64,000 nt of DNA from Iamia majanohamensis. Its GTDB lineage: Bacteria; Actinomycetota; Acidimicrobiia; Acidimicrobiales; Iamiaceae. Positions within the stretch are counted from its first letter, which is position 1. The number at the start of each line of letters is the position of its first letter. Where the stretch lies: the NCBI RefSeq assembly GCF_028532485.1, contig NZ_CP116942.1, positions 3,596,001 through 3,660,000 of the forward strand. The letters are read 5' to 3'. Positions 1-64,000 of the stretch are shown one piece after another. Made by a program: the position numbers and the translations under genes. Below the pieces are notes generated by a model, which was not told where the DNA came from, made no database searches, and saw nothing but the letters and a program-made list of their open reading frames with translations.

Positions 1-101
1 AGGAGCTGGGCGTCGACGAGTGCGTGCTGCGGCTGCCCTCGGCCGGGCGCGACGAGGTCCTCCGCACCCTCGACTCCTACGCCCCGTTCCTGCCCGGCTG
101 A
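1..101 (+). CDS. C-terminal fragment, probable LLM-class F420-dependent oxidoreductase
   Basis: Only the last 32 codons are inside the window (frame beginning at base 3, TGA at 99-101). The tail LRLPSAGRDEVLRTLDSYA resembles the usual C-terminus of luciferase-like F420-dependent oxidoreductases, where a short helix ends in a LDxYA-type motif. The catalytic barrel lies to the left and cannot be judged. The family assignment rests on this short tail alone. Confidence 0.45.
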   Translation, partial: ELGVDECVLRLPSAGRDEVLRTLDSYAPFLPG

Positions 102-121
102 CCCTCTGCCATCCTCGGACG

Positions 122-952
122 GTGCCGCCCACCCGCATCGAGGACCCCGAGGACCCCCGCCTCGACGACTACCGGGCCCTGACCGACCCCGCCCTGCGCA
201 AGCGCTACGAGGCGCAGCGGGGCGTGTTCATCGTGGAGAGCCCGCTCGCGGTGGAGGCACTGGTCGCCTCGCCCCACGCCCCCGCCACCCGCTCCCTGCT
301 GGTCGGCGAGCGCCGCCTCGAGCGCATGGCGCCCGCGGTGGACGCCCTGGAGGCCCTCGGCGTCGCCGTCTACACCGCACCGGCCGCCGTCCTGGAGGCC
401 ACCGCCGGCTTCGCCCTCCACCGGGGCGTGGTCGCCTCGGTCACCCGCCCCGCGCCCGCCGACCCCGGAGCGCTCCTCGCCGGCGCCCGCTGCGCTCTGG
501 CCGTCGAGGGGGTCAACGACCACGAGAACCTGGGGGGCCTCTTCCGCACCGCGGCCGCCTTCGGGGTGGAGGCCGTGGTCCTCGACCCGACGTGCGCGGA
601 CCCCTGGTACCGCCGCAGCGTGCGCGTGTCGATGGGCCACGTCCTGGGCGTCCCCCACGCCCGGGCCGAGCGCTGGCCGGGGCTGCTGGCCGACGCCGCC
701 ACCGCCGGCTGGGACGTGGTGGCCCTCACCCCCGGCGCCCCCGCCCTGCTCCACGAGCTCCCCCCGGCGGGGCCGTCCGGCCGCACCCTGGTGGTGGTCG
801 GGGCCGAGGGCCCCGGGCTCACCGCCGAGGCGCTGGCCGCCGACGGTGTCCGGCCGGTCCGCATCGCCATGGCCCCCGGTGTCGACTCGCTGAACGTCAC
901 CACGGCGGCCGGCGTCGCCCTGGCCCACCTCCGCAGCCCCACCCTGACCTGA
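122..952 (+). CDS. SpoU/TrmH-family RNA 2'-O-methyltransferase
   Basis: A 276-residue protein that should transfer a methyl group from SAM to a ribose 2'-OH of rRNA or tRNA. The N-terminal third is a substrate-binding region (about 1-115). The C-terminal SPOUT knot has all three motifs: NLGGLFRTAAAFG at 136-148, VVGAEGPGL at 225-233 and IAMAPGVDSLNVTTAAG from 248. I chose the GTG at 122 because the open frame further left overlaps the preceding gene and does not look like SpoU sequence. The exact RNA target cannot be read from sequence. It is followed by a 251-bp gap holding a paired repeat. Confidence 0.9.
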   Translation: MPPTRIEDPEDPRLDDYRALTDPALRKRYEAQRGVFIVESPLAVEALVASPHAPATRSLLVGERRLERMAPAVDALEALGVAVYTAPAAVLEATAGFALHRGVVASVTRPAPADPGALLAGARCALAVEGVNDHENLGGLFRTAAAFGVEAVVLDPTCADPWYRRSVRVSMGHVLGVPHARAERWPGLLADAATAGWDVVALTPGAPALLHELPPAGPSGRTLVVVGAEGPGLTAEALAADGVRPVRIAMAPGVDSLNVTTAAGVALAHLRSPTLT

Positions 953-965
953 ACGCCCCACCGTC

Positions 966-1081
966 CTGGGCACCAGATCCCCCGGATCTCCCGGTCACCG
1001 GTACCCAGAAGGGACCGTGCTCCGCGGCCTCGCAGCTCTGGGTACGCGATCCCCCGGATCTCCCCGGTCGCCGGTACCCAG
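966..1081. repeat. Two imperfect copies of a self-complementary intergenic repeat
   Basis: Copy 1 spans 966-1008 and copy 2 spans 1038-1081, about 72 bp apart. Each begins with CTGGG(T/C)AC and ends with GTACCCAG, so each can fold as a hairpin. The middle shares ATCCCCCGGATCTCC, then GGTC(A/G)CCGGTACCCAG. The gap between the SpoU gene and the next operon (953-1203) contains little else. The copies could be a REP-like element, a transcription terminator or a protein-binding site. Confidence 0.75.
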
Positions 1082-1203
1082 GACGGACGGGGCAGGCATC
1101 ACCCGAGCGGGTGAGCGCCGGCGCAGCCGGCCCGGTGCCGCGGCACCCTGGGGTGGTGGGCGTCGCGGGCAATCCTCCAGGGGGGCGGGACCGAACGTCT
1201 GAC

Positions 1204-2490
1204 GTGCGCATCGCCATCGTCGGCGGGGGCGTGACCGGCCTCGTGGCCGCCCACCACCTCAGCCGCAGCCACCGGATCCGGCTCTTCGAGGCCGACGACC
1301 GCCTCGGCGGCCACGCCCACACGGTCGACGTGGACGTCGACGGCGCCCGCTTCCCGGTCGACACCGGCTTCATCGTCTGCAACGAGCGCACCTACCCCCG
1401 GTTCACCGCCCTGCTCGAGCGCCTGGGCGTGGAGACGGTGCCCTCGGAGATGAGCCTCTCGGTGCGCGACGAGCGGGCCGGGGTCGAGTGGGGCACCGCA
1501 CCGAGCCGGCTCCGGGCCCGGCCCGCAGGCCCCGGTCGGGTGGGCGCCCGGGCCCACGCCGCCCACGCCGGCCTGGTCGCCCGCATCCCCCGCTGGCACC
1601 GGGCCGGGTCCCGCCTGCTGGAGGAGGTCGACCGGGGCGAGGCCGACCCCGACGAGACGCTGCGCTCCTTCCTGGCCCGGGCCGGCCTGCCGCCCTCCTT
1701 CGGCGAGGGCTACGTGGTCCCGCTCACCGCCGCGGTGTGGTCGGCCGACCCCACCACCGTCCTCGACTTCCCGGCGGCCACCATCTGCCGCTTCCTGCGC
1801 AACCACGGGATGCTCACCCTCGGCGAGCGGCCGCAGTGGCGGACCCTCGCAGGCGGCTCGCGGTCCTACGTGGACGCCATCAGCGCGCCCTGGGCCGACG
1901 ACGTGCAGCTGAAGTCGCCCGTGACCGAGCTCCGTCGCCGGCCCGAGGGCGGCGTCGACGTCCGGGTGGCGGGCGCCGAGCCCGAGGCGTTCGACGCGGT
2001 CGTGGTCGCCGTCCACGCCCCCACCGCGCTCGCCATGCTGCCCGACGCCGACGCCGACGAGCGCGCCGTGCTGGGCGCGGTGCGCACCCAGCCCAACCCC
2101 ACGGTGCTCCACACCGACCGCTCCGTCCTCCCCCGCAACGAGGCGGTGTGGTCGTCGTGGAACGTGCGCCTCCCGGAGGCCCCGCAGGAGCAGGTGGCGG
2201 TCACCTACCTCATGAACCGCCTGCAGCCCCTGCCCACCACCGCCCCGGTGTGCGTGAGCCTCAACCAGGACGACCGCATCGACCCCGACGCGATCCTCGG
2301 CGCCTACGACTACGCCCACCCGGTGCTCGACGCCGCCGCCATCCGGGACCAGCGCCGCCTCCCCCGCCTCCAGGGCCGGGGCGGCGTCTACTGGGCCGGG
2401 GCGTGGGCCAGCTACGGCTTCCACGAGGACGGCACCCGCGCCGCCGAGCAGGTGTGCGAGCGCATCGACCCGGGGAGCACACGGTGGTAG
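1204..2490 (+). CDS. FAD-dependent oxidoreductase (COG2907) of a modified-fatty-acid operon
   Basis: A 428-residue flavoprotein of the amine-oxidase/phytoene-desaturase type. The N-terminus has the dinucleotide-binding motif GGGVTG (residues 7-12) followed by an acidic ribose-binding residue and DRLGGHAHT. The C-terminus has the second FAD contact in GVYWAGAWASYGFHEDG. Members of COG2907 occur beside DUF1365 and cyclopropane-fatty-acid synthase genes in many bacteria, and the same order is seen here. The expected substrate is a membrane phospholipid acyl chain, but the reaction is not established by sequence. The GTG at 1204 places the nucleotide-binding motif at the usual distance from the N-terminus. 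The stop overlaps the next start by 7 bases. Confidence 0.85.
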   Translation: MRIAIVGGGVTGLVAAHHLSRSHRIRLFEADDRLGGHAHTVDVDVDGARFPVDTGFIVCNERTYPRFTALLERLGVETVPSEMSLSVRDERAGVEWGTAPSRLRARPAGPGRVGARAHAAHAGLVARIPRWHRAGSRLLEEVDRGEADPDETLRSFLARAGLPPSFGEGYVVPLTAAVWSADPTTVLDFPAATICRFLRNHGMLTLGERPQWRTLAGGSRSYVDAISAPWADDVQLKSPVTELRRRPEGGVDVRVAGAEPEAFDAVVVAVHAPTALAMLPDADADERAVLGAVRTQPNPTVLHTDRSVLPRNEAVWSSWNVRLPEAPQEQVAVTYLMNRLQPLPTTAPVCVSLNQDDRIDPDAILGAYDYAHPVLDAAAIRDQRRLPRLQGRGGVYWAGAWASYGFHEDGTRAAEQVCERIDPGSTRW

Positions 2491-3305
2491 CCACCGTCGC
2501 CCCCGCCACCCCCGAGCTCCGCCCCGGCGCCCCGGCGCGCCGCAGCGCGCTCTACGAGGGGACCATCGGCCACCGGCGCCACATCGACGTCGGCCACGGC
2601 TTCAGCCAGCCGGTCGTCATGGCCTACCTGGACCTCGACGAGGTGGGCCACGCCTTCGATGCCCACCCGCTGTGGTCCGGCCACCGACCCGCGCCGGTGC
2701 GCTTCCGCCGGGAGGACATGCACGGCGACCCCGACGTCCCCCTCGACGTCGCCGTGCGCCGCACCGTCGCCGACGAGGTGGGGACCCCGCCGGCCGGGCC
2801 GGTGCGCGTGCTGACCACGCTGCGCCACTGGGGGTGGACCTTCAACCCGATCAGCCTGTACTTCTGCTTCGACGGCGCCGACTCCCGCCTCGAGACGGTG
2901 CTGGCCGAGGTGACCAACACCCCCTGGCACGAGCGCCACGCCTACGTGCTGCCCTTCCCCGACCCCGAGACGGCCGCCACCGAGGGGGTGCGCTTCGCCA
3001 AGGAGCTGCACGTCTCGCCGTTCATGGACCTCGACCTCGACCACGTCCTGCGCGTCACCCCGCCGGGCGCCCCCACCATGACCGTCGAGATGGACGACCG
3101 CCGTCGGGACGCCTCCGACGAGCTGGTCTTCTCGGCCCGCCTCACCCTCGAGCGTCGACCCCTCGACCGCGCCTCGATGTCCCACGTCCTGCGCCACCAC
3201 GCCCTGCCCTCGCACCGCGTGTCGGCCGGGATCTACCGCAACGCCCTGCGCCTCTGGCGCAAGGGCGCCCCCTTCCGCCACCACCCCCATCGGAGCACGA
3301 AGTGA
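2484..3305 (+). CDS. DUF1365 family protein
   Basis: A 273-residue member of DUF1365, a family of unknown activity that is consistently encoded between COG2907 flavoproteins and CFA synthases. Recognisable family features are the start ALYEGTIGHRR, the central HWGWTFNPISLYFCF and the basic C-terminal segment before the stop. There is no signal peptide. The GTG at 2484 lies inside the last codons of the flavoprotein gene, so translation is probably coupled. The stop codon shares bases with the start of the methyltransferase (GTGA). Its position implies a role in the same acyl-chain modification, as carrier, hydrolase or partner of the methyltransferase. I cannot say which. Confidence 0.85.
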   Translation: MVATVAPATPELRPGAPARRSALYEGTIGHRRHIDVGHGFSQPVVMAYLDLDEVGHAFDAHPLWSGHRPAPVRFRREDMHGDPDVPLDVAVRRTVADEVGTPPAGPVRVLTTLRHWGWTFNPISLYFCFDGADSRLETVLAEVTNTPWHERHAYVLPFPDPETAATEGVRFAKELHVSPFMDLDLDHVLRVTPPGAPTMTVEMDDRRRDASDELVFSARLTLERRPLDRASMSHVLRHHALPSHRVSAGIYRNALRLWRKGAPFRHHPHRSTK

Positions 3306-4600
3306 CCGCCACCGTCGACCGCCCCACCGAGACCGCCTCCGCCGCCGGGGCCATCCGCCCCACCGCGGTCCGGCCCGCCCGGCGCCGGGCCACCCTCGCC
3401 GATCGCGGCGCGCGCGCCGTGCTGCACCCGCTGCTCACCCGCCTGCGGGGCGGGCGCCTCACGGTGATCGAGGCCGACGGGTCGGTCCACACCTACGGCG
3501 AGCCCACCGACCTCGACGTCACCGTCCACCTCCGGACGCCGGCGGTCTGGCGCGAGGTCGTCACCCGGGCCAGCACCGGGCTGGGCGGCAGCTACATCGA
3601 CGGGTGGTGGGACACCGACGACCTGACCGGGCTGGTGCGCCTCTCGATCCGCAACCTCGACGTGCTCGACCGGATCCGCACCCGGTGGGACGCCGTCACC
3701 GGGCCGGTCGCCGACCGCGTCCGCCGCCTCCGCCCCGAGAGCCCCGAGAAGGACCGCCGCGACATCGAGGCCCACTACGACCTGGGCAACGACTTCTTCG
3801 CCCTCTTCCTCGACCCCGAGACCATGGCCTACAGCTGCGGGCTGTGGGACGGCGTCGACGACCTGGCGTCGGCCCAGGAGGCCAAGATCGACCGCCTGCT
3901 CGACAGCCTCGAGCTCAGCCCCGGCGACCGCCTGGCCGAGATCGGCACCGGCTGGGGCGGGCTGGCCGAGCGGGCCGCCCGCCGCGGCCTCCGGGTCACG
4001 ACCTGCACCATCTCCCGGGAGCAGCACGCCCTCGCCACCGAGCGGATCCGCGCCGCCGGGCTCTCCGACCTGGTCGACGTGGAGCTGCTCGACTACCGGG
4101 ACCTCCTGGCCCGGGAGGGCGAGGGCACCTTCGACGGGGTGGTGTCGGTGGAGATGATCGAGGCGGTCGACTGGCGCGACCACCCGGCCTACTTCTCGAC
4201 CTGCAGCCGCCTGCTCCGCCCCGGCGGGCGCATGGCCCTGCAGGCCATCACCGTGCCCGACGACCGCTACGAGCGGGCCAAGACCTCGAGCGACTTCGTG
4301 AAGCGCTACGTCTTCCCCGGCTCCTGCCTGCCGTCGGTCGAGGTCATCGAGCGCAGCTTCACCGCCCACACCGACATGCGCGTCGCCCGGGTCGACGCCT
4401 TCCCCCAGGACTACGCCCGGACCCTCCGCACCTGGAACCGGCGGCTGCAGGGCAACCTGGAGCAGGCCGCCGCCCTCGGCTACGACGAGCCCCTGCAGCG
4501 GCTGTGGGAGTTCTACCTCTGCTACTGCGAGGGGGCCTACGCCGAGGAGTACGTGTCGCTCCAGCAGGTGCTGGCGACCAAGCCCGGCGGGGCCGACTGA
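3302..4600 (+). CDS. Cyclopropane-fatty-acyl-phospholipid synthase family methyltransferase (first copy)
   Basis: A 432-residue SAM-dependent enzyme of the CFA/mycolic-acid cyclopropane synthase family. It has an N-terminal lipid-interacting domain (about 40-140), then HYDLGNDFF at 158-166, YSCGLW near 177 (E. coli Cfa has SCAYW here), and the SAM motif LAEIGTGWGG at 211-220. These enzymes add a methylene or methyl group to a double bond in phospholipid acyl chains at the membrane. Whether the product is cyclopropane, 10-methyl or a furan-fatty-acid precursor cannot be decided from sequence. It overlaps both neighbours by 1-4 bases (GTGA before, TGATG after). Confidence 0.9.
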   Translation: MTATVDRPTETASAAGAIRPTAVRPARRRATLADRGARAVLHPLLTRLRGGRLTVIEADGSVHTYGEPTDLDVTVHLRTPAVWREVVTRASTGLGGSYIDGWWDTDDLTGLVRLSIRNLDVLDRIRTRWDAVTGPVADRVRRLRPESPEKDRRDIEAHYDLGNDFFALFLDPETMAYSCGLWDGVDDLASAQEAKIDRLLDSLELSPGDRLAEIGTGWGGLAERAARRGLRVTTCTISREQHALATERIRAAGLSDLVDVELLDYRDLLAREGEGTFDGVVSVEMIEAVDWRDHPAYFSTCSRLLRPGGRMALQAITVPDDRYERAKTSSDFVKRYVFPGSCLPSVEVIERSFTAHTDMRVARVDAFPQDYARTLRTWNRRLQGNLEQAAALGYDEPLQRLWEFYLCYCEGAYAEEYVSLQQVLATKPGGAD

Positions 4601-5649
4601 TGGCCGCCGTCGCCGATGCCCTGAGCACCCTCTCGTTCAAGGCCCTCGACCTCGGCCTGGTCCCCACGCCGGTGCTGCACGCCGCCTGCCGGGCCCGGGT
4701 GGCCAAGCGGCTCCGCACCGAGCGGCGGGGCACCCCCCAGGAGCGCAGCGAGCGCTTCCGGGCCCTCGTCGCCGACCTCCGGTCCGGCGAGGTGGCCACC
4801 CACACCGCCGAGGCCAACGAGCAGCACTACGAGGTGCCCACCCGCTTCTTCCAGGCCGTGCTCGGGCCCCACCTGAAGTACTCCTCCTGCTACTACCCGC
4901 CCGGCGTCGAGACCCTGGCCGACGCCGAGGCGGCCATGCTCGGGCTCTACGGCGAGCGGGCCCGGCTGGCCGACGGCCAGCGCATCCTCGAGCTGGGCTG
5001 CGGCTGGGGCTCGTTCACCCTGTGGGCCGCGGCCACCTACCCCGACGCCGAGGTGGTGGCCCTGTCGAACTCCCGCACCCAGCGCGAGCACATCGAGAAG
5101 CAGGCGGCCGAGCGGGGGCTGGCCAACATCCACGTCATCACCGCCGACATCCGCACCTTCGACCCCGCCGACCACGGCGAGGGCGCCCCGTTCGACCGGG
5201 TGGTGTCGGTCGAGATGCTCGAGCACGTCCGCAACCACGGCGCCATCTTCGAGCGCATCGCGGGCTGGCTGGCCGACGACGGGCTGTTCTTCACCCACGT
5301 CTTCAGCGGCCGCGACGTCTGCTTCCGCTACGACGCCGACGACGACCGGGACTGGATGGCCCGCCACTTCTTCTCCGGCGGCCTCATGCCCAGCGACGAC
5401 CTCTTCCTCCACCTCCAGGACGACCTCGCCGTGGTCGACCACTGGTACCTGGGGGGCGAGCACTACCACCGCACCGCCCTGGCCTGGCTGGCGAACCTCG
5501 AGGAGCACCGCGCCGAGCTGGACCGCCTGGTCGGCAAGGTCCAGGTGCGGCGCTGGCGCGCCTTCTTCGCCGGGTGCGCCGCGCTGTGGGGCCACCGCGA
5601 CGGCGAGGACTTCGGCGTCAGCCACTACCTCTTCCGCCCTCGCCGCTGA
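4600..5649 (+). CDS. CFA-synthase-like SAM-dependent methyltransferase (second copy)
   Basis: A 349-residue paralogue-type methyltransferase, shorter than the preceding one and clearly a different subfamily. It carries EQHYEVPTRFF at 74-84, KYSSCYYPPG at 93-102 and the SAM motif LELGCGWGSF at 130-139. The form with KYSS(C/G)YYPPG is typical of the uncharacterised CFA-like group related to coclaurine N-methyltransferase. The ATG at 4600 shares its A with the stop of the first copy. As last gene of a four-gene coupled operon it probably performs a second step on the same lipid. The alternative is an unrelated small-molecule methyltransferase carried along. Confidence 0.85.
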   Translation: MAAVADALSTLSFKALDLGLVPTPVLHAACRARVAKRLRTERRGTPQERSERFRALVADLRSGEVATHTAEANEQHYEVPTRFFQAVLGPHLKYSSCYYPPGVETLADAEAAMLGLYGERARLADGQRILELGCGWGSFTLWAAATYPDAEVVALSNSRTQREHIEKQAAERGLANIHVITADIRTFDPADHGEGAPFDRVVSVEMLEHVRNHGAIFERIAGWLADDGLFFTHVFSGRDVCFRYDADDDRDWMARHFFSGGLMPSDDLFLHLQDDLAVVDHWYLGGEHYHRTALAWLANLEEHRAELDRLVGKVQVRRWRAFFAGCAALWGHRDGEDFGVSHYLFRPRR

Positions 5650-5679
5650 GGCCCCGGGCCGGGGCCGGCCCCGGGGGCC
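5650..5679 (+). terminator. GC-rich hairpin after the fatty-acid operon
   Basis: Immediately after the stop codon, GGCCCCGG and CCGGGGGCC arms enclose a GC-only loop that contains GGGGCCGGCCCC. There is no T-tract, so this would be a hairpin-only terminator or a folding barrier rather than a canonical rho-independent terminator. Confidence 0.35.
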
Positions 5680-5681
5680 AC

Positions 5682-5697
5682 ATGAGGACCTCCTCAT
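5682..5697. promoter_or_regulatory. Short perfect inverted repeat before the phosphotransferase gene
   Basis: ATGAGGA-CC-TCCTCAT is a 7-2-7 perfect inverted repeat lying 45 bp upstream of the phosphotransferase start. It could be an operator. No regulator gene is adjacent. Confidence 0.3.
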
Positions 5698-5742
5698 CCC
5701 GGTCTCACCTCCCGGCCACCGGGGTCGGCGACGATCCGGGCC

Positions 5743-6993
5743 GTGACCGGTCAGAGCCCCCTCGGCCCGGCCCCGACCCCCGCCGCGGCCCCGGGCTGGC
5801 CCCCCGAGCTGGTGCTGCTGCTGGGTGACGAGGGCGGCGACCTGCTGCGTGCCGTGGTGGGCACCGCGGGCGGCGAGCTCGAGGCGTGGGCACCGGTCTA
5901 CGTGGCCCACGACCCCGGGGTCTCGACCGTCGTGCAGCACGACGCCACCGTCCGGTGGCCGTCGGGGCGCCGCACGGTGGAGCCGCTGGTGACGGCCACG
6001 AGCCGGCGCATCCCCGACGGCGCCACCGTGATGGAGGCCGACGGGCTGCGGGTCGGGGTGTGGACCCGCGACCGGGACCCGGCGCTGCCGGGCCTGCACG
6101 CCGTGCTCGACCCCGACGCCGCCCCGGCCCTGCTCCGGGATCTGGGGCTCGACCTCGGGCCCGTCGACGTCGCCGTCGTCGCCTACCGACCCGGCCGGCG
6201 AGCGGTGGTCGAGGTCACCGGCCCCAGGGGTCGCGCCTTGCTGAAGGTGGTGCGGCCCCACAAGGTCGACGCCCTCTGTCGCCGCCACCTCCTGCTGGCC
6301 GACCACCTGCCCGTCCCCCGCCTGGTCGGCCGGGACGGGTCCGGGGTGGTCGCCCTCTCCGTGCTCGCCGGCCGCACCGCCCGGGAGGCCGTCGTGGACG
6401 GGAGCCCGCTCCCGGACCTGGACGCACTGGAGGCCCTCCTCGACCGCCTGCCGACGGAGCTGGTCGACGGCTCCCCCCTGGTGGGCGGTCCCCTCGCCCG
6501 GGTCCCGCACGTCGCCGCCGTGGTCGGCGCGACGGTGCCCGGGGAGCGACCCCGGGTGGACCGGGTCGTCGAGGCCCTCGACGCCGGCTCCGCACCCGAC
6601 CTGCCCGTGGTGGCCGTGCACGGTGACCTCTACGAGGCCCAGGTGATGGTGCAGGGCGACCGGCCCACGGGCCTGCTCGACATCGACGGCGTCGGCCCCG
6701 GGCACCGGATCGACGACGTGGCCGACCTGCTCGCCCACCTCGACGTGCTGTCGGGCATCCCGGGCCACGCCCGGGCCCGGCCCTGGGCCGAGGAGCTCCT
6801 CCTCGCGGCCGACGCCCGCCTCGACCCCGGCGAGCTGCGTCGCCGCACCGGCGCCGCCGTGCTCGCCCTCGCCAGCGGACCCTTCCGGGTGCTGGAGCCG
6901 GGGTGGCGGGCCGCGACGGCGGCGCGCCTGGACCGAGCCCGGTGCTGGGCGGAGGCCGGCGGCCGCCGGGCTCGACCGGGGCGCTGGCCATGA
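5743..6993 (+). CDS. Aminoglycoside-phosphotransferase-fold kinase, substrate unknown
   Basis: A 416-residue protein. Its C-terminal half is a choline/aminoglycoside kinase fold: HGD at 293-295 is the catalytic motif and LLDIDGVGPGHRIDDVADLL supplies the metal-binding aspartates (D313/D315). The N-terminal 150 residues are not an obvious known domain and contain many Trp/Arg/Val strands, compatible with the N-lobe plus an extra region. The catalytic loop has Gln where Asn is usual (HGDLYEAQ), which is seen in some members. It stands alone between two short intergenic gaps. The substrate could be a sugar, an amino alcohol or an antibiotic; nothing here discriminates. Confidence 0.75.
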   Translation: MTGQSPLGPAPTPAAAPGWPPELVLLLGDEGGDLLRAVVGTAGGELEAWAPVYVAHDPGVSTVVQHDATVRWPSGRRTVEPLVTATSRRIPDGATVMEADGLRVGVWTRDRDPALPGLHAVLDPDAAPALLRDLGLDLGPVDVAVVAYRPGRRAVVEVTGPRGRALLKVVRPHKVDALCRRHLLLADHLPVPRLVGRDGSGVVALSVLAGRTAREAVVDGSPLPDLDALEALLDRLPTELVDGSPLVGGPLARVPHVAAVVGATVPGERPRVDRVVEALDAGSAPDLPVVAVHGDLYEAQVMVQGDRPTGLLDIDGVGPGHRIDDVADLLAHLDVLSGIPGHARARPWAEELLLAADARLDPGELRRRTGAAVLALASGPFRVLEPGWRAATAARLDRARCWAEAGGRRARPGRWP

Positions 6994-7004
6994 GAGATGT
7001 CTCA
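6991..7004. promoter_or_regulatory. Inverted repeat overlapping the kinase stop codon
   Basis: TGAGA-GATG-TCTCA is a 5-4-5 inverted repeat that includes the TGA stop of the kinase gene and precedes the lipoprotein gene by about 78 bp. The following GTCTCACC also occurs downstream of the repeat at 5682-5697. This is weak evidence for a shared regulator. Confidence 0.2.
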
Positions 7005-7081
7005 CCCCCGTCACCTCGCCCTCTCAGGTGGGCCCCCCATGGTGGTCCCCATCGCACCCCGTCCCCTCAGGAGGACATCCC

Positions 7082-7459
7082 ATGAAGCGCACGTCTCGCA
7101 CCTGGAAGGCCGTCACCACCACCGCGGCCCTCGCCACCCTCGGCCTCGGCGCCGCGGCCTGCGAACCGGCACCCCCCGGCGCCCCGGCCGGGACGGTGGC
7201 CGAGCAGGGCACCCAGTCGGCCGGCAGCCCCGGCTCCACCCAGTCGGCCGGCAGCCCGGGCTCCACCCAGTCGGCCAACAGCCCCGGCTCGACCCAGTCG
7301 GCCAACAGCCCCGGCTCGACCCAGTCCGCCAACAGCCCCGCCTCGGTCCAGTCCGCAGCATCGGTCCAGTCGGTCCAGTCCGTGCAGTCGGTCCAGTCCG
7401 TGCAGTCCGCGGCGTCGGCCCAGTCGGCCCAGTCGGCGGCCAGCGCCGACTCCCCGTGA
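7082..7459 (+). CDS. Small repeat-rich lipoprotein
   Basis: A 125-residue secreted lipoprotein. A short basic N-terminus and hydrophobic stretch end in a lipobox (LGAAAC) with the lipidated cysteine at residue 27. Almost all of the mature part is low-complexity Ser/Gln/Ala/Val: five 9-residue units of TQSA(G/N)SPGS, then QSV and QSA triplets. It has no Trp or Tyr after the signal and no catalytic signature, so I infer an extended surface spacer or stalk. A strong Shine-Dalgarno AGGAGG sits at 7069-7074, seven bases before the ATG, suggesting high expression. I do not recognise a named family. Confidence 0.7.
   Translation: MKRTSRTWKAVTTTAALATLGLGAAACEPAPPGAPAGTVAEQGTQSAGSPGSTQSAGSPGSTQSANSPGSTQSANSPGSTQSANSPASVQSAASVQSVQSVQSVQSVQSAASAQSAQSAASADSP
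7211..7450 (+). repeat. Tandem 27-bp repeats and shorter Gln-Ser repeats inside the lipoprotein gene
   Basis: Five nearly identical 27-bp units run from 7211 to 7345, each encoding TQSA(G/N)SP(G/A)S. They are followed by 9-bp-based repeats encoding QSV/QSA up to 7450. The units are similar enough to allow slippage or unequal recombination, so copy number may vary between strains. Confidence 0.85.
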
Positions 7460-7518
7460 GCGTCGGGGTCGGGAGCCCGGCTCCCGACCCCACCCCGGGT
7501 GGGTAGCGTCGTCGGGGC

Positions 7519-8328
7519 ATGGCCCCCGCCGACCCGACCCGCTCCTTCACCGCCATGATGGCCATGGAGCCCCACGGCCCCGACACCTTCGTCGGGGCCG
7601 GGCCGCGCTACCCGTGGGGCGGCCTCTACGGCGGCCAGATCGTGGCCCAGGCCCTGGGCGCAGCGGCCGCCACGGTCGACCCCGCCTACCGGGTCCACTC
7701 GCTGCACGCCTACTTCATCCGCCGGGGGGACCACAGCGAGCCGGTCCGCTACGAGGTGGCCCGCACGCGCAACGGGCGGTCGTTCTGCACCCGCACCGTC
7801 GAGGCCCGCCAGGCCGTCGGCGCCATCCTCTCCCTCTCGGCCTCGTTCCAGGTCGACGAGGACGCACCCGAGGTGCAGATCGCGGGCCTGCCCGAGGTCA
7901 CCCCGCCCGACGCCATCACCGACACGTCGTGGTCGTCGTTCTACGACCGCCGCCCCCTGCCCCCCGGGGACCGGCCCGGCGAGCAGGCGGCCTGGATGCG
8001 CGCCGTGCTCGACGAGGGCGACGGAGGCGTGTCCGCCCCGGCCCTCCACGCCGCCGCCCTCGCCTACATCTCCGACGACCTGGCGACCGACGCGGCCCAC
8101 GCCATCGATCCCCGCCACGCCGACGACTGGGAGAACCTGGCCGGCTTCAGCCTCGACCACGCCATCTGGTTCCACCGCCCCCTCCGGGCCGACGAGTGGC
8201 ACCTGCACACCATGCGGTGCCACGGCCTCATGTCGTCCCGGGGGCTGTCGGTGGGCGAGGTGTTCACGGCCGAGGGCGTCCACGTGGCGACGGTGACCCA
8301 GGAGGTCCTGCTCCGGGCCCGACGCTGA
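7519..8328 (+). CDS. tesB: Acyl-CoA thioesterase II
   Basis: A 269-residue double-hotdog thioesterase that hydrolyses acyl-CoA to free acid and CoA. The N-terminal hotdog begins with the family signature RYPWGGLYGGQIVAQAL. The second hotdog contains LDHAIWFHRP and SSRGLSVGEVFTAEG followed by TVTQEVL, matching the Asp-Thr-Gln catalytic arrangement of E. coli TesB. Length is close to the family norm. It is a single gene, convergent with the DUF4190 pair. The nearby steroid-catabolic operons make a role in CoA recycling plausible, but that is inference. Confidence 0.9.
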   Translation: MAPADPTRSFTAMMAMEPHGPDTFVGAGPRYPWGGLYGGQIVAQALGAAAATVDPAYRVHSLHAYFIRRGDHSEPVRYEVARTRNGRSFCTRTVEARQAVGAILSLSASFQVDEDAPEVQIAGLPEVTPPDAITDTSWSSFYDRRPLPPGDRPGEQAAWMRAVLDEGDGGVSAPALHAAALAYISDDLATDAAHAIDPRHADDWENLAGFSLDHAIWFHRPLRADEWHLHTMRCHGLMSSRGLSVGEVFTAEGVHVATVTQEVLLRARR

Positions 8329-8335
8329 GGGGACG

Positions 8336-8725
8336 TCAGGTCGACGAGCCGGCCAGGACGCCGATGGCGACGACGGCGTAGAGGCCGAAGAAGGCGACCC
8401 ACAGCCCCAGGATGACGGTGGCGACGATGCCGCAGATGCGCCCGGCCTGGACGTTGCCCCGGTTCGACCAGCTGCCGGGCGAGGCGTCGATCTCCTGCAG
8501 GGCCCGGTTGCCCATCACCCAGGCGACGGGCCCCAGGACCTGGCACATCACGATCCCGAGGATGCCGAGGACCAGGACGATGGTGCCCTGCGGGTGCTCG
8601 ACGGTCGGGGGCCCGTAGGGGTAGCCGTACGGCGCGCCGTAGGCAGGGCCCGGTCCGTACCCGGGCGCGCCGTGGGGGGCCGGCGGGCCGCCGTACCCCG
8701 GGGGCGGTCCCTGGGGAGCGGCCAC
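8336..8725 (-). CDS. DUF4190 membrane protein with Pro/Gly-rich N-terminus
   Basis: A 129-residue protein. About 45 residues rich in Pro, Gly and Tyr precede two transmembrane helices joined by the family motif GNRALQEIDASPG and NAGRICG-like sequence (here QAGRICG). This is a DUF4190 protein, a family of small actinobacterial membrane proteins of unknown role. The GTG start directly follows the TAG stop of the upstream paralogue with no gap, so the two are translated together. Confidence 0.8.
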   Translation of the reverse strand: MAAPQGPPPGYGGPPAPHGAPGYGPGPAYGAPYGYPYGPPTVEHPQGTIVLVLGILGIVMCQVLGPVAWVMGNRALQEIDASPGSWSNRGNVQAGRICGIVATVILGLWVAFFGLYAVVAIGVLAGSST

Positions 8726-9025
8726 CTAGCCCACGGCCCCGAGCGCGCTCGAGTCCGACGCCGCGCCGAGCACGCCGACGAGGATCCCGATGACCAGGCC
8801 CACCACGATGAGGATGGTGCCGACCATCCCGCAGATGCGCCCGGCGTTGGCCGTGCCGCGGTTGGTGTAGCCGCCGGGGGAGGCGTCGATCTCCTTCACC
8901 ACCCGGTTGCCGATCACCCACGCGAACGGGGCCAGGATGTTGCAGACCACGAGGCCGAGGATGCCGAGCACGAGCACCTTGGTGGCCTCGGGGTGCTCGC
9001 GGGTGCCTTGCTGGGGGTACGCCAT
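8726..9025 (-). CDS. DUF4190 membrane protein (paralogue of the next gene)
   Basis: A 99-residue protein with two predicted membrane helices (about 15-40 and 70-95) and the DUF4190 core GNRVVKEIDASPGG followed by NAGRICG. The ATG at 9025 was chosen over an upstream in-frame start because the residues before it look like intergenic sequence and would run into the thiolase gene. It forms a tandem pair with the downstream paralogue, which is about 40% similar by eye in the membrane part. Function unknown. Confidence 0.75.
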   Translation of the reverse strand: MAYPQQGTREHPEATKVLVLGILGLVVCNILAPFAWVIGNRVVKEIDASPGGYTNRGTANAGRICGMVGTILIVVGLVIGILVGVLGAASDSSALGAVG

Positions 9026-9068
9026 GGGGCGGAGCGTACGCCGAGCCCCGGCGGCGTGCCGGGAACCC

Positions 9069-10217
9069 TCAGAGGCGCTCGATGATGGTGACGTTCGCCT
9101 GCCCGCCGCCCTCGCACATGGTCTGCAGGCCCCAGCGGCCACCGGTCTGCTCCAGGTGCCCGAGGAGGGTCGTCATGAGGCGGGCACCGGTGGCGCCGAG
9201 GGGGTGGCCGAGGGCGATGGCCCCGCCGTTGGGGTTGACCCGCTCCATGTCCGGGTCGAGCTCCTTGGCCCAGGCCAGCACGACGGAGGCGAAGGCCTCG
9301 TTGATCTCGACGGCATCGATCTGGTCGAGGGTCATGCCGGTGCGCTCCAGGGCGTGGCGGGTCGCCGGGATCGGGGCGCTGAGCATCATCAGGGGGTCGT
9401 CGCCCCGCACGCTCATGTGGTGGATGCGGGCCCGGGGCGTGAGGCCGTGGTCGGCGACGGCCTGCTCGCTGGCGATGAGCAGGGCGGCGGAGGCGTCGCT
9501 GATCTGGCTGGCCATGGCCGCGGTGATGCGCCCGCCCTCGACGAGGGTGGGCAGGCTGCGGATCTTGTCCCAGTTCGGCTCGCGGGGCCCCTCGTCGCGG
9601 GTCATGTCCCCGACGGCGGCGATCTCGGCGTCGAAGCGGCCGTCGGCCGCGGCCTTGAGGGCCCGGGTGTGGGACTCGACCGCGAACTCCTCCATGTCGT
9701 CGCGGGTGATGCCCCAGCGCTCGGCGATCATCTCCGCCCCCCGGAACTGGCTCACCTCGCCGTCGCCGTAGCGGGCGAGCCAGCCCGGCGAGGTGGTGAA
9801 CGGGTCGGGGAAGCCGAGGTCGGCGGCCAGGGTCATGGCCGAGCTGATCGGGATCTGGGACATCTGCTGGACGCCGCCGGCCACGACCAGGTCCTGGGTG
9901 CCGCTCATCACGCCCTGGGCCGCGAAGTGGATCGCCTGCTGGGCCGAGCCGCACTGGCGGTCGACGGTGGTGCCGGGCACGTGCTCGGGCCCCCCGGCGA
10001 CGAGCCAGCAGGTGCGGGCGATGTCGCCGGCCTGGCCGCCCACGGAGTCGACGTTGCCGACCACGACGTCGTCGACGGCCCCGGGGTCGACACCGGTGCG
10101 GTCGAGCAGGGCCCGGATCGACAGGGCCCCGAGGTCGGCCGGGTGGACCTCGGCGAGGCCCCCGCCCCGCTTCCCGACGGGCGTGCGGACGGCGTCGACG
10201 ATGTAGGCCTCGGGCAT
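9069..10217 (-). CDS. fadA6: Acetyl-CoA acyltransferase (thiolase), FadA6-like, steroid ring catabolism
   Basis: A 382-residue thiolase with nucleophile Cys89 in VDRQCGSAQQA, His338 in GGAIALGHPLG and the acid/base Cys368 in TMCEGGG. In Mycobacterium, FadA6 belongs to the KstR2 group that degrades HIP, the product left after steroid rings A and B are removed. Here the gene lies beside ipdE2, ipdE1, ipdC, ipdB, ipdA and echA20, which supports that role over a general beta-oxidation thiolase. A 19-bp inverted repeat 35 bp upstream of the ATG is shared with other promoters of the cluster. Confidence 0.8.
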   Translation of the reverse strand: MPEAYIVDAVRTPVGKRGGGLAEVHPADLGALSIRALLDRTGVDPGAVDDVVVGNVDSVGGQAGDIARTCWLVAGGPEHVPGTTVDRQCGSAQQAIHFAAQGVMSGTQDLVVAGGVQQMSQIPISSAMTLAADLGFPDPFTTSPGWLARYGDGEVSQFRGAEMIAERWGITRDDMEEFAVESHTRALKAAADGRFDAEIAAVGDMTRDEGPREPNWDKIRSLPTLVEGGRITAAMASQISDASAALLIASEQAVADHGLTPRARIHHMSVRGDDPLMMLSAPIPATRHALERTGMTLDQIDAVEINEAFASVVLAWAKELDPDMERVNPNGGAIALGHPLGATGARLMTTLLGHLEQTGGRWGLQTMCEGGGQANVTIIERL

Positions 10218-10251
10218 GGTGGCTCCTGGTCTCGTGGGCGGCGACCACGCT

Positions 10252-10270
10252 ACCTGACACCCCGTCAGGT
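10252..10270. promoter_or_regulatory. 19-bp operator, copy 1 (upstream of fadA6)
   Basis: ACCTGAC-ACCCC-GTCAGGT is a perfect 7-5-7 inverted repeat. Related 19-bp copies occur at 12639-12657 and 16874-16892. The size and symmetry fit a TetR-type repressor dimer. No such regulator is encoded in the window. Confidence 0.7.
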
Positions 10271-10294
10271 CCGTCGGCCGGTCGCATCCCCCCG

Positions 10295-10391
10295 GTCCTG
10301 GCGCGGTGGTGCGTCACCGACGACGACGGGGAGGGTCAGGAGCGGGGCGTGGCCGTCCTGACGCGGAGGTGCGTCACCGGTACGACGGGGC
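10295..10391. repeat. Direct repeat of about 36 bp in the fadA6-ipdE2 gap
   Basis: Two copies, 10295-10331 and 10355-10390, are 60 bp apart. Each contains an inverted repeat: TGGCGC-ggtggt-GCGTCA in the first and TGACGC-ggaggt-GCGTCA in the second, followed by CACCG and ACGACGGGG. They lie between the ipdE2 stop and the fadA6 operator. Possible roles are terminator, processing signal or a dispersed intergenic repeat; related sequence is seen at 13814-13905. Confidence 0.6.
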
Positions 10392-10410
10392 GCGTCGGAA
10401 GGGAGCGGGG

Positions 10411-11445
10411 TCAGAGGCCGAGGGCCCAGGCGACGCGGTCGCGGTGCCAGGCCGCATCGCCCCACGCCCGGGCCAGCGCCTCGGCCCGCTTCAGGTACAG
10501 GTGGAGGTCGGCCTCGACGGTGTAGCCGATCGCCCCGTGGCACTGGAGGGCGGCCCGCCCGGTGCGACGGGCCGCGTCGGAGGCCAGCGCCTTGGCGGTG
10601 GAGACCGCCCGGTGGCCGTGGGCGTCGCCGGCGGCGAGCGACCAGGCCGCGCCGTACACCGCGGGGGCGGCGAAGTGCAGGTCCTTGGCCGCGTCGGCCA
10701 GGTGGTGCTTGACGGCCTGCTGGGCCCCCACCGGCCGGCCGAACTGCTGGCGCTCGGCGACGTAGGCGACGGTGAGGTCGAGCATGCGTCGTCCCAGGCC
10801 GACGAGCTGGGCTGCGGTGCCGAGGGCGCCGCGGTCGAAGGCGACCGCCGCGTCGCGCGCCGAGCCGAGACCGGTGCCACCACCGACGTCGAGGCGGGCC
10901 AGGCGCCGGGCCCGGTCGACCGAGGCCACCGGGACGGCGGCGGTGGCATCGACCCGGTGCGCGGTCCACGGGCCCTCGCCGTCGAGGAGCAGGGAGAGCA
11001 CCACCTCCGCGTCCCCGCCCCACGGCACCAGGTCGGCGCCCAGTGCGGTGGCGGTGGCCACGGCGGAGCCGTCCACCAGCCCGGGGAGATCGCCGCCGGG
11101 ATCACCGGCGGCGGCGAGGAGCGGCGCGGCGACGCAGGAGGTCTCCACGAACGGGTGGGGCAGGCCGGCGTAGCCCGTCTCCTCGGCCAGCAGCACCCAG
11201 TCGAGCTCGCCCAGGCCCAGGCCGCCGTGGGCCTCGGGCACGGCCACGCCCAGCGCCCCCATGTCGGCCAGCGCGACCCAGCTGCGGTCGGTCGCCGAGC
11301 GGGCCCCGGCCCCGGGCTCGGCCCCCCGGTCGTCGGGTCCCTCGGGCCAGGCGGCGCGCACGACCTCGGGCGGGCACTCCTTGGCCAGGAGGTCGCGGAC
11401 GGCGTCGCGGAGGGCCACCTGGTCGTCGGTGAAGGCGAAGCGCAC
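10411..11445 (-). CDS. ipdE2: Acyl-CoA dehydrogenase beta-type subunit, IpdE2-like
   Basis: A 344-residue acyl-CoA dehydrogenase that starts two bases after the stop of the partner gene. The fold is recognisable (FTDDQVALRDAVRDLL at the N-terminus, RQQFGRPVG for FAD/interface contact, HGAIGYTVEADLHLYLKRAE near the C-terminus). There is no glutamate at the catalytic position: the segment reads FDRGALGTAAQ. This is what is known for IpdE2, which pairs with the catalytic IpdE1 in an alpha2beta2 enzyme that dehydrogenates 5OH-HIP-CoA. The FadE31/FadE32-type pair is the main alternative. GTG start. Confidence 0.7.
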   Translation of the reverse strand: MRFAFTDDQVALRDAVRDLLAKECPPEVVRAAWPEGPDDRGAEPGAGARSATDRSWVALADMGALGVAVPEAHGGLGLGELDWVLLAEETGYAGLPHPFVETSCVAAPLLAAAGDPGGDLPGLVDGSAVATATALGADLVPWGGDAEVVLSLLLDGEGPWTAHRVDATAAVPVASVDRARRLARLDVGGGTGLGSARDAAVAFDRGALGTAAQLVGLGRRMLDLTVAYVAERQQFGRPVGAQQAVKHHLADAAKDLHFAAPAVYGAAWSLAAGDAHGHRAVSTAKALASDAARRTGRAALQCHGAIGYTVEADLHLYLKRAEALARAWGDAAWHRDRVAWALGL

Positions 11446-11447
11446 GG

Positions 11448-12626
11448 CTACTTCCTCGGCAGGCCGAGCACCCGCTCGGCCGCGATGTTGCGCTGGATCT
11501 CGTTGGTCCCGGCGTAGATCGGCCCCGACAGCGAGAACTGCCAGCCCTTCGACCACGCCCCCTCCAGCTCGGCGTCGGGGCCGAGGAGGTCCATCGCCGT
11601 CTCGTGCAGGGCCACGTCGAGCTCCGACCACCAGAGCTTGACCAGGCTGGACGCCGCCCCCGCGGGGCGGCCCTCGGCGTCGTCGGTGACGGTCTGGAGC
11701 GTCTGGAGGCGGTAGGCCTCGGCCTCCATCCACCCCTGCACCACGCGGTCGCGCCGTCGGGGGTCGGGTCCGAGGCGGGCCTCCTGCTCCCGGCACAGCG
11801 CGACCAGGCGATCGGCCGTGGCGGTGAAGCGGCCGGGCGAGCGCAGGGTGAGGCCGCGCTCGGAGCTGGTGGTGGCCATGGCGACCGACCACCCCGCGCC
11901 GACGCCGCCCAGCACGACACCCCCCGGGATGGCGTCGTCGGGCACGAAGGCGTCGTCGAGGAAGACCTCGGCGAAGCCCTCGTCTCCGTCGAGGCGACCG
12001 AAGCCGCGCACGGTGATCCCCTCGAGGTCGAGGGGCACCATCAGGTAGGTGAGGCCCCGGTGCCGCTCACTGTCGGGGTCGGTGCGGAACAGGCCGAAGA
12101 GGTGGGTGCAGAAGGCGCCCCGGGTGGTCCAGGTCTTCTGGCCGTCGAGCACCCAGCCGCCGCGCTCGTCGTCGCGCCGGGCCCGGCTCTTCAGCGAGGC
12201 CAGGTCGCTCCCGGCGTCGGGCTCGGACCAGCCCTGGCACCAGAGGTCGTCACCCCGGGCCATCCGGGGCAGGACGTGGGCCTGCTGCTCCGGGGTGCCG
12301 AACTCGAACACCGTGGGGGCGAGCAGGAAGATCCCGTTCTGGGTGATGCGCGCCGGCGCCCCGGCCCGGTAGTACTCCTCCTCGAAGACCAGCCACTGCC
12401 ACCGGGTCGCGTCGCGGCCGCCGTGCTCGGCGGGCCAGGAGACGACCGCCCACCCCGCCTCGGCGAGGGTGCGCTCCCAGTCCAGGTGCTGGGCGAAGCC
12501 CTCGGCCGTGTCGCCGGAGAGGATGCGCCCGCCGTGGCGCTCCCGCCAGGCGGCCAGGGCCTCCTCGAGCCATGCCCGGGCCTCGGCCCGGAAGGCCTCC
12601 TCGGTGTCCGACCAGGTCAGGTCCAC
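11448..12626 (-). CDS. ipdE1: Acyl-CoA dehydrogenase catalytic subunit, IpdE1-like
   Basis: A 392-residue acyl-CoA dehydrogenase. It has the FAD-binding stretch WCQGWSEPDAGSDLASL (129-145), the TWTTRG segment, and SSERGL with Glu256 in the position of the catalytic base used by IpdE1 and the LCAD/IVD type. The MCAD-type site is Ala (IYAGTNEIQ). Together with the Glu-less neighbour this matches a heterotetrameric steroid dehydrogenase. IpdE1-IpdE2 introduce the double bond in the HIP propionate side chain before ring cleavage. A 19-bp operator lies 13 bp before the start codon. Confidence 0.75.
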   Translation of the reverse strand: MDLTWSDTEEAFRAEARAWLEEALAAWRERHGGRILSGDTAEGFAQHLDWERTLAEAGWAVVSWPAEHGGRDATRWQWLVFEEEYYRAGAPARITQNGIFLLAPTVFEFGTPEQQAHVLPRMARGDDLWCQGWSEPDAGSDLASLKSRARRDDERGGWVLDGQKTWTTRGAFCTHLFGLFRTDPDSERHRGLTYLMVPLDLEGITVRGFGRLDGDEGFAEVFLDDAFVPDDAIPGGVVLGGVGAGWSVAMATTSSERGLTLRSPGRFTATADRLVALCREQEARLGPDPRRRDRVVQGWMEAEAYRLQTLQTVTDDAEGRPAGAASSLVKLWWSELDVALHETAMDLLGPDAELEGAWSKGWQFSLSGPIYAGTNEIQRNIAAERVLGLPRK

Positions 12627-12638
12627 GTCGCCGACGCT

Positions 12639-12657
12639 ATCTGACGACCCGTCAGGT
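12639..12657. promoter_or_regulatory. 19-bp operator, copy 2 (upstream of ipdE1, overlapping the ipdC stop)
   Basis: ATCTGAC-GACCC-GTCAGGT has the same 7-5-7 layout as the copies at 10252 and 16874. It overlaps the TGA stop of ipdC (12652-12654), so a regulator bound here would sit on the end of one gene and the promoter of the next. Confidence 0.7.
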
Positions 12658-13749
12658 CTCGGAATCCCCCGAGGCCGTCGGGCCGTCGCCCCCCTCCAGG
12701 CGGGCGAGGGTGGCCTCGGCCTCGGCCACGATGCGGGCCACCACGTCGGCGACAGAGGGGATGGCGTCGATGAGGCCGGTCACCTGGCCGGTGGGCAGCA
12801 CGCCCACCTCGGGGTGGCCGTCGACCAGGGCGGCCTTGATCAGCATGGGGGCGTTGGCCGCCATGGCCAGCTGGGACAGGGTGAGGTCCTGGTTGCGGCG
12901 CATGGCCAGGCCCTCGGTGACCAGGTCCCGGGTCGAGGTGCCGGTGAGGCGCCGGAAGGCGAGGGCGTTGCCCACGGCGCGGGGCAGGCGGCTGACGGCG
13001 CGCGAGCCGATGAGCCGGTCGACCAGGTCGGTGCGGATGACCCGCTGGGGTGCCCCGTCCAGGGCCTCGGTGACCACCGTGTCGGTCACCTTGGCCACCA
13101 GGTAGCGCTCCTTCACCGCGTCGGGCACCCGGCTCTCGGCGGTCAGCAGGAAGCGGGTGCCCATGGCGATGCCGTCGGCCCCGTAGGCCAGGGCCGCGAC
13201 CAGCCCCCGCCCGTCGTGGAAGCCGCCCGCCCCGAGCACGGGGATGTCGGCGCCGACGGCGTCGACCACGTCGGGGAGGAGGAGCGAGGTGGGCACCGTG
13301 CCGGTGTGGCCTCCGCCCTCACCGCCCTGGGCGATCACCGCGTCGACGCCCCACCCCAGCATCTTCTCGGCGTGGCGCCGGGCCCCCACGGTGGGCATGA
13401 CCAGCACGCCGTGGTCGTGGAGCCGGGCGATGGCGTCCTTCGCCGGTGCCCCCGCGAAGGACACCAGGCGCACGCCCTCGTCGGCCACGAAGCGGATGCG
13501 CTCGTCGAGGTCGGGCTGGTCGGCGCGGAAGTTCACCCCGAACGGGGCGTCGGTGGCCTCCTTGACGGCCTGCACCGCCCGCCGCAGCTGGTCGGGGTCC
13601 ATGGTGACGGCGGCGAGGATGCCGAAGCCACCGGCGGCGCTGGTGGCTGCGGTCAGGTTCGCCCCCGACACCCACCCCATGCCGGTCTGGACGATCGGGT
13701 GGCGGCACCCGAGCAGGGTGCAGATCCGGGTGTCGAGGGCGGAGGCCAT
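12652..13749 (-). CDS. ipdC: Nitronate-monooxygenase-family flavin reductase, IpdC-like
   Basis: A 365-residue FMN-binding TIM barrel of the 2-nitropropane dioxygenase family. The N-terminus reads CRHPIVQTGMGWVSG, phosphate-binding glycines occur in IAQGGEGGGHTGT, and VLGAGGFHDGRGL with AYGADGIAMGTRFL completes the FMN site. In mycobacteria and rhodococci IpdC is encoded with IpdA/IpdB and acts in removing the last steroid ring, so context supports ipdC over a general nitronate monooxygenase. The ATG at 13749 was chosen because upstream residues look like intergenic sequence. Confidence 0.75.
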   Translation of the reverse strand: MASALDTRICTLLGCRHPIVQTGMGWVSGANLTAATSAAGGFGILAAVTMDPDQLRRAVQAVKEATDAPFGVNFRADQPDLDERIRFVADEGVRLVSFAGAPAKDAIARLHDHGVLVMPTVGARRHAEKMLGWGVDAVIAQGGEGGGHTGTVPTSLLLPDVVDAVGADIPVLGAGGFHDGRGLVAALAYGADGIAMGTRFLLTAESRVPDAVKERYLVAKVTDTVVTEALDGAPQRVIRTDLVDRLIGSRAVSRLPRAVGNALAFRRLTGTSTRDLVTEGLAMRRNQDLTLSQLAMAANAPMLIKAALVDGHPEVGVLPTGQVTGLIDAIPSVADVVARIVAEAEATLARLEGGDGPTASGDSET

Positions 13750-13813
13750 GGACCGCGCAGGGTAGGCGCGCCCGCCGCACCCGATCCCAGCCGAGGGCGC
13801 GCCCCCGCCCGCC

Positions 13814-13905
13814 CCGTGTCGTACCGACACGCGTCCGGTGCCGGGAACCGTCGTGGTCGCGTGCCAGTACGGAGTCCGTGCGACGGGGCGCGGCGGCGGG
13901 TGGGT
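13814..13905. repeat. Intergenic segment related to the 10295-10391 repeat
   Basis: The gap before ipdC holds CGCCCCGTGTCGTACC at its left and GTGCGACGGGGCGCGG at its right, which are inverted relative to each other. The left arm, read on the other strand, resembles the TACGACGGGGCG part of the repeats at 10295-10391. The match is partial, so this may be a diverged member of the same family. Confidence 0.4.
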
Positions 13906-13914
13906 CCTGCGGGG

Positions 13915-14427
13915 TCAGATGTCCCAGCGGAAGGCGTAGACGACCTCGTCGGGGTTGGCCGTGGCCCCGGCCCCCTCGTAGAGGTCGGCGGCGGGGCGGT
14001 CGGCGGCGGGGGCCATCGAGAAGCCCCGGGTGATCCCCTGGGAGCGGGCGTGGTCGCCCACCGCCTCGAGGAGGGCGGCGCCGATGCCCTGGCCCCGGAA
14101 CCGCTCCGACACCCCCAGCTCGTAGATGCAGAGGTGCCGCAGGGCGCTGTGGCGCCGGTAGAGCTCGTTGGCGTAGCAGAAGCCCACCGGCTCGTCGCCG
14201 GCGAAGGCCACGAACGTCGCCGTCCGGTCGTCGGCCAGGAAGGCCACCGTCTCGCTCTGGCCCAGGGGCTCGAGGGCGGGGCGCTCGTCCACCGCGCCGA
14301 AGTCGTCGTTGCGCTGGGCCAGGTAGGTCAGCACGGCGTCGTCTCCGGGCCGGAGGCGCCGCACGGTGATGGGCGGGGGCACGGCCCCGATGGGGGCCGC
14401 CTGGCGGTTGCGCGTTCCGAGGGCCAC
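13915..14427 (-). CDS. GNAT-family N-acetyltransferase
   Basis: A 170-residue GCN5-related acetyltransferase. The acetyl-CoA loop is visible as ERFRGQGIGAALLEAV, preceded by strands that contain FAGDEPVGFCYANELYR. The acceptor is unknown. It sits between ipdC and ipdB in the same direction but has its own intergenic gaps on both sides (43 and 165 bp) and no counterpart in the mycobacterial HIP cluster. It is more likely an insertion into the cluster than a pathway enzyme. GTG start at 14427. Confidence 0.8.
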   Translation of the reverse strand: MALGTRNRQAAPIGAVPPPITVRRLRPGDDAVLTYLAQRNDDFGAVDERPALEPLGQSETVAFLADDRTATFVAFAGDEPVGFCYANELYRRHSALRHLCIYELGVSERFRGQGIGAALLEAVGDHARSQGITRGFSMAPAADRPAADLYEGAGATANPDEVVYAFRWDI

Positions 14428-14470
14428 CTCGGGCCATCGGCAGGGCGGCCTCGGATGTGAGCCACCACCG

Positions 14471-15244
14471 TCAGGCCGGGTCGGGGACCTCGCGGTAGCG
14501 GGTGCCGTCGGGGTCGATCACCTCGCCGACGAGCTCCAGCTCGTCGGGCTCGGGCAGACGGCTGGTGGGCACGTCGTCGGGCACCACCAGCTCGAAGCCG
14601 GTGGCGGCGCGCACCTCGTCGACGGTGACGCCGGGGTGGAGGGACCGCACCCGCATGCGGTGGTCGTCCGTCTCGAAGTCGAACACGCCGAGGTCGGAGA
14701 CGACCCGCCGCACCTCGAAGAAGCGGGCTGCCTCCTCCCCGAGGGCCGCGGCCCGGTCCCAGCCGATGCCGCACACCACGTCGACGGCCTCGACGAACAC
14801 CTTCGGGCTGTGGCGGGCCACCCAGTAGCTCGTGGTGTCGTTGATGGTGTTGCCCGGGGCTCCCCGCACCCCCAGCAGCTGCACCTTGGGGCGGTGCGGG
14901 TCGGGGCCGAGGGCGGCGATGTTCTGGTTGCCGTACCGGTCGACCTGGGTGGCGCCCATCATCACGTGGCGCCGCCCGCTCCAGACCACGTCGAACATGC
15001 GGCGGTAGGGGTTGTAGGTCTCGATGGTCCGCTGCTCGGCAGGCACCGAGGCGGCGTCGTCGGCGATCAGGGTCGCCTCGCCGTCGGTCATCATCAGGTC
15101 GGGCTCGTGCTGCGCCCGGGCCAGGCGCCCGCCGATCATGGGGATGACCCCGATCGGGTTGACCAGGCTCTCGCCGTCGCCGGCGAAGCAGTCGGCCACC
15201 GCGACCACGCACACGTCCGCTCGGCGCACGTCGGTGTCAGCCAC
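14471..15244 (-). CDS. ipdB: CoA-transferase-family hydrolase subunit IpdB
   Basis: A 257-residue beta-subunit-like member of the family I CoA-transferases (Mycobacterium IpdB is about 250 residues). Characteristic stretches are NPIGVIPMIGGRLA, the metal/structural region GATQVDRYGNQNIAALG, and GAPGNTINDTTSYW. In steroid degraders IpdA-IpdB do not transfer CoA but open the last carbon ring by a hydrolytic retro-Claisen reaction of COCHEA-CoA. The GTG start lies 8 bp inside the end of ipdA, as expected for a coupled heteromer. Confidence 0.85.
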   Translation of the reverse strand: MADTDVRRADVCVVAVADCFAGDGESLVNPIGVIPMIGGRLARAQHEPDLMMTDGEATLIADDAASVPAEQRTIETYNPYRRMFDVVWSGRRHVMMGATQVDRYGNQNIAALGPDPHRPKVQLLGVRGAPGNTINDTTSYWVARHSPKVFVEAVDVVCGIGWDRAAALGEEAARFFEVRRVVSDLGVFDFETDDHRMRVRSLHPGVTVDEVRAATGFELVVPDDVPTSRLPEPDELELVGEVIDPDGTRYREVPDPA

Positions 15245-16106
15245 GGGCCCAGTCCTCCAGCAGCGCGTCGCGCGCCTCGGCGTCCTTGGCGGTGGCGAAC
15301 CAGCGCCCCTGCCACTCCTCGTCCCGCTCGTACTCCGGGTCGCAGGCGGTCGGCGCAGCGCCCCCGGGCGCCTCGACGACGCCGGTGACGAACAGGCGGC
15401 TGACCTTGAGCCGGGTGACGTCGCCGGCCTCGGCCACCAGCTCGGCGGTGGGCACGATGCGCTCCACGCTCACGTAGCCCTCGGTGGCCGCCTCGAGCAG
15501 GAGGTCGTCGAAGTAGAGGTCGGCCCCGGTGAAGGCGGCGTTGCCCCGGGCGTCGCCCACGTTGAGGTGCACCAGGGCGGCGTCGAGGGGGATCGCGGGC
15601 TGGGCGACCAGCTCCTCGCCCTCGCCGCCGCCGGGGCCCGGGTAGGGCGACCGCACGGTGCGCAGGTCGGGGTCGAGGCGGAACAGGTCCGAGCCGAGCC
15701 CGACCCGGGTGGGCAGGAAGGGGACCCGCCACGCCGCGGCCTGGAGGCCGAGCAGCAGCATCCCCTCGTCGACCTCGGTGGCGGTGAAGGCGCCGGCCTG
15801 GCGGGCGGCGCGGAAGTGGGGGTCGAGGCCGGGCACGCTGCCCCCCGTCAGGGGGTTGGGCACGTCCGGCGACACGAAGGCGAAGGTGAGGTGCCGGATC
15901 CGGCCGGCTGCGGCGAGCATGCCCACCTCGGGGCCGCCGTAGGAGACGACGTGGAGGTCGGTGACGTCGCTGCGGAGCAGGGCCCGCACCAGCGCCATGG
16001 GCTTGCGCCGGCTCCCCCACCCGCCGATGCCGACGGTCATCCCCGAGCGCAGCCGCCCGACGACCTCGTCGGGCGTCATCTGCTTGTCGGTCGCCACCGC
16101 CGTCAT
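15237..16106 (-). CDS. ipdA: CoA-transferase-family hydrolase subunit IpdA
   Basis: A 289-residue alpha-subunit partner of IpdB (about 292 residues in Mycobacterium). The glycine-rich GMTVGIGGWGSRRKP (22-36) and HVVSYGGPEVGML follow the family pattern, and TATEVDEGMLLLGLQAA supplies the glutamates (E111/E114) in the catalytic region. Known IpdAB needs a glutamate in this region for ring hydrolysis; which of the two corresponds needs alignment. The ATG overlaps the echA20 stop (ATGA), and the 3' end overlaps ipdB. Confidence 0.85.
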   Translation of the reverse strand: MTAVATDKQMTPDEVVGRLRSGMTVGIGGWGSRRKPMALVRALLRSDVTDLHVVSYGGPEVGMLAAAGRIRHLTFAFVSPDVPNPLTGGSVPGLDPHFRAARQAGAFTATEVDEGMLLLGLQAAAWRVPFLPTRVGLGSDLFRLDPDLRTVRSPYPGPGGGEGEELVAQPAIPLDAALVHLNVGDARGNAAFTGADLYFDDLLLEAATEGYVSVERIVPTAELVAEAGDVTRLKVSRLFVTGVVEAPGGAAPTACDPEYERDEEWQGRWFATAKDAEARDALLEDWARG

Positions 16107-16864
16107 CGGGCGACGTCCGTGTCGCGCCGCTCGACGAAGGCGTCGCGGTGCTCGTCGGCGACGCCCGAGAGGTTGAGCTCGAAGGTGAAGCCCTGCTCGT
16201 AGCGGTAGCTGCGGCGCACGTCCCAGAGGTCGATGCCGTTCAGCGACTCCTTCGCCGCCCGCATCACCGTCGGTGACTTGGCCGCGATCTGGGCCGCCAC
16301 CTCCATCGCCGCGTCGCGGAGCTCGGCCTGGGGCACGACCCGCAGCACCGACCCGTACCCGGCCAGCTCGGCCGCCGTGGCGGTGGCCGCGGTGTACACC
16401 ATCGCCCGGGCCCGGTGCTGGGGCACCAGGCGGGACAGGTGGGTGGCCGCACCGAGGGCCCCCCGGTCGACCTCCGGCAGCCCGAAGGTGGCGTCCTCGG
16501 CGGCGACGACGACGTCGGCGTTGCCGACCAGGCCGATGCCGCCCCCCAGGCAGAAGCCGTTGACCGCGGCGACCACCGGCACCTCGCACTCGTAGACCGC
16601 GGCGAAGGCGGCGAAGCAGCCCTTGTTGGCCCCGATGAGGGCGTCGAAGCCCTCGGTCGCCTGCATCTCCTTGATGTCGACCCCGGCGTTGAAGCCCCGG
16701 CCCTCGGCGCGGAGCACCACGCACCGCACCTCGGGGTCGCGCCCCAGGGCGGTGAGGCGCTCGGCCAGGTCGAACCAGCCGGCCACGGTGAGGGCGTTCA
16801 CCGGCGGGTTGTCCATGACGACCTCGGCGATGCCGGCGTCGTCGACCGTGTGGGTGGTGGGCAT
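16103..16864 (-). CDS. echA20: Enoyl-CoA hydratase-family ring hydrolase EchA20
   Basis: A 253-residue crotonase-fold protein. The oxyanion-hole segments are GRGFNAGVDIKEMQ (near 60-75) and NGFCLGGGIGLVGNADVVVA. Its partners identify it as EchA20, which in mycobacteria hydrolyses the 5OH-HIC-CoA ring (length there about 247). It is the first gene of echA20-ipdA-ipdB, all overlapping. The promoter region contains the third copy of the 19-bp operator and is shared with the divergent SDR gene. Confidence 0.8.
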   Translation of the reverse strand: MPTTHTVDDAGIAEVVMDNPPVNALTVAGWFDLAERLTALGRDPEVRCVVLRAEGRGFNAGVDIKEMQATEGFDALIGANKGCFAAFAAVYECEVPVVAAVNGFCLGGGIGLVGNADVVVAAEDATFGLPEVDRGALGAATHLSRLVPQHRARAMVYTAATATAAELAGYGSVLRVVPQAELRDAAMEVAAQIAAKSPTVMRAAKESLNGIDLWDVRRSYRYEQGFTFELNLSGVADEHRDAFVERRDTDVAR

Positions 16865-16873
16865 CCGGCTACT

Positions 16874-16892
16874 TTCTGATGGGCCGTCAGGT
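16874..16892. promoter_or_regulatory. 19-bp operator, copy 3 (between echA20 and the divergent SDR gene)
   Basis: TTCTGAT-GGGCC-GTCAGGT keeps the right arm exactly and differs in the left arm at two positions from copy 1. It lies 10 bp upstream of echA20 and 42 bp upstream of the SDR gene, so a single bound repressor could control both directions. Confidence 0.65.
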
Positions 16893-16934
16893 CCTGGCGG
16901 CACCGTAGCGAGTGCCCTCACCGGGAGGCGAACG

Positions 16935-17681
16935 TTGGCCATCACCATCGACCTGGACGGCCGGGTCGCGCTGGTCACCGGCGGCGGCCGGGGCGTCGGG
17001 CGCGGCATCACCGACCGTCTGCTGGCCGCCGGGGCCACCGTCGCCGTCGTGGGGCGCTCCACCCCGGAGGACCTGCCGCCGGGCGCGACCCACCACGCCG
17101 CCGACGTCCGCGACCCCGACGCCTGCGCCGCGCTGGTCGACGAGGTGGTGGCCGCCCACGGCCGCCTCGACGTGCTGGTCAACAACGCCGGGGGCTCCCC
17201 CTCGGTCGCCGCTGCCGATGCGTCCCCCCGCTTCAGCGCCAAGATCGTGGAGCTCAACCTGATGGCCGCCCTCCACCTCTCGCGGGAGGCCCACCGGGTC
17301 ATGGACGAGGGGGCGATCGTGAACGTCACCAGCCTGTCGGGCCTGCGCCCCTCCCCCGGCACCGCGGCCTACGGCGCGGCCAAGGCCGGGCTCGTGAACC
17401 TGACCCAGACCCTGGCCATGGAGTGGGCCCCCGCGGTGCGGGTCAACGCGGTGTCGGCGGGAGCGGTCCGCACCGAGGTCTTCGACGACTACTACGGCGG
17501 CCCCGAGGGCGCGGCCGCGCTGGAGGCCACCATCCCTGCGGGCCGGGCCGCGACGCCTGCCGACGTGGGCGATGCCGTCGTGTTCCTCGCCTCCCCCCTG
17601 GCGGCCTACGTGACCGGCGCCAACCTGGTGGTCCACGGCGGGGGCGAGGCCCTCGCCCTCCACGGCCTGCTGGGGCACTGA
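16935..17681 (+). CDS. Short-chain dehydrogenase/reductase of the HIP cluster
   Basis: A 248-residue SDR with the NAD(P) motif TGGGRGVGRGI, NNAGG, catalytic Ser in NVTSLSG and YGAAK (YxxxK). The TTG at 16935 is used because GGGAGGCG lies just upstream and the protein then begins at the usual distance from the nucleotide motif. SDRs divergent from echA20-ipdAB occur in mycobacteria (Rv3548c/Rv3549c region) and are thought to act on hydroxyl groups of HIP intermediates. The precise substrate here is inferred from context only. Confidence 0.8.
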   Translation: MAITIDLDGRVALVTGGGRGVGRGITDRLLAAGATVAVVGRSTPEDLPPGATHHAADVRDPDACAALVDEVVAAHGRLDVLVNNAGGSPSVAAADASPRFSAKIVELNLMAALHLSREAHRVMDEGAIVNVTSLSGLRPSPGTAAYGAAKAGLVNLTQTLAMEWAPAVRVNAVSAGAVRTEVFDDYYGGPEGAAALEATIPAGRAATPADVGDAVVFLASPLAAYVTGANLVVHGGGEALALHGLLGH

Positions 17682-17724
17682 CCGGGCCGAGGGAGCGACG
17701 GCGGCCCTCAGTAGGGTGCGCGCC

Positions 17725-19461
17725 GTGCCACCGAGGAAGGGACGCCACCCCCGTCGCAAGGGCCCCGGCGGCCCGCGCCGCACGTCGCGCGTCGCGCCCG
17801 ACGCGGTGCCCGGCACCGCTCCCGGCCGTCACCGGGAGGGGCTGCTCGGCCCGTCGGTGGAGGCCCTGGTGCGATCCCTCCTCTCCTCGCTCCGCACCGT
17901 CGCCGCGCCCGACGACCCGGCCCGGGCCCTCGCCGTCGAGGTCTGGGCCGACCGCATGGCCGAGACCGTGTACGGCCCCGAGCAGATGCCGGCCGACTTC
18001 TACGCCGACCTGGCCGAGGGGTTCCTCGCGTCGGGCGACGACGACGCCCCCGCCGCCCTGGCGGCCCTGGCCCTGGTGCTCGACCACCGGGACGCGGCGC
18101 CGCTGCGCCGGGCCCACGCCGCCCACCGGGCGACCCTGCCGGCCGACGACCTCTCCGACCTCGGCATCGGCCGGGCGACGGTGACCTCGACCCTCGAGAT
18201 CAGCCACCCGCAGGGGGACGGGGTGAGCCTGGTGCTGGAGCTCGACCAGCCCGGCACCCCCCACACCGCGGCGGTGTACGTCGACCTCACACTGGGGGGC
18301 CTGGCCACCGACCTGCTGCTGGGCCCGGCCGGGGCCGGTCGCCCCGCGCCCGACGACGGCGAGGGCCTGGAGGTCGGCTCCGTCGCGCCCGCGGTCGCGC
18401 GCGCCCGGGCCGAGCGGGCCCTCGAGCTCACCGACCACACCGTCGAGCCGCCGATGACCCCCGGCGCCGACGAGGCGCGGGGCGCGGTGCAGCGGCGGCT
18501 GGCCCTGCTCCCGGCCGGCGGCGAGGTGGAGGAGGTCGAGCCGCTCGATCCCGACGCCATCGAGGCACTGGTCGAGGCGTTCCTCGACTCGCCCGAGGCG
18601 GCCGCCCTCGAGGAGCACGAGCGGGACGAGGCGGGGTGGCTGCTCGACCCCTGGCTGGACCACGCCACCGGGCACGCCATCGGCGACCCCCACAGGGTCA
18701 GCCCGATGCTGGTCGAGCGGTTCTGCCTCGACTGGTACCCCCGCGAGGTCATCGACGACCCGTCGGCGGCGGCCGCGGCCCCGGCGGTGCTCCGGGCCTG
18801 GACGCACTACGCGGCCCGTCTCACCGACCTCGACGACCGCTGGCGGGACGAGGCCCTCGAGGCCGTGGACCTCTACGCGCCGGCCCTGGCGGCCGCCCTC
18901 GGCGCGGCACCGGGCCCCGGGCGGGTCGACGACCTCGACGCCGACCTCGGGGCGCTGGTCGAGCAGGACGACGAGGGCGACCCCTCCGGGGAAGGGGATG
19001 CAGCCCGCCTCCTGGCCGCCTTCGACCGCGCCGGGCAGGGGTCCACGTGGAGGCCGCTGCAGCCCCCGCCCCCGGGCCCCCGCGAGGTCCACTGGGAGGT
19101 CGACGCCGCGGACGTCGTGCCCGAGGTGGCCACCAAGGTGGAGGCGATCTGCCTCCAGGCCAGCTACGCGGCGGACCAGCTGCTGGGGCCGGCGTTCGTG
19201 CAGCCCGCCGTCGACCTGGCCGTGGCCGTGGGCCGCCTCGACCCCTCCCCCCTCCCCCACACCCGCGACGACGAGTGGGCCTCGGCCGTGGTGTGGCTGC
19301 TGGCCGACGACAGCGGGGCCTTCGCACCCGGGACGGCGGGCCGCACCCGCGACGACCTGGCCGGCGCCCTGCCTGCGTCGCAGGCCACGGTCACCGGGAG
19401 GGTCACCGAGGTCCGCGAGCGGGTGGGCCTGGCCCCGGGCGACCTCGCCGTGCGCTGGTAG
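17725..19461 (+). CDS. Hypothetical acidic protein with a C-terminal DUF6398-like HTH region
   Basis: A protein of about 578 residues with a basic N-terminal 25 residues and otherwise very Ala/Asp/Leu-rich sequence predicted to be helical. The C-terminal 90 residues (ICLQASYAADQLLG to the end) contain LPASQATVTGRVTEVRERVG. This looks like the helix-turn-helix tail of DUF6398-type proteins, which occur with SEC-C motif proteins. A SEC-C protein is encoded 2 kb away on the other strand. The GTG at 17725 is preferred over the GTG at 17716; both are possible. Function unknown. Confidence 0.6.
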   Translation: MPPRKGRHPRRKGPGGPRRTSRVAPDAVPGTAPGRHREGLLGPSVEALVRSLLSSLRTVAAPDDPARALAVEVWADRMAETVYGPEQMPADFYADLAEGFLASGDDDAPAALAALALVLDHRDAAPLRRAHAAHRATLPADDLSDLGIGRATVTSTLEISHPQGDGVSLVLELDQPGTPHTAAVYVDLTLGGLATDLLLGPAGAGRPAPDDGEGLEVGSVAPAVARARAERALELTDHTVEPPMTPGADEARGAVQRRLALLPAGGEVEEVEPLDPDAIEALVEAFLDSPEAAALEEHERDEAGWLLDPWLDHATGHAIGDPHRVSPMLVERFCLDWYPREVIDDPSAAAAAPAVLRAWTHYAARLTDLDDRWRDEALEAVDLYAPALAAALGAAPGPGRVDDLDADLGALVEQDDEGDPSGEGDAARLLAAFDRAGQGSTWRPLQPPPPGPREVHWEVDAADVVPEVATKVEAICLQASYAADQLLGPAFVQPAVDLAVAVGRLDPSPLPHTRDDEWASAVVWLLADDSGAFAPGTAGRTRDDLAGALPASQATVTGRVTEVRERVGLAPGDLAVRW

Positions 19462-19465
19462 GGCG

Positions 19466-20626
19466 TCAGGAGGAGCGCAGGACGTCGCGCAGGTGCAGAC
19501 GGCGACCGGTGCGGACGATGGCCCGGGCGTAGATCGTGGCCCCCACCCGACCGGCCACGGCGATGGCTGCGACCAGCAGCACCAGCGACACGACCAGCTC
19601 GGTGGGGCTGGCGGCGCCGACGGCGATCCGGGTGGGCACGAGGAGCGGCGAGGTGAGCGGCACGTAGGCGAGGACCGTCCCGAGCGGGGAGTCCGGCCCG
19701 CCCTGGGACACGAGGAGGGCGCCCACCAGGAGCGCGGTCAGCGGGGTGATGACCGACCCCGCCTCCTCCTGGCGCTCGACCAGGGCACCCATGGCGCCGG
19801 CCACGGTGAGGTAGAGGGCCAGGCCGAGCACGAACCAGGCCGCCCCGCCGACCAGGGCCCCGGCCAGGCCGTCGGGCAGGTCGCCCCCGACCGCCAGGCC
19901 CACGGTGACGGGCACGATCGCGGCGGCGAGGGTCAGGGTCCCGGTGAGGCCGATGCCGAGGACCTTCCCGAACAGCAGCGAGCCGGGGCGGACGATGGCG
20001 AGGAGCACCTCGCTGATCCGGTTGGACTTCTCCACCGCGATCCCGTTGGCGACCTGGACCATGAGGGTGACGAGGAGCAGGTACAGCACCAGCGACACGG
20101 CGAAGGAGGCCAGCCGGCGCGACGCGGAGTCGGCGTCGACCTCCACCACCCGGGCCGGGTCCTGGTCGAGCGCGGCGCGGGCCTCGTCGGGGGAGAGGCC
20201 TGCGGCCTCGAGGCTGGAGGTCACCGCCTGGGCGGACAGGGCCTGGCGCACCGAGCCGAGCAGGGCCTGCTGCTCGCCCGCCTGCACGACGACCTCGGCC
20301 GGGTCACCCGGCACGACCGCGAGGTCGACCTCCTCGTCGGAGACCTGGGTCCGCGCCGCGGCCGCGTCGGCGACCGGGGTCACCTGCACCTCGGCCTCGA
20401 GGGCCCGCCCTGCGGCCTGGAGGGCCGCGGTCGCCCCGGCGTCGTCGCCCACCACGGCCACGTCGTAGGTGGTGGTGCCGTCGTCGTCACCGACCAGGCC
20501 GGGCACCACGACGGCGGCCGTGGCCCCCACGAACAGCAGGGCGACCACGATCCAGAACGCCTTGCGTCGGAAGGCCTCGCTCAGCTCCCGGCCGGCCACC
20601 AGGCGCAGGGCCCCGCCGCGGGTCAC
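19466..20626 (-). CDS. ABC transporter permease, NatB-like
   Basis: A 386-residue ABC-2 type permease. An N-terminal helix (about 24-45) precedes an extracytoplasmic domain of about 130 residues (DDDGTTTYDVAVVGDDAG and following). Five or six more helices lie from about 170 onward, including the EKSNRISEVLLAIVRP loop that is diagnostic for NatB-like exporters. It pairs with the ATPase encoded just upstream (4-bp overlap). NatAB-type systems export Na+ or small toxic compounds; substrate here unknown. Confidence 0.85.
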   Translation of the reverse strand: MTRGGALRLVAGRELSEAFRRKAFWIVVALLFVGATAAVVVPGLVGDDDGTTTYDVAVVGDDAGATAALQAAGRALEAEVQVTPVADAAAARTQVSDEEVDLAVVPGDPAEVVVQAGEQQALLGSVRQALSAQAVTSSLEAAGLSPDEARAALDQDPARVVEVDADSASRRLASFAVSLVLYLLLVTLMVQVANGIAVEKSNRISEVLLAIVRPGSLLFGKVLGIGLTGTLTLAAAIVPVTVGLAVGGDLPDGLAGALVGGAAWFVLGLALYLTVAGAMGALVERQEEAGSVITPLTALLVGALLVSQGGPDSPLGTVLAYVPLTSPLLVPTRIAVGAASPTELVVSLVLLVAAIAVAGRVGATIYARAIVRTGRRLHLRDVLRSS

Positions 20627-21546
20627 GCCTCCGCCTCGGCGAGCACGTCGGCGTCCTCACCCGCGGCGTCGAGGAACAGCTCGGCCAGGCTCGGTGCCTC
20701 GACCGCGAAGTCGGTGACCGGGGCCTGTCGGCGGACGACGTCGAGGACCCCGGCGGCGTCGACGCCCGGCGCCAGGCGGATGCGGCTGCCGGATGCGTCG
20801 CGCGCCGCCACCTCGCCGGTGCCCTCGGCCAGCCACCCGTCGGCCACGTCCACGTCGACGCGCAGGTAGCGGTCGGGGCTCTCGGCCTTCAGCCGGCGCA
20901 GGTCGCCCTGGAGGACGACCCGGCCCCGGTGGAGCAGGGTGATGGACTCGCACAGGTCCTCGACCAGCTCCAGCTGGTGGCTGGAGAAGAGGAGCACCCG
21001 CCCGGCCCGCACGTGGTCGGTCACCACCTCGGAGAGGAACCGCACCGCCACCGGGTCGAGCCCGGCGAAGGGCTCGTCGAGCACCAGGACCTCGGGCTGG
21101 TGGACCATGGCCGCGGCCAGCTGGACCCGCTGGGCCATGCCGCCGGAGAGGTCCTGCACCTTGTCACCGCCGCGGTCACCGAGGCCCAGGCGGTCGAGCA
21201 GGTCGGTCGACCGGGCCGCGCCGGTGCTCCGGTCGAGGCCGTGCAGGCGGGCGATCCAGGTCAGCAGGTCGTGGACCCGCATCTCCCGGTACAGGCCGCG
21301 CTCCTGGGGCATGTATCCCCACGAGCGCCGGTCGTCCTCGCTCGCCGGTCGCCCGCCCCACGCGACGGTGCCGGCGTCGGGGGCGACCACCCCGAACAGG
21401 ATGCGCATCAGGGTCGTCTTGCCCGCACCGTTGGGTCCGAGGAGCCCGACGACCCGGCCGGGGGTCACCTCCAGGTCGACGCCGTCGAGGACGGTGCGAT
21501 CGCCGAAGCGCTGGCTGATGCCGCGTGCGCTCAGTGCCTCCGCCAC
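20623..21546 (-). CDS. ABC transporter ATP-binding protein, NatA-like
   Basis: A 307-residue nucleotide-binding subunit. Walker A GPNGAGKTT (about 38-46), signature LSGGMAQR, Walker B VLVLDEP and the switch His in LLFSSHQLELVE are all intact, so it should hydrolyse ATP. The C-terminal 90 residues form the DUF4162-type tail common in exporter ATPases. The GTG at 21546 was taken. It is coupled to the NatB-like permease by a 4-bp overlap. Confidence 0.9.
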   Translation of the reverse strand: MAEALSARGISQRFGDRTVLDGVDLEVTPGRVVGLLGPNGAGKTTLMRILFGVVAPDAGTVAWGGRPASEDDRRSWGYMPQERGLYREMRVHDLLTWIARLHGLDRSTGAARSTDLLDRLGLGDRGGDKVQDLSGGMAQRVQLAAAMVHQPEVLVLDEPFAGLDPVAVRFLSEVVTDHVRAGRVLLFSSHQLELVEDLCESITLLHRGRVVLQGDLRRLKAESPDRYLRVDVDVADGWLAEGTGEVAARDASGSRIRLAPGVDAAGVLDVVRRQAPVTDFAVEAPSLAELFLDAAGEDADVLAEAEA

Positions 21547-21645
21547 CGGGTCGAGGCTAGGGGTGCGGCCCGACCTTCCCCACCGTGGCCGGCCGCCCGC
21601 ACCCGGTGGCCGACGCCGGAGGGGGGCGGCCCGGGCGCCCGGCCC

Positions 21646-23568
21646 TCAGGACGGCGTGGCCGCAGGGTGGACGAGGGCGTCGGGGCCGAGCTCGAGCAGG
21701 CGGTCGAGGAGCACCTGGGCCGTCGGGTGGTCGGCCAGGAGGCCCAGGAGGTCGTCGCGGGCCGACGGGGGGACCCGCACGACCTGGCCCAGGACCTGCT
21801 CGGGGCCGTCGCCGGTCGGCACGACCAGGGCCAGCACCACCTCGCCGACGGCGAGCGGGAGGGTGGGCGGGGCCACGACGGTGACGGCCGAGGCGTCCGC
21901 CGGCCCGGTGAGGTCGGTGAGCGGGACGGTGCCGTCCTCGGCCGCCGGGCCCACCTCCCAGAGCCGGTGCGGGCGCTCGAGCCACCGCTCGACCAGGTCG
22001 GCCTCGTCGGCGGGCAGCAGCGAGCCCAGCTCCACGGTGAAGGCGGCCAGGCACTCGTCGGCCACCAGGGCCAGGTCCAGCACCAGGGCGTCGGCGTCGC
22101 CGTCCTCGGACTCGTCGAGCACGTCGGACCACGGCAGCGACAGGCCCTGGGTGCGGAGGGCCCAGGTGCGCGCCTTCCACCACACCAGCTCGGCCCGCTC
22201 CGCCAGCGCCACCTGCACCGGGCGGCCGAGGCAGCACTGCTTGTACTTCCGGCCCGACCCGCACGGGCAGGGATCGTTGCGCCCCACCCGCGGCGAGGTG
22301 GGCGCCCGCCACCGGCCGAGGAAGCCGACGGAGTCGTCCAGGCCGATGCGGCCCAGGGCCCGGGCCGCGCCGTCGAGGTCGCCGGCCACGGCCCGCAGGT
22401 GCCCGAGGAGCTCGATGGCGTCGGCCCAGTCCTCGGGGTCGGCGTCGGCCAGGGCGGCAGCGAGAGGGTCCACGACCTCGTCGGCCCGGCCACCCCTGAC
22501 GGCCACCTCGGCCCACAGCTGGGCCGGCCCGGGCGCGTCGGGCACCGCGGCGGCCGCCGCCGCGACCCGGTCGAGCAGGTCGTCGTCCCCGTCGTCGCCC
22601 AGGCCCCGGATGTTGCGGGCCAGGGCGATGGGGACCTCGGGCTCGGCCAGGGCGGCGGCCACGGCCAGGGCCCGGGCCCGCTCGGGGAGGTCCTCGTCGC
22701 CGGCGCCCATCAGCAGCATCCAGGTCGTGCCCACGGCCTCGGCCTGGTCGAGCAGGTCGGGGTCGGCCCAGTGGCCGCCCAGCACGTCGGCCCCGACCTG
22801 GAAGAGGCGGAGGCGGTGCGCCTCCACCCCGGGTGCGGCCACGAAGCCCCCGCCGTAGGCCATCCCGGCCTCGTCGAGCACCTCGCGGAGCGGGCGCCGC
22901 AGCCCGTCGAGGACCTCGGGCGCGTCGGCCAGCAGCACCAGGAGGGCCTCGACCAGGTCCAGCACCCACGGGTCGCCGTCGCCCGCCAGGGGTGTGCCCC
23001 GCCCGGAGCCCATCTCGCCCAGCGCGGCCACCAGCGCCGCGGCGCCGCCGTCCTCTCCCTCGCCGGCCGGGTCGACGTCGTCGGCGGTCACCACCAGTCC
23101 CCCGTCGGCCCCCACCGAGACGGCGACCACGTCGCCGGGCGCCAGGTCCGGGCACCAGCCCTCGGGCACCTCGACCCGCGGGTCCTGGCTCGGGTCCTCC
23201 TCCCCGTCGTCGTCGAGGGCGGCCCGCAGGGTCACGGTGGTGGTCCCCAGCGTCACCCGCCGGGGGTCGGGCGCCGCCGCCACCTGGGCGGCCACGTCCT
23301 CGTCGAGGCGCAGCGCCCTCGAGGCGACCTCCTCCTCGTCGACCCGGTGCAGCGCGCGGTGGCCGGCCGCCAGGCGGGCGCCGTCGGCCCAGCGCCCGTC
23401 ACCCAGGGTCACCACCTGCGGGTCCTCGAGCAGGTCCCACAGGACCTCGCCGTCGACCGCGTCGGGGTCGGTGCCCAGCCGGTCGCACAGCTCGGCGAGC
23501 GACACCGGGCCGTCGGCCAGGGCGTCGAGCACCCGGTCGAGGGTCAGCGGGTCGGGGGTCTCGGCCAT
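21646..23568 (-). CDS. SEC-C motif protein of unknown function
   Basis: A 640-residue protein. The first 90 residues look like winged-helix sequence (LADGPVSLAELCDRLGTD). A long helical Ala/Asp/Leu-rich middle follows, and a zinc-binding SEC-C motif (GRNDPCPCGSGRKYKQCC) lies at about 426-443. About 190 more residues follow the motif, so it is internal, unlike in SecA. SEC-C motifs bind zinc and mediate contacts with proteins such as SecB. The gene is divergent from the acyltransferase and near the DUF6398-like gene. No function is claimed. Confidence 0.65.
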   Translation of the reverse strand: MAETPDPLTLDRVLDALADGPVSLAELCDRLGTDPDAVDGEVLWDLLEDPQVVTLGDGRWADGARLAAGHRALHRVDEEEVASRALRLDEDVAAQVAAAPDPRRVTLGTTTVTLRAALDDDGEEDPSQDPRVEVPEGWCPDLAPGDVVAVSVGADGGLVVTADDVDPAGEGEDGGAAALVAALGEMGSGRGTPLAGDGDPWVLDLVEALLVLLADAPEVLDGLRRPLREVLDEAGMAYGGGFVAAPGVEAHRLRLFQVGADVLGGHWADPDLLDQAEAVGTTWMLLMGAGDEDLPERARALAVAAALAEPEVPIALARNIRGLGDDGDDDLLDRVAAAAAAVPDAPGPAQLWAEVAVRGGRADEVVDPLAAALADADPEDWADAIELLGHLRAVAGDLDGAARALGRIGLDDSVGFLGRWRAPTSPRVGRNDPCPCGSGRKYKQCCLGRPVQVALAERAELVWWKARTWALRTQGLSLPWSDVLDESEDGDADALVLDLALVADECLAAFTVELGSLLPADEADLVERWLERPHRLWEVGPAAEDGTVPLTDLTGPADASAVTVVAPPTLPLAVGEVVLALVVPTGDGPEQVLGQVVRVPPSARDDLLGLLADHPTAQVLLDRLLELGPDALVHPAATPS

Positions 23569-23658
23569 GGCCGCACGCTACCGACGCGGGGCGGGCCCCG
23601 GTCCCGGCGGCGAGGGGATCGGGGTCGGACGGGTGGCGGGCTCCTACGCTGCGGACCC

Positions 23659-24396
23659 GTGGCCGAGTCCGCCCTCCAGCGCAGCCTGCGGCGCGCCTCC
23701 AACGAGGTGGTGCAGCGGGGGTGGGCCCGCATCCGCCGCATGGGCGCCATCGCCCCCGGCACCCGGGCGGCCGAGCGCTTCGGCTCCTTCGGCGAGGGCA
23801 GCGTCGTCGGCTTCCCCCACGCCACGATCTACGGCGAGGCCCAGATCCACGTCGGCGAGGAGGCCCTCATCGGCTGCTGGATCACCCTCGCCACCGGCTA
23901 CGGGCCGGACCAGGACACCGTGCCCCCGCGCGCCCTCGTGATCGGCGACCGCTGCGTGATGGGCCTCCGGTCCGGCGTGGTGGCCCACGAGTCCATCGAG
24001 ATCGGCGACGACGTGTGGTTCGGCCAGGACGTGTTCGTCACCGACGCCAACCACGGGTTCCTCGACCTCGAGGTGCCGATCGGCCAGCAGCTGGGGCCCC
24101 ACCAGCCGGTGCGCATCGGCGCCGGCTCCTGGATCGGCCACGGGGCGGTCGTGCTGCCGGGGACGACCATCGGTCGCCACGTCGTGGTGGCCGCCGGGTC
24201 GGTGGTGCGCGGCGACGTGCCCGACAACGCCATCGTCGCCGGCGTGCCCGCCAAGGTCGTGCGGGTGGTGCAGCCCGACGAGCGCGGGGACCCCGACGAC
24301 TTCCCGGAGCTGGCCGAGCTCGCCCCCCGCCACGCCTACGCCTACGGCAAGGCCCGCCGCGAGGCCCGCGCCGCCGAGGCCCGCCGCACCCGCTGA
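23659..24396 (+). CDS. Left-handed beta-helix acyltransferase (WbbJ-like)
   Basis: A 245-residue hexapeptide-repeat acyltransferase. Repeats such as IGDRCVMGLRSGVV, IGDDVWFGQDVFVTDANHG and IGAGSWIGHGAVVLPGTTIG build the left-handed helix, and the catalytic His is expected in DANHG. The tail NAIVAGVPAKVVR is typical of maltose/galactoside acetyltransferase relatives. An Arg-rich N-terminal extension and a basic C-terminus flank the helix. It probably O-acetylates a cell-surface sugar or lipid. GTG start at 23659. Confidence 0.85.
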   Translation: MAESALQRSLRRASNEVVQRGWARIRRMGAIAPGTRAAERFGSFGEGSVVGFPHATIYGEAQIHVGEEALIGCWITLATGYGPDQDTVPPRALVIGDRCVMGLRSGVVAHESIEIGDDVWFGQDVFVTDANHGFLDLEVPIGQQLGPHQPVRIGAGSWIGHGAVVLPGTTIGRHVVVAAGSVVRGDVPDNAIVAGVPAKVVRVVQPDERGDPDDFPELAELAPRHAYAYGKARREARAAEARRTR

Positions 24397-24457
24397 CCCC
24401 CGGCCGACGACCGGCACCCGAGCGGGTCGAGCGGTCGAGCGAGGCGGGCCGCCCGGG

Positions 24458-24477
24458 GGCCGGGCCCGGACCCGGCC
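24458..24477. terminator. Hairpin between convergent genes
   Basis: GGCCGGG and CCCGGCC arms around CCCGGA form a 7-bp stem in the 93-bp gap between two convergent genes. There is no T-tract on either strand, so terminator activity is uncertain. Confidence 0.3.
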
Positions 24478-24489
24478 GGCAGCCCGGCG

Positions 24490-25158
24490 CTAGGCGTCGA
24501 GGGTGAAGGCGGGGCCGTCGACGCGGTCGACGGTGGTGAAGGCCTCGACCGGGTGCCGGCGCAGGCGGGAGACCTGGTGGACCGGGGTGCCCAGGCCGAC
24601 GAGGGCGGCGATGGCGTGGCCCTCGGGGAGGCCGACGAGCGGGCCGGCCTCGGGCTCCGACGCGGCGAGGAAGGTGGTGACCACGCCCCCGAGGCCCTGG
24701 TTCCGGGCGGCCAGCAGGAGGTTCTGGACGAAGGGGTAGAGCGAGGCCCCGCCGATGATGGAGAAGCGGTCGAGGTCGCGGTCCATGACGGCGAGCGTGC
24801 GGAGGTCGACGGTCACCAGCAGCACCTCGGGCACGTCCTCGATGGCCTCGAGCATCGGGTGGGGGCGCAGCCCCTCGGGGACCTCGACGTCGGGGGGCGC
24901 GGGGTCGAGGGGGTTGAAGGCCCGGAAGCCGGCGGCCTGCTCGGCCAGGTAGCGCTCCCAGGTGCGGGCGCTCATGTCGGCCAGCCGCCGGCGGAGGGCG
25001 GGGTCGCGCACGAGGGTGACGTGCCAGCCCTGCTGGTTGCCGCCGCTGGGCGCGAAGCGGGCGTCGTCGAGCACCCGGTGCAGGACCTCGGGCGGGACGG
25101 GGTCGGAGGTGAAGGCGCGCACCGCGCCCGTCGTCCGCATGGCCTCGCTCAGCTCCAT
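24490..25158 (-). CDS. Nitroreductase-family flavoprotein
   Basis: A 222-residue FMN-dependent oxidoreductase. RTTGAVRAFTSDPVPPEVL at the N-terminus carries the FMN-phosphate Arg cluster, ARFAPSGGNQQGW is the family signature, and GLGGVVTTFLA with LVGLGTPV near the C-terminus close the fold. Members reduce nitro groups, quinones or enones using NAD(P)H. It lies 22 bp upstream of the hotdog-fold gene in the same order of transcription after it, so the two may be cotranscribed. Confidence 0.85.
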   Translation of the reverse strand: MELSEAMRTTGAVRAFTSDPVPPEVLHRVLDDARFAPSGGNQQGWHVTLVRDPALRRRLADMSARTWERYLAEQAAGFRAFNPLDPAPPDVEVPEGLRPHPMLEAIEDVPEVLLVTVDLRTLAVMDRDLDRFSIIGGASLYPFVQNLLLAARNQGLGGVVTTFLAASEPEAGPLVGLPEGHAIAALVGLGTPVHQVSRLRRHPVEAFTTVDRVDGPAFTLDA

Positions 25159-25180
25159 GGGTGCTCCTCTCGGGCCGCGC

Positions 25181-25918
25181 TCAGGTCGGCGGGTGGACGA
25201 CGGCCGAGGCGCGGACCCGCCCGTCGACGGTGAGCCAGGTCCGCACCGTGCCCGCCGCGTCGCGGTCCGACACCAGCGTGACCTCGTCCCGGGGACCGAT
25301 GGCGTCGCCGTACTCCACCTCGGCCCACGCCGGCACCACGCCCCGCCGGTCGAGCTCGTCCTCGACCGGCTCCCACGTGGCGGCGTTGTTCACGTGGCCG
25401 AGGGGGTCGTGGTCGGTGCTGCGCAGGGGCCACGGGCGGCGGTCGGCACCGGCGGGAGGGGGCGGGTGGTGCAGGCGGGCATCGATCCGGCGGTCGCCGG
25501 CCGACGCGCCGTAGGCAGCGAGGAACTCCTCGGTCAGCCGAGCCGGGCGCCCGGTCGTGCGGTCGACCGAGATCCACACCGAGGCGGCCTCGACCCGACC
25601 GCCCCCGTCGCCGCGCACCGAGGTCCGCCGCTCGGCCCAGCGGCTCCCCAGACCGCCGCCGAAGGTGGTGAGCTCCAGGACCTCGCCGAGGGCGGGCGGC
25701 ACCTCGACGGCGATGGTCGTGCGCCGCACCACCCACGGTGCGGTGTGGTCGTGGCCCAGGTCGCGGGTGTCGTCGTTGGCCACGTCCTGGAGGTGGCGGG
25801 CGAGGGCGTCGAGGCGCAGTCGGCCGTGGCGGTCGACGTCGCCCCAGCGCACCCGGCGCCGGCCCGTGTAGGTGCGCCCCCGCTCCGGCACCGGGACGAA
25901 GGCGACGGGCTCGACCAC
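25181..25918 (-). CDS. Acyl-ACP thioesterase-like double-hotdog protein
   Basis: A 245-residue protein resembling the FatA/acyl-ACP thioesterase group. The N-terminal hotdog has VRWGDVDRHGRLRLDAL, and the second hotdog has PLRSTDHDPLGHVNNAATWE, where the Asp-Asn-His pattern of the active site is placed. It would release fatty acid from a carrier protein or CoA. No signal peptide. Adjacent to a nitroreductase gene; no closer metabolic context is visible. Confidence 0.75.
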   Translation of the reverse strand: MVEPVAFVPVPERGRTYTGRRRVRWGDVDRHGRLRLDALARHLQDVANDDTRDLGHDHTAPWVVRRTTIAVEVPPALGEVLELTTFGGGLGSRWAERRTSVRGDGGGRVEAASVWISVDRTTGRPARLTEEFLAAYGASAGDRRIDARLHHPPPPAGADRRPWPLRSTDHDPLGHVNNAATWEPVEDELDRRGVVPAWAEVEYGDAIGPRDEVTLVSDRDAAGTVRTWLTVDGRVRASAVVHPPT

Positions 25919-26021
25919 GCACCGACCCTAGGACCCCGGGCCGCGACGGGTCCCCGGGAGGCCGCCGGTACCCTGGACGACCCCGTGCGGGGCCGCCCCG
26001 GCCCCGGGAGAGGACCTGCCC

Positions 26022-26285
26022 GTGCTGAGGAAGTGGATGCGCTACAAGCTCCTGGCGGAGAAGGCCGTCGACACCGTCGGCCAGAACGCCGACAGCATCG
26101 GCCAGGGCATCGACAAGGTGGCCCGCAAGGTCGAGGAGCGCACCGGCGCCCAGCACTCGGCCAAGATCACCAGGGCGGCCGACCAGGCCAAGGGCCTGGT
26201 GGGCAAGGCCGAGGAGAGGACCCGGCGCGGCGGCGGGTCGGGTCCCGGTCGGCGACCCCTCCCCCCCGACGACCCCCGGTCCTGA
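26022..26285 (+). CDS. Small helical protein, Rv0909/MT0933 antitoxin-like
   Basis: An 87-residue, Lys/Asp-rich, wholly helical protein with the repeating pattern SIGQGIDKVARKVEERTG and KITRAADQAKGLVGKAEER. It resembles the MT0933-like family, annotated as putative antitoxin and also similar to CsbD-like stress proteins. No toxin gene is adjacent: the next gene encodes a PilZ protein. So the toxin-antitoxin label is doubtful, and a stress or membrane-associated role is equally possible. GTG start at 26022. Confidence 0.55.
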   Translation: MLRKWMRYKLLAEKAVDTVGQNADSIGQGIDKVARKVEERTGAQHSAKITRAADQAKGLVGKAEERTRRGGGSGPGRRPLPPDDPRS

Positions 26286-26354
26286 CCCCCACGACCGGGG
26301 GCACCTCGTGTCGCCGTGGCTCAAGGTGCACGGCGGACCGACCGATGGGGGGCC

Positions 26355-26750
26355 ATGGACCCCACGCCCCGTGAGCGCCGCGTCGGCGAGCGCCACGTCC
26401 TCGGTCCCATCGCCGTGCGGTGGCGCCTCGACGACCTCTCGCCCTCCCCGCCGGACGAGCGCGACGGGGCCGGGCCGGAGCCGGCCGGGCTGCTCGACCT
26501 CTCCGCCAGCGGCGTGCGGATCATGGCCCGGACCTCGACCCGACTCGAGGTGGGCGACGTCACCGGCATCTCCATCCGGGGCGTGTCCGGCCCGGTGATC
26601 GTGCGCCGCATCGCGCCCAGCAGCAAGCCGGGGTTCAGCACCTTCGGCCTCGAGTTCGCCGACCCGCTCTCCGAGCTGCCCCAGCTCGTCCACCGGGAGC
26701 TGGCCCACCGGGCCTCCCTCCCCGGCCCTCCGCCGGCGACCCCCGCCTGA
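26355..26750 (+). CDS. PilZ-domain protein, probable c-di-GMP receptor
   Basis: A 131-residue single-domain protein. The c-di-GMP-binding signature is present: R9xxxR13 in RERRVGER and D48-L-S-x-x-G53 in LLDLSASGVRI. The following strands (TSTRLEVGDVTGISI) complete a PilZ barrel. It has no other domain, so it would act as an adaptor. The ATG at 26355 was chosen because it places the arginine motif near the N-terminus as usual. It is convergent with the di-heme gene with only 6 bp between. Confidence 0.7.
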   Translation: MDPTPRERRVGERHVLGPIAVRWRLDDLSPSPPDERDGAGPEPAGLLDLSASGVRIMARTSTRLEVGDVTGISIRGVSGPVIVRRIAPSSKPGFSTFGLEFADPLSELPQLVHRELAHRASLPGPPPATPA

Positions 26751-26756
26751 CGCCCC

Positions 26757-28703
26757 TCACCGGGTATCGAGGTAGGCGAGGAGGTCGTCGACCTCCCGGG
26801 GCGTGAGCGCCGCGGCGCCGCCGTGGTCGGCCTCCGGGAGGCCCAGCAGGGCCTCCAGGTCGGCGGCCCTCCCGTCGTGGCCGTACGGCGCCCGGGCCCG
26901 GGTGCCGAGCAGCGTGGGGGTGACGACGGCGGCCACGTCGGCGTCGGGGTCCGAGGAGTCGCCCAGGACGTCGTGGGTCTCGCCGTCGGTGCCGGCCGGG
27001 CCGACGTGGCAGGTCGCGCAGGCGGCCTCGGGCGAGCGGAACACCTCCTCGCCCCGCGCCGCCGCCTCCCGCTCCGTCGCGTCCCGGGGCGCGGGGATCG
27101 GTGGCGGTGTCTCGGCCAGGTAGGCGCTGATGGCGGCCAGGTCGACCCCCTCGCCGTCGCCGCCCAGCAGCTCGCGCACGGTCTGGTCCACCAGGGCCTC
27201 GGTGGAGCGGAAGGCCCCGTCCCAGTGCAGGGGCTTGGTGGCCGGGTCCACCTGCCACAGCGGTGGGGTCCGCCGCAGCTTGGGCGGGATCTCGGAGGAC
27301 CGGATCCGCCAGGTGAGCCCGTCGTCGGCCCCGTCGGGGTGGCAGGAGGCGCAGCTGACCACGCCCTGGGGCGTCAGGTGGGGGTCGGTGGCGTCGGTGA
27401 AGGTCCGGCGTCCGGCCTCGGCGCGCGCCGAGAGGCCCACCTCGGCCGCCCGACGGGCGACGGCCGTGGGCTCGGTCGGGGGCAGCGGGCCCACCACCGC
27501 CTGGGTCGCGGCGGCGTCGTCGGGCAGCTCGAGGCGGGCCACGGCGTGGTCGAAGCCCACGTCGACGAAGGCGGTGGTGCCGTCGTCGGCGACGGCGATC
27601 CCCCGCGCCCCGGCACCCACGGGGAACGAGGCGACCATCGTCGACCGGGCCGAGGGGTCGCCCTCGGCGCACCGGACCACGGCGACCGTCCGGCTGGAGC
27701 GCCCCACCACCCACACCAGCCCGTCGGGCCCGACGGCCAGGGCGACGGGCTCGCTCAGGATCCGGGTGGGCTCCACCACGTCGGTGAAGCGGGCCCCGCA
27801 GGGCCCGGCGAGGGCGGGCTCGATCCGGGCCTTGCCGTCGAGCGGGGTGCCGTAGCTGTCGACGCCGGCCGCGATCTCCTCGGCGGTCGGCGTGGTGGCG
27901 TTGTCGACGAGCTGGTAGGCGCCCACCACCCCGTCGCCCCGCACGTCGAGGGGGCCGAGCCGGGACGGCGAGCGGCCCAGGTCGACCCAGGCCCGGTCGA
28001 CCTCGGCGGCCACGTCGAGGCTGGGCACCCCCTTCCCCGGGGAGGCCGGGCTCGCGGCGAGGGCCGAGGCCAGGACGGCCAGGTCCCAGCTCCACGTGCG
28101 CCCCCCGACCGCGCTGGACACCACGAGGCGGTCCCCGTCGATGACCGCGCCCGTCGGCCGCCCCGGCACCGCGACGGTCGCCGCCGTGGCCCGGGCGTCG
28201 AGGTCGACGAGGGCGATCCGGTCGTCGTGGGGGCAGGTGGCGACGGCGGTCTCGCTCGCCAGCCCGGCCCGCCCCCGGGGGACGACGACCACGGCGTGCG
28301 TGCCGCCGCAGGGCACGGCGACCTCCGAGGACGTCCCCTCCGCAGTGTCGACGAGGGCCACGCCGGCGGCCCGTCCCCGGCTCACCACCAGGCCGCCCTC
28401 CGACGGGGCCAGCTCCCCCGGTGCGCCGTCGACGACGACGCGGGCCGTGACGCCGAGGTCACCGGGGTCGACGGCCACGACGGCGTCGTCGTCGGGCGAG
28501 GTGACCCACAGGACGTCGTCGACCAGGGCGACCGAGGCGGAGCGGGAGGTGGTGGCGACCGGGGGCGACCCCCCGCCGCCTCCCCACGCGGCGACGCCGG
28601 CGGCCGCCGCCGCGACCAGGGCCAGGAGGACGAGGCCGGGGACGACCAGGCGCCACCGGCGACCCTCGGGGGCCGGGCGCGCCCCACCCCGCGCCGGGGT
28701 CAC
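26757..28703 (-). CDS. Membrane-anchored beta-propeller di-heme cytochrome c (CcpA/MauG-like C-terminus)
   Basis: A 648-residue extracytoplasmic protein. It has an N-terminal anchor helix (about 17-40), then about 370 residues of repeated VDxxD/VAVxxDG strands that look like a seven-bladed YncE-type propeller. A cytochrome-peroxidase-type C-terminus follows, with two heme motifs: CASCH at 451-455 and CATCH at 562-566. TPTLLGTRARAPYGHDGRA near the end is the usual peroxidase/MauG tail. It starts 10 bp after the stop of the large lipoprotein gene, so they form an operon. Likely an electron-transfer or peroxidase-like enzyme acting on an external partner. Confidence 0.75.
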   Translation of the reverse strand: MTPARGGARPAPEGRRWRLVVPGLVLLALVAAAAAGVAAWGGGGGSPPVATTSRSASVALVDDVLWVTSPDDDAVVAVDPGDLGVTARVVVDGAPGELAPSEGGLVVSRGRAAGVALVDTAEGTSSEVAVPCGGTHAVVVVPRGRAGLASETAVATCPHDDRIALVDLDARATAATVAVPGRPTGAVIDGDRLVVSSAVGGRTWSWDLAVLASALAASPASPGKGVPSLDVAAEVDRAWVDLGRSPSRLGPLDVRGDGVVGAYQLVDNATTPTAEEIAAGVDSYGTPLDGKARIEPALAGPCGARFTDVVEPTRILSEPVALAVGPDGLVWVVGRSSRTVAVVRCAEGDPSARSTMVASFPVGAGARGIAVADDGTTAFVDVGFDHAVARLELPDDAAATQAVVGPLPPTEPTAVARRAAEVGLSARAEAGRRTFTDATDPHLTPQGVVSCASCHPDGADDGLTWRIRSSEIPPKLRRTPPLWQVDPATKPLHWDGAFRSTEALVDQTVRELLGGDGEGVDLAAISAYLAETPPPIPAPRDATEREAAARGEEVFRSPEAACATCHVGPAGTDGETHDVLGDSSDPDADVAAVVTPTLLGTRARAPYGHDGRAADLEALLGLPEADHGGAAALTPREVDDLLAYLDTR

Positions 28704-28713
28704 ACGGGCCCGC

Positions 28714-30873
28714 TCAGGAGGCGGTCCGGGTGCCGGCGTCGAAGTCGAGCACCAGGCCGCCCTCGTCGTCGGCGATCTCGTAGGTGGTCGCCTGGAAGTC
28801 GACCTGGGCCCAGGGGTTGTCGTAGCGCTTGTCGTTCCGGAGGTCGGCGTCCTCGCCCTCGACGGTGAAGGCACCGCCCTGGTCGAGGGTCATCTCGCCC
28901 TCGGTGGGCGACGCGAAGCGCACGTCGAAGCCGCCGGGCCGGCCGTCGTCGCCGGCGGGGAGGGGCGTGACCTCGACGTCCGCGCCGCGGACGGTCTCCT
29001 GGAACTCCTCGAAGGTGCCGTCGGTGCCGGCCTCGCCCACGTGGCTGATCCACACGTTGTCGGCCCCACCGGGGGCCACCAGGTCGAAGGGCTCGGTCAT
29101 GCCGTCGGTGAAGACCTCGGCGGGGTCGTGCTCGCGCCACTCGGGCTCCCGCCACGACCAGAGGGCGACGTAGCCGTCGCCCTTGCGCCCGAAGGTCCAG
29201 CTCCCGTCGCGCACGACCTCGTCGAACCGCTCGGTGGGGAACCAGGCGTGGGTCATGTCGAGGCGGTCGAAGCCGAACCCGCCCTCCTCGGCCGCGATCG
29301 GGGCGTAGAGGTTGATGGAGGTCTGACCGGACTGGGCCGACTGCGGCATGGCCGCCGAGCCGGTCCAGTAGCCGTCGTCGTCGGGCCAGGACCTCTCCCC
29401 CTCGAAGGGCTCGTTCTTGGGGAGGGTGGTGAAGACGATGGCCTCCTCGTCGAGGGTGGCCTGCCAGCTCTGGACCTGGTCGGCGTAGGTGCCCGGCCGC
29501 TGGTCCTGCACCGTCGAGAGCATGACCTCCCCGGTGCGGTAGGTGACGGTGTTGGCCTCGGTGAGCAGGCCGAAGGAGAGCACGGGGGCCAGCGACGCCA
29601 CCAGCTCCCGGGCGGCCTGCGGGTCGCCGTCGACCGCGTCGCGCGCGTCGGCGAACGGGGCGAAGGTGGGTGCGTCCCACAGGTCGTTCTCGGTCACGAC
29701 CTCGAGGGTGAGGGGCACGACCTGCCAGGTCGGCTGGGCCCCCCGCTCCCACCAGAAGTCGACGTTGGCCGGGTCGTCGAAGGCGTACCCGTAGGGGGCC
29801 TCGGGGTCGTCGGTGACCGGGGCCAGCGGGTCGAGGGGCACGCCCATGCGCTCCTTGTCGACCATGGGCTCGTCGGACTGGGCGACCCGGCGGACGACGT
29901 CGGGCATCCGGTACCGCTCGGCGCGGGAGAGGAGGGTGGCGCCGTTGTCGCCCGGCGAGGTGTAGTCGAGCTCGGTGGTGTCGAACAGGAGCTTGGTCAG
30001 GTTGAAGACGTCCTGGTCGACGGCCTTGGTCTTGTCCTTGGCGTAGGTGCGGCCCTGGGTGGCGCCCATGTTGCCCCGGTGGGTGTGGAGGGCGAGGTCG
30101 AACAGGAACAGGTCGAGCAGCATGGCCGCCCGGGTGGCGATCTCCTCGTCGTCGGCGAACTCGACCAGCGTGAGGAGCGGGGTGATGTCCTTCTGGTAGT
30201 AGACGTTCGAGTGCCACTCGGAGAACCCGAGCTCGGCCTTCTCGTCCATCCACTCCACGATGCGCTCCCGCGCTGCGTCGCGGTGCTCGGCCCCGGTGCG
30301 GCCGTCGTTGCGGAACGTGGCCTCCGGGTACTCCTGGCCCATCAGGTACTCGTCGGTGGCGAAGATGATCCGGTGGTTCTCGGACCAGTAGTACTTCTCG
30401 TCCACGACGCCCTCGGGGGTGGGCTCGGTGTACCAGTACTCGAAGCCGAGGAGGGCCTCCTCGATGGCCGCCACGGTGTCCTCCGGCAGCTGGTCGCGGT
30501 AGCCGAGCAGCAGGTTCACGAAGTACAGGACGTCGAAGTCGCCGGTGTCGACCCAGGTCTCGACGTCCTGCAGCTGCTCGGCGAAGGTCCCCGGCGTCAC
30601 CGCCTCGCTGTCCCAGGTGAAGTCCGGGTCCCGGTCGGCTCGCTCGGCGTGGGCCAGGACGTTCATGATCGAGCGGGGGTCGAGCTCCTCCGTCGCGTAG
30701 GCGAGGTACTCGTCCTGGCGCCCGGTGAACCACTCCTCGTCGACCAGTCCCACCGTGCTCGCTCCCTGCTCCTCGGGGCCCTCGGCCTCGCCGTCGTCGT
30801 CACCCGACGAGCAGGACACGGCCACCAGGGCGACCACGAGCAGGACCGGGATCAGGACACGACGTCGACGCAC
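28714..30873 (-). CDS. Large secreted lipoprotein of unknown function
   Basis: A 719-residue lipoprotein. A basic start and hydrophobic stretch end in VAVSC with Cys21 as the lipidated residue, followed by an acidic linker. The first two thirds are helical with many Trp/Tyr/Asp (FSEWHSNVYYQKDITPLL, then LFLFDLALHTHRGNMGATQG), suggesting an alpha/alpha toroid. The last 200 residues look like beta-sandwich. That two-part plan is seen in polysaccharide lyases, but I do not recognise a named family and no catalytic motif is certain. It is cotranscribed with a di-heme cytochrome, so a redox partner role is also possible. Confidence 0.6.
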   Translation of the reverse strand: MRRRRVLIPVLLVVALVAVSCSSGDDDGEAEGPEEQGASTVGLVDEEWFTGRQDEYLAYATEELDPRSIMNVLAHAERADRDPDFTWDSEAVTPGTFAEQLQDVETWVDTGDFDVLYFVNLLLGYRDQLPEDTVAAIEEALLGFEYWYTEPTPEGVVDEKYYWSENHRIIFATDEYLMGQEYPEATFRNDGRTGAEHRDAARERIVEWMDEKAELGFSEWHSNVYYQKDITPLLTLVEFADDEEIATRAAMLLDLFLFDLALHTHRGNMGATQGRTYAKDKTKAVDQDVFNLTKLLFDTTELDYTSPGDNGATLLSRAERYRMPDVVRRVAQSDEPMVDKERMGVPLDPLAPVTDDPEAPYGYAFDDPANVDFWWERGAQPTWQVVPLTLEVVTENDLWDAPTFAPFADARDAVDGDPQAARELVASLAPVLSFGLLTEANTVTYRTGEVMLSTVQDQRPGTYADQVQSWQATLDEEAIVFTTLPKNEPFEGERSWPDDDGYWTGSAAMPQSAQSGQTSINLYAPIAAEEGGFGFDRLDMTHAWFPTERFDEVVRDGSWTFGRKGDGYVALWSWREPEWREHDPAEVFTDGMTEPFDLVAPGGADNVWISHVGEAGTDGTFEEFQETVRGADVEVTPLPAGDDGRPGGFDVRFASPTEGEMTLDQGGAFTVEGEDADLRNDKRYDNPWAQVDFQATTYEIADDEGGLVLDFDAGTRTAS

Positions 30874-30892
30874 CCGCCGATGATGGCACCCG

Positions 30893-33229
30893 TCACGGCC
30901 GGGGCGCGCCGCGCCCCCTCCGCCCCCCGGCCCCGGCGGGCTCCCCGTCGGGGCGGTCGTCCGCCTCGGCGTCGGGTGGGGGTGCGGCCGTCGGGGCCGG
31001 CGGGGAGGCGGGGGGCGGACCGGCCGCACCCGCCACGGGCGAGGCCTCGGGCGCCGGGGCCGCGCCGGCGAGGGCGGGGGGCGGGCCCAGGATCCCGGTG
31101 TCGGCGGCCAGGCTGGGGATGACCACCAGGGGCACCAGCCACACCGCGGCGACGCCGAGGACGAGCAGGCCGGAGTCGTTGGTGAGGAAGCCGAGCCCGG
31201 CCAGGCTCGCCACGGCCAGGAAGGCCGGGCCGGTGGGACTGGTGCGCCGGAAGGCGGCCCGCCGGCGGGGCGAGAGCAGCGTGACGGCGAGGGCCACGGC
31301 GATGGCGGGGAGGGTGCGGGTCCAGGTGGTGCGCTCGAGGCTCTCCATGTTCACCGCCCACTTGCGGGTGATGGTCGCCCAGAGCTCCGCCGGGTCGCGC
31401 AGGACGTCGAGCGCGAACTCGCCGATGTGGGTGCGGCTGCCGGCCGGGCGGAGCAGGTCGGCGCCGACGACGGCCACCACCCCGAGGGCCACGGCGAGGA
31501 GGGCGAAGCCGATGACGCGGGGCCGGATGCGGCGCCCGACCAGGACCACGAGGAGCAGGATGCTGGCGGGGACGAACGACAGCACCCCGCCGAAGTCGGC
31601 CCCCAGGCTGGGGGCCACGTCGAGCACGAGGACCACGCCGAGGATCGCGGCGGCCGTGCACACGTCGCGGCGCCGGTCGCGCCCGAGGGCCACGACGAGG
31701 GCGGCGGTCACGAGGGCGGCGGCGGCGAAGGCCCCGAAGGCGGCGTTGCCCACGCCGTGGAAGCGGCTGGCCGCCACCGCGGTGTGGCCGAGGACGGTGG
31801 AGGCCTGCAGGCGGGCACCGGTGACGATGTCGATGCCGATGACCAGGGTGGTGGCCGCGGCCACGAGGAACAGGGATCGGGCGGGCGGGCCGCGCCGTCC
31901 GAGGGCGAGCGCGCTGATGCCCATGGCCGCGGCGATGCCCCAGGTGACCGCGACCGACCAGCCCGGCGACGGCAGCCCCGAGGGCCGCAGGCCGGCCAGG
32001 AACGTGGCTGCAGGCCACGAGGCGAGGGTCAGCAGGACCGCGCCCATCAGCCCGCCCCACCAGCGCGGGTTCCACCCCGGGCGGCGACGGGTCTCGAACA
32101 GCCACAGCGAGAGGATGGCGAGGGCCAGGGTCTGGACGGTGAAGAGGCTGGTGATGGAGGGGCCGTAGGCCTGGGTGGTCGACCGGGCCACCTCGTCGAT
32201 GCGCTCCACCACGGCCAGGCCGTCGTCGGTGGGGTCGAGCACGACCGGGCGCCCGGTCATGGCCACCGACGGGGAGGCCCCGACGCTCTCGAGGACCGTG
32301 GGGGTGACGTCGACGATGGTGACGAGCCCGGGGCGGTCGGTGGCCGGCGACGAGGCGATGCCGGTGGGCACCCCGTCGCCGGAGAGGACGAGGGGTGAGA
32401 GCTCCGGGGCCACGGCGGTGGGGGTGAGGCCCAGGATCGCCAGGAGGGTGCCCGGGGCCCGCTCGACCTCGGCGGCCACGCCGCGGAGCGTCGGCTCCAG
32501 GTCGGTGAGGGCCTGGCGGCGGAGCAGCTCGCCCTCGTCGACGTCGGGCTGGTCGACCTCGGGCGCGCCCTGCTCCCGGGCCCGCTGGTCGCGGAGCCGC
32601 AGGGCGTCGCGCCGGCGAGCCGCCCGGGTGGTGTCACCCGTGTCGATGAGGGTGACGCTGGGCTCGGCCAGGGCCGGCCGCAGCAGGCGGACGATGGCGG
32701 TGGGGTCCGACCGGGTGCGGCCCCCCTCGTAGACGACGTAGTCCTCGGGGGGCACGACGGTGTCGACCGCCCCGTCCGAGTCGGCCAGGGCGGACACGGC
32801 GGCGTCGGGGCCGATGACGGTGGTGGAGACCCCGGCCTCGTGGAGCTCGTCGCCGAGCAGGCCGGGGTCGGTGGGGCTGTCGGAGGAGACGGTGACGGTG
32901 CCGTCGCGGTCGACGTCGGCCGCCACCCGGGTGCCGGCGGAGAGCGAGAGGTAGGCCTCCTCCGCGCTCGGGCGCGACGAGAGCGTCCGCGTGGCGACCG
33001 CCGACACCGCGCCCTCGCCGGCCAGGCGGTCGAGGGTGGGCAGGAGGCCGGTGCCCAGGTCGCTGGCCACCAGCCCTGGGACGGCGACGACCACGACCCG
33101 CTCGGCCGACGGCACCGGGCTGCCCGAGGCGTGGGGTCGGAGGGGCGCGGTGGCGAGGGCACCCACCACCACGACGGCACCGACGAGGGCGGGCATGCGC
33201 CCGGCGCGGGCCCAGGCGCGGACGTTCAC
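30893..33229 (-). CDS. Polytopic membrane protein with N-terminal alkaline-phosphatase-like domain
   Basis: A 778-residue protein. After one N-terminal helix, residues about 40-330 resemble an alkaline-phosphatase/phosphodiesterase fold (VVVVAVPGLVASDLG, TLSSRPSAEEAYLSLSAGTR, and VTIVDVTPTVLESVG near the end of the domain). About eleven transmembrane helices follow (about 360-720), with a Pro/Ala-rich cytoplasmic tail of 65 residues. The plan resembles phosphoethanolamine- or GPI-phosphotransferase relatives, but the metal-binding residues are not convincing by eye. A surface-polymer transferase is possible. It ends 20 bp from the lipoprotein start. Confidence 0.6.
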   Translation of the reverse strand: MNVRAWARAGRMPALVGAVVVVGALATAPLRPHASGSPVPSAERVVVVAVPGLVASDLGTGLLPTLDRLAGEGAVSAVATRTLSSRPSAEEAYLSLSAGTRVAADVDRDGTVTVSSDSPTDPGLLGDELHEAGVSTTVIGPDAAVSALADSDGAVDTVVPPEDYVVYEGGRTRSDPTAIVRLLRPALAEPSVTLIDTGDTTRAARRRDALRLRDQRAREQGAPEVDQPDVDEGELLRRQALTDLEPTLRGVAAEVERAPGTLLAILGLTPTAVAPELSPLVLSGDGVPTGIASSPATDRPGLVTIVDVTPTVLESVGASPSVAMTGRPVVLDPTDDGLAVVERIDEVARSTTQAYGPSITSLFTVQTLALAILSLWLFETRRRPGWNPRWWGGLMGAVLLTLASWPAATFLAGLRPSGLPSPGWSVAVTWGIAAAMGISALALGRRGPPARSLFLVAAATTLVIGIDIVTGARLQASTVLGHTAVAASRFHGVGNAAFGAFAAAALVTAALVVALGRDRRRDVCTAAAILGVVLVLDVAPSLGADFGGVLSFVPASILLLVVLVGRRIRPRVIGFALLAVALGVVAVVGADLLRPAGSRTHIGEFALDVLRDPAELWATITRKWAVNMESLERTTWTRTLPAIAVALAVTLLSPRRRAAFRRTSPTGPAFLAVASLAGLGFLTNDSGLLVLGVAAVWLVPLVVIPSLAADTGILGPPPALAGAAPAPEASPVAGAAGPPPASPPAPTAAPPPDAEADDRPDGEPAGAGGRRGRGAPRP

Positions 33230-33344
33230 GCCACCTCCACCCGGGGATCCCGCGACGCGCCCATGCAGGAAGCGTACGGTCCTCCGCCCGCCGGACCGAG
33301 CGCGGCGCGGTGCACGCCACGCCGACCACCGCGGGCCGGCGGTC

Positions 33345-34685
33345 TCACCACGGCGTCCTCAGCGCCACCTGGAAGCCGATCCCGACGGCGACCTGCAGGG
33401 CCACCCACCCCCGGTGGACCCGGTCGGTCGGACCCGGGAGGAAGGCCGCGGCCCCGGCCAGCCAGGGCACGAAGACGAGCCAGATGCGCTCGGTCTCGCC
33501 CTTGGACAGGCCCGAGAGGTCGGCCGCAGCCACCCCCACCAGGGCGCCGACGACGAGGATGCCGGGACGCAGCCGTCGGGCGAGGCCGGCCAGCCCGGCC
33601 CCCAGCGACGGGCCGACGGCGACGGCCACGGCCGCCAGGTTGCCCACCACGAAGTAGGAGAGGGGGCGGAACTGGGAGAGGCCCTTGTGGTACTCCTCCC
33701 GGGTGGCGAGCAGCCCCGCCGGCCACCAGAACCCGGCCAGCCCGGCCGCGAGCAGGACGACCACGGCGGCCACGCCTCCGACCACCAGGGGCCGGAGGCG
33801 GCGGCGCAGGAGCGCGACCGCAAGGGGGACGGCCAGCACCGGGCCGGTGGCGTAGGAGAGCAGCATGCTCACCCCGACGAGGACGCCGCCGACCGCGGCG
33901 GTGACGTCGGCCCGACGGCCCTGCCGTCCGGTGGCCAGCACCAGGGCGGCCACGGCTGCGGCGGTGACGCCGGCGAAGAAGGCGTCGGGCGAGGTGCCCG
34001 CCCAGATGGCCCCCGGGGCCAGGGCCACGAGCGGGGCGCTGCGCCGGGCCAGGGCGTCCCCGGCCACGTCGCGCAGGGCGACCAGGGCCGCGGCCACGGC
34101 CCCGCCCCAGCCCGCCAGCACCAGGGCCAGGTTCACCTCCACCGGGTCGAGGCCGACCTGGTCGGCGGCCCAGAGGCCGGTCACCAGGCCGGGCGGGTGG
34201 CCCCGCACGTGGGTGGGGTAGTCGGCGATGCGCTCGGTGAAGGTGTCGAGGTAGCCGAACGCCCCGCCGGCGGCCTCCACGTCCGGCACCCCGGCCACGT
34301 ACTCGTAGCGCGACGTCAGCGGCTCGCGCAGGGCCTCGGGGCCGTCGACGGCGTTGAGGGCCAGCAGCCACGCCACGGCCAGCGCCCCCGCCCCTGCGAC
34401 CAGGGCCCGCCACGGCAGCCGGCGGGCCAGCGGCGGGGCCGCCACGACGGCCAGGGCGCCGAGCAGGACGGCCGCCCGGAGGGCCCCCTCGTCGGCGACC
34501 ATGCGCTCCCAGGTGCCGACGAAGGGCGCGGCGCTGATGCGCATCTCGGGCTGGGCCGCGACGACCCGCGCCCCCCAGACGATGGCCCCCCACACCAGCG
34601 CGGTCCACAGCCCGAGCCCGACCAGGGCCGCGCCCCAGGTCCCGGTGGCCGACGGTGCGGGCCGCGGAGGCGCGTCGACGGCCAT
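33345..34685 (-). CDS. Integral-membrane glycosyltransferase-like protein
   Basis: A 446-residue protein with about ten to eleven transmembrane helices. The first large loop contains TSRYEYVAGVPDV and DYPTHVRGHPPGLV, resembling the acidic/His-Pro-Pro-Gly loop of GT-C type mannosyltransferases (GT39/GT87 relatives). Such enzymes transfer sugar from a polyprenyl-phosphate donor on the outer face of the membrane. No accessory glycosylation genes are directly beside it, although a sugar-transfer-like cluster starts on the other side of the divergent promoter. ATG at 34685. Confidence 0.65.
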   Translation of the reverse strand: MAVDAPPRPAPSATGTWGAALVGLGLWTALVWGAIVWGARVVAAQPEMRISAAPFVGTWERMVADEGALRAAVLLGALAVVAAPPLARRLPWRALVAGAGALAVAWLLALNAVDGPEALREPLTSRYEYVAGVPDVEAAGGAFGYLDTFTERIADYPTHVRGHPPGLVTGLWAADQVGLDPVEVNLALVLAGWGGAVAAALVALRDVAGDALARRSAPLVALAPGAIWAGTSPDAFFAGVTAAAVAALVLATGRQGRRADVTAAVGGVLVGVSMLLSYATGPVLAVPLAVALLRRRLRPLVVGGVAAVVVLLAAGLAGFWWPAGLLATREEYHKGLSQFRPLSYFVVGNLAAVAVAVGPSLGAGLAGLARRLRPGILVVGALVGVAAADLSGLSKGETERIWLVFVPWLAGAAAFLPGPTDRVHRGWVALQVAVGIGFQVALRTPW

Positions 34686-34736
34686 CCGCCGAGGGTAGGG
34701 GGCGCCGGTGCCGGGATCCGGTGCACCAGCGGCGTC

Positions 34737-34773
34737 GGGCGGCGGCTTCGCGCCGGGGGCGGAGCCGCCGCCC
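34737..34773. promoter_or_regulatory. Perfect 11-bp inverted repeat in a divergent promoter region
   Basis: GGGCGGCGGCT at 34737-34747 and AGCCGCCGCCC at 34763-34773 enclose 15 bases. The element lies between the divergent GT-C-like gene and the DUF2064 gene. It may be an operator or an RNA hairpin; it is too symmetric to be ignored but GC richness raises the chance expectation. Confidence 0.35.
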
Positions 34774-34844
34774 CCGAGTACGGTCATGCCCCGTCCCCCC
34801 ACGGCCCACCGTCCGCCGCCACCGCCTCGAGATCGACACGCTGG

Positions 34845-35489
34845 ATGCACCTGCTCGTCATGGCCAAGGAACCCCGCCCCGGACGGGTGAAGACGCGGCT
34901 GTGCCCGCCCTGCACGCCCGAGGAGGCGGCCGAGCTGGCCGCCGCCGCCATCGCCGACACGCTGGACGCGGTGGCCGCGTGCGGGGCCGACCGCCGGGTC
35001 GTCGCCCTCGACGGGGAGCCCGGGCCCTGGCTGCCGGAGGGCTTCGAGGTCATCCCCCAGGTCGACGGCCCGCTGGGCCGGCGCCTCGACGCGGCCTGGG
35101 CCGCGGTCGACGGCCCCGGCGTGCAGATCGGCATGGACACCCCCCAGGTCGACGGCCCGCTGCTCGACGTCGCCCTCGGCCTGCTCGCCGACGGGGCGCC
35201 GTGCGTCCTCGGCGACGCGACCGACGGCGGGTGGTGGGCCATCGGGCTGCAGCGGGCGGTGCCGGACCTGTTCGGGCCGGTGCCCACCAGCCGCGACGAC
35301 ACCGGTGCCCTCCAGCGCGAGCGGTGCCGGGCCCTGGGGCTGGAGGTCACCGACCTGCCCGCCCTCACCGACGTCGACCACGTCGACGACGCCCTCGAGG
35401 TGGCCCGGGCCGCGCCCGACGGCCTCTTCGGCCGGACCCTGGCCGGCCTCGACCTGGGTGGGCGGGCGACGCCGGACGGGTCCCGGTGA
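34845..35489 (+). CDS. DUF2064 (TIGR04282-type) nucleotidyl/glycosyl-transferase-like protein
   Basis: A 214-residue Rossmann-like protein. It opens with LLVMAKEPRPGRVKTRLCP, the hallmark of DUF2064, and contains GMDTPQVDG and LGDATDGGWWAIGL, equivalents of the GxDSP and GPxxDGGYxLxGL motifs that bind a nucleotide-sugar-like ligand. The family was named rSAM/selenodomain-associated transferase 1 and later linked to arsenosugar biosynthesis. In actinobacteria it is common beside a methyltransferase, GT2 and epimerase, as here. The stop overlaps the next start (GTGA). Confidence 0.8.
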   Translation: MHLLVMAKEPRPGRVKTRLCPPCTPEEAAELAAAAIADTLDAVAACGADRRVVALDGEPGPWLPEGFEVIPQVDGPLGRRLDAAWAAVDGPGVQIGMDTPQVDGPLLDVALGLLADGAPCVLGDATDGGWWAIGLQRAVPDLFGPVPTSRDDTGALQRERCRALGLEVTDLPALTDVDHVDDALEVARAAPDGLFGRTLAGLDLGGRATPDGSR

Positions 35490-36121
35490 GGGTCCTCGGG
35501 CCGTCGGCGAGCAACGGGGAGCCGTCCTCCCCGCCGGTCCTGCGCAGCCGCGAGGGCGCGGTCCGGCCCCTGCCGGTGCACGAGTGGGCGGCCGAGGCCA
35601 GCGAGCTCGAGCACGAGATCCTCGACCGGGTGGCGGGCCCCGTGCTCGACCTGGGCTGCGGGCCGGGCCGGCTGGTGGCGGCCCTCGGCGAGCGGGGCAT
35701 CACCGCGCTCGGCGTGGACACCTCGCCCCACGCCGTCGGCCTCGCCCGCCAGCGCGGTGCAGCGGTGCTGGAGCGCTCGGTGTTCGACCGCCTGCCGGGC
35801 ACCGGCCGCTGGCGCACCACGATCCTCCTCGACGGCAACATCGGCATCGGGGGCGACGCCCCCCGGCTGCTCCGACGTTCGGCCGAGCTGCTGGGCCCGG
35901 GCGGGTCCACGCTCGTCGAGGTCGACCCGCCCGGTCACGCCACGCGGATCCTGGACGTGCGCCTCGAGGTCGGGGACCACCACGGTGACTGGTTCCCCTG
36001 GGCCGTGGTGGGGGCCGACGGCCTGGAGGAGGTCGCCGACGCCGGGGGCCACGCCGTCACCGAGGTGTGGAGCACCCAGGACCGCTGGTTCGCCCGGCTC
36101 ACGCCCCGGCGCCCGGGCTGA
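35486..36121 (+). CDS. Class I SAM-dependent methyltransferase
   Basis: A 211-residue methyltransferase. SAM motif I is VLDLGCGPGRLVAAL, followed by GVDTSPHAVGLAR (ribose-binding Asp) and TTILLDGNIGIGGD (motif III region). The acceptor is unknown. It overlaps the DUF2064 gene by 4 bases (GTGA), so they act together. Its 3' end overlaps the convergent membrane-protein gene by 23 bases, which would place both stop codons in each other's mRNA. Confidence 0.85.
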   Translation: MRVLGPSASNGEPSSPPVLRSREGAVRPLPVHEWAAEASELEHEILDRVAGPVLDLGCGPGRLVAALGERGITALGVDTSPHAVGLARQRGAAVLERSVFDRLPGTGRWRTTILLDGNIGIGGDAPRLLRRSAELLGPGGSTLVEVDPPGHATRILDVRLEVGDHHGDWFPWAVVGADGLEEVADAGGHAVTEVWSTQDRWFARLTPRRPG

Positions 36122-36680
36122 CCTCGGCCGAGGCGCTCCGGGCGCGCCACAGGCGGGCCGCGCCGGCCACCAGGGCCACGGCCCACACCACCGCCAGCAC
36201 CACCAGCAGGTCGCGTGCCGCGTTGCCCGGCAGGATCGACGGGTTGTCCGGGAGGGCCCCGTACCCCCGCAGCCGGGGGTAGGAGACGGCCACCAGGCTG
36301 GCGCTCACGATGAGGGCGACGGCGACCGGGGCGCGCAGGGCATGCGGGCGGAGGCGGCCCACCCCGAGGGCGGCGAGGGTGACGAGCGGGGCGATCACCA
36401 GGTCGTGGGCCAGGGTCGAGTAGAGCATCCACATCGCCAGGGACGTCCACGGGATGGGGAAGGCGAAGTGCGAGATGCGGTCGGCCGCACCGAGGGCGCC
36501 CACCAGGGCCACGCCCCACCCGGCCGCGGCCACGACGCGGGCCGGCCATGACAGGCGGGGCGGGCGGGCCCGCTCGGGGGCGGGCACGGAGGCGAGGCGG
36601 GGACGGCCGGGGGCCGGCTCCGCCGTCGGCTCGCGGGCGAGGTCGCCCGGGCCCGACGGCACGGCGGCCGGCCCCGTCAC
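36099..36680 (-). CDS. Small multi-pass membrane protein of the molybdoenzyme operon
   Basis: A 193-residue protein with a Pro/Arg-rich N-terminus of about 45 residues and four predicted transmembrane helices (about 49-66, 78-100, 111-130, 153-178). No catalytic motif is visible. Its GTG overlaps the stop of the molybdoenzyme by 4 bases, so it is probably a membrane partner or assembly factor for it. It resembles no named family I can place. Confidence 0.6.
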   Translation of the reverse strand: MTGPAAVPSGPGDLAREPTAEPAPGRPRLASVPAPERARPPRLSWPARVVAAAGWGVALVGALGAADRISHFAFPIPWTSLAMWMLYSTLAHDLVIAPLVTLAALGVGRLRPHALRAPVAVALIVSASLVAVSYPRLRGYGALPDNPSILPGNAARDLLVVLAVVWAVALVAGAARLWRARSASAEVSPGAGA

Positions 36681-38020
36681 CGGACCTCCAGGCGGGTGAC
36701 CCACTTGGTCTGCTGGACACCGGGCCGGTTGGCCCCGATGAGACGGACCGGGCGCCCGTGGTCGGGGTGGAGCGGCTCGTCGTGGAGCCGGAGGGCGAGC
36801 AGGGTCTTGTCGTCGGCGGCCTGGAGCCGGTTGAGCTCCGAGGACGCGTACAGCGACGGGTCCTGGAGGGACACGACCGTGACCTCGGCGCCGTCGGGCG
36901 CGCCGGCCCGCTCCAGCAGGTCCCGCACCCGCACCCCGGTCCAGCGGGCATCCGCACTCCACCCCTCGACGCATGCGATGGGGAGGTCCTCGCTGTGCTG
37001 GGGCATGGCCCGGAGGTCGTCGAGGGTGAGCTCCAGCTCCCGGTCGACCGCCCCGGTGACGGTGAGCCGGTAGTCGGCGAGGGCGGCGTCGGAGGTGACG
37101 GCCTCCTCCACGCCGGCGCCGGCGGCGGTGGTGTTGACCGGGACCCCCTGCGGGCCCACGTCGGACCGGCGGGGGCCGAGGAGGTTGAGGCGCCGGAACC
37201 AGGGCGCGGTCTGGCCGACGGTGGTGACGGTGATGGCGGTCGAGGCCAGGGCCACGGCGCCGAGGAAGCCCCGCCGGGTGAGGGCGTGCGGCCCGCGGGC
37301 GTCGGTCGGGACCGGCGCGTGCTCGTCGGTGGCGGTCGGCGCAGGGCTGTCCTCGCCGGTCGCCGGCGCGACGGCGTCGCCGTGGCTGGCGTCGGCCCCG
37401 GTGGCCTCGTCGGCCACCTCGGGTGCGTCGGCGCCCGCAGCGCCCCCGTCGGCAGACGGCCGTCCGGGGCGGAGGCGGGCCGCCACGGCCCGCAGCGGGC
37501 CGCGCAGCTCCTGGCGGGTGGTCGCCCCCTTGTGGGCGACGTGGACGAGCAGGGCGCCGTAGGCCAGGAGGGCGGTCCAGTAGTGGCCGGCGGTGAAGCC
37601 GAAGCCCCAGGGCCGCCAGCGGGCCAGGTTGGCGGTCCCGCTGAACACGAGGAAGAGGCCGCCGCCGACCAGGAGGGCGTCGCCGAGGCGGGAGACGGCG
37701 TCGCCCACGCTCGTGGCCGGCGGGAACCGGAAGAGCTTCGGGTAGACCACCCAGAGCTTGGCCAGCAGGATCGGGATGAGCCCCAGCCCGGTGGCCACGT
37801 GGAGGCCCTGGGTGACCCGGTAGAGCCCCACCGGCCGCGTCGGCCAGAGGAACCACGACGGCGGCTCCTGGATGAGGTGGGACAGCATCCCGGTGGCGAA
37901 GCACACGGTGAAGCACACACCGAGGGCCACGCCGAGCCCTGCGGCCATGCGATCGGTCCGCAGGGGGCTGTCGGTGCCCAGTCCCTCCGCCGTGGGCACC
38001 GGCAGCGTCGGCGAGGTCAC
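36677..38020 (-). CDS. Five-TM molybdopterin oxidoreductase with internal Tat signal (SCO3746-like)
   Basis: A 447-residue protein in three parts. Residues 25-165 form four membrane helices, with His in HVATGLG and HYWTALLAYGALLVHVAHKG that could ligate b-heme. Residues 185-245 are an acidic linker. TRRGFLGAVALASTAITV (248-265) is a twin-arginine signal acting as fifth helix. The C-terminal domain is sulfite-oxidase-like, with the expected molybdenum ligand Cys350 in PIACVEGWS. This plan is known in actinobacteria for membrane proteins inserted by Sec and finished by Tat. The GTG start overlaps the kinase-like gene. Confidence 0.8.
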   Translation of the reverse strand: MTSPTLPVPTAEGLGTDSPLRTDRMAAGLGVALGVCFTVCFATGMLSHLIQEPPSWFLWPTRPVGLYRVTQGLHVATGLGLIPILLAKLWVVYPKLFRFPPATSVGDAVSRLGDALLVGGGLFLVFSGTANLARWRPWGFGFTAGHYWTALLAYGALLVHVAHKGATTRQELRGPLRAVAARLRPGRPSADGGAAGADAPEVADEATGADASHGDAVAPATGEDSPAPTATDEHAPVPTDARGPHALTRRGFLGAVALASTAITVTTVGQTAPWFRRLNLLGPRRSDVGPQGVPVNTTAAGAGVEEAVTSDAALADYRLTVTGAVDRELELTLDDLRAMPQHSEDLPIACVEGWSADARWTGVRVRDLLERAGAPDGAEVTVVSLQDPSLYASSELNRLQAADDKTLLALRLHDEPLHPDHGRPVRLIGANRPGVQQTKWVTRLEVR

Positions 38021-38730
38021 CGGGGTGGGCCCGGTCCCACGTCCCTGACGCCGAGGGCGCCCGGTCCGGAGCGGAAGGCCACGTCGAAGGTGCACGCCGA
38101 GCCGACCAGGTCGCGAGGGGTCGGGGTGGGGGCGGCGTCGGCCCGGCCGGCGGCGGCGATCCGCGCCAGGGCGGGGACCGCGGTCGCGGCGACGGCGTCG
38201 GGGTGGCTCAGCTCGCGCAGGTCCGTGAGCAGGCCGCGGACGTGCTCCATGTCCTCGTGCATGGTGGCCACCGCCGCGGCCACCTCGGCCGGCTGGTGGA
38301 TGGCCCCGTCCTCGAGGGCCTCGGCCGTGGCCTGGAGGCGGGCGAGGGGCGTGCGCAGGTCGTCGGACACCCAGGCCACCAGGTCGCGCCGGCTCTCGGC
38401 GAGGGTCGTCGAGCGCTCGCCCTCGGAGGGGGACCGCCGGGCGCGGTGGAGCAGGTAGGTGGTGGCCACGGCCACGAGGACGCCGACGGCGGCGCCGACG
38501 ACGGCCACGGGGAGGGCGTTGCCGGGGGCCACGTGGCCCCCGAGGGCCAGCACCACGGTGAGCAGGATCCCGACGCCGGCCACGGCGAGGGGGGCGACGA
38601 GGGGCGTGCGGTCGTGCCGCGTGCGCTCGTTCTCGGTCAACGTGGGCTCCTCGGGGCTGGGCCGTCCATCGGTGGTGGTTCGCTGCCGCGGCGGACCTGG
38701 CTCGGTCGAGGGCGCCAGCACGGTCTCCAT
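38017..38730 (-). CDS. Degenerate histidine-kinase-like membrane protein lacking the phospho-His and ATPase
   Basis: A 237-residue protein with two membrane helices (about 44-64 and 74-94) and a dimerisation/H-box helix reading LVAWVSDDLRTPLARLQATAEALEDG in segments. In active kinases the same place reads VSHDLRTPL; here residue 123 is Asp (GAC), not His. No N, G1 or G2 box follows and the protein ends about 85 residues later. It cannot autophosphorylate. As first gene of the molybdoenzyme operon (4-bp overlap) it may be a structural or sensing leftover. Confidence 0.7.
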   Translation of the reverse strand: METVLAPSTEPGPPRQRTTTDGRPSPEEPTLTENERTRHDRTPLVAPLAVAGVGILLTVVLALGGHVAPGNALPVAVVGAAVGVLVAVATTYLLHRARRSPSEGERSTTLAESRRDLVAWVSDDLRTPLARLQATAEALEDGAIHQPAEVAAAVATMHEDMEHVRGLLTDLRELSHPDAVAATAVPALARIAAAGRADAAPTPTPRDLVGSACTFDVAFRSGPGALGVRDVGPGPPR

Positions 38731-38738
38731 GGACCGGA

Positions 38739-38773
38739 GGGTAGGGACCTACCCGGAGAGGGGTCCCCTACCC
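38739..38773. promoter_or_regulatory. Inverted repeat upstream of the kinase-like/molybdoenzyme operon
   Basis: GGGTAGGGACC at 38739-38749 and GGTCCCCTACCC at 38762-38773 are complementary apart from one inserted C. The element starts 8 bp upstream of the METVLAP start codon, so it could be an operator or fold into the leader mRNA. Confidence 0.4.
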
Positions 38774-38856
38774 CGGCCCACTGTTTCGCATCCCGTGAGG
38801 AACGGGCCGACCCCGTCGCCGTACACCGAGAGGTGCTGAGGTGGGCCGAGGTGCGG

Positions 38857-39891
38857 TCAGGTCTCGGCTGCGAACCCGGCCATGCCCTCGGCGAAGGTGA
38901 CCCGGGCCTCGAAGCCGAGCCGGGTCGCGGCGCGCGCCGGGGAGGCGGTGATGTGGCGGACGTCGCCCCCGCGCCAGGCCCCGGTCACGACCGGGGCGGG
39001 AGCGCCCGGCCCCGCCGCGTCGACCAGGGCGTGGGCCAGGTCGAGCACGGTGTGGGGCGTGCCCGAGGCCACGTTGAAGGGCCCGGTCACCTCGGGCGGG
39101 GCCTCGAGGGCGGCCACGTTGGCCCGGGCCACGTCGGTGACGTGGACGAAGTCGCGCCGCTGGCCGCCGTCCTCGGTGACCTGGGGGGCCCGGCCCGCGG
39201 CCAGCTCGCTGCGGAAGATGCTGGCCACCCCGGCGTAGGGCGTGTCCCGGGGCATCCGGGGCCCGTAGACGTTGTGGTAGCGGAGCGCGGCCCACCCGAC
39301 CCCCGCCTCCCGGGCGTAGGTCTGGGCCAGGTGCTCGGTGTGGAGCTTGGTGGCGGCGTAGGTGTTGCGGGGGTCGAGGGGGGCGTCCTCGTCGATGGTC
39401 GCCGGGGCGAGCGCCTCCCCGCACACCGGGCAGGGGGGCTCGAACCGGCCTGCGTCGAGCGCCTCGGGCCGGCGGACACCGGGGCGGACGGCGCCGTGGG
39501 TGGGGCAGGTGTAGGCCCCCTCGCCGTAGACGACCATGCTGCTGGCCACCACCAGCCGCCCTGCGAACCGGGCCCGCCACAGCGCCTGGAGGAGCACGGC
39601 GGTGCCCAGGTCGTTGTCGGTGGCGTAGTCGACGACGTCGTCGAAGTCGACGCCGAGGCCGACCCGGGCGGCCTGGTGGCTCACCGCCTCGACGCCCTCG
39701 ACGGCCCGGGCCACGGCCCCGACGTCGGTGAGGTCGACCCGGCGGACGTCGGCCGAGCCGTCGACGTCGGCCCAGGCCGGGTCGTCCTCGGCCCGCCGGT
39801 CGAGCACCACCACCTCGTGGCCCCCGGCGACGAGCTGGTCGACGAGGTGGCTGCCGATGAAGCCGGCTCCGCCGGTGACGAGGACGCGCAT
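38857..39891 (-). CDS. NAD-dependent epimerase/dehydratase with zinc-ribbon-like insert
   Basis: A 344-residue extended SDR. It has GGAGFIGSH (7-15), SSMVVYGEG (117-125), and YAATK with Tyr178/Lys182 as the catalytic pair. Between the active-site Ser and Tyr lies an insert with C129, H132, C154 and C157 (TCPTHG and PPCPVCGE), which looks like a zinc ribbon over the substrate pocket. The activity is probably epimerisation or dehydration of a nucleotide sugar. ATG at 39891 is preferred; two more ATGs lie 9-12 bp upstream. Part of the same sugar-transfer-like neighbourhood. Confidence 0.8.
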   Translation of the reverse strand: MRVLVTGGAGFIGSHLVDQLVAGGHEVVVLDRRAEDDPAWADVDGSADVRRVDLTDVGAVARAVEGVEAVSHQAARVGLGVDFDDVVDYATDNDLGTAVLLQALWRARFAGRLVVASSMVVYGEGAYTCPTHGAVRPGVRRPEALDAGRFEPPCPVCGEALAPATIDEDAPLDPRNTYAATKLHTEHLAQTYAREAGVGWAALRYHNVYGPRMPRDTPYAGVASIFRSELAAGRAPQVTEDGGQRRDFVHVTDVARANVAALEAPPEVTGPFNVASGTPHTVLDLAHALVDAAGPGAPAPVVTGAWRGGDVRHITASPARAATRLGFEARVTFAEGMAGFAAET

Positions 39892-39974
39892 GGCCGCCAT
39901 CATGGCGCCCGTCGCGCCCCGGACCCCTCGCCGGGGAGGCCGGGCCCGGGGCCGGGCCTCGGTAGGTTGCGGCC

Positions 39975-40628
39975 GTGCCCGCGGTCGACGTGATCCTGCC
40001 CACCCTCGACGAGGAGGGTGCCCTGCCCTGGATCCTCGAGCGCATGCCCGGCGGGGCCCGGCCCATCGTGGTCGACAACGGCTCCACCGACCGCTCGGCC
40101 GAGGTCGCCCGGGAGCACGGGGCCACGGTCGTGGCCGAACCCCGCCGGGGCTTCGGCGCCGCGTGCTGGGCCGGCCTCCAGGCGGCCGAGGCCGACGTGG
40201 TCGCGTTCATGGACGCCGACGCCTCCCTCGACCCCGGTGACCTCCACCTGGTGGTCGACCCGGTGGCGGCGGGCGAGGCCGACCTGGTCGTCGGGGCCCG
40301 CGTGGCGGCCCGGGGCTCCTGGCCCCCGCACGCCCGGCTGGCCAACCGGGTGCTCGCCGGCCAGGTGCGACGCCGCACCGGCCTCGCCCTCGCCGACCTG
40401 GGACCGCTGCGGGCCGCCCGGCGCGAGGAGCTGCTGGCCCTGGGCATCGAGGACCGGCGGTCGGGGTGGCCCCTGGAGATGGTGCTGCGGGCCCAGCGGG
40501 CGGGCTGGCGGGTGGAGGGCGTCCCCGTGCCCTACCACCCCCGCGAGGGCCGCTCGAAGGTGACCGGCACCGTCAGGGGGACCGCGACCGCGATCGGCGA
40601 CATGTCCCGCATCCTCCGCCGCATCTGA
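39975..40628 (+). CDS. Family 2 glycosyltransferase
   Basis: A 217-residue GT-A glycosyltransferase. VDVILPTLDEEGALPWIL and IVVDNGSTDRS begin the nucleotide-sugar fold, and AFMDADASLDPGDL carries the metal-binding DxD. The C-terminal part (GWPLEMVLRAQRAGWRVEGV, then YHPREGRSKVTGT) matches polyprenol-phosphate sugar synthase relatives (DPM1-like). No membrane helix is present, so it would add a sugar to a lipid phosphate or small acceptor in the cytoplasm. GTG at 39975, divergent from the epimerase gene. Confidence 0.85.
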   Translation: MPAVDVILPTLDEEGALPWILERMPGGARPIVVDNGSTDRSAEVAREHGATVVAEPRRGFGAACWAGLQAAEADVVAFMDADASLDPGDLHLVVDPVAAGEADLVVGARVAARGSWPPHARLANRVLAGQVRRRTGLALADLGPLRAARREELLALGIEDRRSGWPLEMVLRAQRAGWRVEGVPVPYHPREGRSKVTGTVRGTATAIGDMSRILRRI

Positions 40629-40690
40629 GCCGCACCGCACTCATCGGGGGGGTGGCCCGGGTCGCGCCGGTCACGACCCGCCGGCCGCGC

Positions 40691-41503
40691 TCAGGTGGGG
40701 GTCGGGCCCCCGGTGGCGGGGGTGGCCTGGCCCTCGTCGGCCAGCTGGTGGGACAACGCCGCGCCCCCGACGATGAAGCCGACGCCGACCCACCACGGGG
40801 CGGCGTCGAAGACGAAGACCAGGACGCCGACGGGCACCAGCCAGCCGGCCAGCGGGGCCAGCAGCCCGGCGGTCACCGACCGGGTGTCGTCGCCGGTGGC
40901 GTGGTCCGGGTACCAGACCGTGAACTGGATGGCGAAGACGATGGCTGCGGTCTGGATGACCCAGCCCGTCCAGAGGTTGTTGAAGTTGTCGAGGACGAGG
41001 TTGCCGAAGGCGCCGGCCAGGGCGGCCGCGATGAACGCGCCGGCCCACGCCCACGTGAGCACGTAGTTGATGCGGATGAAGAGCGGCGTCTCCCACACCT
41101 CGGGGGGCGTCTCCTCCTTGGCGTACTGGAGGGTGAACGGGTTCCGCAGGGCGATCGACACCAGGACGATCAGGACCAGGGCGATGTTGGAGAGCTCGCC
41201 GACCCAGTTCTCCAGCCAGTCGGCCGTCTCGTCCGAGGCGGTGGCCGCGGCCACGAGCAGGACGAGGAAGAAGATGGCGTCGGACAGCTCGAGCAGCTTG
41301 ACCGACTGGCCCCGCCACTTGCTCAGCGCCACCAGGCCGACCGACATGCCCAGGGTGATGGCGGCGGCCTCCTCGATCCGGCCCGGCCCGGCCAGCAGCG
41401 ACAGCACGATCCACGGCGACAGGCCGGCGATGGGGCTGCCCAGCACCCGGTCGATCAGCGGACGCTTCTCGTCGCCGGTGGGCCGGCGCCCCGTCTGAGC
41501 CAC
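40691..41503 (-). CDS. Multi-pass membrane protein of unknown function
   Basis: A 270-residue protein with about seven transmembrane helices and a short charged N-terminus. Aromatic-rich helices (NNLWTGWVIQTAAIVFAIQF, PWWVGVGFIVGGA) and a conserved-looking loop VWETPLFIRINYVLTWAW are the notable parts. I do not recognise the family. It is isolated between the GT2 and acyl-CoA ligase genes. Confidence 0.6.
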   Translation of the reverse strand: MAQTGRRPTGDEKRPLIDRVLGSPIAGLSPWIVLSLLAGPGRIEEAAAITLGMSVGLVALSKWRGQSVKLLELSDAIFFLVLLVAAATASDETADWLENWVGELSNIALVLIVLVSIALRNPFTLQYAKEETPPEVWETPLFIRINYVLTWAWAGAFIAAALAGAFGNLVLDNFNNLWTGWVIQTAAIVFAIQFTVWYPDHATGDDTRSVTAGLLAPLAGWLVPVGVLVFVFDAAPWWVGVGFIVGGAALSHQLADEGQATPATGGPTPT

Positions 41504-41626
41504 GCCCTGACGCTACCCACCTGACAAGACGCCTCAGGGGACCCTCACACGGCGCGACCAGGCGCGACGGCCGGGCGGCGGGCCGTCGCCCGGGGTGCGG
41601 AGGGACCGCCGCTAGCGTCGGGCGCC

Positions 41627-43195
41627 GTGGTGCTCCAGGGCCCGGACCTCGCCGCCCCCGCCGACCTGCGGGGCATGGTCGCGGCCGGCGCCGCGGCGCA
41701 CCCCGACCGGCTGGCCCTCGCCTCGGCCCGACGTCGCGTCACCTGGTCCGAGCTCGACGCCGAGGTCGGTCGCTGGGCCGGCGCCCTGGCGTCGTTCGGC
41801 CTCTCCCCCGGCGACCGGGTGGCGTCGCTGCTGCCCAACCGCCTCGACCTGGCCGTCCACCACCTCGCCTGCCTGCGGGCGGGGCTGGTGGCCGTGCCGC
41901 TCAACTACCGCTACGTGGCGCCCCAGGTCGACCACGCCCTCGCCGTCAGCGGCGCCTCCCTGCTGGTGGCCCACGTCGAGCGGGCCGGCGACCTGGCGAG
42001 GTGCCGAGGGATCGCCGACCTCCCGGCCGGGTGCGCCTGGTACGAGGAGGGCGAGGCGGTGCCCGACGGGGGCGTGCGCCTCCGGGACCGGCTGGCCGAC
42101 GGCGCTCCCCCGCCGGCGGCGGGCGGACCCGACGACCCCGCCTTCGTCTTCTTCACCTCCGGCAGCACCGGCCCGGCCAAGGGGGTGACCCACTCGGTGG
42201 CGACCGCGGGGTGGATGGCGGCCAGCGCGGCGGCGGCCTTCGAGATCACCGCCGAGGACACCTTCCTGCCCGCCTCCTCGATGTCGCACCTGGGCGCGTT
42301 CCTCTGGACCATGGCCTCCCTCTCGGCCGGCGCAGCGGTCGTGGTGACCCGCACCTTCGACGGCGACGAGGTCCTCCCCCTGATCCGCGAGCACCGGCCC
42401 ACCCTCATGGCCATGATCCCCGCGGCCCTGACCGCGCTCGTCCGCGACCACGGCGTGACCGCCGAGGACTTCTCGTCGCTCCGCCTGTGCCGGTCCGGCA
42501 GCGACCACGTGCCGGCCGAGCTGGAGGAGGAGTTCCAGGCCCTCACCGGGTTCCCGATCGACGAGGGCTACGGCATGAGCGAGGTCGGCCTGGCCACCCT
42601 CAACCCGCCGGGCGGGCCCATCCGGCCCGGCTCGATCGGCACCGCCGACGCCGGCTTCGCCCTCTCCGTGCGCGACGCCGACGGGACCGAGGTCCCGACC
42701 GGGCAGGTGGGCACCATCTGGATGCGCACGCCCAGCGCGACCGTCGGCTACTGGGGCGACCCGGAGGCGACGGCGTCGCTGTTCGACGAGGACGGCTGGC
42801 TCGACTCCGGCGACCTGGCCCGGGCCGACGAGGACGGCTACCTCTGGTTCTTCGGGCGGGCCAAGCAGGTCATCGTCCACGACGGCTCCAACATCAGCCC
42901 CCAGGAGGTCGAGGACGCCCTCTCCGCGCACCCGGCGGTGGCCGCCGTCGGGGTCGTCGGCATCCACGACGTGGTCCACGGCGAGGACGTGCGGGCCTAC
43001 GTGGCGACCAAGGAGGGGGTGCCCCGCCCGACGAGCCAGGACCTGGTCCGCTTCGCCCGGGAGCGGGTCGGCTACCGGGCGCCCGAGGAGGTCGTGTTCC
43101 TCGACGCCCTGCCCCTCAACCCCACCGGCAAGCTCGACCGGGTGGGCCTGCGGCGCCTGGCCGAGGAGCACCGCAACCCCCACCGACCGGGCTGA
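41627..43195 (+). CDS. AMP-dependent acyl-CoA ligase
   Basis: A 522-residue ANL-superfamily enzyme that activates a carboxylic acid to acyl-AMP and then acyl-CoA. The ATP loop FTSGSTGPAKG is at 176-186, followed by GYGMSEVG, the hinge region SGDLARADEDGYLWFFGR and the catalytic Lys502 in NPTGKLDR. It is of the long- or medium-chain class, and no substrate-specific residue can be assigned. It is followed after 88 bp by a Coq4-like gene in the same direction. Confidence 0.9.
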   Translation: MVLQGPDLAAPADLRGMVAAGAAAHPDRLALASARRRVTWSELDAEVGRWAGALASFGLSPGDRVASLLPNRLDLAVHHLACLRAGLVAVPLNYRYVAPQVDHALAVSGASLLVAHVERAGDLARCRGIADLPAGCAWYEEGEAVPDGGVRLRDRLADGAPPPAAGGPDDPAFVFFTSGSTGPAKGVTHSVATAGWMAASAAAAFEITAEDTFLPASSMSHLGAFLWTMASLSAGAAVVVTRTFDGDEVLPLIREHRPTLMAMIPAALTALVRDHGVTAEDFSSLRLCRSGSDHVPAELEEEFQALTGFPIDEGYGMSEVGLATLNPPGGPIRPGSIGTADAGFALSVRDADGTEVPTGQVGTIWMRTPSATVGYWGDPEATASLFDEDGWLDSGDLARADEDGYLWFFGRAKQVIVHDGSNISPQEVEDALSAHPAVAAVGVVGIHDVVHGEDVRAYVATKEGVPRPTSQDLVRFARERVGYRAPEEVVFLDALPLNPTGKLDRVGLRRLAEEHRNPHRPG

Positions 43196-43283
43196 CGCCT
43201 GCGCGACGGGCCGCCGACGACGGGCACCGGCCCGTGCCACACTCCCCCGACGCCGCCGTCCGGAGGCCGTGGGGAGGTCTGCG

Positions 43284-44297
43284 ATGTTCCACGTCCCCCC
43301 GCCGGAGCTGGTCGAGGTCTGCGTGCGCGGGGTCCGCACCGGCGCCGCCGGCACCGCACCGCTCACCGAGGTGCAGGCCTCGGCGGTGGGCGCGATGGCG
43401 GCCCACGTCTTCCACCACCCCGTCGACCCGGCCGCGGTGGCCCCCATCTCGCCGGCCGAGCTGGCCGACCGGGTGGCCGATCCCCCCCTCCGCCACCAGC
43501 TGGTCGCAGGCATGCTGGGCCTGACGCTGGTGGCCCACCCTCCCGACCCCGACGGCCCGGACCGCATCGCGGGCTACGCCGACGCCCTGGGCGTCGACGA
43601 GCCCATGCTCGCCGCGACGCGCGACCACGTCGCCGGCCACCGCCGTTGGATGCTGTTCGACTTCGCCCGGCACAGCATGTTCCGGGAGCTGATGTCCCGT
43701 GAGCGGTCGGAGCGGGGGCTGGCGCCGCTGGTGCGACAGGCCGGCGCCCTGAAGGGGCTGAGCGAGGACCGCGACCTGGCCGACCGCTTCCGGCGCCTCG
43801 CGCACCACCCCGACGGCTCGTGGGGCCGCGCCCTGTGGGACTTCTACGAGGCCCAGGGGTGGCCCCTGCCCGGCGAGCGGGGCGCGGCACCCCAGGCCAC
43901 GAGCGAGCACGACTGGGTCCACGTCCTGAGCGGCTACCCGCCCACGCCGCTGGGCGAGATCCAGGTGACCGCCTTCATGGCCGCCAACGCCCGTGACGAG
44001 GTGGCCTTCTCGATCCTCTTCTTCGCCCTCGGCATCTACGAGACGGGCGCGATCCACATCCCGCTGGGCCCGAGCCACGAGGGCACGCTGTCGACCGTGC
44101 CGGACGGAGGGGCCCAGCTCGCCGACGCGCTGCGCCGCGGGGCCGCGTGCCGGGCCGACTCCCTGCTGATGGACCACTGGGCCCAGGCCGAGCGGCCCCT
44201 CGCCGAGGTGCGAGCGGAGCTCGACGTCGGGCCCAAGCACCTCGACGGGCCGGACCCGGCGCCGGCGGTGCCCACGGAGGTCGTCCTCGACGGGTGA
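43284..44297 (+). CDS. Coq4-like family protein
   Basis: A 337-residue protein. Its second half matches the Coq4 pattern: SEHDWVHVLSGYPPTPLGEI contains the conserved HDxxH plus downstream Glu that bind zinc in Coq4, and the helices around it are of the same kind. Coq4 is required for ubiquinone synthesis in mitochondria and some bacteria. Actinobacteria use menaquinone, so the role here is open. The first 150 residues are not typical Coq4. The ATG at 43284 has GGGGAGG upstream and was preferred over the GTG at 43269. Confidence 0.6.
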   Translation: MFHVPPPELVEVCVRGVRTGAAGTAPLTEVQASAVGAMAAHVFHHPVDPAAVAPISPAELADRVADPPLRHQLVAGMLGLTLVAHPPDPDGPDRIAGYADALGVDEPMLAATRDHVAGHRRWMLFDFARHSMFRELMSRERSERGLAPLVRQAGALKGLSEDRDLADRFRRLAHHPDGSWGRALWDFYEAQGWPLPGERGAAPQATSEHDWVHVLSGYPPTPLGEIQVTAFMAANARDEVAFSILFFALGIYETGAIHIPLGPSHEGTLSTVPDGGAQLADALRRGAACRADSLLMDHWAQAERPLAEVRAELDVGPKHLDGPDPAPAVPTEVVLDG

Positions 44298-44315
44298 GGG
44301 GTCGGCGGGCGCCCG

Positions 44316-44795
44316 CTACCCGGGCGCCGGCGGGCCGTCGGGCTGGTCGGGGTGGTGGGTGCGCCAGGCCTGGAGCCAGTCGCGCACCACGGTGGCGAAG
44401 TGGGCCGGGTTGTAGACGTCCTCCTCGGAGGCCCACAGCCCGTCGCCGGCGTAGACGAGGCGGGTCCAGTTGGCCCCCTCGTAGACCTCGCCGTCGCCGG
44501 GGTCGACGAAGCGGTTCTCGACCTGGCCGACCAGCCAGCCCTGCTCGGCGTCGATGGTGTACCAGTCCCACGGGAACTCCCGCATGTGGCTGATGGGCCA
44601 CGGCGCCATGGTGTCGGTGATCCAGGCCAGCACCTCCTCGCGGCCGTGGAACTCGCCGTAGAGGTGCTCGACGTAGTGGACCTCCGGCACGAAGGTCTCG
44701 ACCCAGGGCCGCCAGTCGCCGGTGGCCCCGCCGTGGGCCGCCGCCGCGCAGTAGCGGGCGAAGGCCTCCTCCATCTCGCTGCGGTCGTGGGCCAC
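44316..44795 (-). CDS. SnoaL-like/NTF2-fold protein
   Basis: A 159-residue single-domain protein. An N-terminal helix EEAFARYCAAAAHG precedes WRPWVETFVPEVHYVEHLYGEFHGREEV in segments and a string of beta strands, the usual SnoaL/NTF2 cone. Such proteins are either small isomerases/hydratases or ligand-binding scaffolds. Convergent with the Coq4-like gene (18 bp between stops). Confidence 0.75.
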   Translation of the reverse strand: MAHDRSEMEEAFARYCAAAAHGGATGDWRPWVETFVPEVHYVEHLYGEFHGREEVLAWITDTMAPWPISHMREFPWDWYTIDAEQGWLVGQVENRFVDPGDGEVYEGANWTRLVYAGDGLWASEEDVYNPAHFATVVRDWLQAWRTHHPDQPDGPPAPG

Positions 44796-44944
44796 GGGAC
44801 CTCCTGGGGCTGCGGAGCCCGCAACCTAGGGTGCGTCGGGAACGGTCGCCGGGCCGGATCCGGCCGACCGATCGAGGACAACGCGCAGGAGGTGCGGCGA
44901 GGGATGGAGGCCGACGGCGACCCCCGCCGACGGAGCCGAGACGG

Positions 44945-45364
44945 GTGAGCGACGGGGCCCCCGCCACCGTCTGGCCCGTCCTGCACTACGCCGACACGGA
45001 GGGTGCCCTGACCTTCCTCGTCGACGTGCTGGGGTTCCGCGCCGTCCTGCTGGCACGGGACGACGACGCCCGGATCCAGCACGCCGAGCTGCGGTGGCCC
45101 GACGGAGGCACGGTGCTCTTCGGCTGGGCCGGCCACACCGATGGTGTCCACGGTGATGTCGGTCGAGGGACGGCCGCCATGTACGTCCCCACCACCGACG
45201 TCGACGCCGTCCACGGACGGCTGGTGACCTCGGGGAGGGGCACGGTGGTCGCCGGGCCCCACCGCACGACCTTCGGCTCCGGCGACGATGCGTACGCCCT
45301 CACCGTCTCCGACCCTGAGGGGCACCTGTGGACCTTCGGCACCTACCGGGGGGCGCCGGGGTAG
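44945..45364 (+). CDS. VOC-family (glyoxalase/bleomycin-resistance) protein
   Basis: A 139-residue metalloenzyme-fold protein made of two beta-alpha-beta-beta-beta units. WPVLHYADTEGALTFLVDVLGFR starts the first unit and SDPEGHLWTFGTY ends the second, the pattern typical of the extradiol/glyoxalase superfamily. Possible metal ligands are His51-like, Glu and the C-terminal His/Asp. Function may be resistance or isomerisation. The GTG at 44945 gives the usual N-terminus; the extra frame to the left is intergenic. Confidence 0.8.
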   Translation: MSDGAPATVWPVLHYADTEGALTFLVDVLGFRAVLLARDDDARIQHAELRWPDGGTVLFGWAGHTDGVHGDVGRGTAAMYVPTTDVDAVHGRLVTSGRGTVVAGPHRTTFGSGDDAYALTVSDPEGHLWTFGTYRGAPG

Positions 45365-45428
45365 CGGCGGGCGCAGGCCTGCGCCCCAGATCGCCGGGGT
45401 CTCCGGGAGGGACGGGCGGCCGGCGGCC

Positions 45429-45755
45429 TCATCGCATCCCCTCCGCAGGGTTGTCGGCCGGGGGGAGCGGGGTGCCGCTCAGCCACCAGACCTCCAGGCG
45501 GTCGGCATCGCAGGACTCGCACAGCGACACCACCCGGATGGACACGATGGAGAGCTGGGTGCCCCTCGCCTTCTCCCACACGGCCTCGGGGACCGACACC
45601 ATCGCCTCGCCGCCACAGGCCGGGCAGCGGGGGCTGGGATCCCGGTCCCACGTGAGATCGCACGCCGAGCAGGTGATCCGGATCACCTCGCCCTGGCGCG
45701 TCCCGCTCAGGTGGTCGTCACTCCGACACCGGGGACAGACGAGCTCGTCTGCCAT
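45429..45755 (-). CDS. Small protein with two zinc ribbons
   Basis: A 108-residue protein with four Cys pairs: CPRC (7-10), CSAC (29-32), CPAC (44-47) and CESC (79-82). These can form two zinc ribbons. No catalytic part is present, so it is a likely nucleic-acid- or protein-binding adaptor. Its start is 40 bp from the palindromic operator of the divergent MerR gene, so it could be controlled by the same regulator. Confidence 0.65.
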   Translation of the reverse strand: MADELVCPRCRSDDHLSGTRQGEVIRITCSACDLTWDRDPSPRCPACGGEAMVSVPEAVWEKARGTQLSIVSIRVVSLCESCDADRLEVWWLSGTPLPPADNPAEGMR

Positions 45756-45790
45756 GGCAGGTCCTCCGAGACCTCGAGGGCGCTCTCTGG

Positions 45791-45822
45791 TTGAGATCCT
45801 ACCCTCACGTGAGGGTAGGATC
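45791..45822 (+). promoter_or_regulatory. MerR-type promoter with 28-bp perfect palindrome
   Basis: A perfect palindrome spans 45795-45822: GATCCTACCCTCAC followed by its exact reverse complement. It sits between a -35 hexamer TTGAGA (45791-45796) and a -10 TAGGAT (45816-45821), with a 19-bp spacer. A spacer longer than 17 bp with a palindrome inside it is the classic layout for MerR activators, which untwist the DNA. The MerR gene begins 147 bp downstream of the palindrome. A shorter form of the same palindrome precedes sulP. Confidence 0.8.
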
Positions 45823-45968
45823 GACAGGTCAGCCTGCCTCGCGCCTGCTCACGCTCACCCTGGACGAGCAGGAGGATGTCCGCCGATCACCGGCAGGGCC
45901 GCGCCACCGCCCATTGCGTGCGCCCATCGGCGAGCATGGCGCGCCGGCCAGACCTCGGAGGACCACGG

Positions 45969-46382
45969 GTGAGCGACGAGCAGATGCACCAGATCGGCGA
46001 GGTGGCCGACACCGTCGGCCTCTCCCTGCGCACGATCCGTCACTACGAAGAGGTCGATCTCGTGCCCCCGTCGGGGCGGACGGCAGGGGGGTTCCGCCTG
46101 TACACCGACGACGACATCGAGCGGCTCCGGCTGGTCAAGCACATGAAGCCCCTCGACTTCTCCCTCGACGAGATGCGGACCGTGCTCGAGCTGCGCGACA
46201 CCCTCGCGGACGGCACCCCCGACGACTCGGTGCGAGAGCGACTGGTGATGTACGCCGCCCTGGCCGAGGAGCGCTGCCGGAACCTGCGAGCCCAGCTGGA
46301 GAACGCCGAGGCCATGGCGGCGATGCTCCGCCGCGAGGCCGGACGGCGACCCGCGACGGGACCGGCGCGACGGCGACGCTGA
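45969..46382 (+). CDS. MerR-family transcriptional regulator
   Basis: A 137-residue regulator. The winged helix-turn-helix reads MHQIGEVADTVGLSLRTIRHYEEVDLVPPSGR and GGFRLYTDDDIERL in segments, and a coiled-coil dimerisation helix runs from about 75 to the end. No cysteine pair or ligand pocket of the metal-sensing type is visible: the C-terminus is a plain Arg-rich coil. It is likely autoregulated through the palindrome at 45795-45822 and probably controls sulP, which has the same half-sites. The inducer is unknown. GTG at 45969. Confidence 0.85.
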   Translation: MSDEQMHQIGEVADTVGLSLRTIRHYEEVDLVPPSGRTAGGFRLYTDDDIERLRLVKHMKPLDFSLDEMRTVLELRDTLADGTPDDSVRERLVMYAALAEERCRNLRAQLENAEAMAAMLRREAGRRPATGPARRRR

Positions 46383-46553
46383 TGCAGGACGAGCGGGCCC
46401 GCACCCTCCCCCCCGATCGAGCCCTCCACATGCCCGACGGCATCCTCGACCACGTGACGAGCCGATGCTCGACCTCGTCGAGCTGAGGTCGTCGCGGATC
46501 ACGAGCGCGCGCAGATCTGCAGATCAGCAGGTGGTCCGCCGCACCAGAGCTGC

Positions 46554-48053
46554 TCAGTGCGACGAGGTCAGGTGGCCCGTGACCCGACCATGGAGCTCCG
46601 CGCTGTGGACGTTGAGGCCGACGAGGGTGGCGTCGATGCCGTGGGCGGTGAGCTTGGCGACCACGGCATCGAGGGCGGCCACGGCGGAGGTGTCCCAGAT
46701 GTGGGCGTCGGTGAGGTCGATGACCACGTCGTCGACATCGTCGGTGTAGTCGAAGAGGTGCAGCAGCTCGTTGGTGGAGGCGAAGAAGAGCTCACCGGTG
46801 ACGTGGTAGATGCGGGTGCGACCGTCGGCGGGGTCGATGACGCTGGTGACGTCGGCGACGTGGGCGACGCGCCGGGCGAAGAACACGGCGGCGAGCAGGA
46901 CACCGCCCGCCACGCCGAGCGCCAGGTTGTGGGTGGCGACGGTGATGGCCACGGTGACGACCATGACGGCTGTCTCGGTGCGGGGGGTCCGCCGGAGCTG
47001 GGCGGGCTTGATGCTGTTCCAGTCGAAGGTGCCGACGGCCACGAGGATCATCACCGCGACCAGGGCCGCCATGGGGATGGCGGCCACCAGATCACCGAAG
47101 GCGAGGATCGCGACGAGCAGGAAGACCCCGGCGGCGAGGGTGGAGAGCCGGGTGCGGGCACCGGCCTTCACGTTGATCATCGTCTGGCCGATCATGGCGC
47201 ACCCGGCCATGCCGCCCAGGAAGCCGGTGGCCACGTTGGCGATGCCCTGGCCCCGCGACTCGCGCTCCTTGTCCGAGCGGGTGTCGGTGATGTCGTCGAC
47301 CAGCTGGGCGGTCAGGAGGGACTCGAGCAGGCCCACGACGGCAAGGGTGAAGGCATAGGGAGCGATGATGGTGAGCGTCTCGAGGGTGAAGGGCACCCCG
47401 GGCAGCCCGAAGCTCGGCAGCGAGTCGGGCAGGTCGCCCATGTCGCCGACCGTCGGGACCTCGACGCCGAGGACCGCAGCGCCGACGCCGAGGACCGCGA
47501 TGGCCACGAGCGGCGCCGGGATCGCAGTGGTGAGGCGGGGGAGGCCGACCATGATGGCGATGCCGAGGGCGACCATCACGTACACCGCGGCGCTGATGCC
47601 GATGAAGTGGTCGAGCTGGGCCATGAAGATCAGGATCGCCAGGGCGTTGACGAAGCCGATCATCACTGTGCGAGGCACGAACCGCATGAGGCGGCCGACG
47701 CCCAGGGCGCCGAAGGCGACCTGGATGATCCCGGCCAGGATCGTGGCGACGAACAGGTACTCGACGCCGTGCTCCTTGACCAGCGACACCACTACGAGCG
47801 CCATGGCGCCGGTCGCGGCCGAGATCATGGCGGGGCGTCCGCCGGCGAAGGCGATGATGATGGCGATGGAGAACGAGGCGTAGAGCCCCACCTTCGGGTC
47901 GACCCCGGCGATGATCGAGAAGGAGATGGCCTCCGGGATGAGGGCGAGGGCCACGACCACGCCGGCGAGGAGGTCGACGCGCACGTTCGAGAACCAGGTC
48001 TGTCGGATGCGCTGGAGCGGTGCGCGAGAGGGCACGGGGGCGGTCGTCTGCAA
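46554..48053 (-). CDS. SulP-family anion transporter with STAS domain
   Basis: A 499-residue SLC26/SulP protein. About 390 residues hold the 14 membrane segments ([20 protein letters not shown] in the first helix pair, [19 protein letters not shown] near the substrate site), followed by a C-terminal STAS domain from about 405 ([17 protein letters not shown] and [17 protein letters not shown]). Substrates in bacteria include sulfate, bicarbonate and C4-dicarboxylates; specificity cannot be read here. It is controlled, I infer, by the MerR protein encoded nearby. 5' untranslated leader is about 130 nt. Confidence 0.9.
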
Positions 48054-48185
48054 GAGGGGTGCTTTCCGGTCGACGGGCGCGCACGTCGCACCCGGTTCGT
48101 CGTAGGAGGTGAGCCCTGCGGCATCGCGTCCACGGTGGCGGGCGGTGGTCGCCCGGCCCGCTGAGGGCCTCGCCAGGACCGGGTG

Positions 48186-48215
48186 ACCGTACCCTCACGT
48201 GAGGGAAGGGTGCAA
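48186..48215 (-). promoter_or_regulatory. sulP promoter with MerR-like palindrome
   Basis: Read on the minus strand, TTGCAC (48210-48215) and TACGGT (48186-48191) are separated by 18 bp that contain CCCTCACGTGAGGG (48192-48205), identical to the centre of the merR palindrome. The extended arms are less perfect than at merR. The layout again suits a MerR-type activator. Confidence 0.75.
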
Positions 48216-48264
48216 CGTGACATGGGCGACAGCGCCGCCAGAGCGGGCCGGGCCGCGGCTCGGA

Positions 48265-49167
48265 TCAGGTCCGCACCTGCGAGGGCTCGGTCGCACCGGC
48301 GGTGTGGTCGACGATCTCCGCCGCGAAGGTCGGCCACAGGGACCGGGGGAGGTCGTGGCCCATGCCCGAGAACCCCATGAGCCGGGCTCCCGGGATGGTC
48401 CGGGCCAGGGCCACACCTCCGCTCGTCCCCACCAGCGGGTCGGCCAGGCCGTGGACCACGAGGGTGGGCGCGGTGACCGCCCGCAGGTCGGCGGTGCGGT
48501 CGGGCTGGGCCAGGATGGCGGCCAGCTGGCGGCGGTAGCCGTCGGGGTCGTAGCCCCGGTCGTAGCTGTGTCCGGCCAGCTCCCGCACCCGGCCCTCGTC
48601 GAAGGGGTGGCCCGGCGAGCCGATCAGCCGGAAGATCTCCACCGTCTGCTCGACGGCCTCGTCGCGGGTCGCGGCCGGGTCGCGCCGGATCCGCGCCAGC
48701 CGCCCGAGGACCCGGGGGTGCGGTCGCCCCACGCGCCTGCGGCCGGTCGAGGTCATGATCAACGTGAGCGTGCGCACCCGGTCGGGGTGGTCGATGGTGA
48801 CCGTCTGGGCGATGAACCCGCCGAGGGACGCGCCCACCAGGTGGACGGCGTCGAGGCCGAGGGCGTCGAGCAGGCCCACCACGTCGCCGGCCATGTCGGA
48901 CAGCCCGTAGGGCGGACGTCGGCCGGGGAGGAGGTCGAGCACCGAGGGCGTCCCCAGCTCCGAGAGGTGGGTCGACTCGCCCACGTCGCGGTTGTCGAAG
49001 CGGACGACGAACCGCCCCGCGTCGGCGACCTGCGCGCACAGCTCGTCGGGCCAGCCGATCCGCTGCGTGCCCAGGCCCATCACCAGCACGATCGGGGGGT
49101 CGTCGGCGCTCCCGAAGGTCTCGTAGGCGATGTCGATCCCGTTGGCCCGGGCCACGCTCGCGGTCAT
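48265..49167 (-). CDS. Alpha/beta hydrolase
   Basis: A 300-residue esterase/lipase-fold enzyme. The nucleophile elbow is VGASLGG, the oxyanion region DNRDVGEST follows the first strands, the acid is in VHGLADPLV, and the base His lies in FSGMGHDLP. The sequence is like the aclacinomycin methylesterase/haloalkane-type hydrolases; the substrate is unknown. There is no signal peptide. Next genes in both directions are separated by more than 100 bp. Confidence 0.85.
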   Translation of the reverse strand: MTASVARANGIDIAYETFGSADDPPIVLVMGLGTQRIGWPDELCAQVADAGRFVVRFDNRDVGESTHLSELGTPSVLDLLPGRRPPYGLSDMAGDVVGLLDALGLDAVHLVGASLGGFIAQTVTIDHPDRVRTLTLIMTSTGRRRVGRPHPRVLGRLARIRRDPAATRDEAVEQTVEIFRLIGSPGHPFDEGRVRELAGHSYDRGYDPDGYRRQLAAILAQPDRTADLRAVTAPTLVVHGLADPLVGTSGGVALARTIPGARLMGFSGMGHDLPRSLWPTFAAEIVDHTAGATEPSQVRT

Positions 49168-49288
49168 CGTCGTCCTCCGTCGGTGTCGTGCGCCCGGGGT
49201 GCCGGCCGCGCTCCCCAGGATGGCGTGGGTCGACCGGGCCGGGCCACACCTCGGGGCTGCCGGGGCGGCGGGAGGGCCCGGGCCGCGG

Positions 49289-50245
49289 TCAGACGGGCGG
49301 GTCGGTGCCCTCGGAGGCGGCCACCACCTGGCCCGCCCGGTAGACGGTGACGGGGCCGTCCTCGCTCACCACCACGATCACGTGGTCGGGGTGGTCGTAG
49401 CTGGTGCGCTGGGCCGACCGGTGCCGCATCCCGCCGGAGCCAACGACCTCGCGGTTGGCCTCGTCGCTGGTGTGGAGGCCCACCCCGACGGCCGTGATCT
49501 GCCCGCACGGGTCGACGGTGGTCGCCAGGTCCCGCTGGGACAGCAGCGCCCGCAGCGGGGCGAAGTGCCGCCGCTCCCGCACCGAGAGGGGCAGCGAGCC
49601 GACCGTGGCCGAGCGGTCGTGGTGGCCGTCGAGCTCGGGACCGATGACGAAGGTGGCCCCCGCCCGGCTGGGCGACAGCCAGTGGAGGGCCAGCTCCAGC
49701 ACCCGGTCGACGGTCAGGCGGGCGTCGGCCGACAGCCCCTCGGCACCGACCAGCCGGGCCGAGAGCTCCGACGCGGTGGGGTGGGCCCGCCACGAGCGCC
49801 CGTCCCAGGTCACCACCTGGTCGTCGGCGAAGAGGCGCACGACCTCGAAGCGGGCCGTGCGCTGGACGAGGAGGGCCCCGGTCGCCTGGTGCAGCCGCAC
49901 CAGGTCGGACTCGAACTGCAGGGGCTGCTCGAAGCAGGCCAGCCCCACCGTGGGGGTGTCGGTGCGGCGCAGCACGAACGACGAGCGCCCGTCGGCCATC
50001 TCCCGCGCCGTGTCGAGGTCGTGGGGGATGTCGATGACCTCGACGTCGAAGGGGCTGTCGTCGAGGGTCGCGCCGTCGAGGACGATGGCGCAGTGGAACG
50101 ACCGCCGCCCCTCGAACAGCGGCGGCCGCCGGGCGTGGTCGAGCTCGGCGATGGCGAGCACGAAGGCCTCGGGCCGCACGTCGAGGTGCACCCCGGACTC
50201 CCTCATCTCCTCCTTCAGCCGGCGTGCCGGGCCGTCGAGCTGCAC
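49289..50245 (-). CDS. DisA-N/DAC-like domain protein with altered catalytic motif
   Basis: A 318-residue protein. From about 170 on it matches the diadenylate cyclase domain: GATFVIG (196-202), MRHRSA (273-278, compare RHRAA/RHRSA), and HVIVVVSEDGPVTVYRAG. The usual DGA motif (for example SPLHDGAVII) is replaced by DPCG at 245-248. In DAC enzymes DGA and RHR bind metal and ATP, so activity is doubtful or altered. The N-terminal 170 residues are unusual and not a known regulatory domain. It may be a nucleotide sensor instead of a c-di-AMP synthase. Confidence 0.65.
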   Translation of the reverse strand: MQLDGPARRLKEEMRESGVHLDVRPEAFVLAIAELDHARRPPLFEGRRSFHCAIVLDGATLDDSPFDVEVIDIPHDLDTAREMADGRSSFVLRRTDTPTVGLACFEQPLQFESDLVRLHQATGALLVQRTARFEVVRLFADDQVVTWDGRSWRAHPTASELSARLVGAEGLSADARLTVDRVLELALHWLSPSRAGATFVIGPELDGHHDRSATVGSLPLSVRERRHFAPLRALLSQRDLATTVDPCGQITAVGVGLHTSDEANREVVGSGGMRHRSAQRTSYDHPDHVIVVVSEDGPVTVYRAGQVVAASEGTDPPV

Positions 50246-50364
50246 GGGTCACCCCCGGGGACTGCGGCGGGCCGGGCGGCCCGCACGTCGCCCCACGCTA
50301 CGGCCGACCCCGCCCACCGCGACCGGGAGGTCGACGGGACCTGGGGGCGGGCAGCCGGGCCCGG

Positions 50365-51795
50365 TCAGCGGCGGAGGAGCTGGTCGACCGGGGCGTGGTC
50401 GTCGGTCAGCCGGTCGGCCCCGTCGACGAAGGCGTCGAGCTCGGCGCCGTCGACCACGCGCCCGTCGCCGGCCTCGACGTCCAGCGGCGCCAGCGGGGCG
50501 TCGGAGGCCACGAGGACGAGGTTCGTGGTGCCGCTCCCGGGGATGCCCCGCTCGGGCTCGACCATGGCCACGTGGTCGAAGACGGCGTCGAGGGTGGCGA
50601 TCTGGGCCCGGGCGAAGTGGCTCCCCCCACCGTCGAGCACGTTCATGGCGTACACCCCGCCGGGGCGGAGGGCCCGGTCGATCTCCTCCACCACCTCGAC
50701 GGTCGTGAGGTGCCAGGGGACGGCCTGGCTGCCGAAGGCGTCGCCGACCACCAGGTCGACGCTGTCGGTCGGCTGCTCGTCGATGACCAGGCGCCCGTCG
50801 CCGACCTCCACGGAGATCCCGTCCCCGAGCTCGAGGCCCAGCTCGTCCTCGGCGATGTCGACCAGCTCGCCGTCGATCTCCACCACCCGGTCGGTGCTGC
50901 CCGGTCGCTCCGCCTGGACGTAGCGGGGCAGGGTGAAGCCGCCGCCGCCGACGTGGAGGGTGTCGAGGGGACCCGGGGGCTGCGCGTCGACCACGTCGGC
51001 CAGGAGGCGCACGTAGCGGATGTCGAGGGCGGTGGGGTCGTCGAGGTCGACCGAGGCATGGCGCAGGCGGTCGAGGTAGAGGTCGCGCACCGACGGGTCC
51101 GAGGCGTCGCTCTCGACCCGGACGCAGTAGTACGCCGTCTCCTGCTCGCACGGCGTGCCCGCCCCCTGGCCCACCGCCAGGCACACCAGCACGGCGGCGA
51201 CGGTGGGGACGTCGGGCCGGGACCGGGCCAGCCGCCACGACGCGGCGATGCCCACCACGACGAGCACGGCGCCGACCAGGAGCACGACGACCCGGGACGG
51301 GAGGGCGGCGACGAGGACGAAGCCGGTGAGGAACGTGCCCACCAGCGCCCCGAAGGTCCCTGCGGCCGACAGCCCGCCGACGACCGACCCGGTGTGGTCG
51401 AGGCGGTCGAGCCGGAGGGCGGCCACCATCGGGCTCACCGCGCTGAGGACGGCGACGGGCAGGAAGAACGACGCCACGGTGAGGGTGACGATGGCGACCG
51501 GCCCGGTGCCGACGAGCGGGCCGAGCGCCGAGATCACCGGCAGCGACAGCCAGCACAGCGCCCCGCCGGCCACGATGGCGGGGCCGACCATCCGCCTCGG
51601 GTCCCACCGGTCCGCGAGCCAGCCGCCGACGCCGGCACCCACGGCGATGCCCGCGAGCATGGTGCCGATGATGCCGGTGAAGGTCTCCAGGGAGATCCCC
51701 ACGTAGGGCGCCATCAGCCGGCCGGCGATGGTCTCCACGACGAGGACGGCCGCCGAGGTCCCGAACACGGTGATCGAGGCAGGGGCCGTGCGCAT
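50365..51795 (-). CDS. Spermidine-synthase-like protein fused to a membrane transporter domain
   Basis: A 476-residue two-domain protein. The first 200 residues hold six MFS-like helices (AAVLVVETIAGRLMAPYVG and GTFGALVGTFLTGFVLVA). The C-terminal 250 residues are a polyamine-synthase-like Rossmann domain (VVEIDGELVDIAEDELGL, then DSVDLVVGDAFGSQAVPWHL). The normal GGGDG in the active loop is GGGG (HVGGGGFTLPR). Such fusions are common in actinobacteria and have unknown products. It is 119 bp downstream of no obvious partner. Confidence 0.75.
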   Translation of the reverse strand: MRTAPASITVFGTSAAVLVVETIAGRLMAPYVGISLETFTGIIGTMLAGIAVGAGVGGWLADRWDPRRMVGPAIVAGGALCWLSLPVISALGPLVGTGPVAIVTLTVASFFLPVAVLSAVSPMVAALRLDRLDHTGSVVGGLSAAGTFGALVGTFLTGFVLVAALPSRVVVLLVGAVLVVVGIAASWRLARSRPDVPTVAAVLVCLAVGQGAGTPCEQETAYYCVRVESDASDPSVRDLYLDRLRHASVDLDDPTALDIRYVRLLADVVDAQPPGPLDTLHVGGGGFTLPRYVQAERPGSTDRVVEIDGELVDIAEDELGLELGDGISVEVGDGRLVIDEQPTDSVDLVVGDAFGSQAVPWHLTTVEVVEEIDRALRPGGVYAMNVLDGGGSHFARAQIATLDAVFDHVAMVEPERGIPGSGTTNLVLVASDAPLAPLDVEAGDGRVVDGAELDAFVDGADRLTDDHAPVDQLLRR

Positions 51796-51889
51796 CGGAC
51801 AAGGGTGGCGGCCCGACGGCCCCGGGGTCCACGCGGGTCCGCCGAGACCTGCGCCGGGCCGCCTGTCGGGCGGCCCGGCGCAGGTGCGG

Positions 51890-54124
51890 CTACCGGGTGC
51901 CGACGAGCTCGCGGTCGCCGGCGGGAGGCCCCCCGACGGCTCCGTCGGACCCGTCGCCGCCGTCCTCGTCGAGCGCCTCGATGAGGTGCTCGCCCTCGAC
52001 GTCGAGGTCGGGGAGGACCCGGTCGAGCCAGCCGGGCAGGGCCCAGGCGCGGTCGCCGAAGAGGGCCATGGTGGCGGGCACGATGACCATGCGCACGACC
52101 GTCGCGTCGAGCAGCACGGCCACCGAGAAGCCGATGCCCATCATCTTGACCGTGGGGTCCACGTCGAGGGCGAAGCTGGCGAAGACGCTGATCATGATGA
52201 GCGCCGCCGCGGTGATGACCCGCGCCGAGCTGGTCAGCCCGGAGATGACGCTCGCCCGGGCCTGGCCCGTGCGGACGTAGTCCTCCCGGATGCGGCTGAG
52301 GATGAAGACCTCGTAGTCCATCGAGAGCCCGAAGAGCACGGCGAACATGAGGATGGGGAGGAAGCTGATGATCGGCACCGGCTCCTGCAGGCCGACCAGG
52401 GCCTGCAGCCAACCCCACTGGAAGATGGCGACGAGCACGCCGAAGCTGGCCCCGATGCTGAGCAGGATGGCGATGGCCGCCTTCACCGGCACCAGCAGCG
52501 AGCGGAACACCACGAGCAGCAGGACCATGGTGAGGCCGATCACCAGCCCCATGAACACCGGCAGGGCCTCGGACAGCTTGTCCGAGACGTCGATGAGCAG
52601 CGCGGTGGGGCCGGCGACCGATGCCTCGGCCCCGGTCGCGCCCTCGACGTCGGGGAGGACGTCGTCGCGCAGGTGGTGGACCAGCTCGGAGGTCTCGGCC
52701 GATGACGGCGCGGTCGTGGGGATGACCCCGACGATGGCGGTGTCGCCGGCGGCGTTGGGCTGGGCGGGGGTGACCAGCTGCACGCCCGGGTCCTCGGCCA
52801 CCGCGGCCGACAGCTGGGCGGTCGCGGCGTCGGGGTCGGCCGCGTCGGTCAGGTCGACGACCATCGTGAGGGGCCCGTTGAACCCGGGCCCGAAGCCCTC
52901 GGCCAGCAGGTCGTAGGCCTGGCGCGCGGTGGTGTCGGGGGGCTGGGACCCGGCGTCGGGCATGCCCAGGCGCATGGACAGCATCGGGAGGGCGAGGACC
53001 GCCATGAACGCCAGTCCCCCGGCGAGGGCGAGGCCGGGCCGGGCGACGACGCGGCGGGCCCAGCGGGCGCTGAGGGTGTGGTGGGACTCCGCCGCGGACC
53101 CGGTGCGGGCCCGGCCGATGCGCCAGCGGTCGATGTTGCGGCCGGCGAAGCCGAGCAGGGCGGGGAGCAGCGTCACCGCGATGGCGACGGCGATGAGCAC
53201 GGTCACCGCCGCGGCCAGGCCCATGACGGTGAGGAACGGGATGCCGACGACGGCGAGGCCGGCGAGGGCGATCACCACGGTCATGCCGGCGAACACGACG
53301 GCGCCGCCGGCGGTGGCGTTGGCCCGGGCCGCGGCCTCCTCCACCGTGTGCCCCTCGGCCAGGTCCTGGCGGTGGCGGGTGACGATGAAGAGGGCGTAGT
53401 CGATGCCCACGGCGAGGCCGATCATGGTGGCGAGGATGGGCGCGGTCGACGAGAGGTCGGTGAAGCCGGCGACGAGGGTGACGCCGCTGAGGCCGACGCC
53501 GACGCCGATCAGGGCGCTGGCCAGGGGCAGGCCCATGGCCACCAGGGAGCCGAACGAGATCAGCAGCACGACCACGGCCACGGCGAGGCCGATGAGCTCG
53601 GAGGTGTGGCCGGGCTCCTCGTGGGGCCCGACCTCCCCGCCCAGCTCGACCTGGAGGGCGGGGGACGTGCGGGCCGACGCGACCTCCTCCAGGGCGGCGG
53701 CCGCCTCCTCCGGCACCTCGTTGGCCGGCGTGGCGTAGCCGACCTCGGCGAAGGCGACCAGGCCCTCGGGCGAGACCGTGCCCGTGGCGAAGGGGTCGCT
53801 CACGGTCACCACCTCGGGCGCGTCGGCCACCTCGTCCAGGGTGTCCTCCACCTGGGCCTGCAGGCCGGGGTCGCTCAGCGGGGTGTCGTCGGTCGAGGCG
53901 AACACCAGCCGGGCCGAGGAGCCCGAGGCCTCGGGGAAGCGCTCCTCCAGGAGGTCCACGGCCTCCTGGGACTCGGTGCCGGGGATGGAGAAGGCGTCGC
54001 TGGTGGCGCCGCCGAAGGCGCCGGAGAGGGCGCCCACGGCGAGCAGCAGGGTCAGCCACGCGGCCAGCACCCACCGGCGCCGGCGGACGGACCAGTGGCC
54101 CAGGCGGTACAGGATCTTCGACAT
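51890..54124 (-). CDS. MMPL-family (RND-like) transporter
   Basis: A 744-residue protein with two repeats of one helix, a large external domain (about 45-200 and 390-540) and five or six helices. Diagnostic segments are MIGLAVGIDYALFIVTRHR and LFGLSMDYEVFILSRIRE, where GxDYxLF and MDYEVF carry the proton-relay Asp/Tyr pairs. The acidic C-terminal 50 residues are cytoplasmic. MMPLs export lipids, peptides or drugs in actinobacteria. It is divergent from a two-component system, which may control it. Confidence 0.9.
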   Translation of the reverse strand: MSKILYRLGHWSVRRRRWVLAAWLTLLLAVGALSGAFGGATSDAFSIPGTESQEAVDLLEERFPEASGSSARLVFASTDDTPLSDPGLQAQVEDTLDEVADAPEVVTVSDPFATGTVSPEGLVAFAEVGYATPANEVPEEAAAALEEVASARTSPALQVELGGEVGPHEEPGHTSELIGLAVAVVVLLISFGSLVAMGLPLASALIGVGVGLSGVTLVAGFTDLSSTAPILATMIGLAVGIDYALFIVTRHRQDLAEGHTVEEAAARANATAGGAVVFAGMTVVIALAGLAVVGIPFLTVMGLAAAVTVLIAVAIAVTLLPALLGFAGRNIDRWRIGRARTGSAAESHHTLSARWARRVVARPGLALAGGLAFMAVLALPMLSMRLGMPDAGSQPPDTTARQAYDLLAEGFGPGFNGPLTMVVDLTDAADPDAATAQLSAAVAEDPGVQLVTPAQPNAAGDTAIVGVIPTTAPSSAETSELVHHLRDDVLPDVEGATGAEASVAGPTALLIDVSDKLSEALPVFMGLVIGLTMVLLLVVFRSLLVPVKAAIAILLSIGASFGVLVAIFQWGWLQALVGLQEPVPIISFLPILMFAVLFGLSMDYEVFILSRIREDYVRTGQARASVISGLTSSARVITAAALIMISVFASFALDVDPTVKMMGIGFSVAVLLDATVVRMVIVPATMALFGDRAWALPGWLDRVLPDLDVEGEHLIEALDEDGGDGSDGAVGGPPAGDRELVGTR

Positions 54125-54269
54125 CGCTCGCTCCTCGTCGGTCGGCACTGTGGCCGTCGACCTGATGGAGCCGCCCGAACCTTGGGGGAACCTGGGAACC
54201 GCCTGGCCCGGGCCGTAGAGACGGCTCGAGGGACGTGGCATCCGCCACCCGCCGTGCGACCATGCGCCG

Positions 54270-54974
54270 GTGACATCGCTGCCCGAGCCGACCGGACGAC
54301 GGATCCTCGTCGCCGACGACGAGGGCTCGCTGCGCGACCTGGTGAGCACGGCCCTCGAGTTCGTGGGCCACGAGGTGCACCTCGCCGTCGACGGCACGGA
54401 GGCCCTCGCCCTGGCGTCGTCGGTCGCCCCCGACCTCATCGTGCTCGACGTCAACATGCCCGGCGTCGACGGCGTCGAGGTGTGCCGCCGCCTGCGCGCC
54501 GACGGCGACACCACGCCGGTCGTCTTCCTGACGGCCAAGGACGCGCCGAGCGACGTGGTCGCCGGGCTGGCGGCCGGCGGCGACGACCACCTGGCCAAGC
54601 CGTTCAACCTCCAGGTGCTCATCGCCCGCATCGACGCCGTGCTCCGCCGCAGCGACGCCGCCGGCACCGGGCCCGGGGACCCCCGCCACCTCACCTTCGC
54701 CGACATCGAGATGGACGACGCCGCCCACCGCGTGGCGCGGGCGGGGCGACCGGTCGACCTGGCCCCCACCGAGTTCCGCCTGCTCCGGTACCTGCTGCTC
54801 AACCCCGACATCGTCCTCAGCAAGGCCCAGATCGCCGAGCACATCTGGCAGTACGACTTCGGCGGCGACCCGAACGTGGTGGAGACCTACGTCTCCTACC
54901 TGCGCAAGAAGCTGGGCGAGCCCCGGGTCATCCAGACGGTGCGGGGCGTCGGGTACGTGCTGCGGGAGGGCTGA
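54270..54974 (+). CDS. OmpR-family response regulator
   Basis: A 234-residue regulator. The receiver has DDE (16-18), phospho-acceptor Asp60 in LIVLDVNMPG, Thr in FLTAKD and Lys in LAKPF. The winged-helix output domain (about 140-234) ends in VRGVGYVLREG. GTG start. The stop overlaps the kinase start (TGATG), so the two are a coupled operon. Its likely targets include its own promoter or the divergent MMPL gene. Confidence 0.95.
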   Translation: MTSLPEPTGRRILVADDEGSLRDLVSTALEFVGHEVHLAVDGTEALALASSVAPDLIVLDVNMPGVDGVEVCRRLRADGDTTPVVFLTAKDAPSDVVAGLAAGGDDHLAKPFNLQVLIARIDAVLRRSDAAGTGPGDPRHLTFADIEMDDAAHRVARAGRPVDLAPTEFRLLRYLLLNPDIVLSKAQIAEHIWQYDFGGDPNVVETYVSYLRKKLGEPRVIQTVRGVGYVLREG

Positions 54975-56398
54975 TGCGCCGCCCCCACGCCCCGCGCCTG
55001 CCCAACCGGTGGCGCATCACCGGCTGGATCGTGGTGTCGGTGCTCGCCGTCACCTTCCTGGTCGGCATCGTGGCCGTGGCCCAGGTGGAGGGGCGCTTCA
55101 CCGAGCAGGTCGACGGGGAGCTGCGCGCCCAGACCCGCGGGCTCACGACCGCGCTCGACGTGATCGACCCCGCCGACCTCGAGCGGCTGGCCGAGTCCTC
55201 GCCCGGCGGGGTCGGCGACACCACCTACGGGATCACCGTCGTCGACGCGTCCGGCGACGTGCTGTCGATCCCGTCGGGTCCGGCCGACGAGCCCGACCCC
55301 CCCATCGACACGTCCCCGGAGGCCATCGGCGCGCTGCGGAGCCAGGCCGGCGCGCCCTTCGACCTCCGGAGCGCCGACGGCTCGGTCACCTACCGGGCGA
55401 TGTCGGCCCCGCTGGAGGACGGGGGCCTGGCCGTGGTCACCCGGTCGCTGCGGCAGCGCGACGAGGCGATCACGGCGGTCGTCGGCACCCTGGCCGTCGC
55501 CGGGGCCGTCGCCGCCGTGCTCATCAGCCTCATCGTCGCCGTCGTCTCCAGCCTCGTCACCCGGCCCCTCGACGCCATGATCGACGCCGCCGAGGCGATC
55601 GGCGAGGGCGACCTGTCGTCGCGGGTCCCGACCACGGGCGTGGAGGACGTGGCCCGGCTGGCCACCGCCCTCAACCAGATGCTCGACCGCCTGGAGCAGG
55701 CGTTCTCGGCGAGGGAGGCCTCCGAGGACGCCCTGCGGCGCTTCGTGGCCGACGCCTCCCACGAGCTGCGGACCCCCCTCGCCGCCGTCCTCGGCTACGC
55801 CGAGCTGCACCAGGCCGGCATGGCGGGCGACCCGGCCGCCGTCGACCGGTCGATGGCACGCATCCGGGCCGAGGGCGAGCGCATGCGCCTCATCGTGGAG
55901 GAGCTGCTGACCCTGGCCCGCCTCGACGAGGGCCGGCCCATGGAGCACCTGCCGGTCGACCTCGCCGACCTGGCCCGCCTCGCCGTCGACGACGCCCGCG
56001 CCATCGAGCCCGACCGGCCCCTGGCCCTCGACGTCCCGGACGGGAGCGTCACCACCCCCGGCGACGCCATGTCGCTGCGCCAGGCCGTCGACAACCTGCT
56101 CGCCAACGCCCGGGCCCACACGCCGGAGGGCACCCCCGTGCGGGTCACCGTCCGGCGCCGGGACGGGCGGGCGCAGCTGGTGGTGCGCGACGAGGGCCCG
56201 GGGATGGGCCCCGAGGAGGCTGCCCACGTCTTCGACCGCTTCTACCGCTCCGACGCCTCCCGCACCCGCCCGGGCGGCTCGGGCCTGGGCCTGGCGATCG
56301 TCGCCGCCATCGCCCACGCCCACGAGGGCACGGCGACGGTGGCCTCCGCCCCCGGCGAGGGCTCCACCTTCACCCTCGCCCTCCCCACCGACGGCTGA
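54974..56398 (+). CDS. Sensor histidine kinase
   Basis: A 474-residue kinase. Helix 1 (about 14-36) and helix 2 (about 168-195) enclose an external sensor of about 130 residues. A HAMP linker (about 196-248) and an H-box SHELRTPL with His263 follow. The N-box NLLANARAHTPEG, G1 DEGPGMG and G2 GGSGLGLAIV are intact. It is the partner of the upstream regulator. The signal is unknown. This kinase is complete, unlike the H-to-D protein at 38.0-38.7 kb. Confidence 0.95.
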   Translation: MRRPHAPRLPNRWRITGWIVVSVLAVTFLVGIVAVAQVEGRFTEQVDGELRAQTRGLTTALDVIDPADLERLAESSPGGVGDTTYGITVVDASGDVLSIPSGPADEPDPPIDTSPEAIGALRSQAGAPFDLRSADGSVTYRAMSAPLEDGGLAVVTRSLRQRDEAITAVVGTLAVAGAVAAVLISLIVAVVSSLVTRPLDAMIDAAEAIGEGDLSSRVPTTGVEDVARLATALNQMLDRLEQAFSAREASEDALRRFVADASHELRTPLAAVLGYAELHQAGMAGDPAAVDRSMARIRAEGERMRLIVEELLTLARLDEGRPMEHLPVDLADLARLAVDDARAIEPDRPLALDVPDGSVTTPGDAMSLRQAVDNLLANARAHTPEGTPVRVTVRRRDGRAQLVVRDEGPGMGPEEAAHVFDRFYRSDASRTRPGGSGLGLAIVAAIAHAHEGTATVASAPGEGSTFTLALPTDG

Positions 56399-56513
56399 CC
56401 GCCCGGCGGCAGCCACCGACGCCTGTGCTCGCCCGGTGGATGCGTCGCGAGACGGCGACCTCGCGGGGACCGGGGGGTGCTGTCCGGAGCTGGAGCGGTC
56501 GGCCCCCGGGGAC

Positions 56514-56963
56514 TCACCCCGCCGTGGAGGGCCAGCCGGCGTCGACCATGTCAGGCAGTCCGCCGCCGTCGAGCACCTCGAGGCCGGCCTCCCGCATCCG
56601 CTCGGCCGCGGCGGCCGAGCGGTTGCCGGTCCGGCAGTAGACGACGTACTCGACGTCGGTGGGGAGCTCGGCGATGGCGTCGTCGAACGACGGGTCCTGG
56701 ACGTCGATCAGCCGAGCGTCGGCCACGTGGCCGTCGGCGTACTCCTCGGGGGTGCGGACGTCGATGACGGTGCGCTCCTCCTCCAGGGCGACCTCGGCGG
56801 CCTCCTGGCCCGGCGCGGCGCCCGCGGCGGTCGTGGTGTCGGTGGCCCCTCCGGTGCTGCCCTCGTCCGCATCGCTGCAGGCCGTGACGAGGGCCAGGCC
56901 GACCACGGCCAGGACGGCGAGGAGCACGGATCGGCGGCGGTCGAGAGGTCGCGTGGGTCGCAC
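56514..56963 (-). CDS. Rhodanese-domain lipoprotein
   Basis: A 149-residue secreted lipoprotein. The N-terminus ends in LVTAC with Cys29 lipidated, followed by a Gly/Thr/Ala linker. The rhodanese domain (about 60-149) has VIDVRTPEEYADGHVADA and the active loop YCRTGNRS with catalytic Cys110. It may transfer sulfur or sense oxidation outside the cell. The GTG at 56963 with GAAGGTGG upstream is preferred over a start 93 bp earlier. Convergent with the kinase gene. Confidence 0.85.
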   Translation of the reverse strand: MRPTRPLDRRRSVLLAVLAVVGLALVTACSDADEGSTGGATDTTTAAGAAPGQEAAEVALEEERTVIDVRTPEEYADGHVADARLIDVQDPSFDDAIAELPTDVEYVVYCRTGNRSAAAAERMREAGLEVLDGGGLPDMVDAGWPSTAG

Positions 56964-57458
56964 GGTCCACCTTCGGGGCTGGGGCAGCGCTCGTCGCCCA
57001 CAGGTGGGCGACCGGCGTAGTCGCGGGCTGGCAGAGGCGTCCAGCATGGCGGGCACGACACCCCCCCTGGCGAGGGTAGGGGGCCGAGCGGACCGCCGAG
57101 GGGTCGGGGACGAGACGGGCCGCCTTGCTGGCTGGCGGGATCAGTAGCGACGAAGCGACCCGATCGATGTGCGTCACGACGCTGCCACCCGGCGCCGCGG
57201 GGCGGGAGCGGCCGGGAGGGGCACGGTCAGCTCTCGGCGTTCCGGGAAGGGGCCTCGTCGGCGAGCGTCCGCAGGTTGTCTGCACCGACGTCCAGCCCGA
57301 CGGTCTCGATGAGCACCCCCCTCGGCGGAGCGCTGAACGGCTTGGGCTAGGTCGTCGAAGGGGTCGTCCGCTACCTCCAAACACCCAGGCCAAGGGTCCC
57401 GGTCCGGACAGTCCGCTGGCTCGGACGCGCCGCGTACGGGGCAGACCTCCGAGGCCAG
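56964..57458. other. Intergenic region at the edge of the low-bias segment
   Basis: No convincing gene in 495 bp. The open frames here are antisense to the next gene or lack recognisable residues. Base composition becomes less extreme from about 57.3 kb. The promoter of the 1124-residue gene should be in its right part. No repeat or palindrome stands out. Confidence 0.5.
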
Positions 57459-60400
57459 ATGAAGCGGGACGACTTCGCTGTGATCTTCTCCAGCCGGGAC
57501 CCAACCCGCGACGGTGGTGCTCCACGCTTCGATGCCCCTAACTTCAAGGGAGTGGCAGAGACCGACAAGCAGCGTTCGCAGGACCTGCGGGATGCCGACG
57601 ATGCGGGGCTTGTTCAACTCCCGCTCTCCGAACTCACTCGCCGTTTGCCATCGGCCCCTGTGTTGCCCCCGCTCCAAAACCCGGCGGTCCTGCCATTGTC
57701 CGCGCTCGAGCCCGAAGTATTCGAGCGCCTCGTCGCCGAAATGATTAGCCGTCGCGACAACCGAGGGGTGCAGTTTTACGGACGGCGGGGACAGGCTCAA
57801 TTCGGTCTTGATGTCGTCGAGACCGAGGTGAGCAAGGAGCGCGCTGTGTACCAGGTGCGCCGTTACGAAGTGTTTGCAGCGGCGGACCTTCGCAATGCGG
57901 TGGCCGACTACGCCGGGCCGCCGCACTCACAATCTCCTGACAAGGCGGGGACTCGGCCGTTCTCCCCCAAACGCTTCGTGGTCGTGACGTCTGCGGGCAT
58001 CGACCGAGACACTGCGACCGTCGAAGCCCTAGCGCGCCTGCAGGACGAGTACGAGGGCGACCTGACGATTGAGGCATGGGGGGCCGAGCGCTTGAGCCGC
58101 GACCTCCGCGATGCCCCTCGTCTCGTCTTCGCAGTATTCGGACCAGAGTGGGCGCGGGCGTTCTGCGGCTTCACCCCGTCGCCGACACCCACACCCGCTC
58201 CTAGCCCCTACGGGCTCGTGGCGCCGCCGACCGAGGTCCTCGGACTCAATGCGATGTTGGGTGACGCCGAGAGCAGCGCGAGCGAGGATCCAGGCCGATC
58301 GATCAGGATCGTGGGAACTGTTGCAGGTGAGCTGGCCAAGGCAGGGTTCCCAGTACACGCCGAAGAGATGCGACTCCGTCAGGCAGACCTGGCAGCCGCC
58401 CATAGATTGCTGCCGCAGGCCTTCGACATCCGCTTCAAAGTGGGGATACGGCGAGTAGTACGACGTTCCGAGTACGCCATCGGCAAGCTGCGCCAAGACG
58501 TGGAAGCGACAGCGGGCGCAGTAGACGAGATCGCAGTGGCGAAGGCATCGGTGCTCGGCGCCATCGCCGACTGGTACGAGGGGCCGAGCGACCTTTCCAC
58601 GGTCGTTCTGCATCTTGAGACGATCGGTGCGGCCAGCTCCGAGGCGGATCCAGATCCTGCCCTGGCGGTCCTGTGCTGCCTCGTTCTCGAACAGACGCCA
58701 CTCGACGGCTATGACGCCGACGCCACGGGGGATGAGGCTGCCGACGCAGTGCTGCTCGCCCGATTGCAGACGCTGGCCGAGGGGTTGAGCAGCGTCGACC
58801 CCGTTCTACGTGCACGGCTTCGCTGCGCCGTCGTCGACGCACGCCTAGGCGGGGCGTCCACACCCGAGACCGTCGAAGAGATGTACGGGCCGATAGTGGC
58901 TGATGCCGCCGCCGGTCGGCTGCTCCATGCGAAGGGCCTGTGTCTCGCCCGAGCGGCTCGACAGCATGCCCGCCACGGCTCGGACGACCGGGCCGAGTCC
59001 CTTTGGCGCCAGGCGGTTCTGGCGAGCAGCGAGGACGGGTACTACGGCGATGCTCAAGGAGCACTGCTATGCGTCCAACGGGTTCGATGGGAAGCTGCTG
59101 ACGTCGCTGCCGTCGCAGGAATAGAAGTCGGCGGCATGCCGAACTCCCGCACCATCCTTGAGGGGCCGCACGACCACATCCGCGACACCTTGGCCAGGCT
59201 CCACGATGGACGGCTCCCAGATGCATTCGGCGATTCTCGGCGAGCTCTGCACGAGGCCTCCGTTGCCGGGATCCTCGTCAGGGAAGATCAGGCCAGGAAG
59301 TTGTTCGCCGAGGTGCTGGTGGCATCAGATCAGCCCCAGGAGGCCGTGCGCCACCTGGCGCTCGCCGGGACCGGCAAGAGAGCAGAAGCTGTGGCTCGAG
59401 GCGCCCCGAGGCTGGCTGAAGTGCTAGATCTGCTGACCGATGATCGGCGCAGCGTTCGCGCCGCTGCCATTCGGGTAGTGGGAGCTCAGGCGAAACTCGT
59501 CACTGATCGTGACGTGCCGATCGTTGTCGGGCAATTGGTCGAACAAGCCGAGGGGGTTTGGACGAGTCGGTGGATCGACCCTCATCCCGAACATGAAGCA
59601 CTGAAGGCCCTTGCGGCGTTCGGCGGCCATATCCCGTCCTCGGCCGTGGACGACATCATCGCCATGGCCGAACCGGGAGCTGATCAGGAGACACGCGTCG
59701 ACGATGAAGTCGGTGCCGTGCTCGTTCAGACCTTCTGGGCGGTCGAAGACCGTCGGGACGATCTGGCGCAGATGATCGGACGAATGCTGGCCCGCCCAAC
59801 GGCCCCCACGCGGCTGTGGGGACTGGTCGCAGGTATCCCCGAACTGGCTCGCGCCCCCCTGCTCCCCATCGTTCGGGAGCGGGCACACCTGGGAGTCAAG
59901 GACGCGCTTGAGGTCTTGCTCAGCTGGGATGACCTCGAGGCCACAGCGGACGCAGCGCGCCATGTGCGACGTCGAGCCGGCGCTCTACTTCGCGAGGAGG
60001 TCGGTGTCGAACGACCGATGCAGTGGATCGGGACCGCCGAAGGGGAGGCCGCGTCTGGCCTTGTCGATCTGGCTCGGTCGGTCAGGGCACCAAACACAGA
60101 CAACGAATTGCTTCCCGATGACCGGCCCCCCGACGACGTCGACCGGGTGGCCGCCGGACCGATCCGGGAGCTCGTCAACGCTGTCGCAGGGCACCTAGTC
60201 GCGATGGCCGATGACGAACATCGCGGAGCGGACGCGCGAGCACAGTGCTTGCGAGCGCTTCGGGCACTGGTGCCGGTCCTCGCTCCGAGCACAGCCGGCC
60301 AGATCGTCGAGCCACTCGTGGCCCTGCATTCAGACCCGCGCCTCACGGCCGATGACGATCTCATCCTTGGAATGGACGTTCCCCTTAGCCGCTTTCGCAT

Positions 60401-60833
60401 GAATGGCGGGGGCCGAAACCTTGCCCCGCTTGCCCTTGCGGTGGCAGCAGAGGCATGGGATCAATGGCGCGACGACGACGAAAGCGCAGCATCGGCGGCC
60501 GCCCCGATCGCAGTAGCCGCAGCGTCGCTGCTGTACAGCCAAGATGATCAACACCGGCGCCTCGGAGCGTCGGCTCTAGCCGCTGTGGCGGTCAACTCGG
60601 ACAAGGGCTATTTCCATGCCTTGCTGTTGCACCCAGACGAGCATGTCCGAGCTATCGGAGTTGGGCGCGCGCCGCTTCCACTAGTCCCCGTTGAAGCCAT
60701 GGCGGGAGATCGTTCCCCCGTCGTTCGGCGCCGCCTTGCACAGCGACACTCAGAGCTCACCGGTGACGTCCAGATCCGCCTCCAATCTGATGTCGATGCC
60801 AGCGTCCGCTGGGCAGCAACACGACGCGCTTGA
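57459..60833 (+). CDS. Large Mrr-like nuclease/helical-repeat protein, putative defence gene
   Basis: A 1124-residue protein. Residues about 82-215 resemble a PD-(D/E)xK restriction endonuclease of the Mrr type: LEPEVFERLVAEM, then GRRGQAQFGLDVVE with the Asp, and VYQVRRYE where the usual QxK lysine is Arg. VVVTSAGI and FAVFGPEWAR close the fold. About 280-640 is helical, TPR-like; about 650-1120 looks like HEAT repeats (DDRRSVRAAAIRVVG, DRSPVVRRRLAQRHSELTG). No Walker A is present, so it is not a STAND NTPase. The ATG at 57459 is plausible, but starts nearer 57650 are possible. Codon use is looser than neighbours. Confidence 0.65.
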   Translation: MKRDDFAVIFSSRDPTRDGGAPRFDAPNFKGVAETDKQRSQDLRDADDAGLVQLPLSELTRRLPSAPVLPPLQNPAVLPLSALEPEVFERLVAEMISRRDNRGVQFYGRRGQAQFGLDVVETEVSKERAVYQVRRYEVFAAADLRNAVADYAGPPHSQSPDKAGTRPFSPKRFVVVTSAGIDRDTATVEALARLQDEYEGDLTIEAWGAERLSRDLRDAPRLVFAVFGPEWARAFCGFTPSPTPTPAPSPYGLVAPPTEVLGLNAMLGDAESSASEDPGRSIRIVGTVAGELAKAGFPVHAEEMRLRQADLAAAHRLLPQAFDIRFKVGIRRVVRRSEYAIGKLRQDVEATAGAVDEIAVAKASVLGAIADWYEGPSDLSTVVLHLETIGAASSEADPDPALAVLCCLVLEQTPLDGYDADATGDEAADAVLLARLQTLAEGLSSVDPVLRARLRCAVVDARLGGASTPETVEEMYGPIVADAAAGRLLHAKGLCLARAARQHARHGSDDRAESLWRQAVLASSEDGYYGDAQGALLCVQRVRWEAADVAAVAGIEVGGMPNSRTILEGPHDHIRDTLARLHDGRLPDAFGDSRRALHEASVAGILVREDQARKLFAEVLVASDQPQEAVRHLALAGTGKRAEAVARGAPRLAEVLDLLTDDRRSVRAAAIRVVGAQAKLVTDRDVPIVVGQLVEQAEGVWTSRWIDPHPEHEALKALAAFGGHIPSSAVDDIIAMAEPGADQETRVDDEVGAVLVQTFWAVEDRRDDLAQMIGRMLARPTAPTRLWGLVAGIPELARAPLLPIVRERAHLGVKDALEVLLSWDDLEATADAARHVRRRAGALLREEVGVERPMQWIGTAEGEAASGLVDLARSVRAPNTDNELLPDDRPPDDVDRVAAGPIRELVNAVAGHLVAMADDEHRGADARAQCLRALRALVPVLAPSTAGQIVEPLVALHSDPRLTADDDLILGMDVPLSRFRMNGGGRNLAPLALAVAAEAWDQWRDDDESAASAAAPIAVAAASLLYSQDDQHRRLGASALAAVAVNSDKGYFHALLLHPDEHVRAIGVGRAPLPLVPVEAMAGDRSPVVRRRLAQRHSELTGDVQIRLQSDVDASVRWAATRRA

Positions 60834-61283
60834 GCAGCCCGAGGATCGCTCTCGAAACCTCGCCGCCCAAACAGACTGTCGGCTGTCCTTGCGGACGTAA
60901 CGCCAGATCTGCCCCCATGGTTGCCCTCATGAACTCGGTGCGGCAGAGGGATCCGGGCCGGAACGGCTTCCAGTCCAACTCCTACACGGCAACGCCCTGG
61001 GGGCATCAGTCCCCCAGCTGAACGTGCTACGCCCGATTCCTAACCCGCGGATCGTAGGCGCGAGCTACGGCGCAGCACCTCGCCCATCGCGTCCCTGGCG
61101 GCGATCGCTGACCTTGACGAGCCTCCCGGCACGAGGAACGAGTCCAAGCGCCGAGCCCGGTGGGGAGACCAGCAAACGCAAGCCCGGTGGCACCAATGTG
61201 GCACAAGCGGCGCAACACGGGACGGTTCAGAGCGATACGGGCTGTCACCAGGCGGGACGGCCGACCCTCGCACGAGAACGACG
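60834..61283. other. Intergenic region before the tRNA remnant
   Basis: About 450 bp with no supported gene; short frames on both strands lack family features. It may hold the old chromosomal flank of the integration site. The terminator for the tRNA-like element begins at its right edge. Confidence 0.5.
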
Positions 61284-61322
61284 AAACCCCTGGCCAGGGC
61301 GCAGATGCGCTCTCACCAGGGG
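61284..61322 (-). terminator. Rho-independent terminator downstream of the tRNA-like remnant
   Basis: On the minus strand CCCCTGG/CCAGGGG arms (61287-61293 and 61316-61322) enclose a loop that itself contains GCGCAGATGCGC. The stem is followed by TTTCGTCGTTC. A similar 3' half (CTGACCAGGGGCTTT) occurs on the minus strand at 61417-61431 on the other side of the tRNA-like element. Confidence 0.65.
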
Positions 61323-61333
61323 CTCGCTCTGAG

Positions 61334-61393
61334 CACCCCCAACGGGATTCGAACCCGTGCCGCCACCTTGAGAGGGTGGTGATCTGAGGGGGC
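61334..61393 (-). pseudogene. Truncated tRNA-Glu(CTC), probable attachment site
   Basis: Read on the minus strand, the anticodon stem-loop CCACC-CTCTCAA-GGTGG (61379-61363) has anticodon CTC at 61372-61370. The T arm is ACGGG-TTCGAAT-CCCGT and the 3' acceptor half is TGGGGGT plus discriminator G61334. The 5' side has GCCCCC at 61393-61388, able to pair with the acceptor, but only seven bases join it to the anticodon stem, so the D arm is missing. It lies 192 bp from an integrase start. The intact tRNA is expected outside the window. Confidence 0.7.
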
Positions 61394-61584
61394 ATCCGCC
61401 GGGCCACCATGAGCGCAAAGCCCCTGGTCAGCCTGCCTGCCGACGGCACCGGCGGTTGACCCTGGAAGCCCCCAGGGACACAATCGGGACACATTCCTGC
61501 TCGAAGCCCGCAGGGCGTCGCCGAGACGACGCACGAGAGCTTCCTCACCCCAGAAGGGCCTAGTGCCCGCGGAGAGGAAGCCTC

Positions 61585-62757
61585 ATGCCGCGCCGGATCT
61601 ACAGCAAACCCATCGCCTCGTTCGAGTACGGGACCCGCGTCTACGCCCCGTCCGAGTCCAGGCCCACCTACCGGGTCATCGCCAAGGACCCCGACGGCAA
61701 ACGGATCTTCCTGCGCTTCGCGACCGAGGACGAGGCCCGTGAGCGCGCCCGGGAGATCGAGACCTCACTCGCCTCGTCGGTCACCCTCCCCGGGAGGGGG
61801 ACCGCCCCGATCACCGTCGGGCAGCTCATGGACCGCTATCTCGCCAGCCTCGGGTCCCGGTCGACCCGGTACGCCGAGCGTCAGGAGTACCTCCTCCGCT
61901 GCTGGGTCCGCCCCGTGCTCGACGATCACCCGCTTCGCGCCTGGACACCCGCCGACTCTGACCAGGTGCTCGATCAGGCTCGTGCCTCGCTGGCGCCGGC
62001 GACGGTGCAGAACCTCGGAGCCGCGATGCGTGCGCTCGTCACGTTCGCCTTTAAGAACCGTTGGCTCCCGCGTGAGGCGGACCCGATGTGGAAGGTGCAG
62101 TACACGCCGAAGCCGGAGCATCAAGGTGAGGCGACCGGCTACGTCCCCCGCGACGATCTGCCCACCGACGAGCAGTGCGCCGCCCTCTTCGCTGCGCTCG
62201 CCGGCCAGGGCCACCCGGACTGGGCGCTGGCCATGAGGCTCAAGCACCGAAGCGGTCTCCGCTGGGGCGAGCTCATCGCCCTTCGCCCGTCCGACCTGAC
62301 CTTCTCGCTGAAGCGCAGCGTCGCCGTGGTGCGCGCGGTCGAGCAGTCCCGGCAGGGCTTCGCCATCAAGACGACCAAGAACCGGCAGCGCCGGCAGACG
62401 ATCTTCCCCGCCAGCCTTCGCGACGACCTCGCCGCCTGGTGCGATCAGCGCCCCTCCGACGGCTTGCTGTTCACCGGCACCGACGGCGACTTCGCCAACC
62501 GCCGGACGGTTCAGCGCTTCTGGGCCCGGGCTGCCAACGCCGCCGGCTGGCCGATGCAGGGACCCATGTCCTCGATCTGGCACCCCCACGACCTACGGCA
62601 CGTCGCCGCCTGCTGGATGCTCTTCGACGTCGGCCTCGAGGCGCCCGCGGTGAGCGCCATGCTCGGCCACGCCAACACCGCCTTCACCCTCAGCCGCTAC
62701 GTCAGCGTCCGAGGCGACCTCGCCGCCACCGCCACCGCCGCCACCGATGCGTGGTAA
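61585..62757 (+). CDS. Tyrosine recombinase/integrase
   Basis: A 390-residue phage-type integrase. The catalytic set is complete: Arg226 (SGLRWGEL), Lys265 (TTKNRQ), His335/Arg338 (HDLRH), His362 (GHA) and Tyr372. An N-terminal AP2-like arm-binding region (about 25-60) and a core-binding SAM-like domain (about 75-170) precede it. It should insert and excise an element at the tRNA-Glu 3' end seen at 61.33-61.39 kb. The start ATG at 61585 has GAGAGGAAG upstream. Cargo lies to the right. Confidence 0.9.
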   Translation: MPRRIYSKPIASFEYGTRVYAPSESRPTYRVIAKDPDGKRIFLRFATEDEARERAREIETSLASSVTLPGRGTAPITVGQLMDRYLASLGSRSTRYAERQEYLLRCWVRPVLDDHPLRAWTPADSDQVLDQARASLAPATVQNLGAAMRALVTFAFKNRWLPREADPMWKVQYTPKPEHQGEATGYVPRDDLPTDEQCAALFAALAGQGHPDWALAMRLKHRSGLRWGELIALRPSDLTFSLKRSVAVVRAVEQSRQGFAIKTTKNRQRRQTIFPASLRDDLAAWCDQRPSDGLLFTGTDGDFANRRTVQRFWARAANAAGWPMQGPMSSIWHPHDLRHVAACWMLFDVGLEAPAVSAMLGHANTAFTLSRYVSVRGDLAATATAATDAW

Positions 62758-63012
62758 TTATCACCTCTCAGCCCGTTGCTACGCCAACGAGAGCCTGAAT
62801 GTGGGCGCCTTCGCTCGGCCGTCGAATCGCCGGCGGACAGCAGGGGTCCATCCCGTGCGGAGGAGGAACCGAGCGGCACGCCAACCTGCCGAACAGAGGC
62901 GGCGCGCGCATGTGCTGTGCTGGCCGCGACGCCTGTCGCTAGCCGAGTCCGCGAGCGGCACCGGCAGCAATGCGGTGGCCCCGCTTCGAGTCTCTCAAGT
63001 TGGTCTGGATCG

Positions 63013-64000
63013 CTACGCCGTGGGCAGCAGCGCAGTGAGGTCTTCCTCGGCAACGGGATACTTGCGGCCCTTCAGCGCCCGGTACTCGGACGTCGCACGC
63101 TTGATCTCGGCCTTGAACTGAGGGGCAAGGTGGACAAGCAGCAACTTGAACAGGAGTTCGTTGAAGCCCTTGCCGGAGGCCATTTTCGGCTTGACGTCGC
63201 CACCGCCTTCGATCCAGACGGTCGAGAACGGTGCAGAGGAGAGCTCCCACGTCAGGCTCTTCATGCCCTTCAGGTAGTCGTCCCACGTGAGCAGCTCCTG
63301 CTCGACGAGGTGGCGGGCCGCTCGTGCTACCTGGGTCTGCACGACCGGGCGCATCAGCGGGTGCCCGCTGCTCTCGCGGCCCTTCGGACCTCGGATATCT
63401 CGTGCGCTCTTCCCCGACTCAATCGTGCGCTTGAGATCGCCACAGGCATCCAAGAGTGCGACGAGGCGGTCGGCGAGCGCTATGTATGCGGCATCGAGCA
63501 CCTCGTCTGACGGGCGCTTCGCCTTGTTTTCCATGCTCGGGTCTAGATCGAATCCGAGCGAGCGGAGCACGTTGTACAGGACACCGATCGACGTCCACGC
63601 TGGAGAGTTCGCCGTGATGTTGGCGCTAGCGAGAGTCAGTTCGCCCGACTCGCCGACCTTCTTGATGACGGCGACGCGACCGGGAACCGAGAAGAAGGGG
63701 TGCTCGTCGAGCAGCCGGCGGGTGATGATCGCATATCCGTCGTCCTCGTCGAGCGCGATGTTCTCCTGCGCGGAGGTCGCCTTGGCGTTGCGGTTGATGT
63801 TGGAGAACAGCCGGCGGGTCCGCTGCCGGCCCTTCACGTCGTCGAAATGGGGAACCACAATCACGCCGATGTCATCGTCACCGAGGTGCGGGTCCTTCTT
63901 GATCGCGTCCTTGATGGCGCGGAGCCGGTGCTGTCCGTCGAGGGCGAAGAACTGGTGCGAGCCGTCGAAGGTCAGGACGCCGAACTCGCGGTCGACGCCG
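63013..64000 (-). CDS. DGQHR-domain protein (DndB-like), N-terminus beyond the window
   Basis: The frame is open from 64000 to a stop at 63013 (329 codons in the window) and continues out of the window. Near the right edge the protein reads FFALDGQHRLRAI, the DGQHR motif that defines this family (bases about 63910-63955), followed by FDDVKGRQRTRRLFSNIN. DGQHR proteins include DndB, the regulator of DNA phosphorothioation, and unassigned relatives in defence islands. The 63862 GTG is internal, not a start. Transcription is toward the integrase. The 255-bp gap to the integrase (62758-63012) shows no gene. Confidence 0.8.
   Translation of the reverse strand, partial: GVDREFGVLTFDGSHQFFALDGQHRLRAIKDAIKKDPHLGDDDIGVIVVPHFDDVKGRQRTRRLFSNINRNAKATSAQENIALDEDDGYAIITRRLLDEHPFFSVPGRVAVIKKVGESGELTLASANITANSPAWTSIGVLYNVLRSLGFDLDPSMENKAKRPSDEVLDAAYIALADRLVALLDACGDLKRTIESGKSARDIRGPKGRESSGHPLMRPVVQTQVARAARHLVEQELLTWDDYLKGMKSLTWELSSAPFSTVWIEGGGDVKPKMASGKGFNELLFKLLLVHLAPQFKAEIKRATSEYRALKGRKYPVAEEDLTALLPTA

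Follow-up and report, generated by a model that had tools for sequence, protein, structure and literature searches.

A conserved palindromic operator at merR and sulP promoters of actinobacteria, probably the target of a MerR-type regulator

Locus architecture

The locus described here raises two questions: whether a MerR-type regulator and the convergent gene for a SulP transporter are governed through one and the same operator, and to what kind of signal such a circuit would respond. On comparative grounds we assign a probability of about 0.72 to a conserved actinobacterial regulon, in which MerR would act on the operator CTACCCTNACGTNAGGGTAG at both the merR and the sulP promoters, the signal being probably one of stress.

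Within the window (the whole 64-kb stretch of DNA that was analysed) the region between merR and the divergent zinc-ribbon gene contains a perfect 28-bp palindrome (GATCCTACCCTCACGTGAGGGTAGGATC; Table 1), which is the longest perfect palindrome of the window and whose 20-bp core (45799-45818) has 0 mismatches to the family consensus. A chance origin can be ruled out, given that only about 0.005 palindromes of at least 28 bp are expected per 64 kb at the composition of the window, and that the motif is conserved in relatives (see below). The second longest perfect palindrome (CGGGGGCCACGTGGCCCCCG, 38523-38542) spans 20 bp. The original prediction had placed the palindrome in a 19-bp-spacer promoter before merR and its core in an 18-bp-spacer promoter before sulP, and both arrangements were recovered (TTGAGA-19 bp-TAGGAT on the plus strand and TTGCAC-18 bp-TACGGT on the minus strand), the exactly shared stretch (TACCCTCACGTGAGGG) being of 16 bp and not of 14 bp. 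The zinc-ribbon gene, which had been assigned to the first promoter region, does lie divergently from it, with a mirrored TAGGAT available; its product scores barely over the cut-off of Pfam DUF6300, and some relatives have homologues that adjoin merR/sulP or lie under the operator.

Table 1. Coordinates of genes, operators and proposed promoter elements (positions within the window)
Feature	Position	Strand	Remarks
Zinc-ribbon protein gene	45429..45755	-	108 aa, four CxxC pairs; divergent from merR
Proposed -35 of merR promoter	45791..45796	+	TTGAGA; 19-bp spacer
merR operator	45795..45822	.	perfect 28-bp palindrome between merR and divergent zinc-ribbon gene
Mirrored -10, candidate for zinc-ribbon gene	45796..45801	-	TAGGAT; minus-strand sequence of palindrome
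Proposed -10 of merR promoter	45816..45821	+	TAGGAT; overlaps operator edge
merR	45969..46382	+	137 aa, GTG start (45969) chosen from relatives
sulP	46554..48053	-	499 aa, TTG start, convergent with merR; SLC26 family with STAS domain
Proposed -10 of sulP promoter	48186..48191	-	TACGGT (TAnnnT); overlaps operator edge
sulP operator	48189..48208	.	GTACCCTCACGTGAGGGAAG, 2 mismatches to consensus
Proposed -35 of sulP promoter	48210..48215	-	TTGCAC; 18-bp spacer

To the left of the zinc-ribbon gene (44319-45361) lie a SnoaL-like gene (slightly under the Pfam cut-off) and a glyoxalase-family gene, and two terminator-like hairpins (0.3 expected) were found on the minus strand within the sulP reading frame (46888-46913).

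Occurrence in the own genome and family

In the 4,576,919-base genome the exact 14-bp core CCCTCACGTGAGGG occurs twice, in both cases at the merR/sulP locus (reversed pattern: 0), so that the scan suggested by the original prediction returned the merR and sulP sites only; the exact 14-mer was absent from the 60 other genomes searched. With up to 2 mismatches the 14-mer becomes unspecific (25 places in the own genome, as compared to 13 for the control), while the 20-bp consensus at up to 3 mismatches is found at 3 places (control: 0). The third of these (G000 857807, 3 mismatches) was placed within a coding frame by the frame-bias script and was taken as chance. MerR itself (E<=1e-22) was recovered from 5 of the 99 genomes around the window's own (the latter counted), and from none of the 3 other genus members and 20 other family members searched, which makes the distribution of the locus patchy; it may have been transferred between lineages.

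Regulator and transporter

The MerR protein is recognized by Pfam (PF13411: 63.4 bits, cut-off 21.6; PF00376 and PF09278 also over cut-off), and remains under the cut-off of every listed NCBIfam model, its best profile matches being CadR-PbrR, ZntR and CueR (best metal-sensor score 66.8 vs a cut-off of 151.45 bits). The AlphaFold monomer model (38 sequences, mean pLDDT 92.5) predicts a winged helix-turn-helix followed by a single 40-residue helix (86-125) and a loose tail, with no sensor domain seen. Foldseek matched this model to MtaN, CadR, CueR and HiNmlR (TM-scores of about 0.5-0.7), the structure of the last being titled ‘lacking the sensor domain’. As for the earlier statement that the protein has no metal-binding cysteines, it holds for the C-terminal metal loop, whose cysteine pair is absent, and not for the protein as a whole, in which one cysteine (Cys103) is present in the long helix; 31 of 38 close relatives share this residue, while in a wider set of 21 sequences it is retained in 9 and replaced in 12, mostly by V, L, I or A.

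Known members of the family resemble this regulator in part. HiNmlR and HspR, which belong to the MerR family without a sensor domain, consist only of the winged helix and a coiled-coil helix, an arrangement that the monomer model of our protein, with its single long helix, resembles, whereas the scores of our protein against the NmlR and HspR models (46.2 vs 175 and 45.6 vs 105 bits, respectively) and its targets set it apart. CueR, CadR, PbrR and ZntR share its predicted fold, its size and the long spacers of its proposed promoters; in contrast to them, it is devoid of the metal-loop cysteines, falls far under their cut-offs and has the operator centre approximately 4 bp nearer to the -10. 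The left half-sites of TipA, Mta and SkgA (CCTCACGT, CCTAACGT and CCTCACGC, from an excerpt of PMC7762955) resemble CCTNACGT of the operator described here, although by our count their centre follows the -35 at a distance of approximately 7-8 bp and the two halves of the tipA site are separated by 5 bp more than here, and although TipA-class proteins possess a drug-binding domain that is absent here. Since the model contains neither a sensor domain nor a metal loop, we consider that the switch is likeliest to operate through a protein partner or the tail, rather than through metal. HspR, GlnR and TnrA provide precedents for switching of this type.

The transporter exceeds the Pfam cut-offs for PF00916 (Sulfate_transp, 198.4 bits) and PF01740 (STAS, 39 bits), and stays below those of the NCBIfam sulP subfamily TIGR00815 (sulfate permease, 289.3 vs 380.45 bits) and of the BicA model (169 vs 880 bits). 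Its closest counterpart by sequence likeness is SLC26Dg of Deinococcus geothermalis (5da0, 5iof), a member of the SLC26/SulP family to which it aligns over residues 10-494 with 580 bits (5da0), as compared to 128 bits for BicA (6ki1), a much more distant member of the same family. Bicarbonate and sulfate, which had been put forward as inducers, thereby lose any special support; in view of the fumarate transport reported for SLC26Dg in proteoliposomes (excerpt of PMC6497670), a dicarboxylate is the better first guess for the substrate, as far as sequence likeness can guide it.

Operator conservation across actinobacteria

A protein search (E<=1e-15) recovered MerR relatives in 37 of the 296 genomes of the phylum. 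The 20 best MerR loci outside the own genome (taken as stretches of 6-11 kb) harbored a site similar to CTACCCTNACGTNAGGGTAG at up to 4 mismatches in 19 cases and at up to 3 in 17, and at nine MerR loci of more distant relation (38-43% identity), each covered over 2.5-3.4 kb, no site was found at up to 4 mismatches. A site search across the 296 genomes (up to 2 mismatches) returned 17 sites in 16 genomes, 14 of which have them at merR loci (in one case 3 kb from merR) and two elsewhere (G231 and G103). As the reversed control returned 10 sites in 8 genomes, it is the location beside merR, and not mere presence, that carries evidence, and an isolated site means little.

The scan of named genomes covered the best 80 of at least 577 loci (these are loci and not genomes, two strains giving two each), with neighbour genes being called by a simple frame-bias script that renders starts and small genes approximate. 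All 80 bear actinobacterial titles (Acidimicrobiia, Streptomyces, Isoptericola, Prauserella, Saccharopolyspora, Micromonospora and others), and several of the host organisms are halotolerant by name, which brought up salt stress as a conceivable signal. At up to 3 mismatches, 62 of these 80 loci contained 105 sites, while the reversed pattern was found 0 times in 0.9 Mb. sulP was present in 54 loci, release factor 3 (RF3) in 34, both in 20 and neither in 12; loci with sulP nearly always had a site (51/54), those in which RF3 was seen without sulP had one in half of the cases (7/14), and those with neither gene in a third (4/12). The 18 loci without a site at this threshold thus include 7 of the RF3-only group and 8 of the group with neither. 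The arrangement of merR, zinc-ribbon gene and sulP recurs in the order of the window in G338, whose best site has 3 mismatches, and in G383, with sites at 2 and 4 mismatches. The original prediction had made its case depend on the palindrome being conserved near sulP in relatives: many actinobacteria do retain it next to merR and sulP.

The tie between operator and regulator is best seen at the sulP genes themselves. The SulP search of the 296 genomes gave 25 loci in 24 genomes (E<=1e-110), and all 15 loci with a MerR within 1.5 kb have the site (0-4 mismatches), as compared to none of the 10 without, where the best match has 6-7 mismatches, a level equal to that of the reversed control (15/15 against 0/10, Fisher p 3e-7). 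One of these ten (L206) begins at a contig end, with its upstream DNA absent, and dropping it leaves the outcome at 15/15 vs 0/9 (p ~8e-7). Nine of the ten belong to genomes without any MerR match, and the remaining one is an additional copy of sulP in G109. We take this distribution to mean that the operator tracks MerR and not the transporter, and the comparative evidence as a whole supports the proposed MerR-sulP regulon with a shared operator. Two of the MerR-free loci retain other members of the set beside sulP (RF3 in G110, the zinc-ribbon gene in G282), which suggests a functional link that is independent of the regulator. In G110 (L246:1732-5089) sulP and RF3 are divergent neighbours, with neither an operator nor a MerR of this clade found beside them.

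Promoter anatomy

For the promoter analyses the sites of the relatives were oriented by the downstream gene, and duplicate site sequences were removed for the promoter counts. The 27 sulP-only sites gave the consensus CcAACTCT.CCCTcACGTgAGGGTAGaGTt, and a TAnnnT motif lies over the right edge of the operator in 66 of 69 unique sulP-directed sites (the window site being counted). Among 41 unique divergent merR/sulP regions, 40 have this motif against the operator edge that faces sulP, and 1 has it at the edge that faces merR (Fisher p 8e-21, a guide only, as the rows are related sequences), from which we conclude that what is conserved in those genomes is the function of the operator at the sulP promoter. 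Comparison thus establishes, at the level of aligned sites, an operator that is conserved, tied to MerR and associated with a putative sulP-directed -10.

The -35 is less uniform. TTG at a 19-bp spacer was observed in 6 of 68 merR-directed and 4 of 13 RF3-directed sites, with 0-2 cases at any other offset; in the sulP-directed set it is rare (1/69 at 19 bp and 1/69 at 18 bp) and the -35 is poorly conserved, although at the 18-bp spacer 25 of the 69 sites have a triplet with at most one change from TTG (TTA not counted). The merR-directed sites with a unique best -35 box (n=18) place it at 19 bp in 11 cases and at 17 bp in 4. The window spacers (19 bp for merR and 18 bp for sulP) fit this pattern; measured against the 19-20-bp spacer rule of the MerR family, the merR promoter conforms and the sulP one is one base pair short, both promoters being predicted from sequence. 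A generic sigma-70 scan, which admits only 16-18-bp spacers and strict hexamers, found no promoter there.

The position of the operator within the spacer is unusual. Its dyad is separated from the -35 box by 12 bp in the merR promoter and by 11 bp in the sulP promoter, and from the -10 box by 7 bp in each, and so departs from the classical MerR activator geometry, in which the operator centre lies 7-8 bp from the -35: such a distance is given for metal-sensing MerR proteins in an excerpt of PMC5045206, and about 7-8 bp was also obtained by our own count on the tipA, mta and skgA oligonucleotides (sequences from PMC7762955). By these measures the operator appears to be displaced by approximately 4 bp towards the -10 relative to classical MerR promoters.

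Wider targets in relatives

Targets were defined by sites at up to 3 mismatches; most genes were assigned by BLAST to a representative, with single representatives being checked against family libraries, and, some loci being present twice, duplicate site sequences were removed for the unique-site counts (they were kept in the other target lists). Where a site lies between divergent genes the assignment to one side is not certain. Sites precede RF3 in 13 genomes (13 sites, one representative over the RF3 cut-offs), HelD (7 unique; an incomplete representative reaches 418 bits against the HelD_BACSU cut-off of 419), DUF2795-like genes (9 unique; representative under the Pfam cut-off, 20.4 vs 25) and zinc-ribbon genes (6 unique plus the window); others were found before phosphofructokinase (3, one representative checked against family libraries), RNase J (3) and a spermidine-synthase-like protein (3, no Pfam match), none of which enters into the argument. 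Furthermore, in 16 of the best 80 named loci a merR relative is followed by RF3 within 300 bp on the same strand (e.g. L071, L074, L075, L078 and L121), which is a linkage separate from that with sulP. RF3 was considered as a member of the window's own regulon and rejected: it is encoded elsewhere in the genome (G000:C1:18286-19824), where the best site has 6 mismatches, and the wider target set consequently rests on the relatives and not on this genome.

Proposed mechanism and rival explanations

In the mechanism that we favour, a MerR dimer would bind CTACCCTNACGTNAGGGTAG at its own promoter (common here to the zinc-ribbon gene) and at the sulP promoter. In both, the operator occupies most of the long spacer between the proposed -35 and -10 and overlaps the first bases of the TAnnnT -10. 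One state of the protein would keep the promoters shut, and the other would bend the DNA in such a way that the polymerase could use the 18-19-bp spacer. The long helix or the C-terminal tail would most likely mediate the switching, probably by means of a protein partner and not of metal, on the pattern of HspR or of NmlR proteins devoid of a sensor; the product placed under control would be an SLC26Dg-like anion transporter. As sites precede RF3, HelD, DUF2795-like and zinc-ribbon genes in relatives, the likely signal is a physiological stress under which translation and transcription stall. Binding by MerR, the direction of control, the partner, the signal and the substrate are the elements that we infer. 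Activation by MerR is plausible, being favoured by the long spacers and weakened by the non-classical position of the operator.

That same position makes plain repression possible, and either activation by distortion or repression by covering the -10, or both, may apply. A MerR acting as nothing but a repressor on the -10 of the merR, zinc-ribbon and sulP promoters, released by a signal or partner and indifferent to the spacer, is a genuine contender, whose chances we place somewhat below even. It would account for a palindrome that overlaps the first -10 bases with its centre 7 bp away (closer than in classical MerR promoters, as described above) and for the weakly conserved -35 boxes of the sulP-directed set, and it has company in CvkR, a MerR-type repressor according to the title of a published paper, and in HspR, which is named a repressor in the profile table. 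A repressor, however, requires no particular spacing, and the recurrence of the 18-19-bp spacers in relatives (TTG at 19 bp before merR and RF3; the best -35 box at 19 bp in 11/18) therefore counts against it. Sensing of metal or redox state in the manner of CueR, CadR or SoxR we regard as very unlikely: the ranking of CadR-PbrR, ZntR and CueR among the profile matches, the retention of Cys103 in close relatives and the zinc-ribbon gene in the promoter region are in its favour, but the metal-sensor scores lie far under cut-off, the metal-loop pair is missing, Cys103 is replaced in 12 of 21 members of the wider set, and the targets seen include no metal pumps. It is most improbable that another factor binds the palindrome, or that it acts as a DNA or RNA structure, with MerR being a mere neighbour. 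The half-sites are indeed unusual for a MerR site, as they stand ~5 bp closer than in the tipA oligonucleotide (excerpt of PMC7762955); against this reading speak the strict co-occurrence of operator and MerR at SulP loci and the lack of sites at the nine distant MerR loci, and, for an RNA element, the lack of any Rfam match at the gathering threshold in 45000-49200 (sulP leader included).

Returning to the shared operator, its presence beside ribosome and RNA polymerase rescue genes in some actinobacteria points to an undescribed stress circuit. A more ambitious version, in which the sensor-less MerR would run a rescue regulon and, when translation and transcription stall, switch on RF3, HelD, the zinc-ribbon and the DUF2795-like proteins along with a dicarboxylate (or chloride) transporter of the SLC26 family by way of the -10-shifted geometry, is tentative and in this complete form rather unlikely. 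Limited open-access searches returned, among the matches listed, no paper on a MerR-SulP regulon, an absence that carries little weight. Taken together, these observations define for one MerR clade the operator, its targets and the organisms in which they occur, and bring a bacterial SLC26 transporter together with factors that rescue ribosomes and RNA polymerase under operators of one kind. Moreover, they make the role of these SLC26 proteins and the cue sensed by MerR testable in culturable Streptomyces, Isoptericola and Prauserella.

Site-rich genomes

Sixteen genomes, picked largely for loci rich in sites, were searched in full at up to 2 mismatches and gave 50 sites in 14 of the 16, often clustered, as compared to 1 control site. 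The draft genome G360 (Acidimicrobiia bacterium; L137 and L167) has ten operator-like sites at this threshold, and five of these share a single contig of 7,050 bases with two copies of merR. A single site at L036:8300 (1 mismatch), three kb from merR and RF3, precedes a gene that, judging from its sequence, is presumably nicotinate-phosphoribosyltransferase-like.
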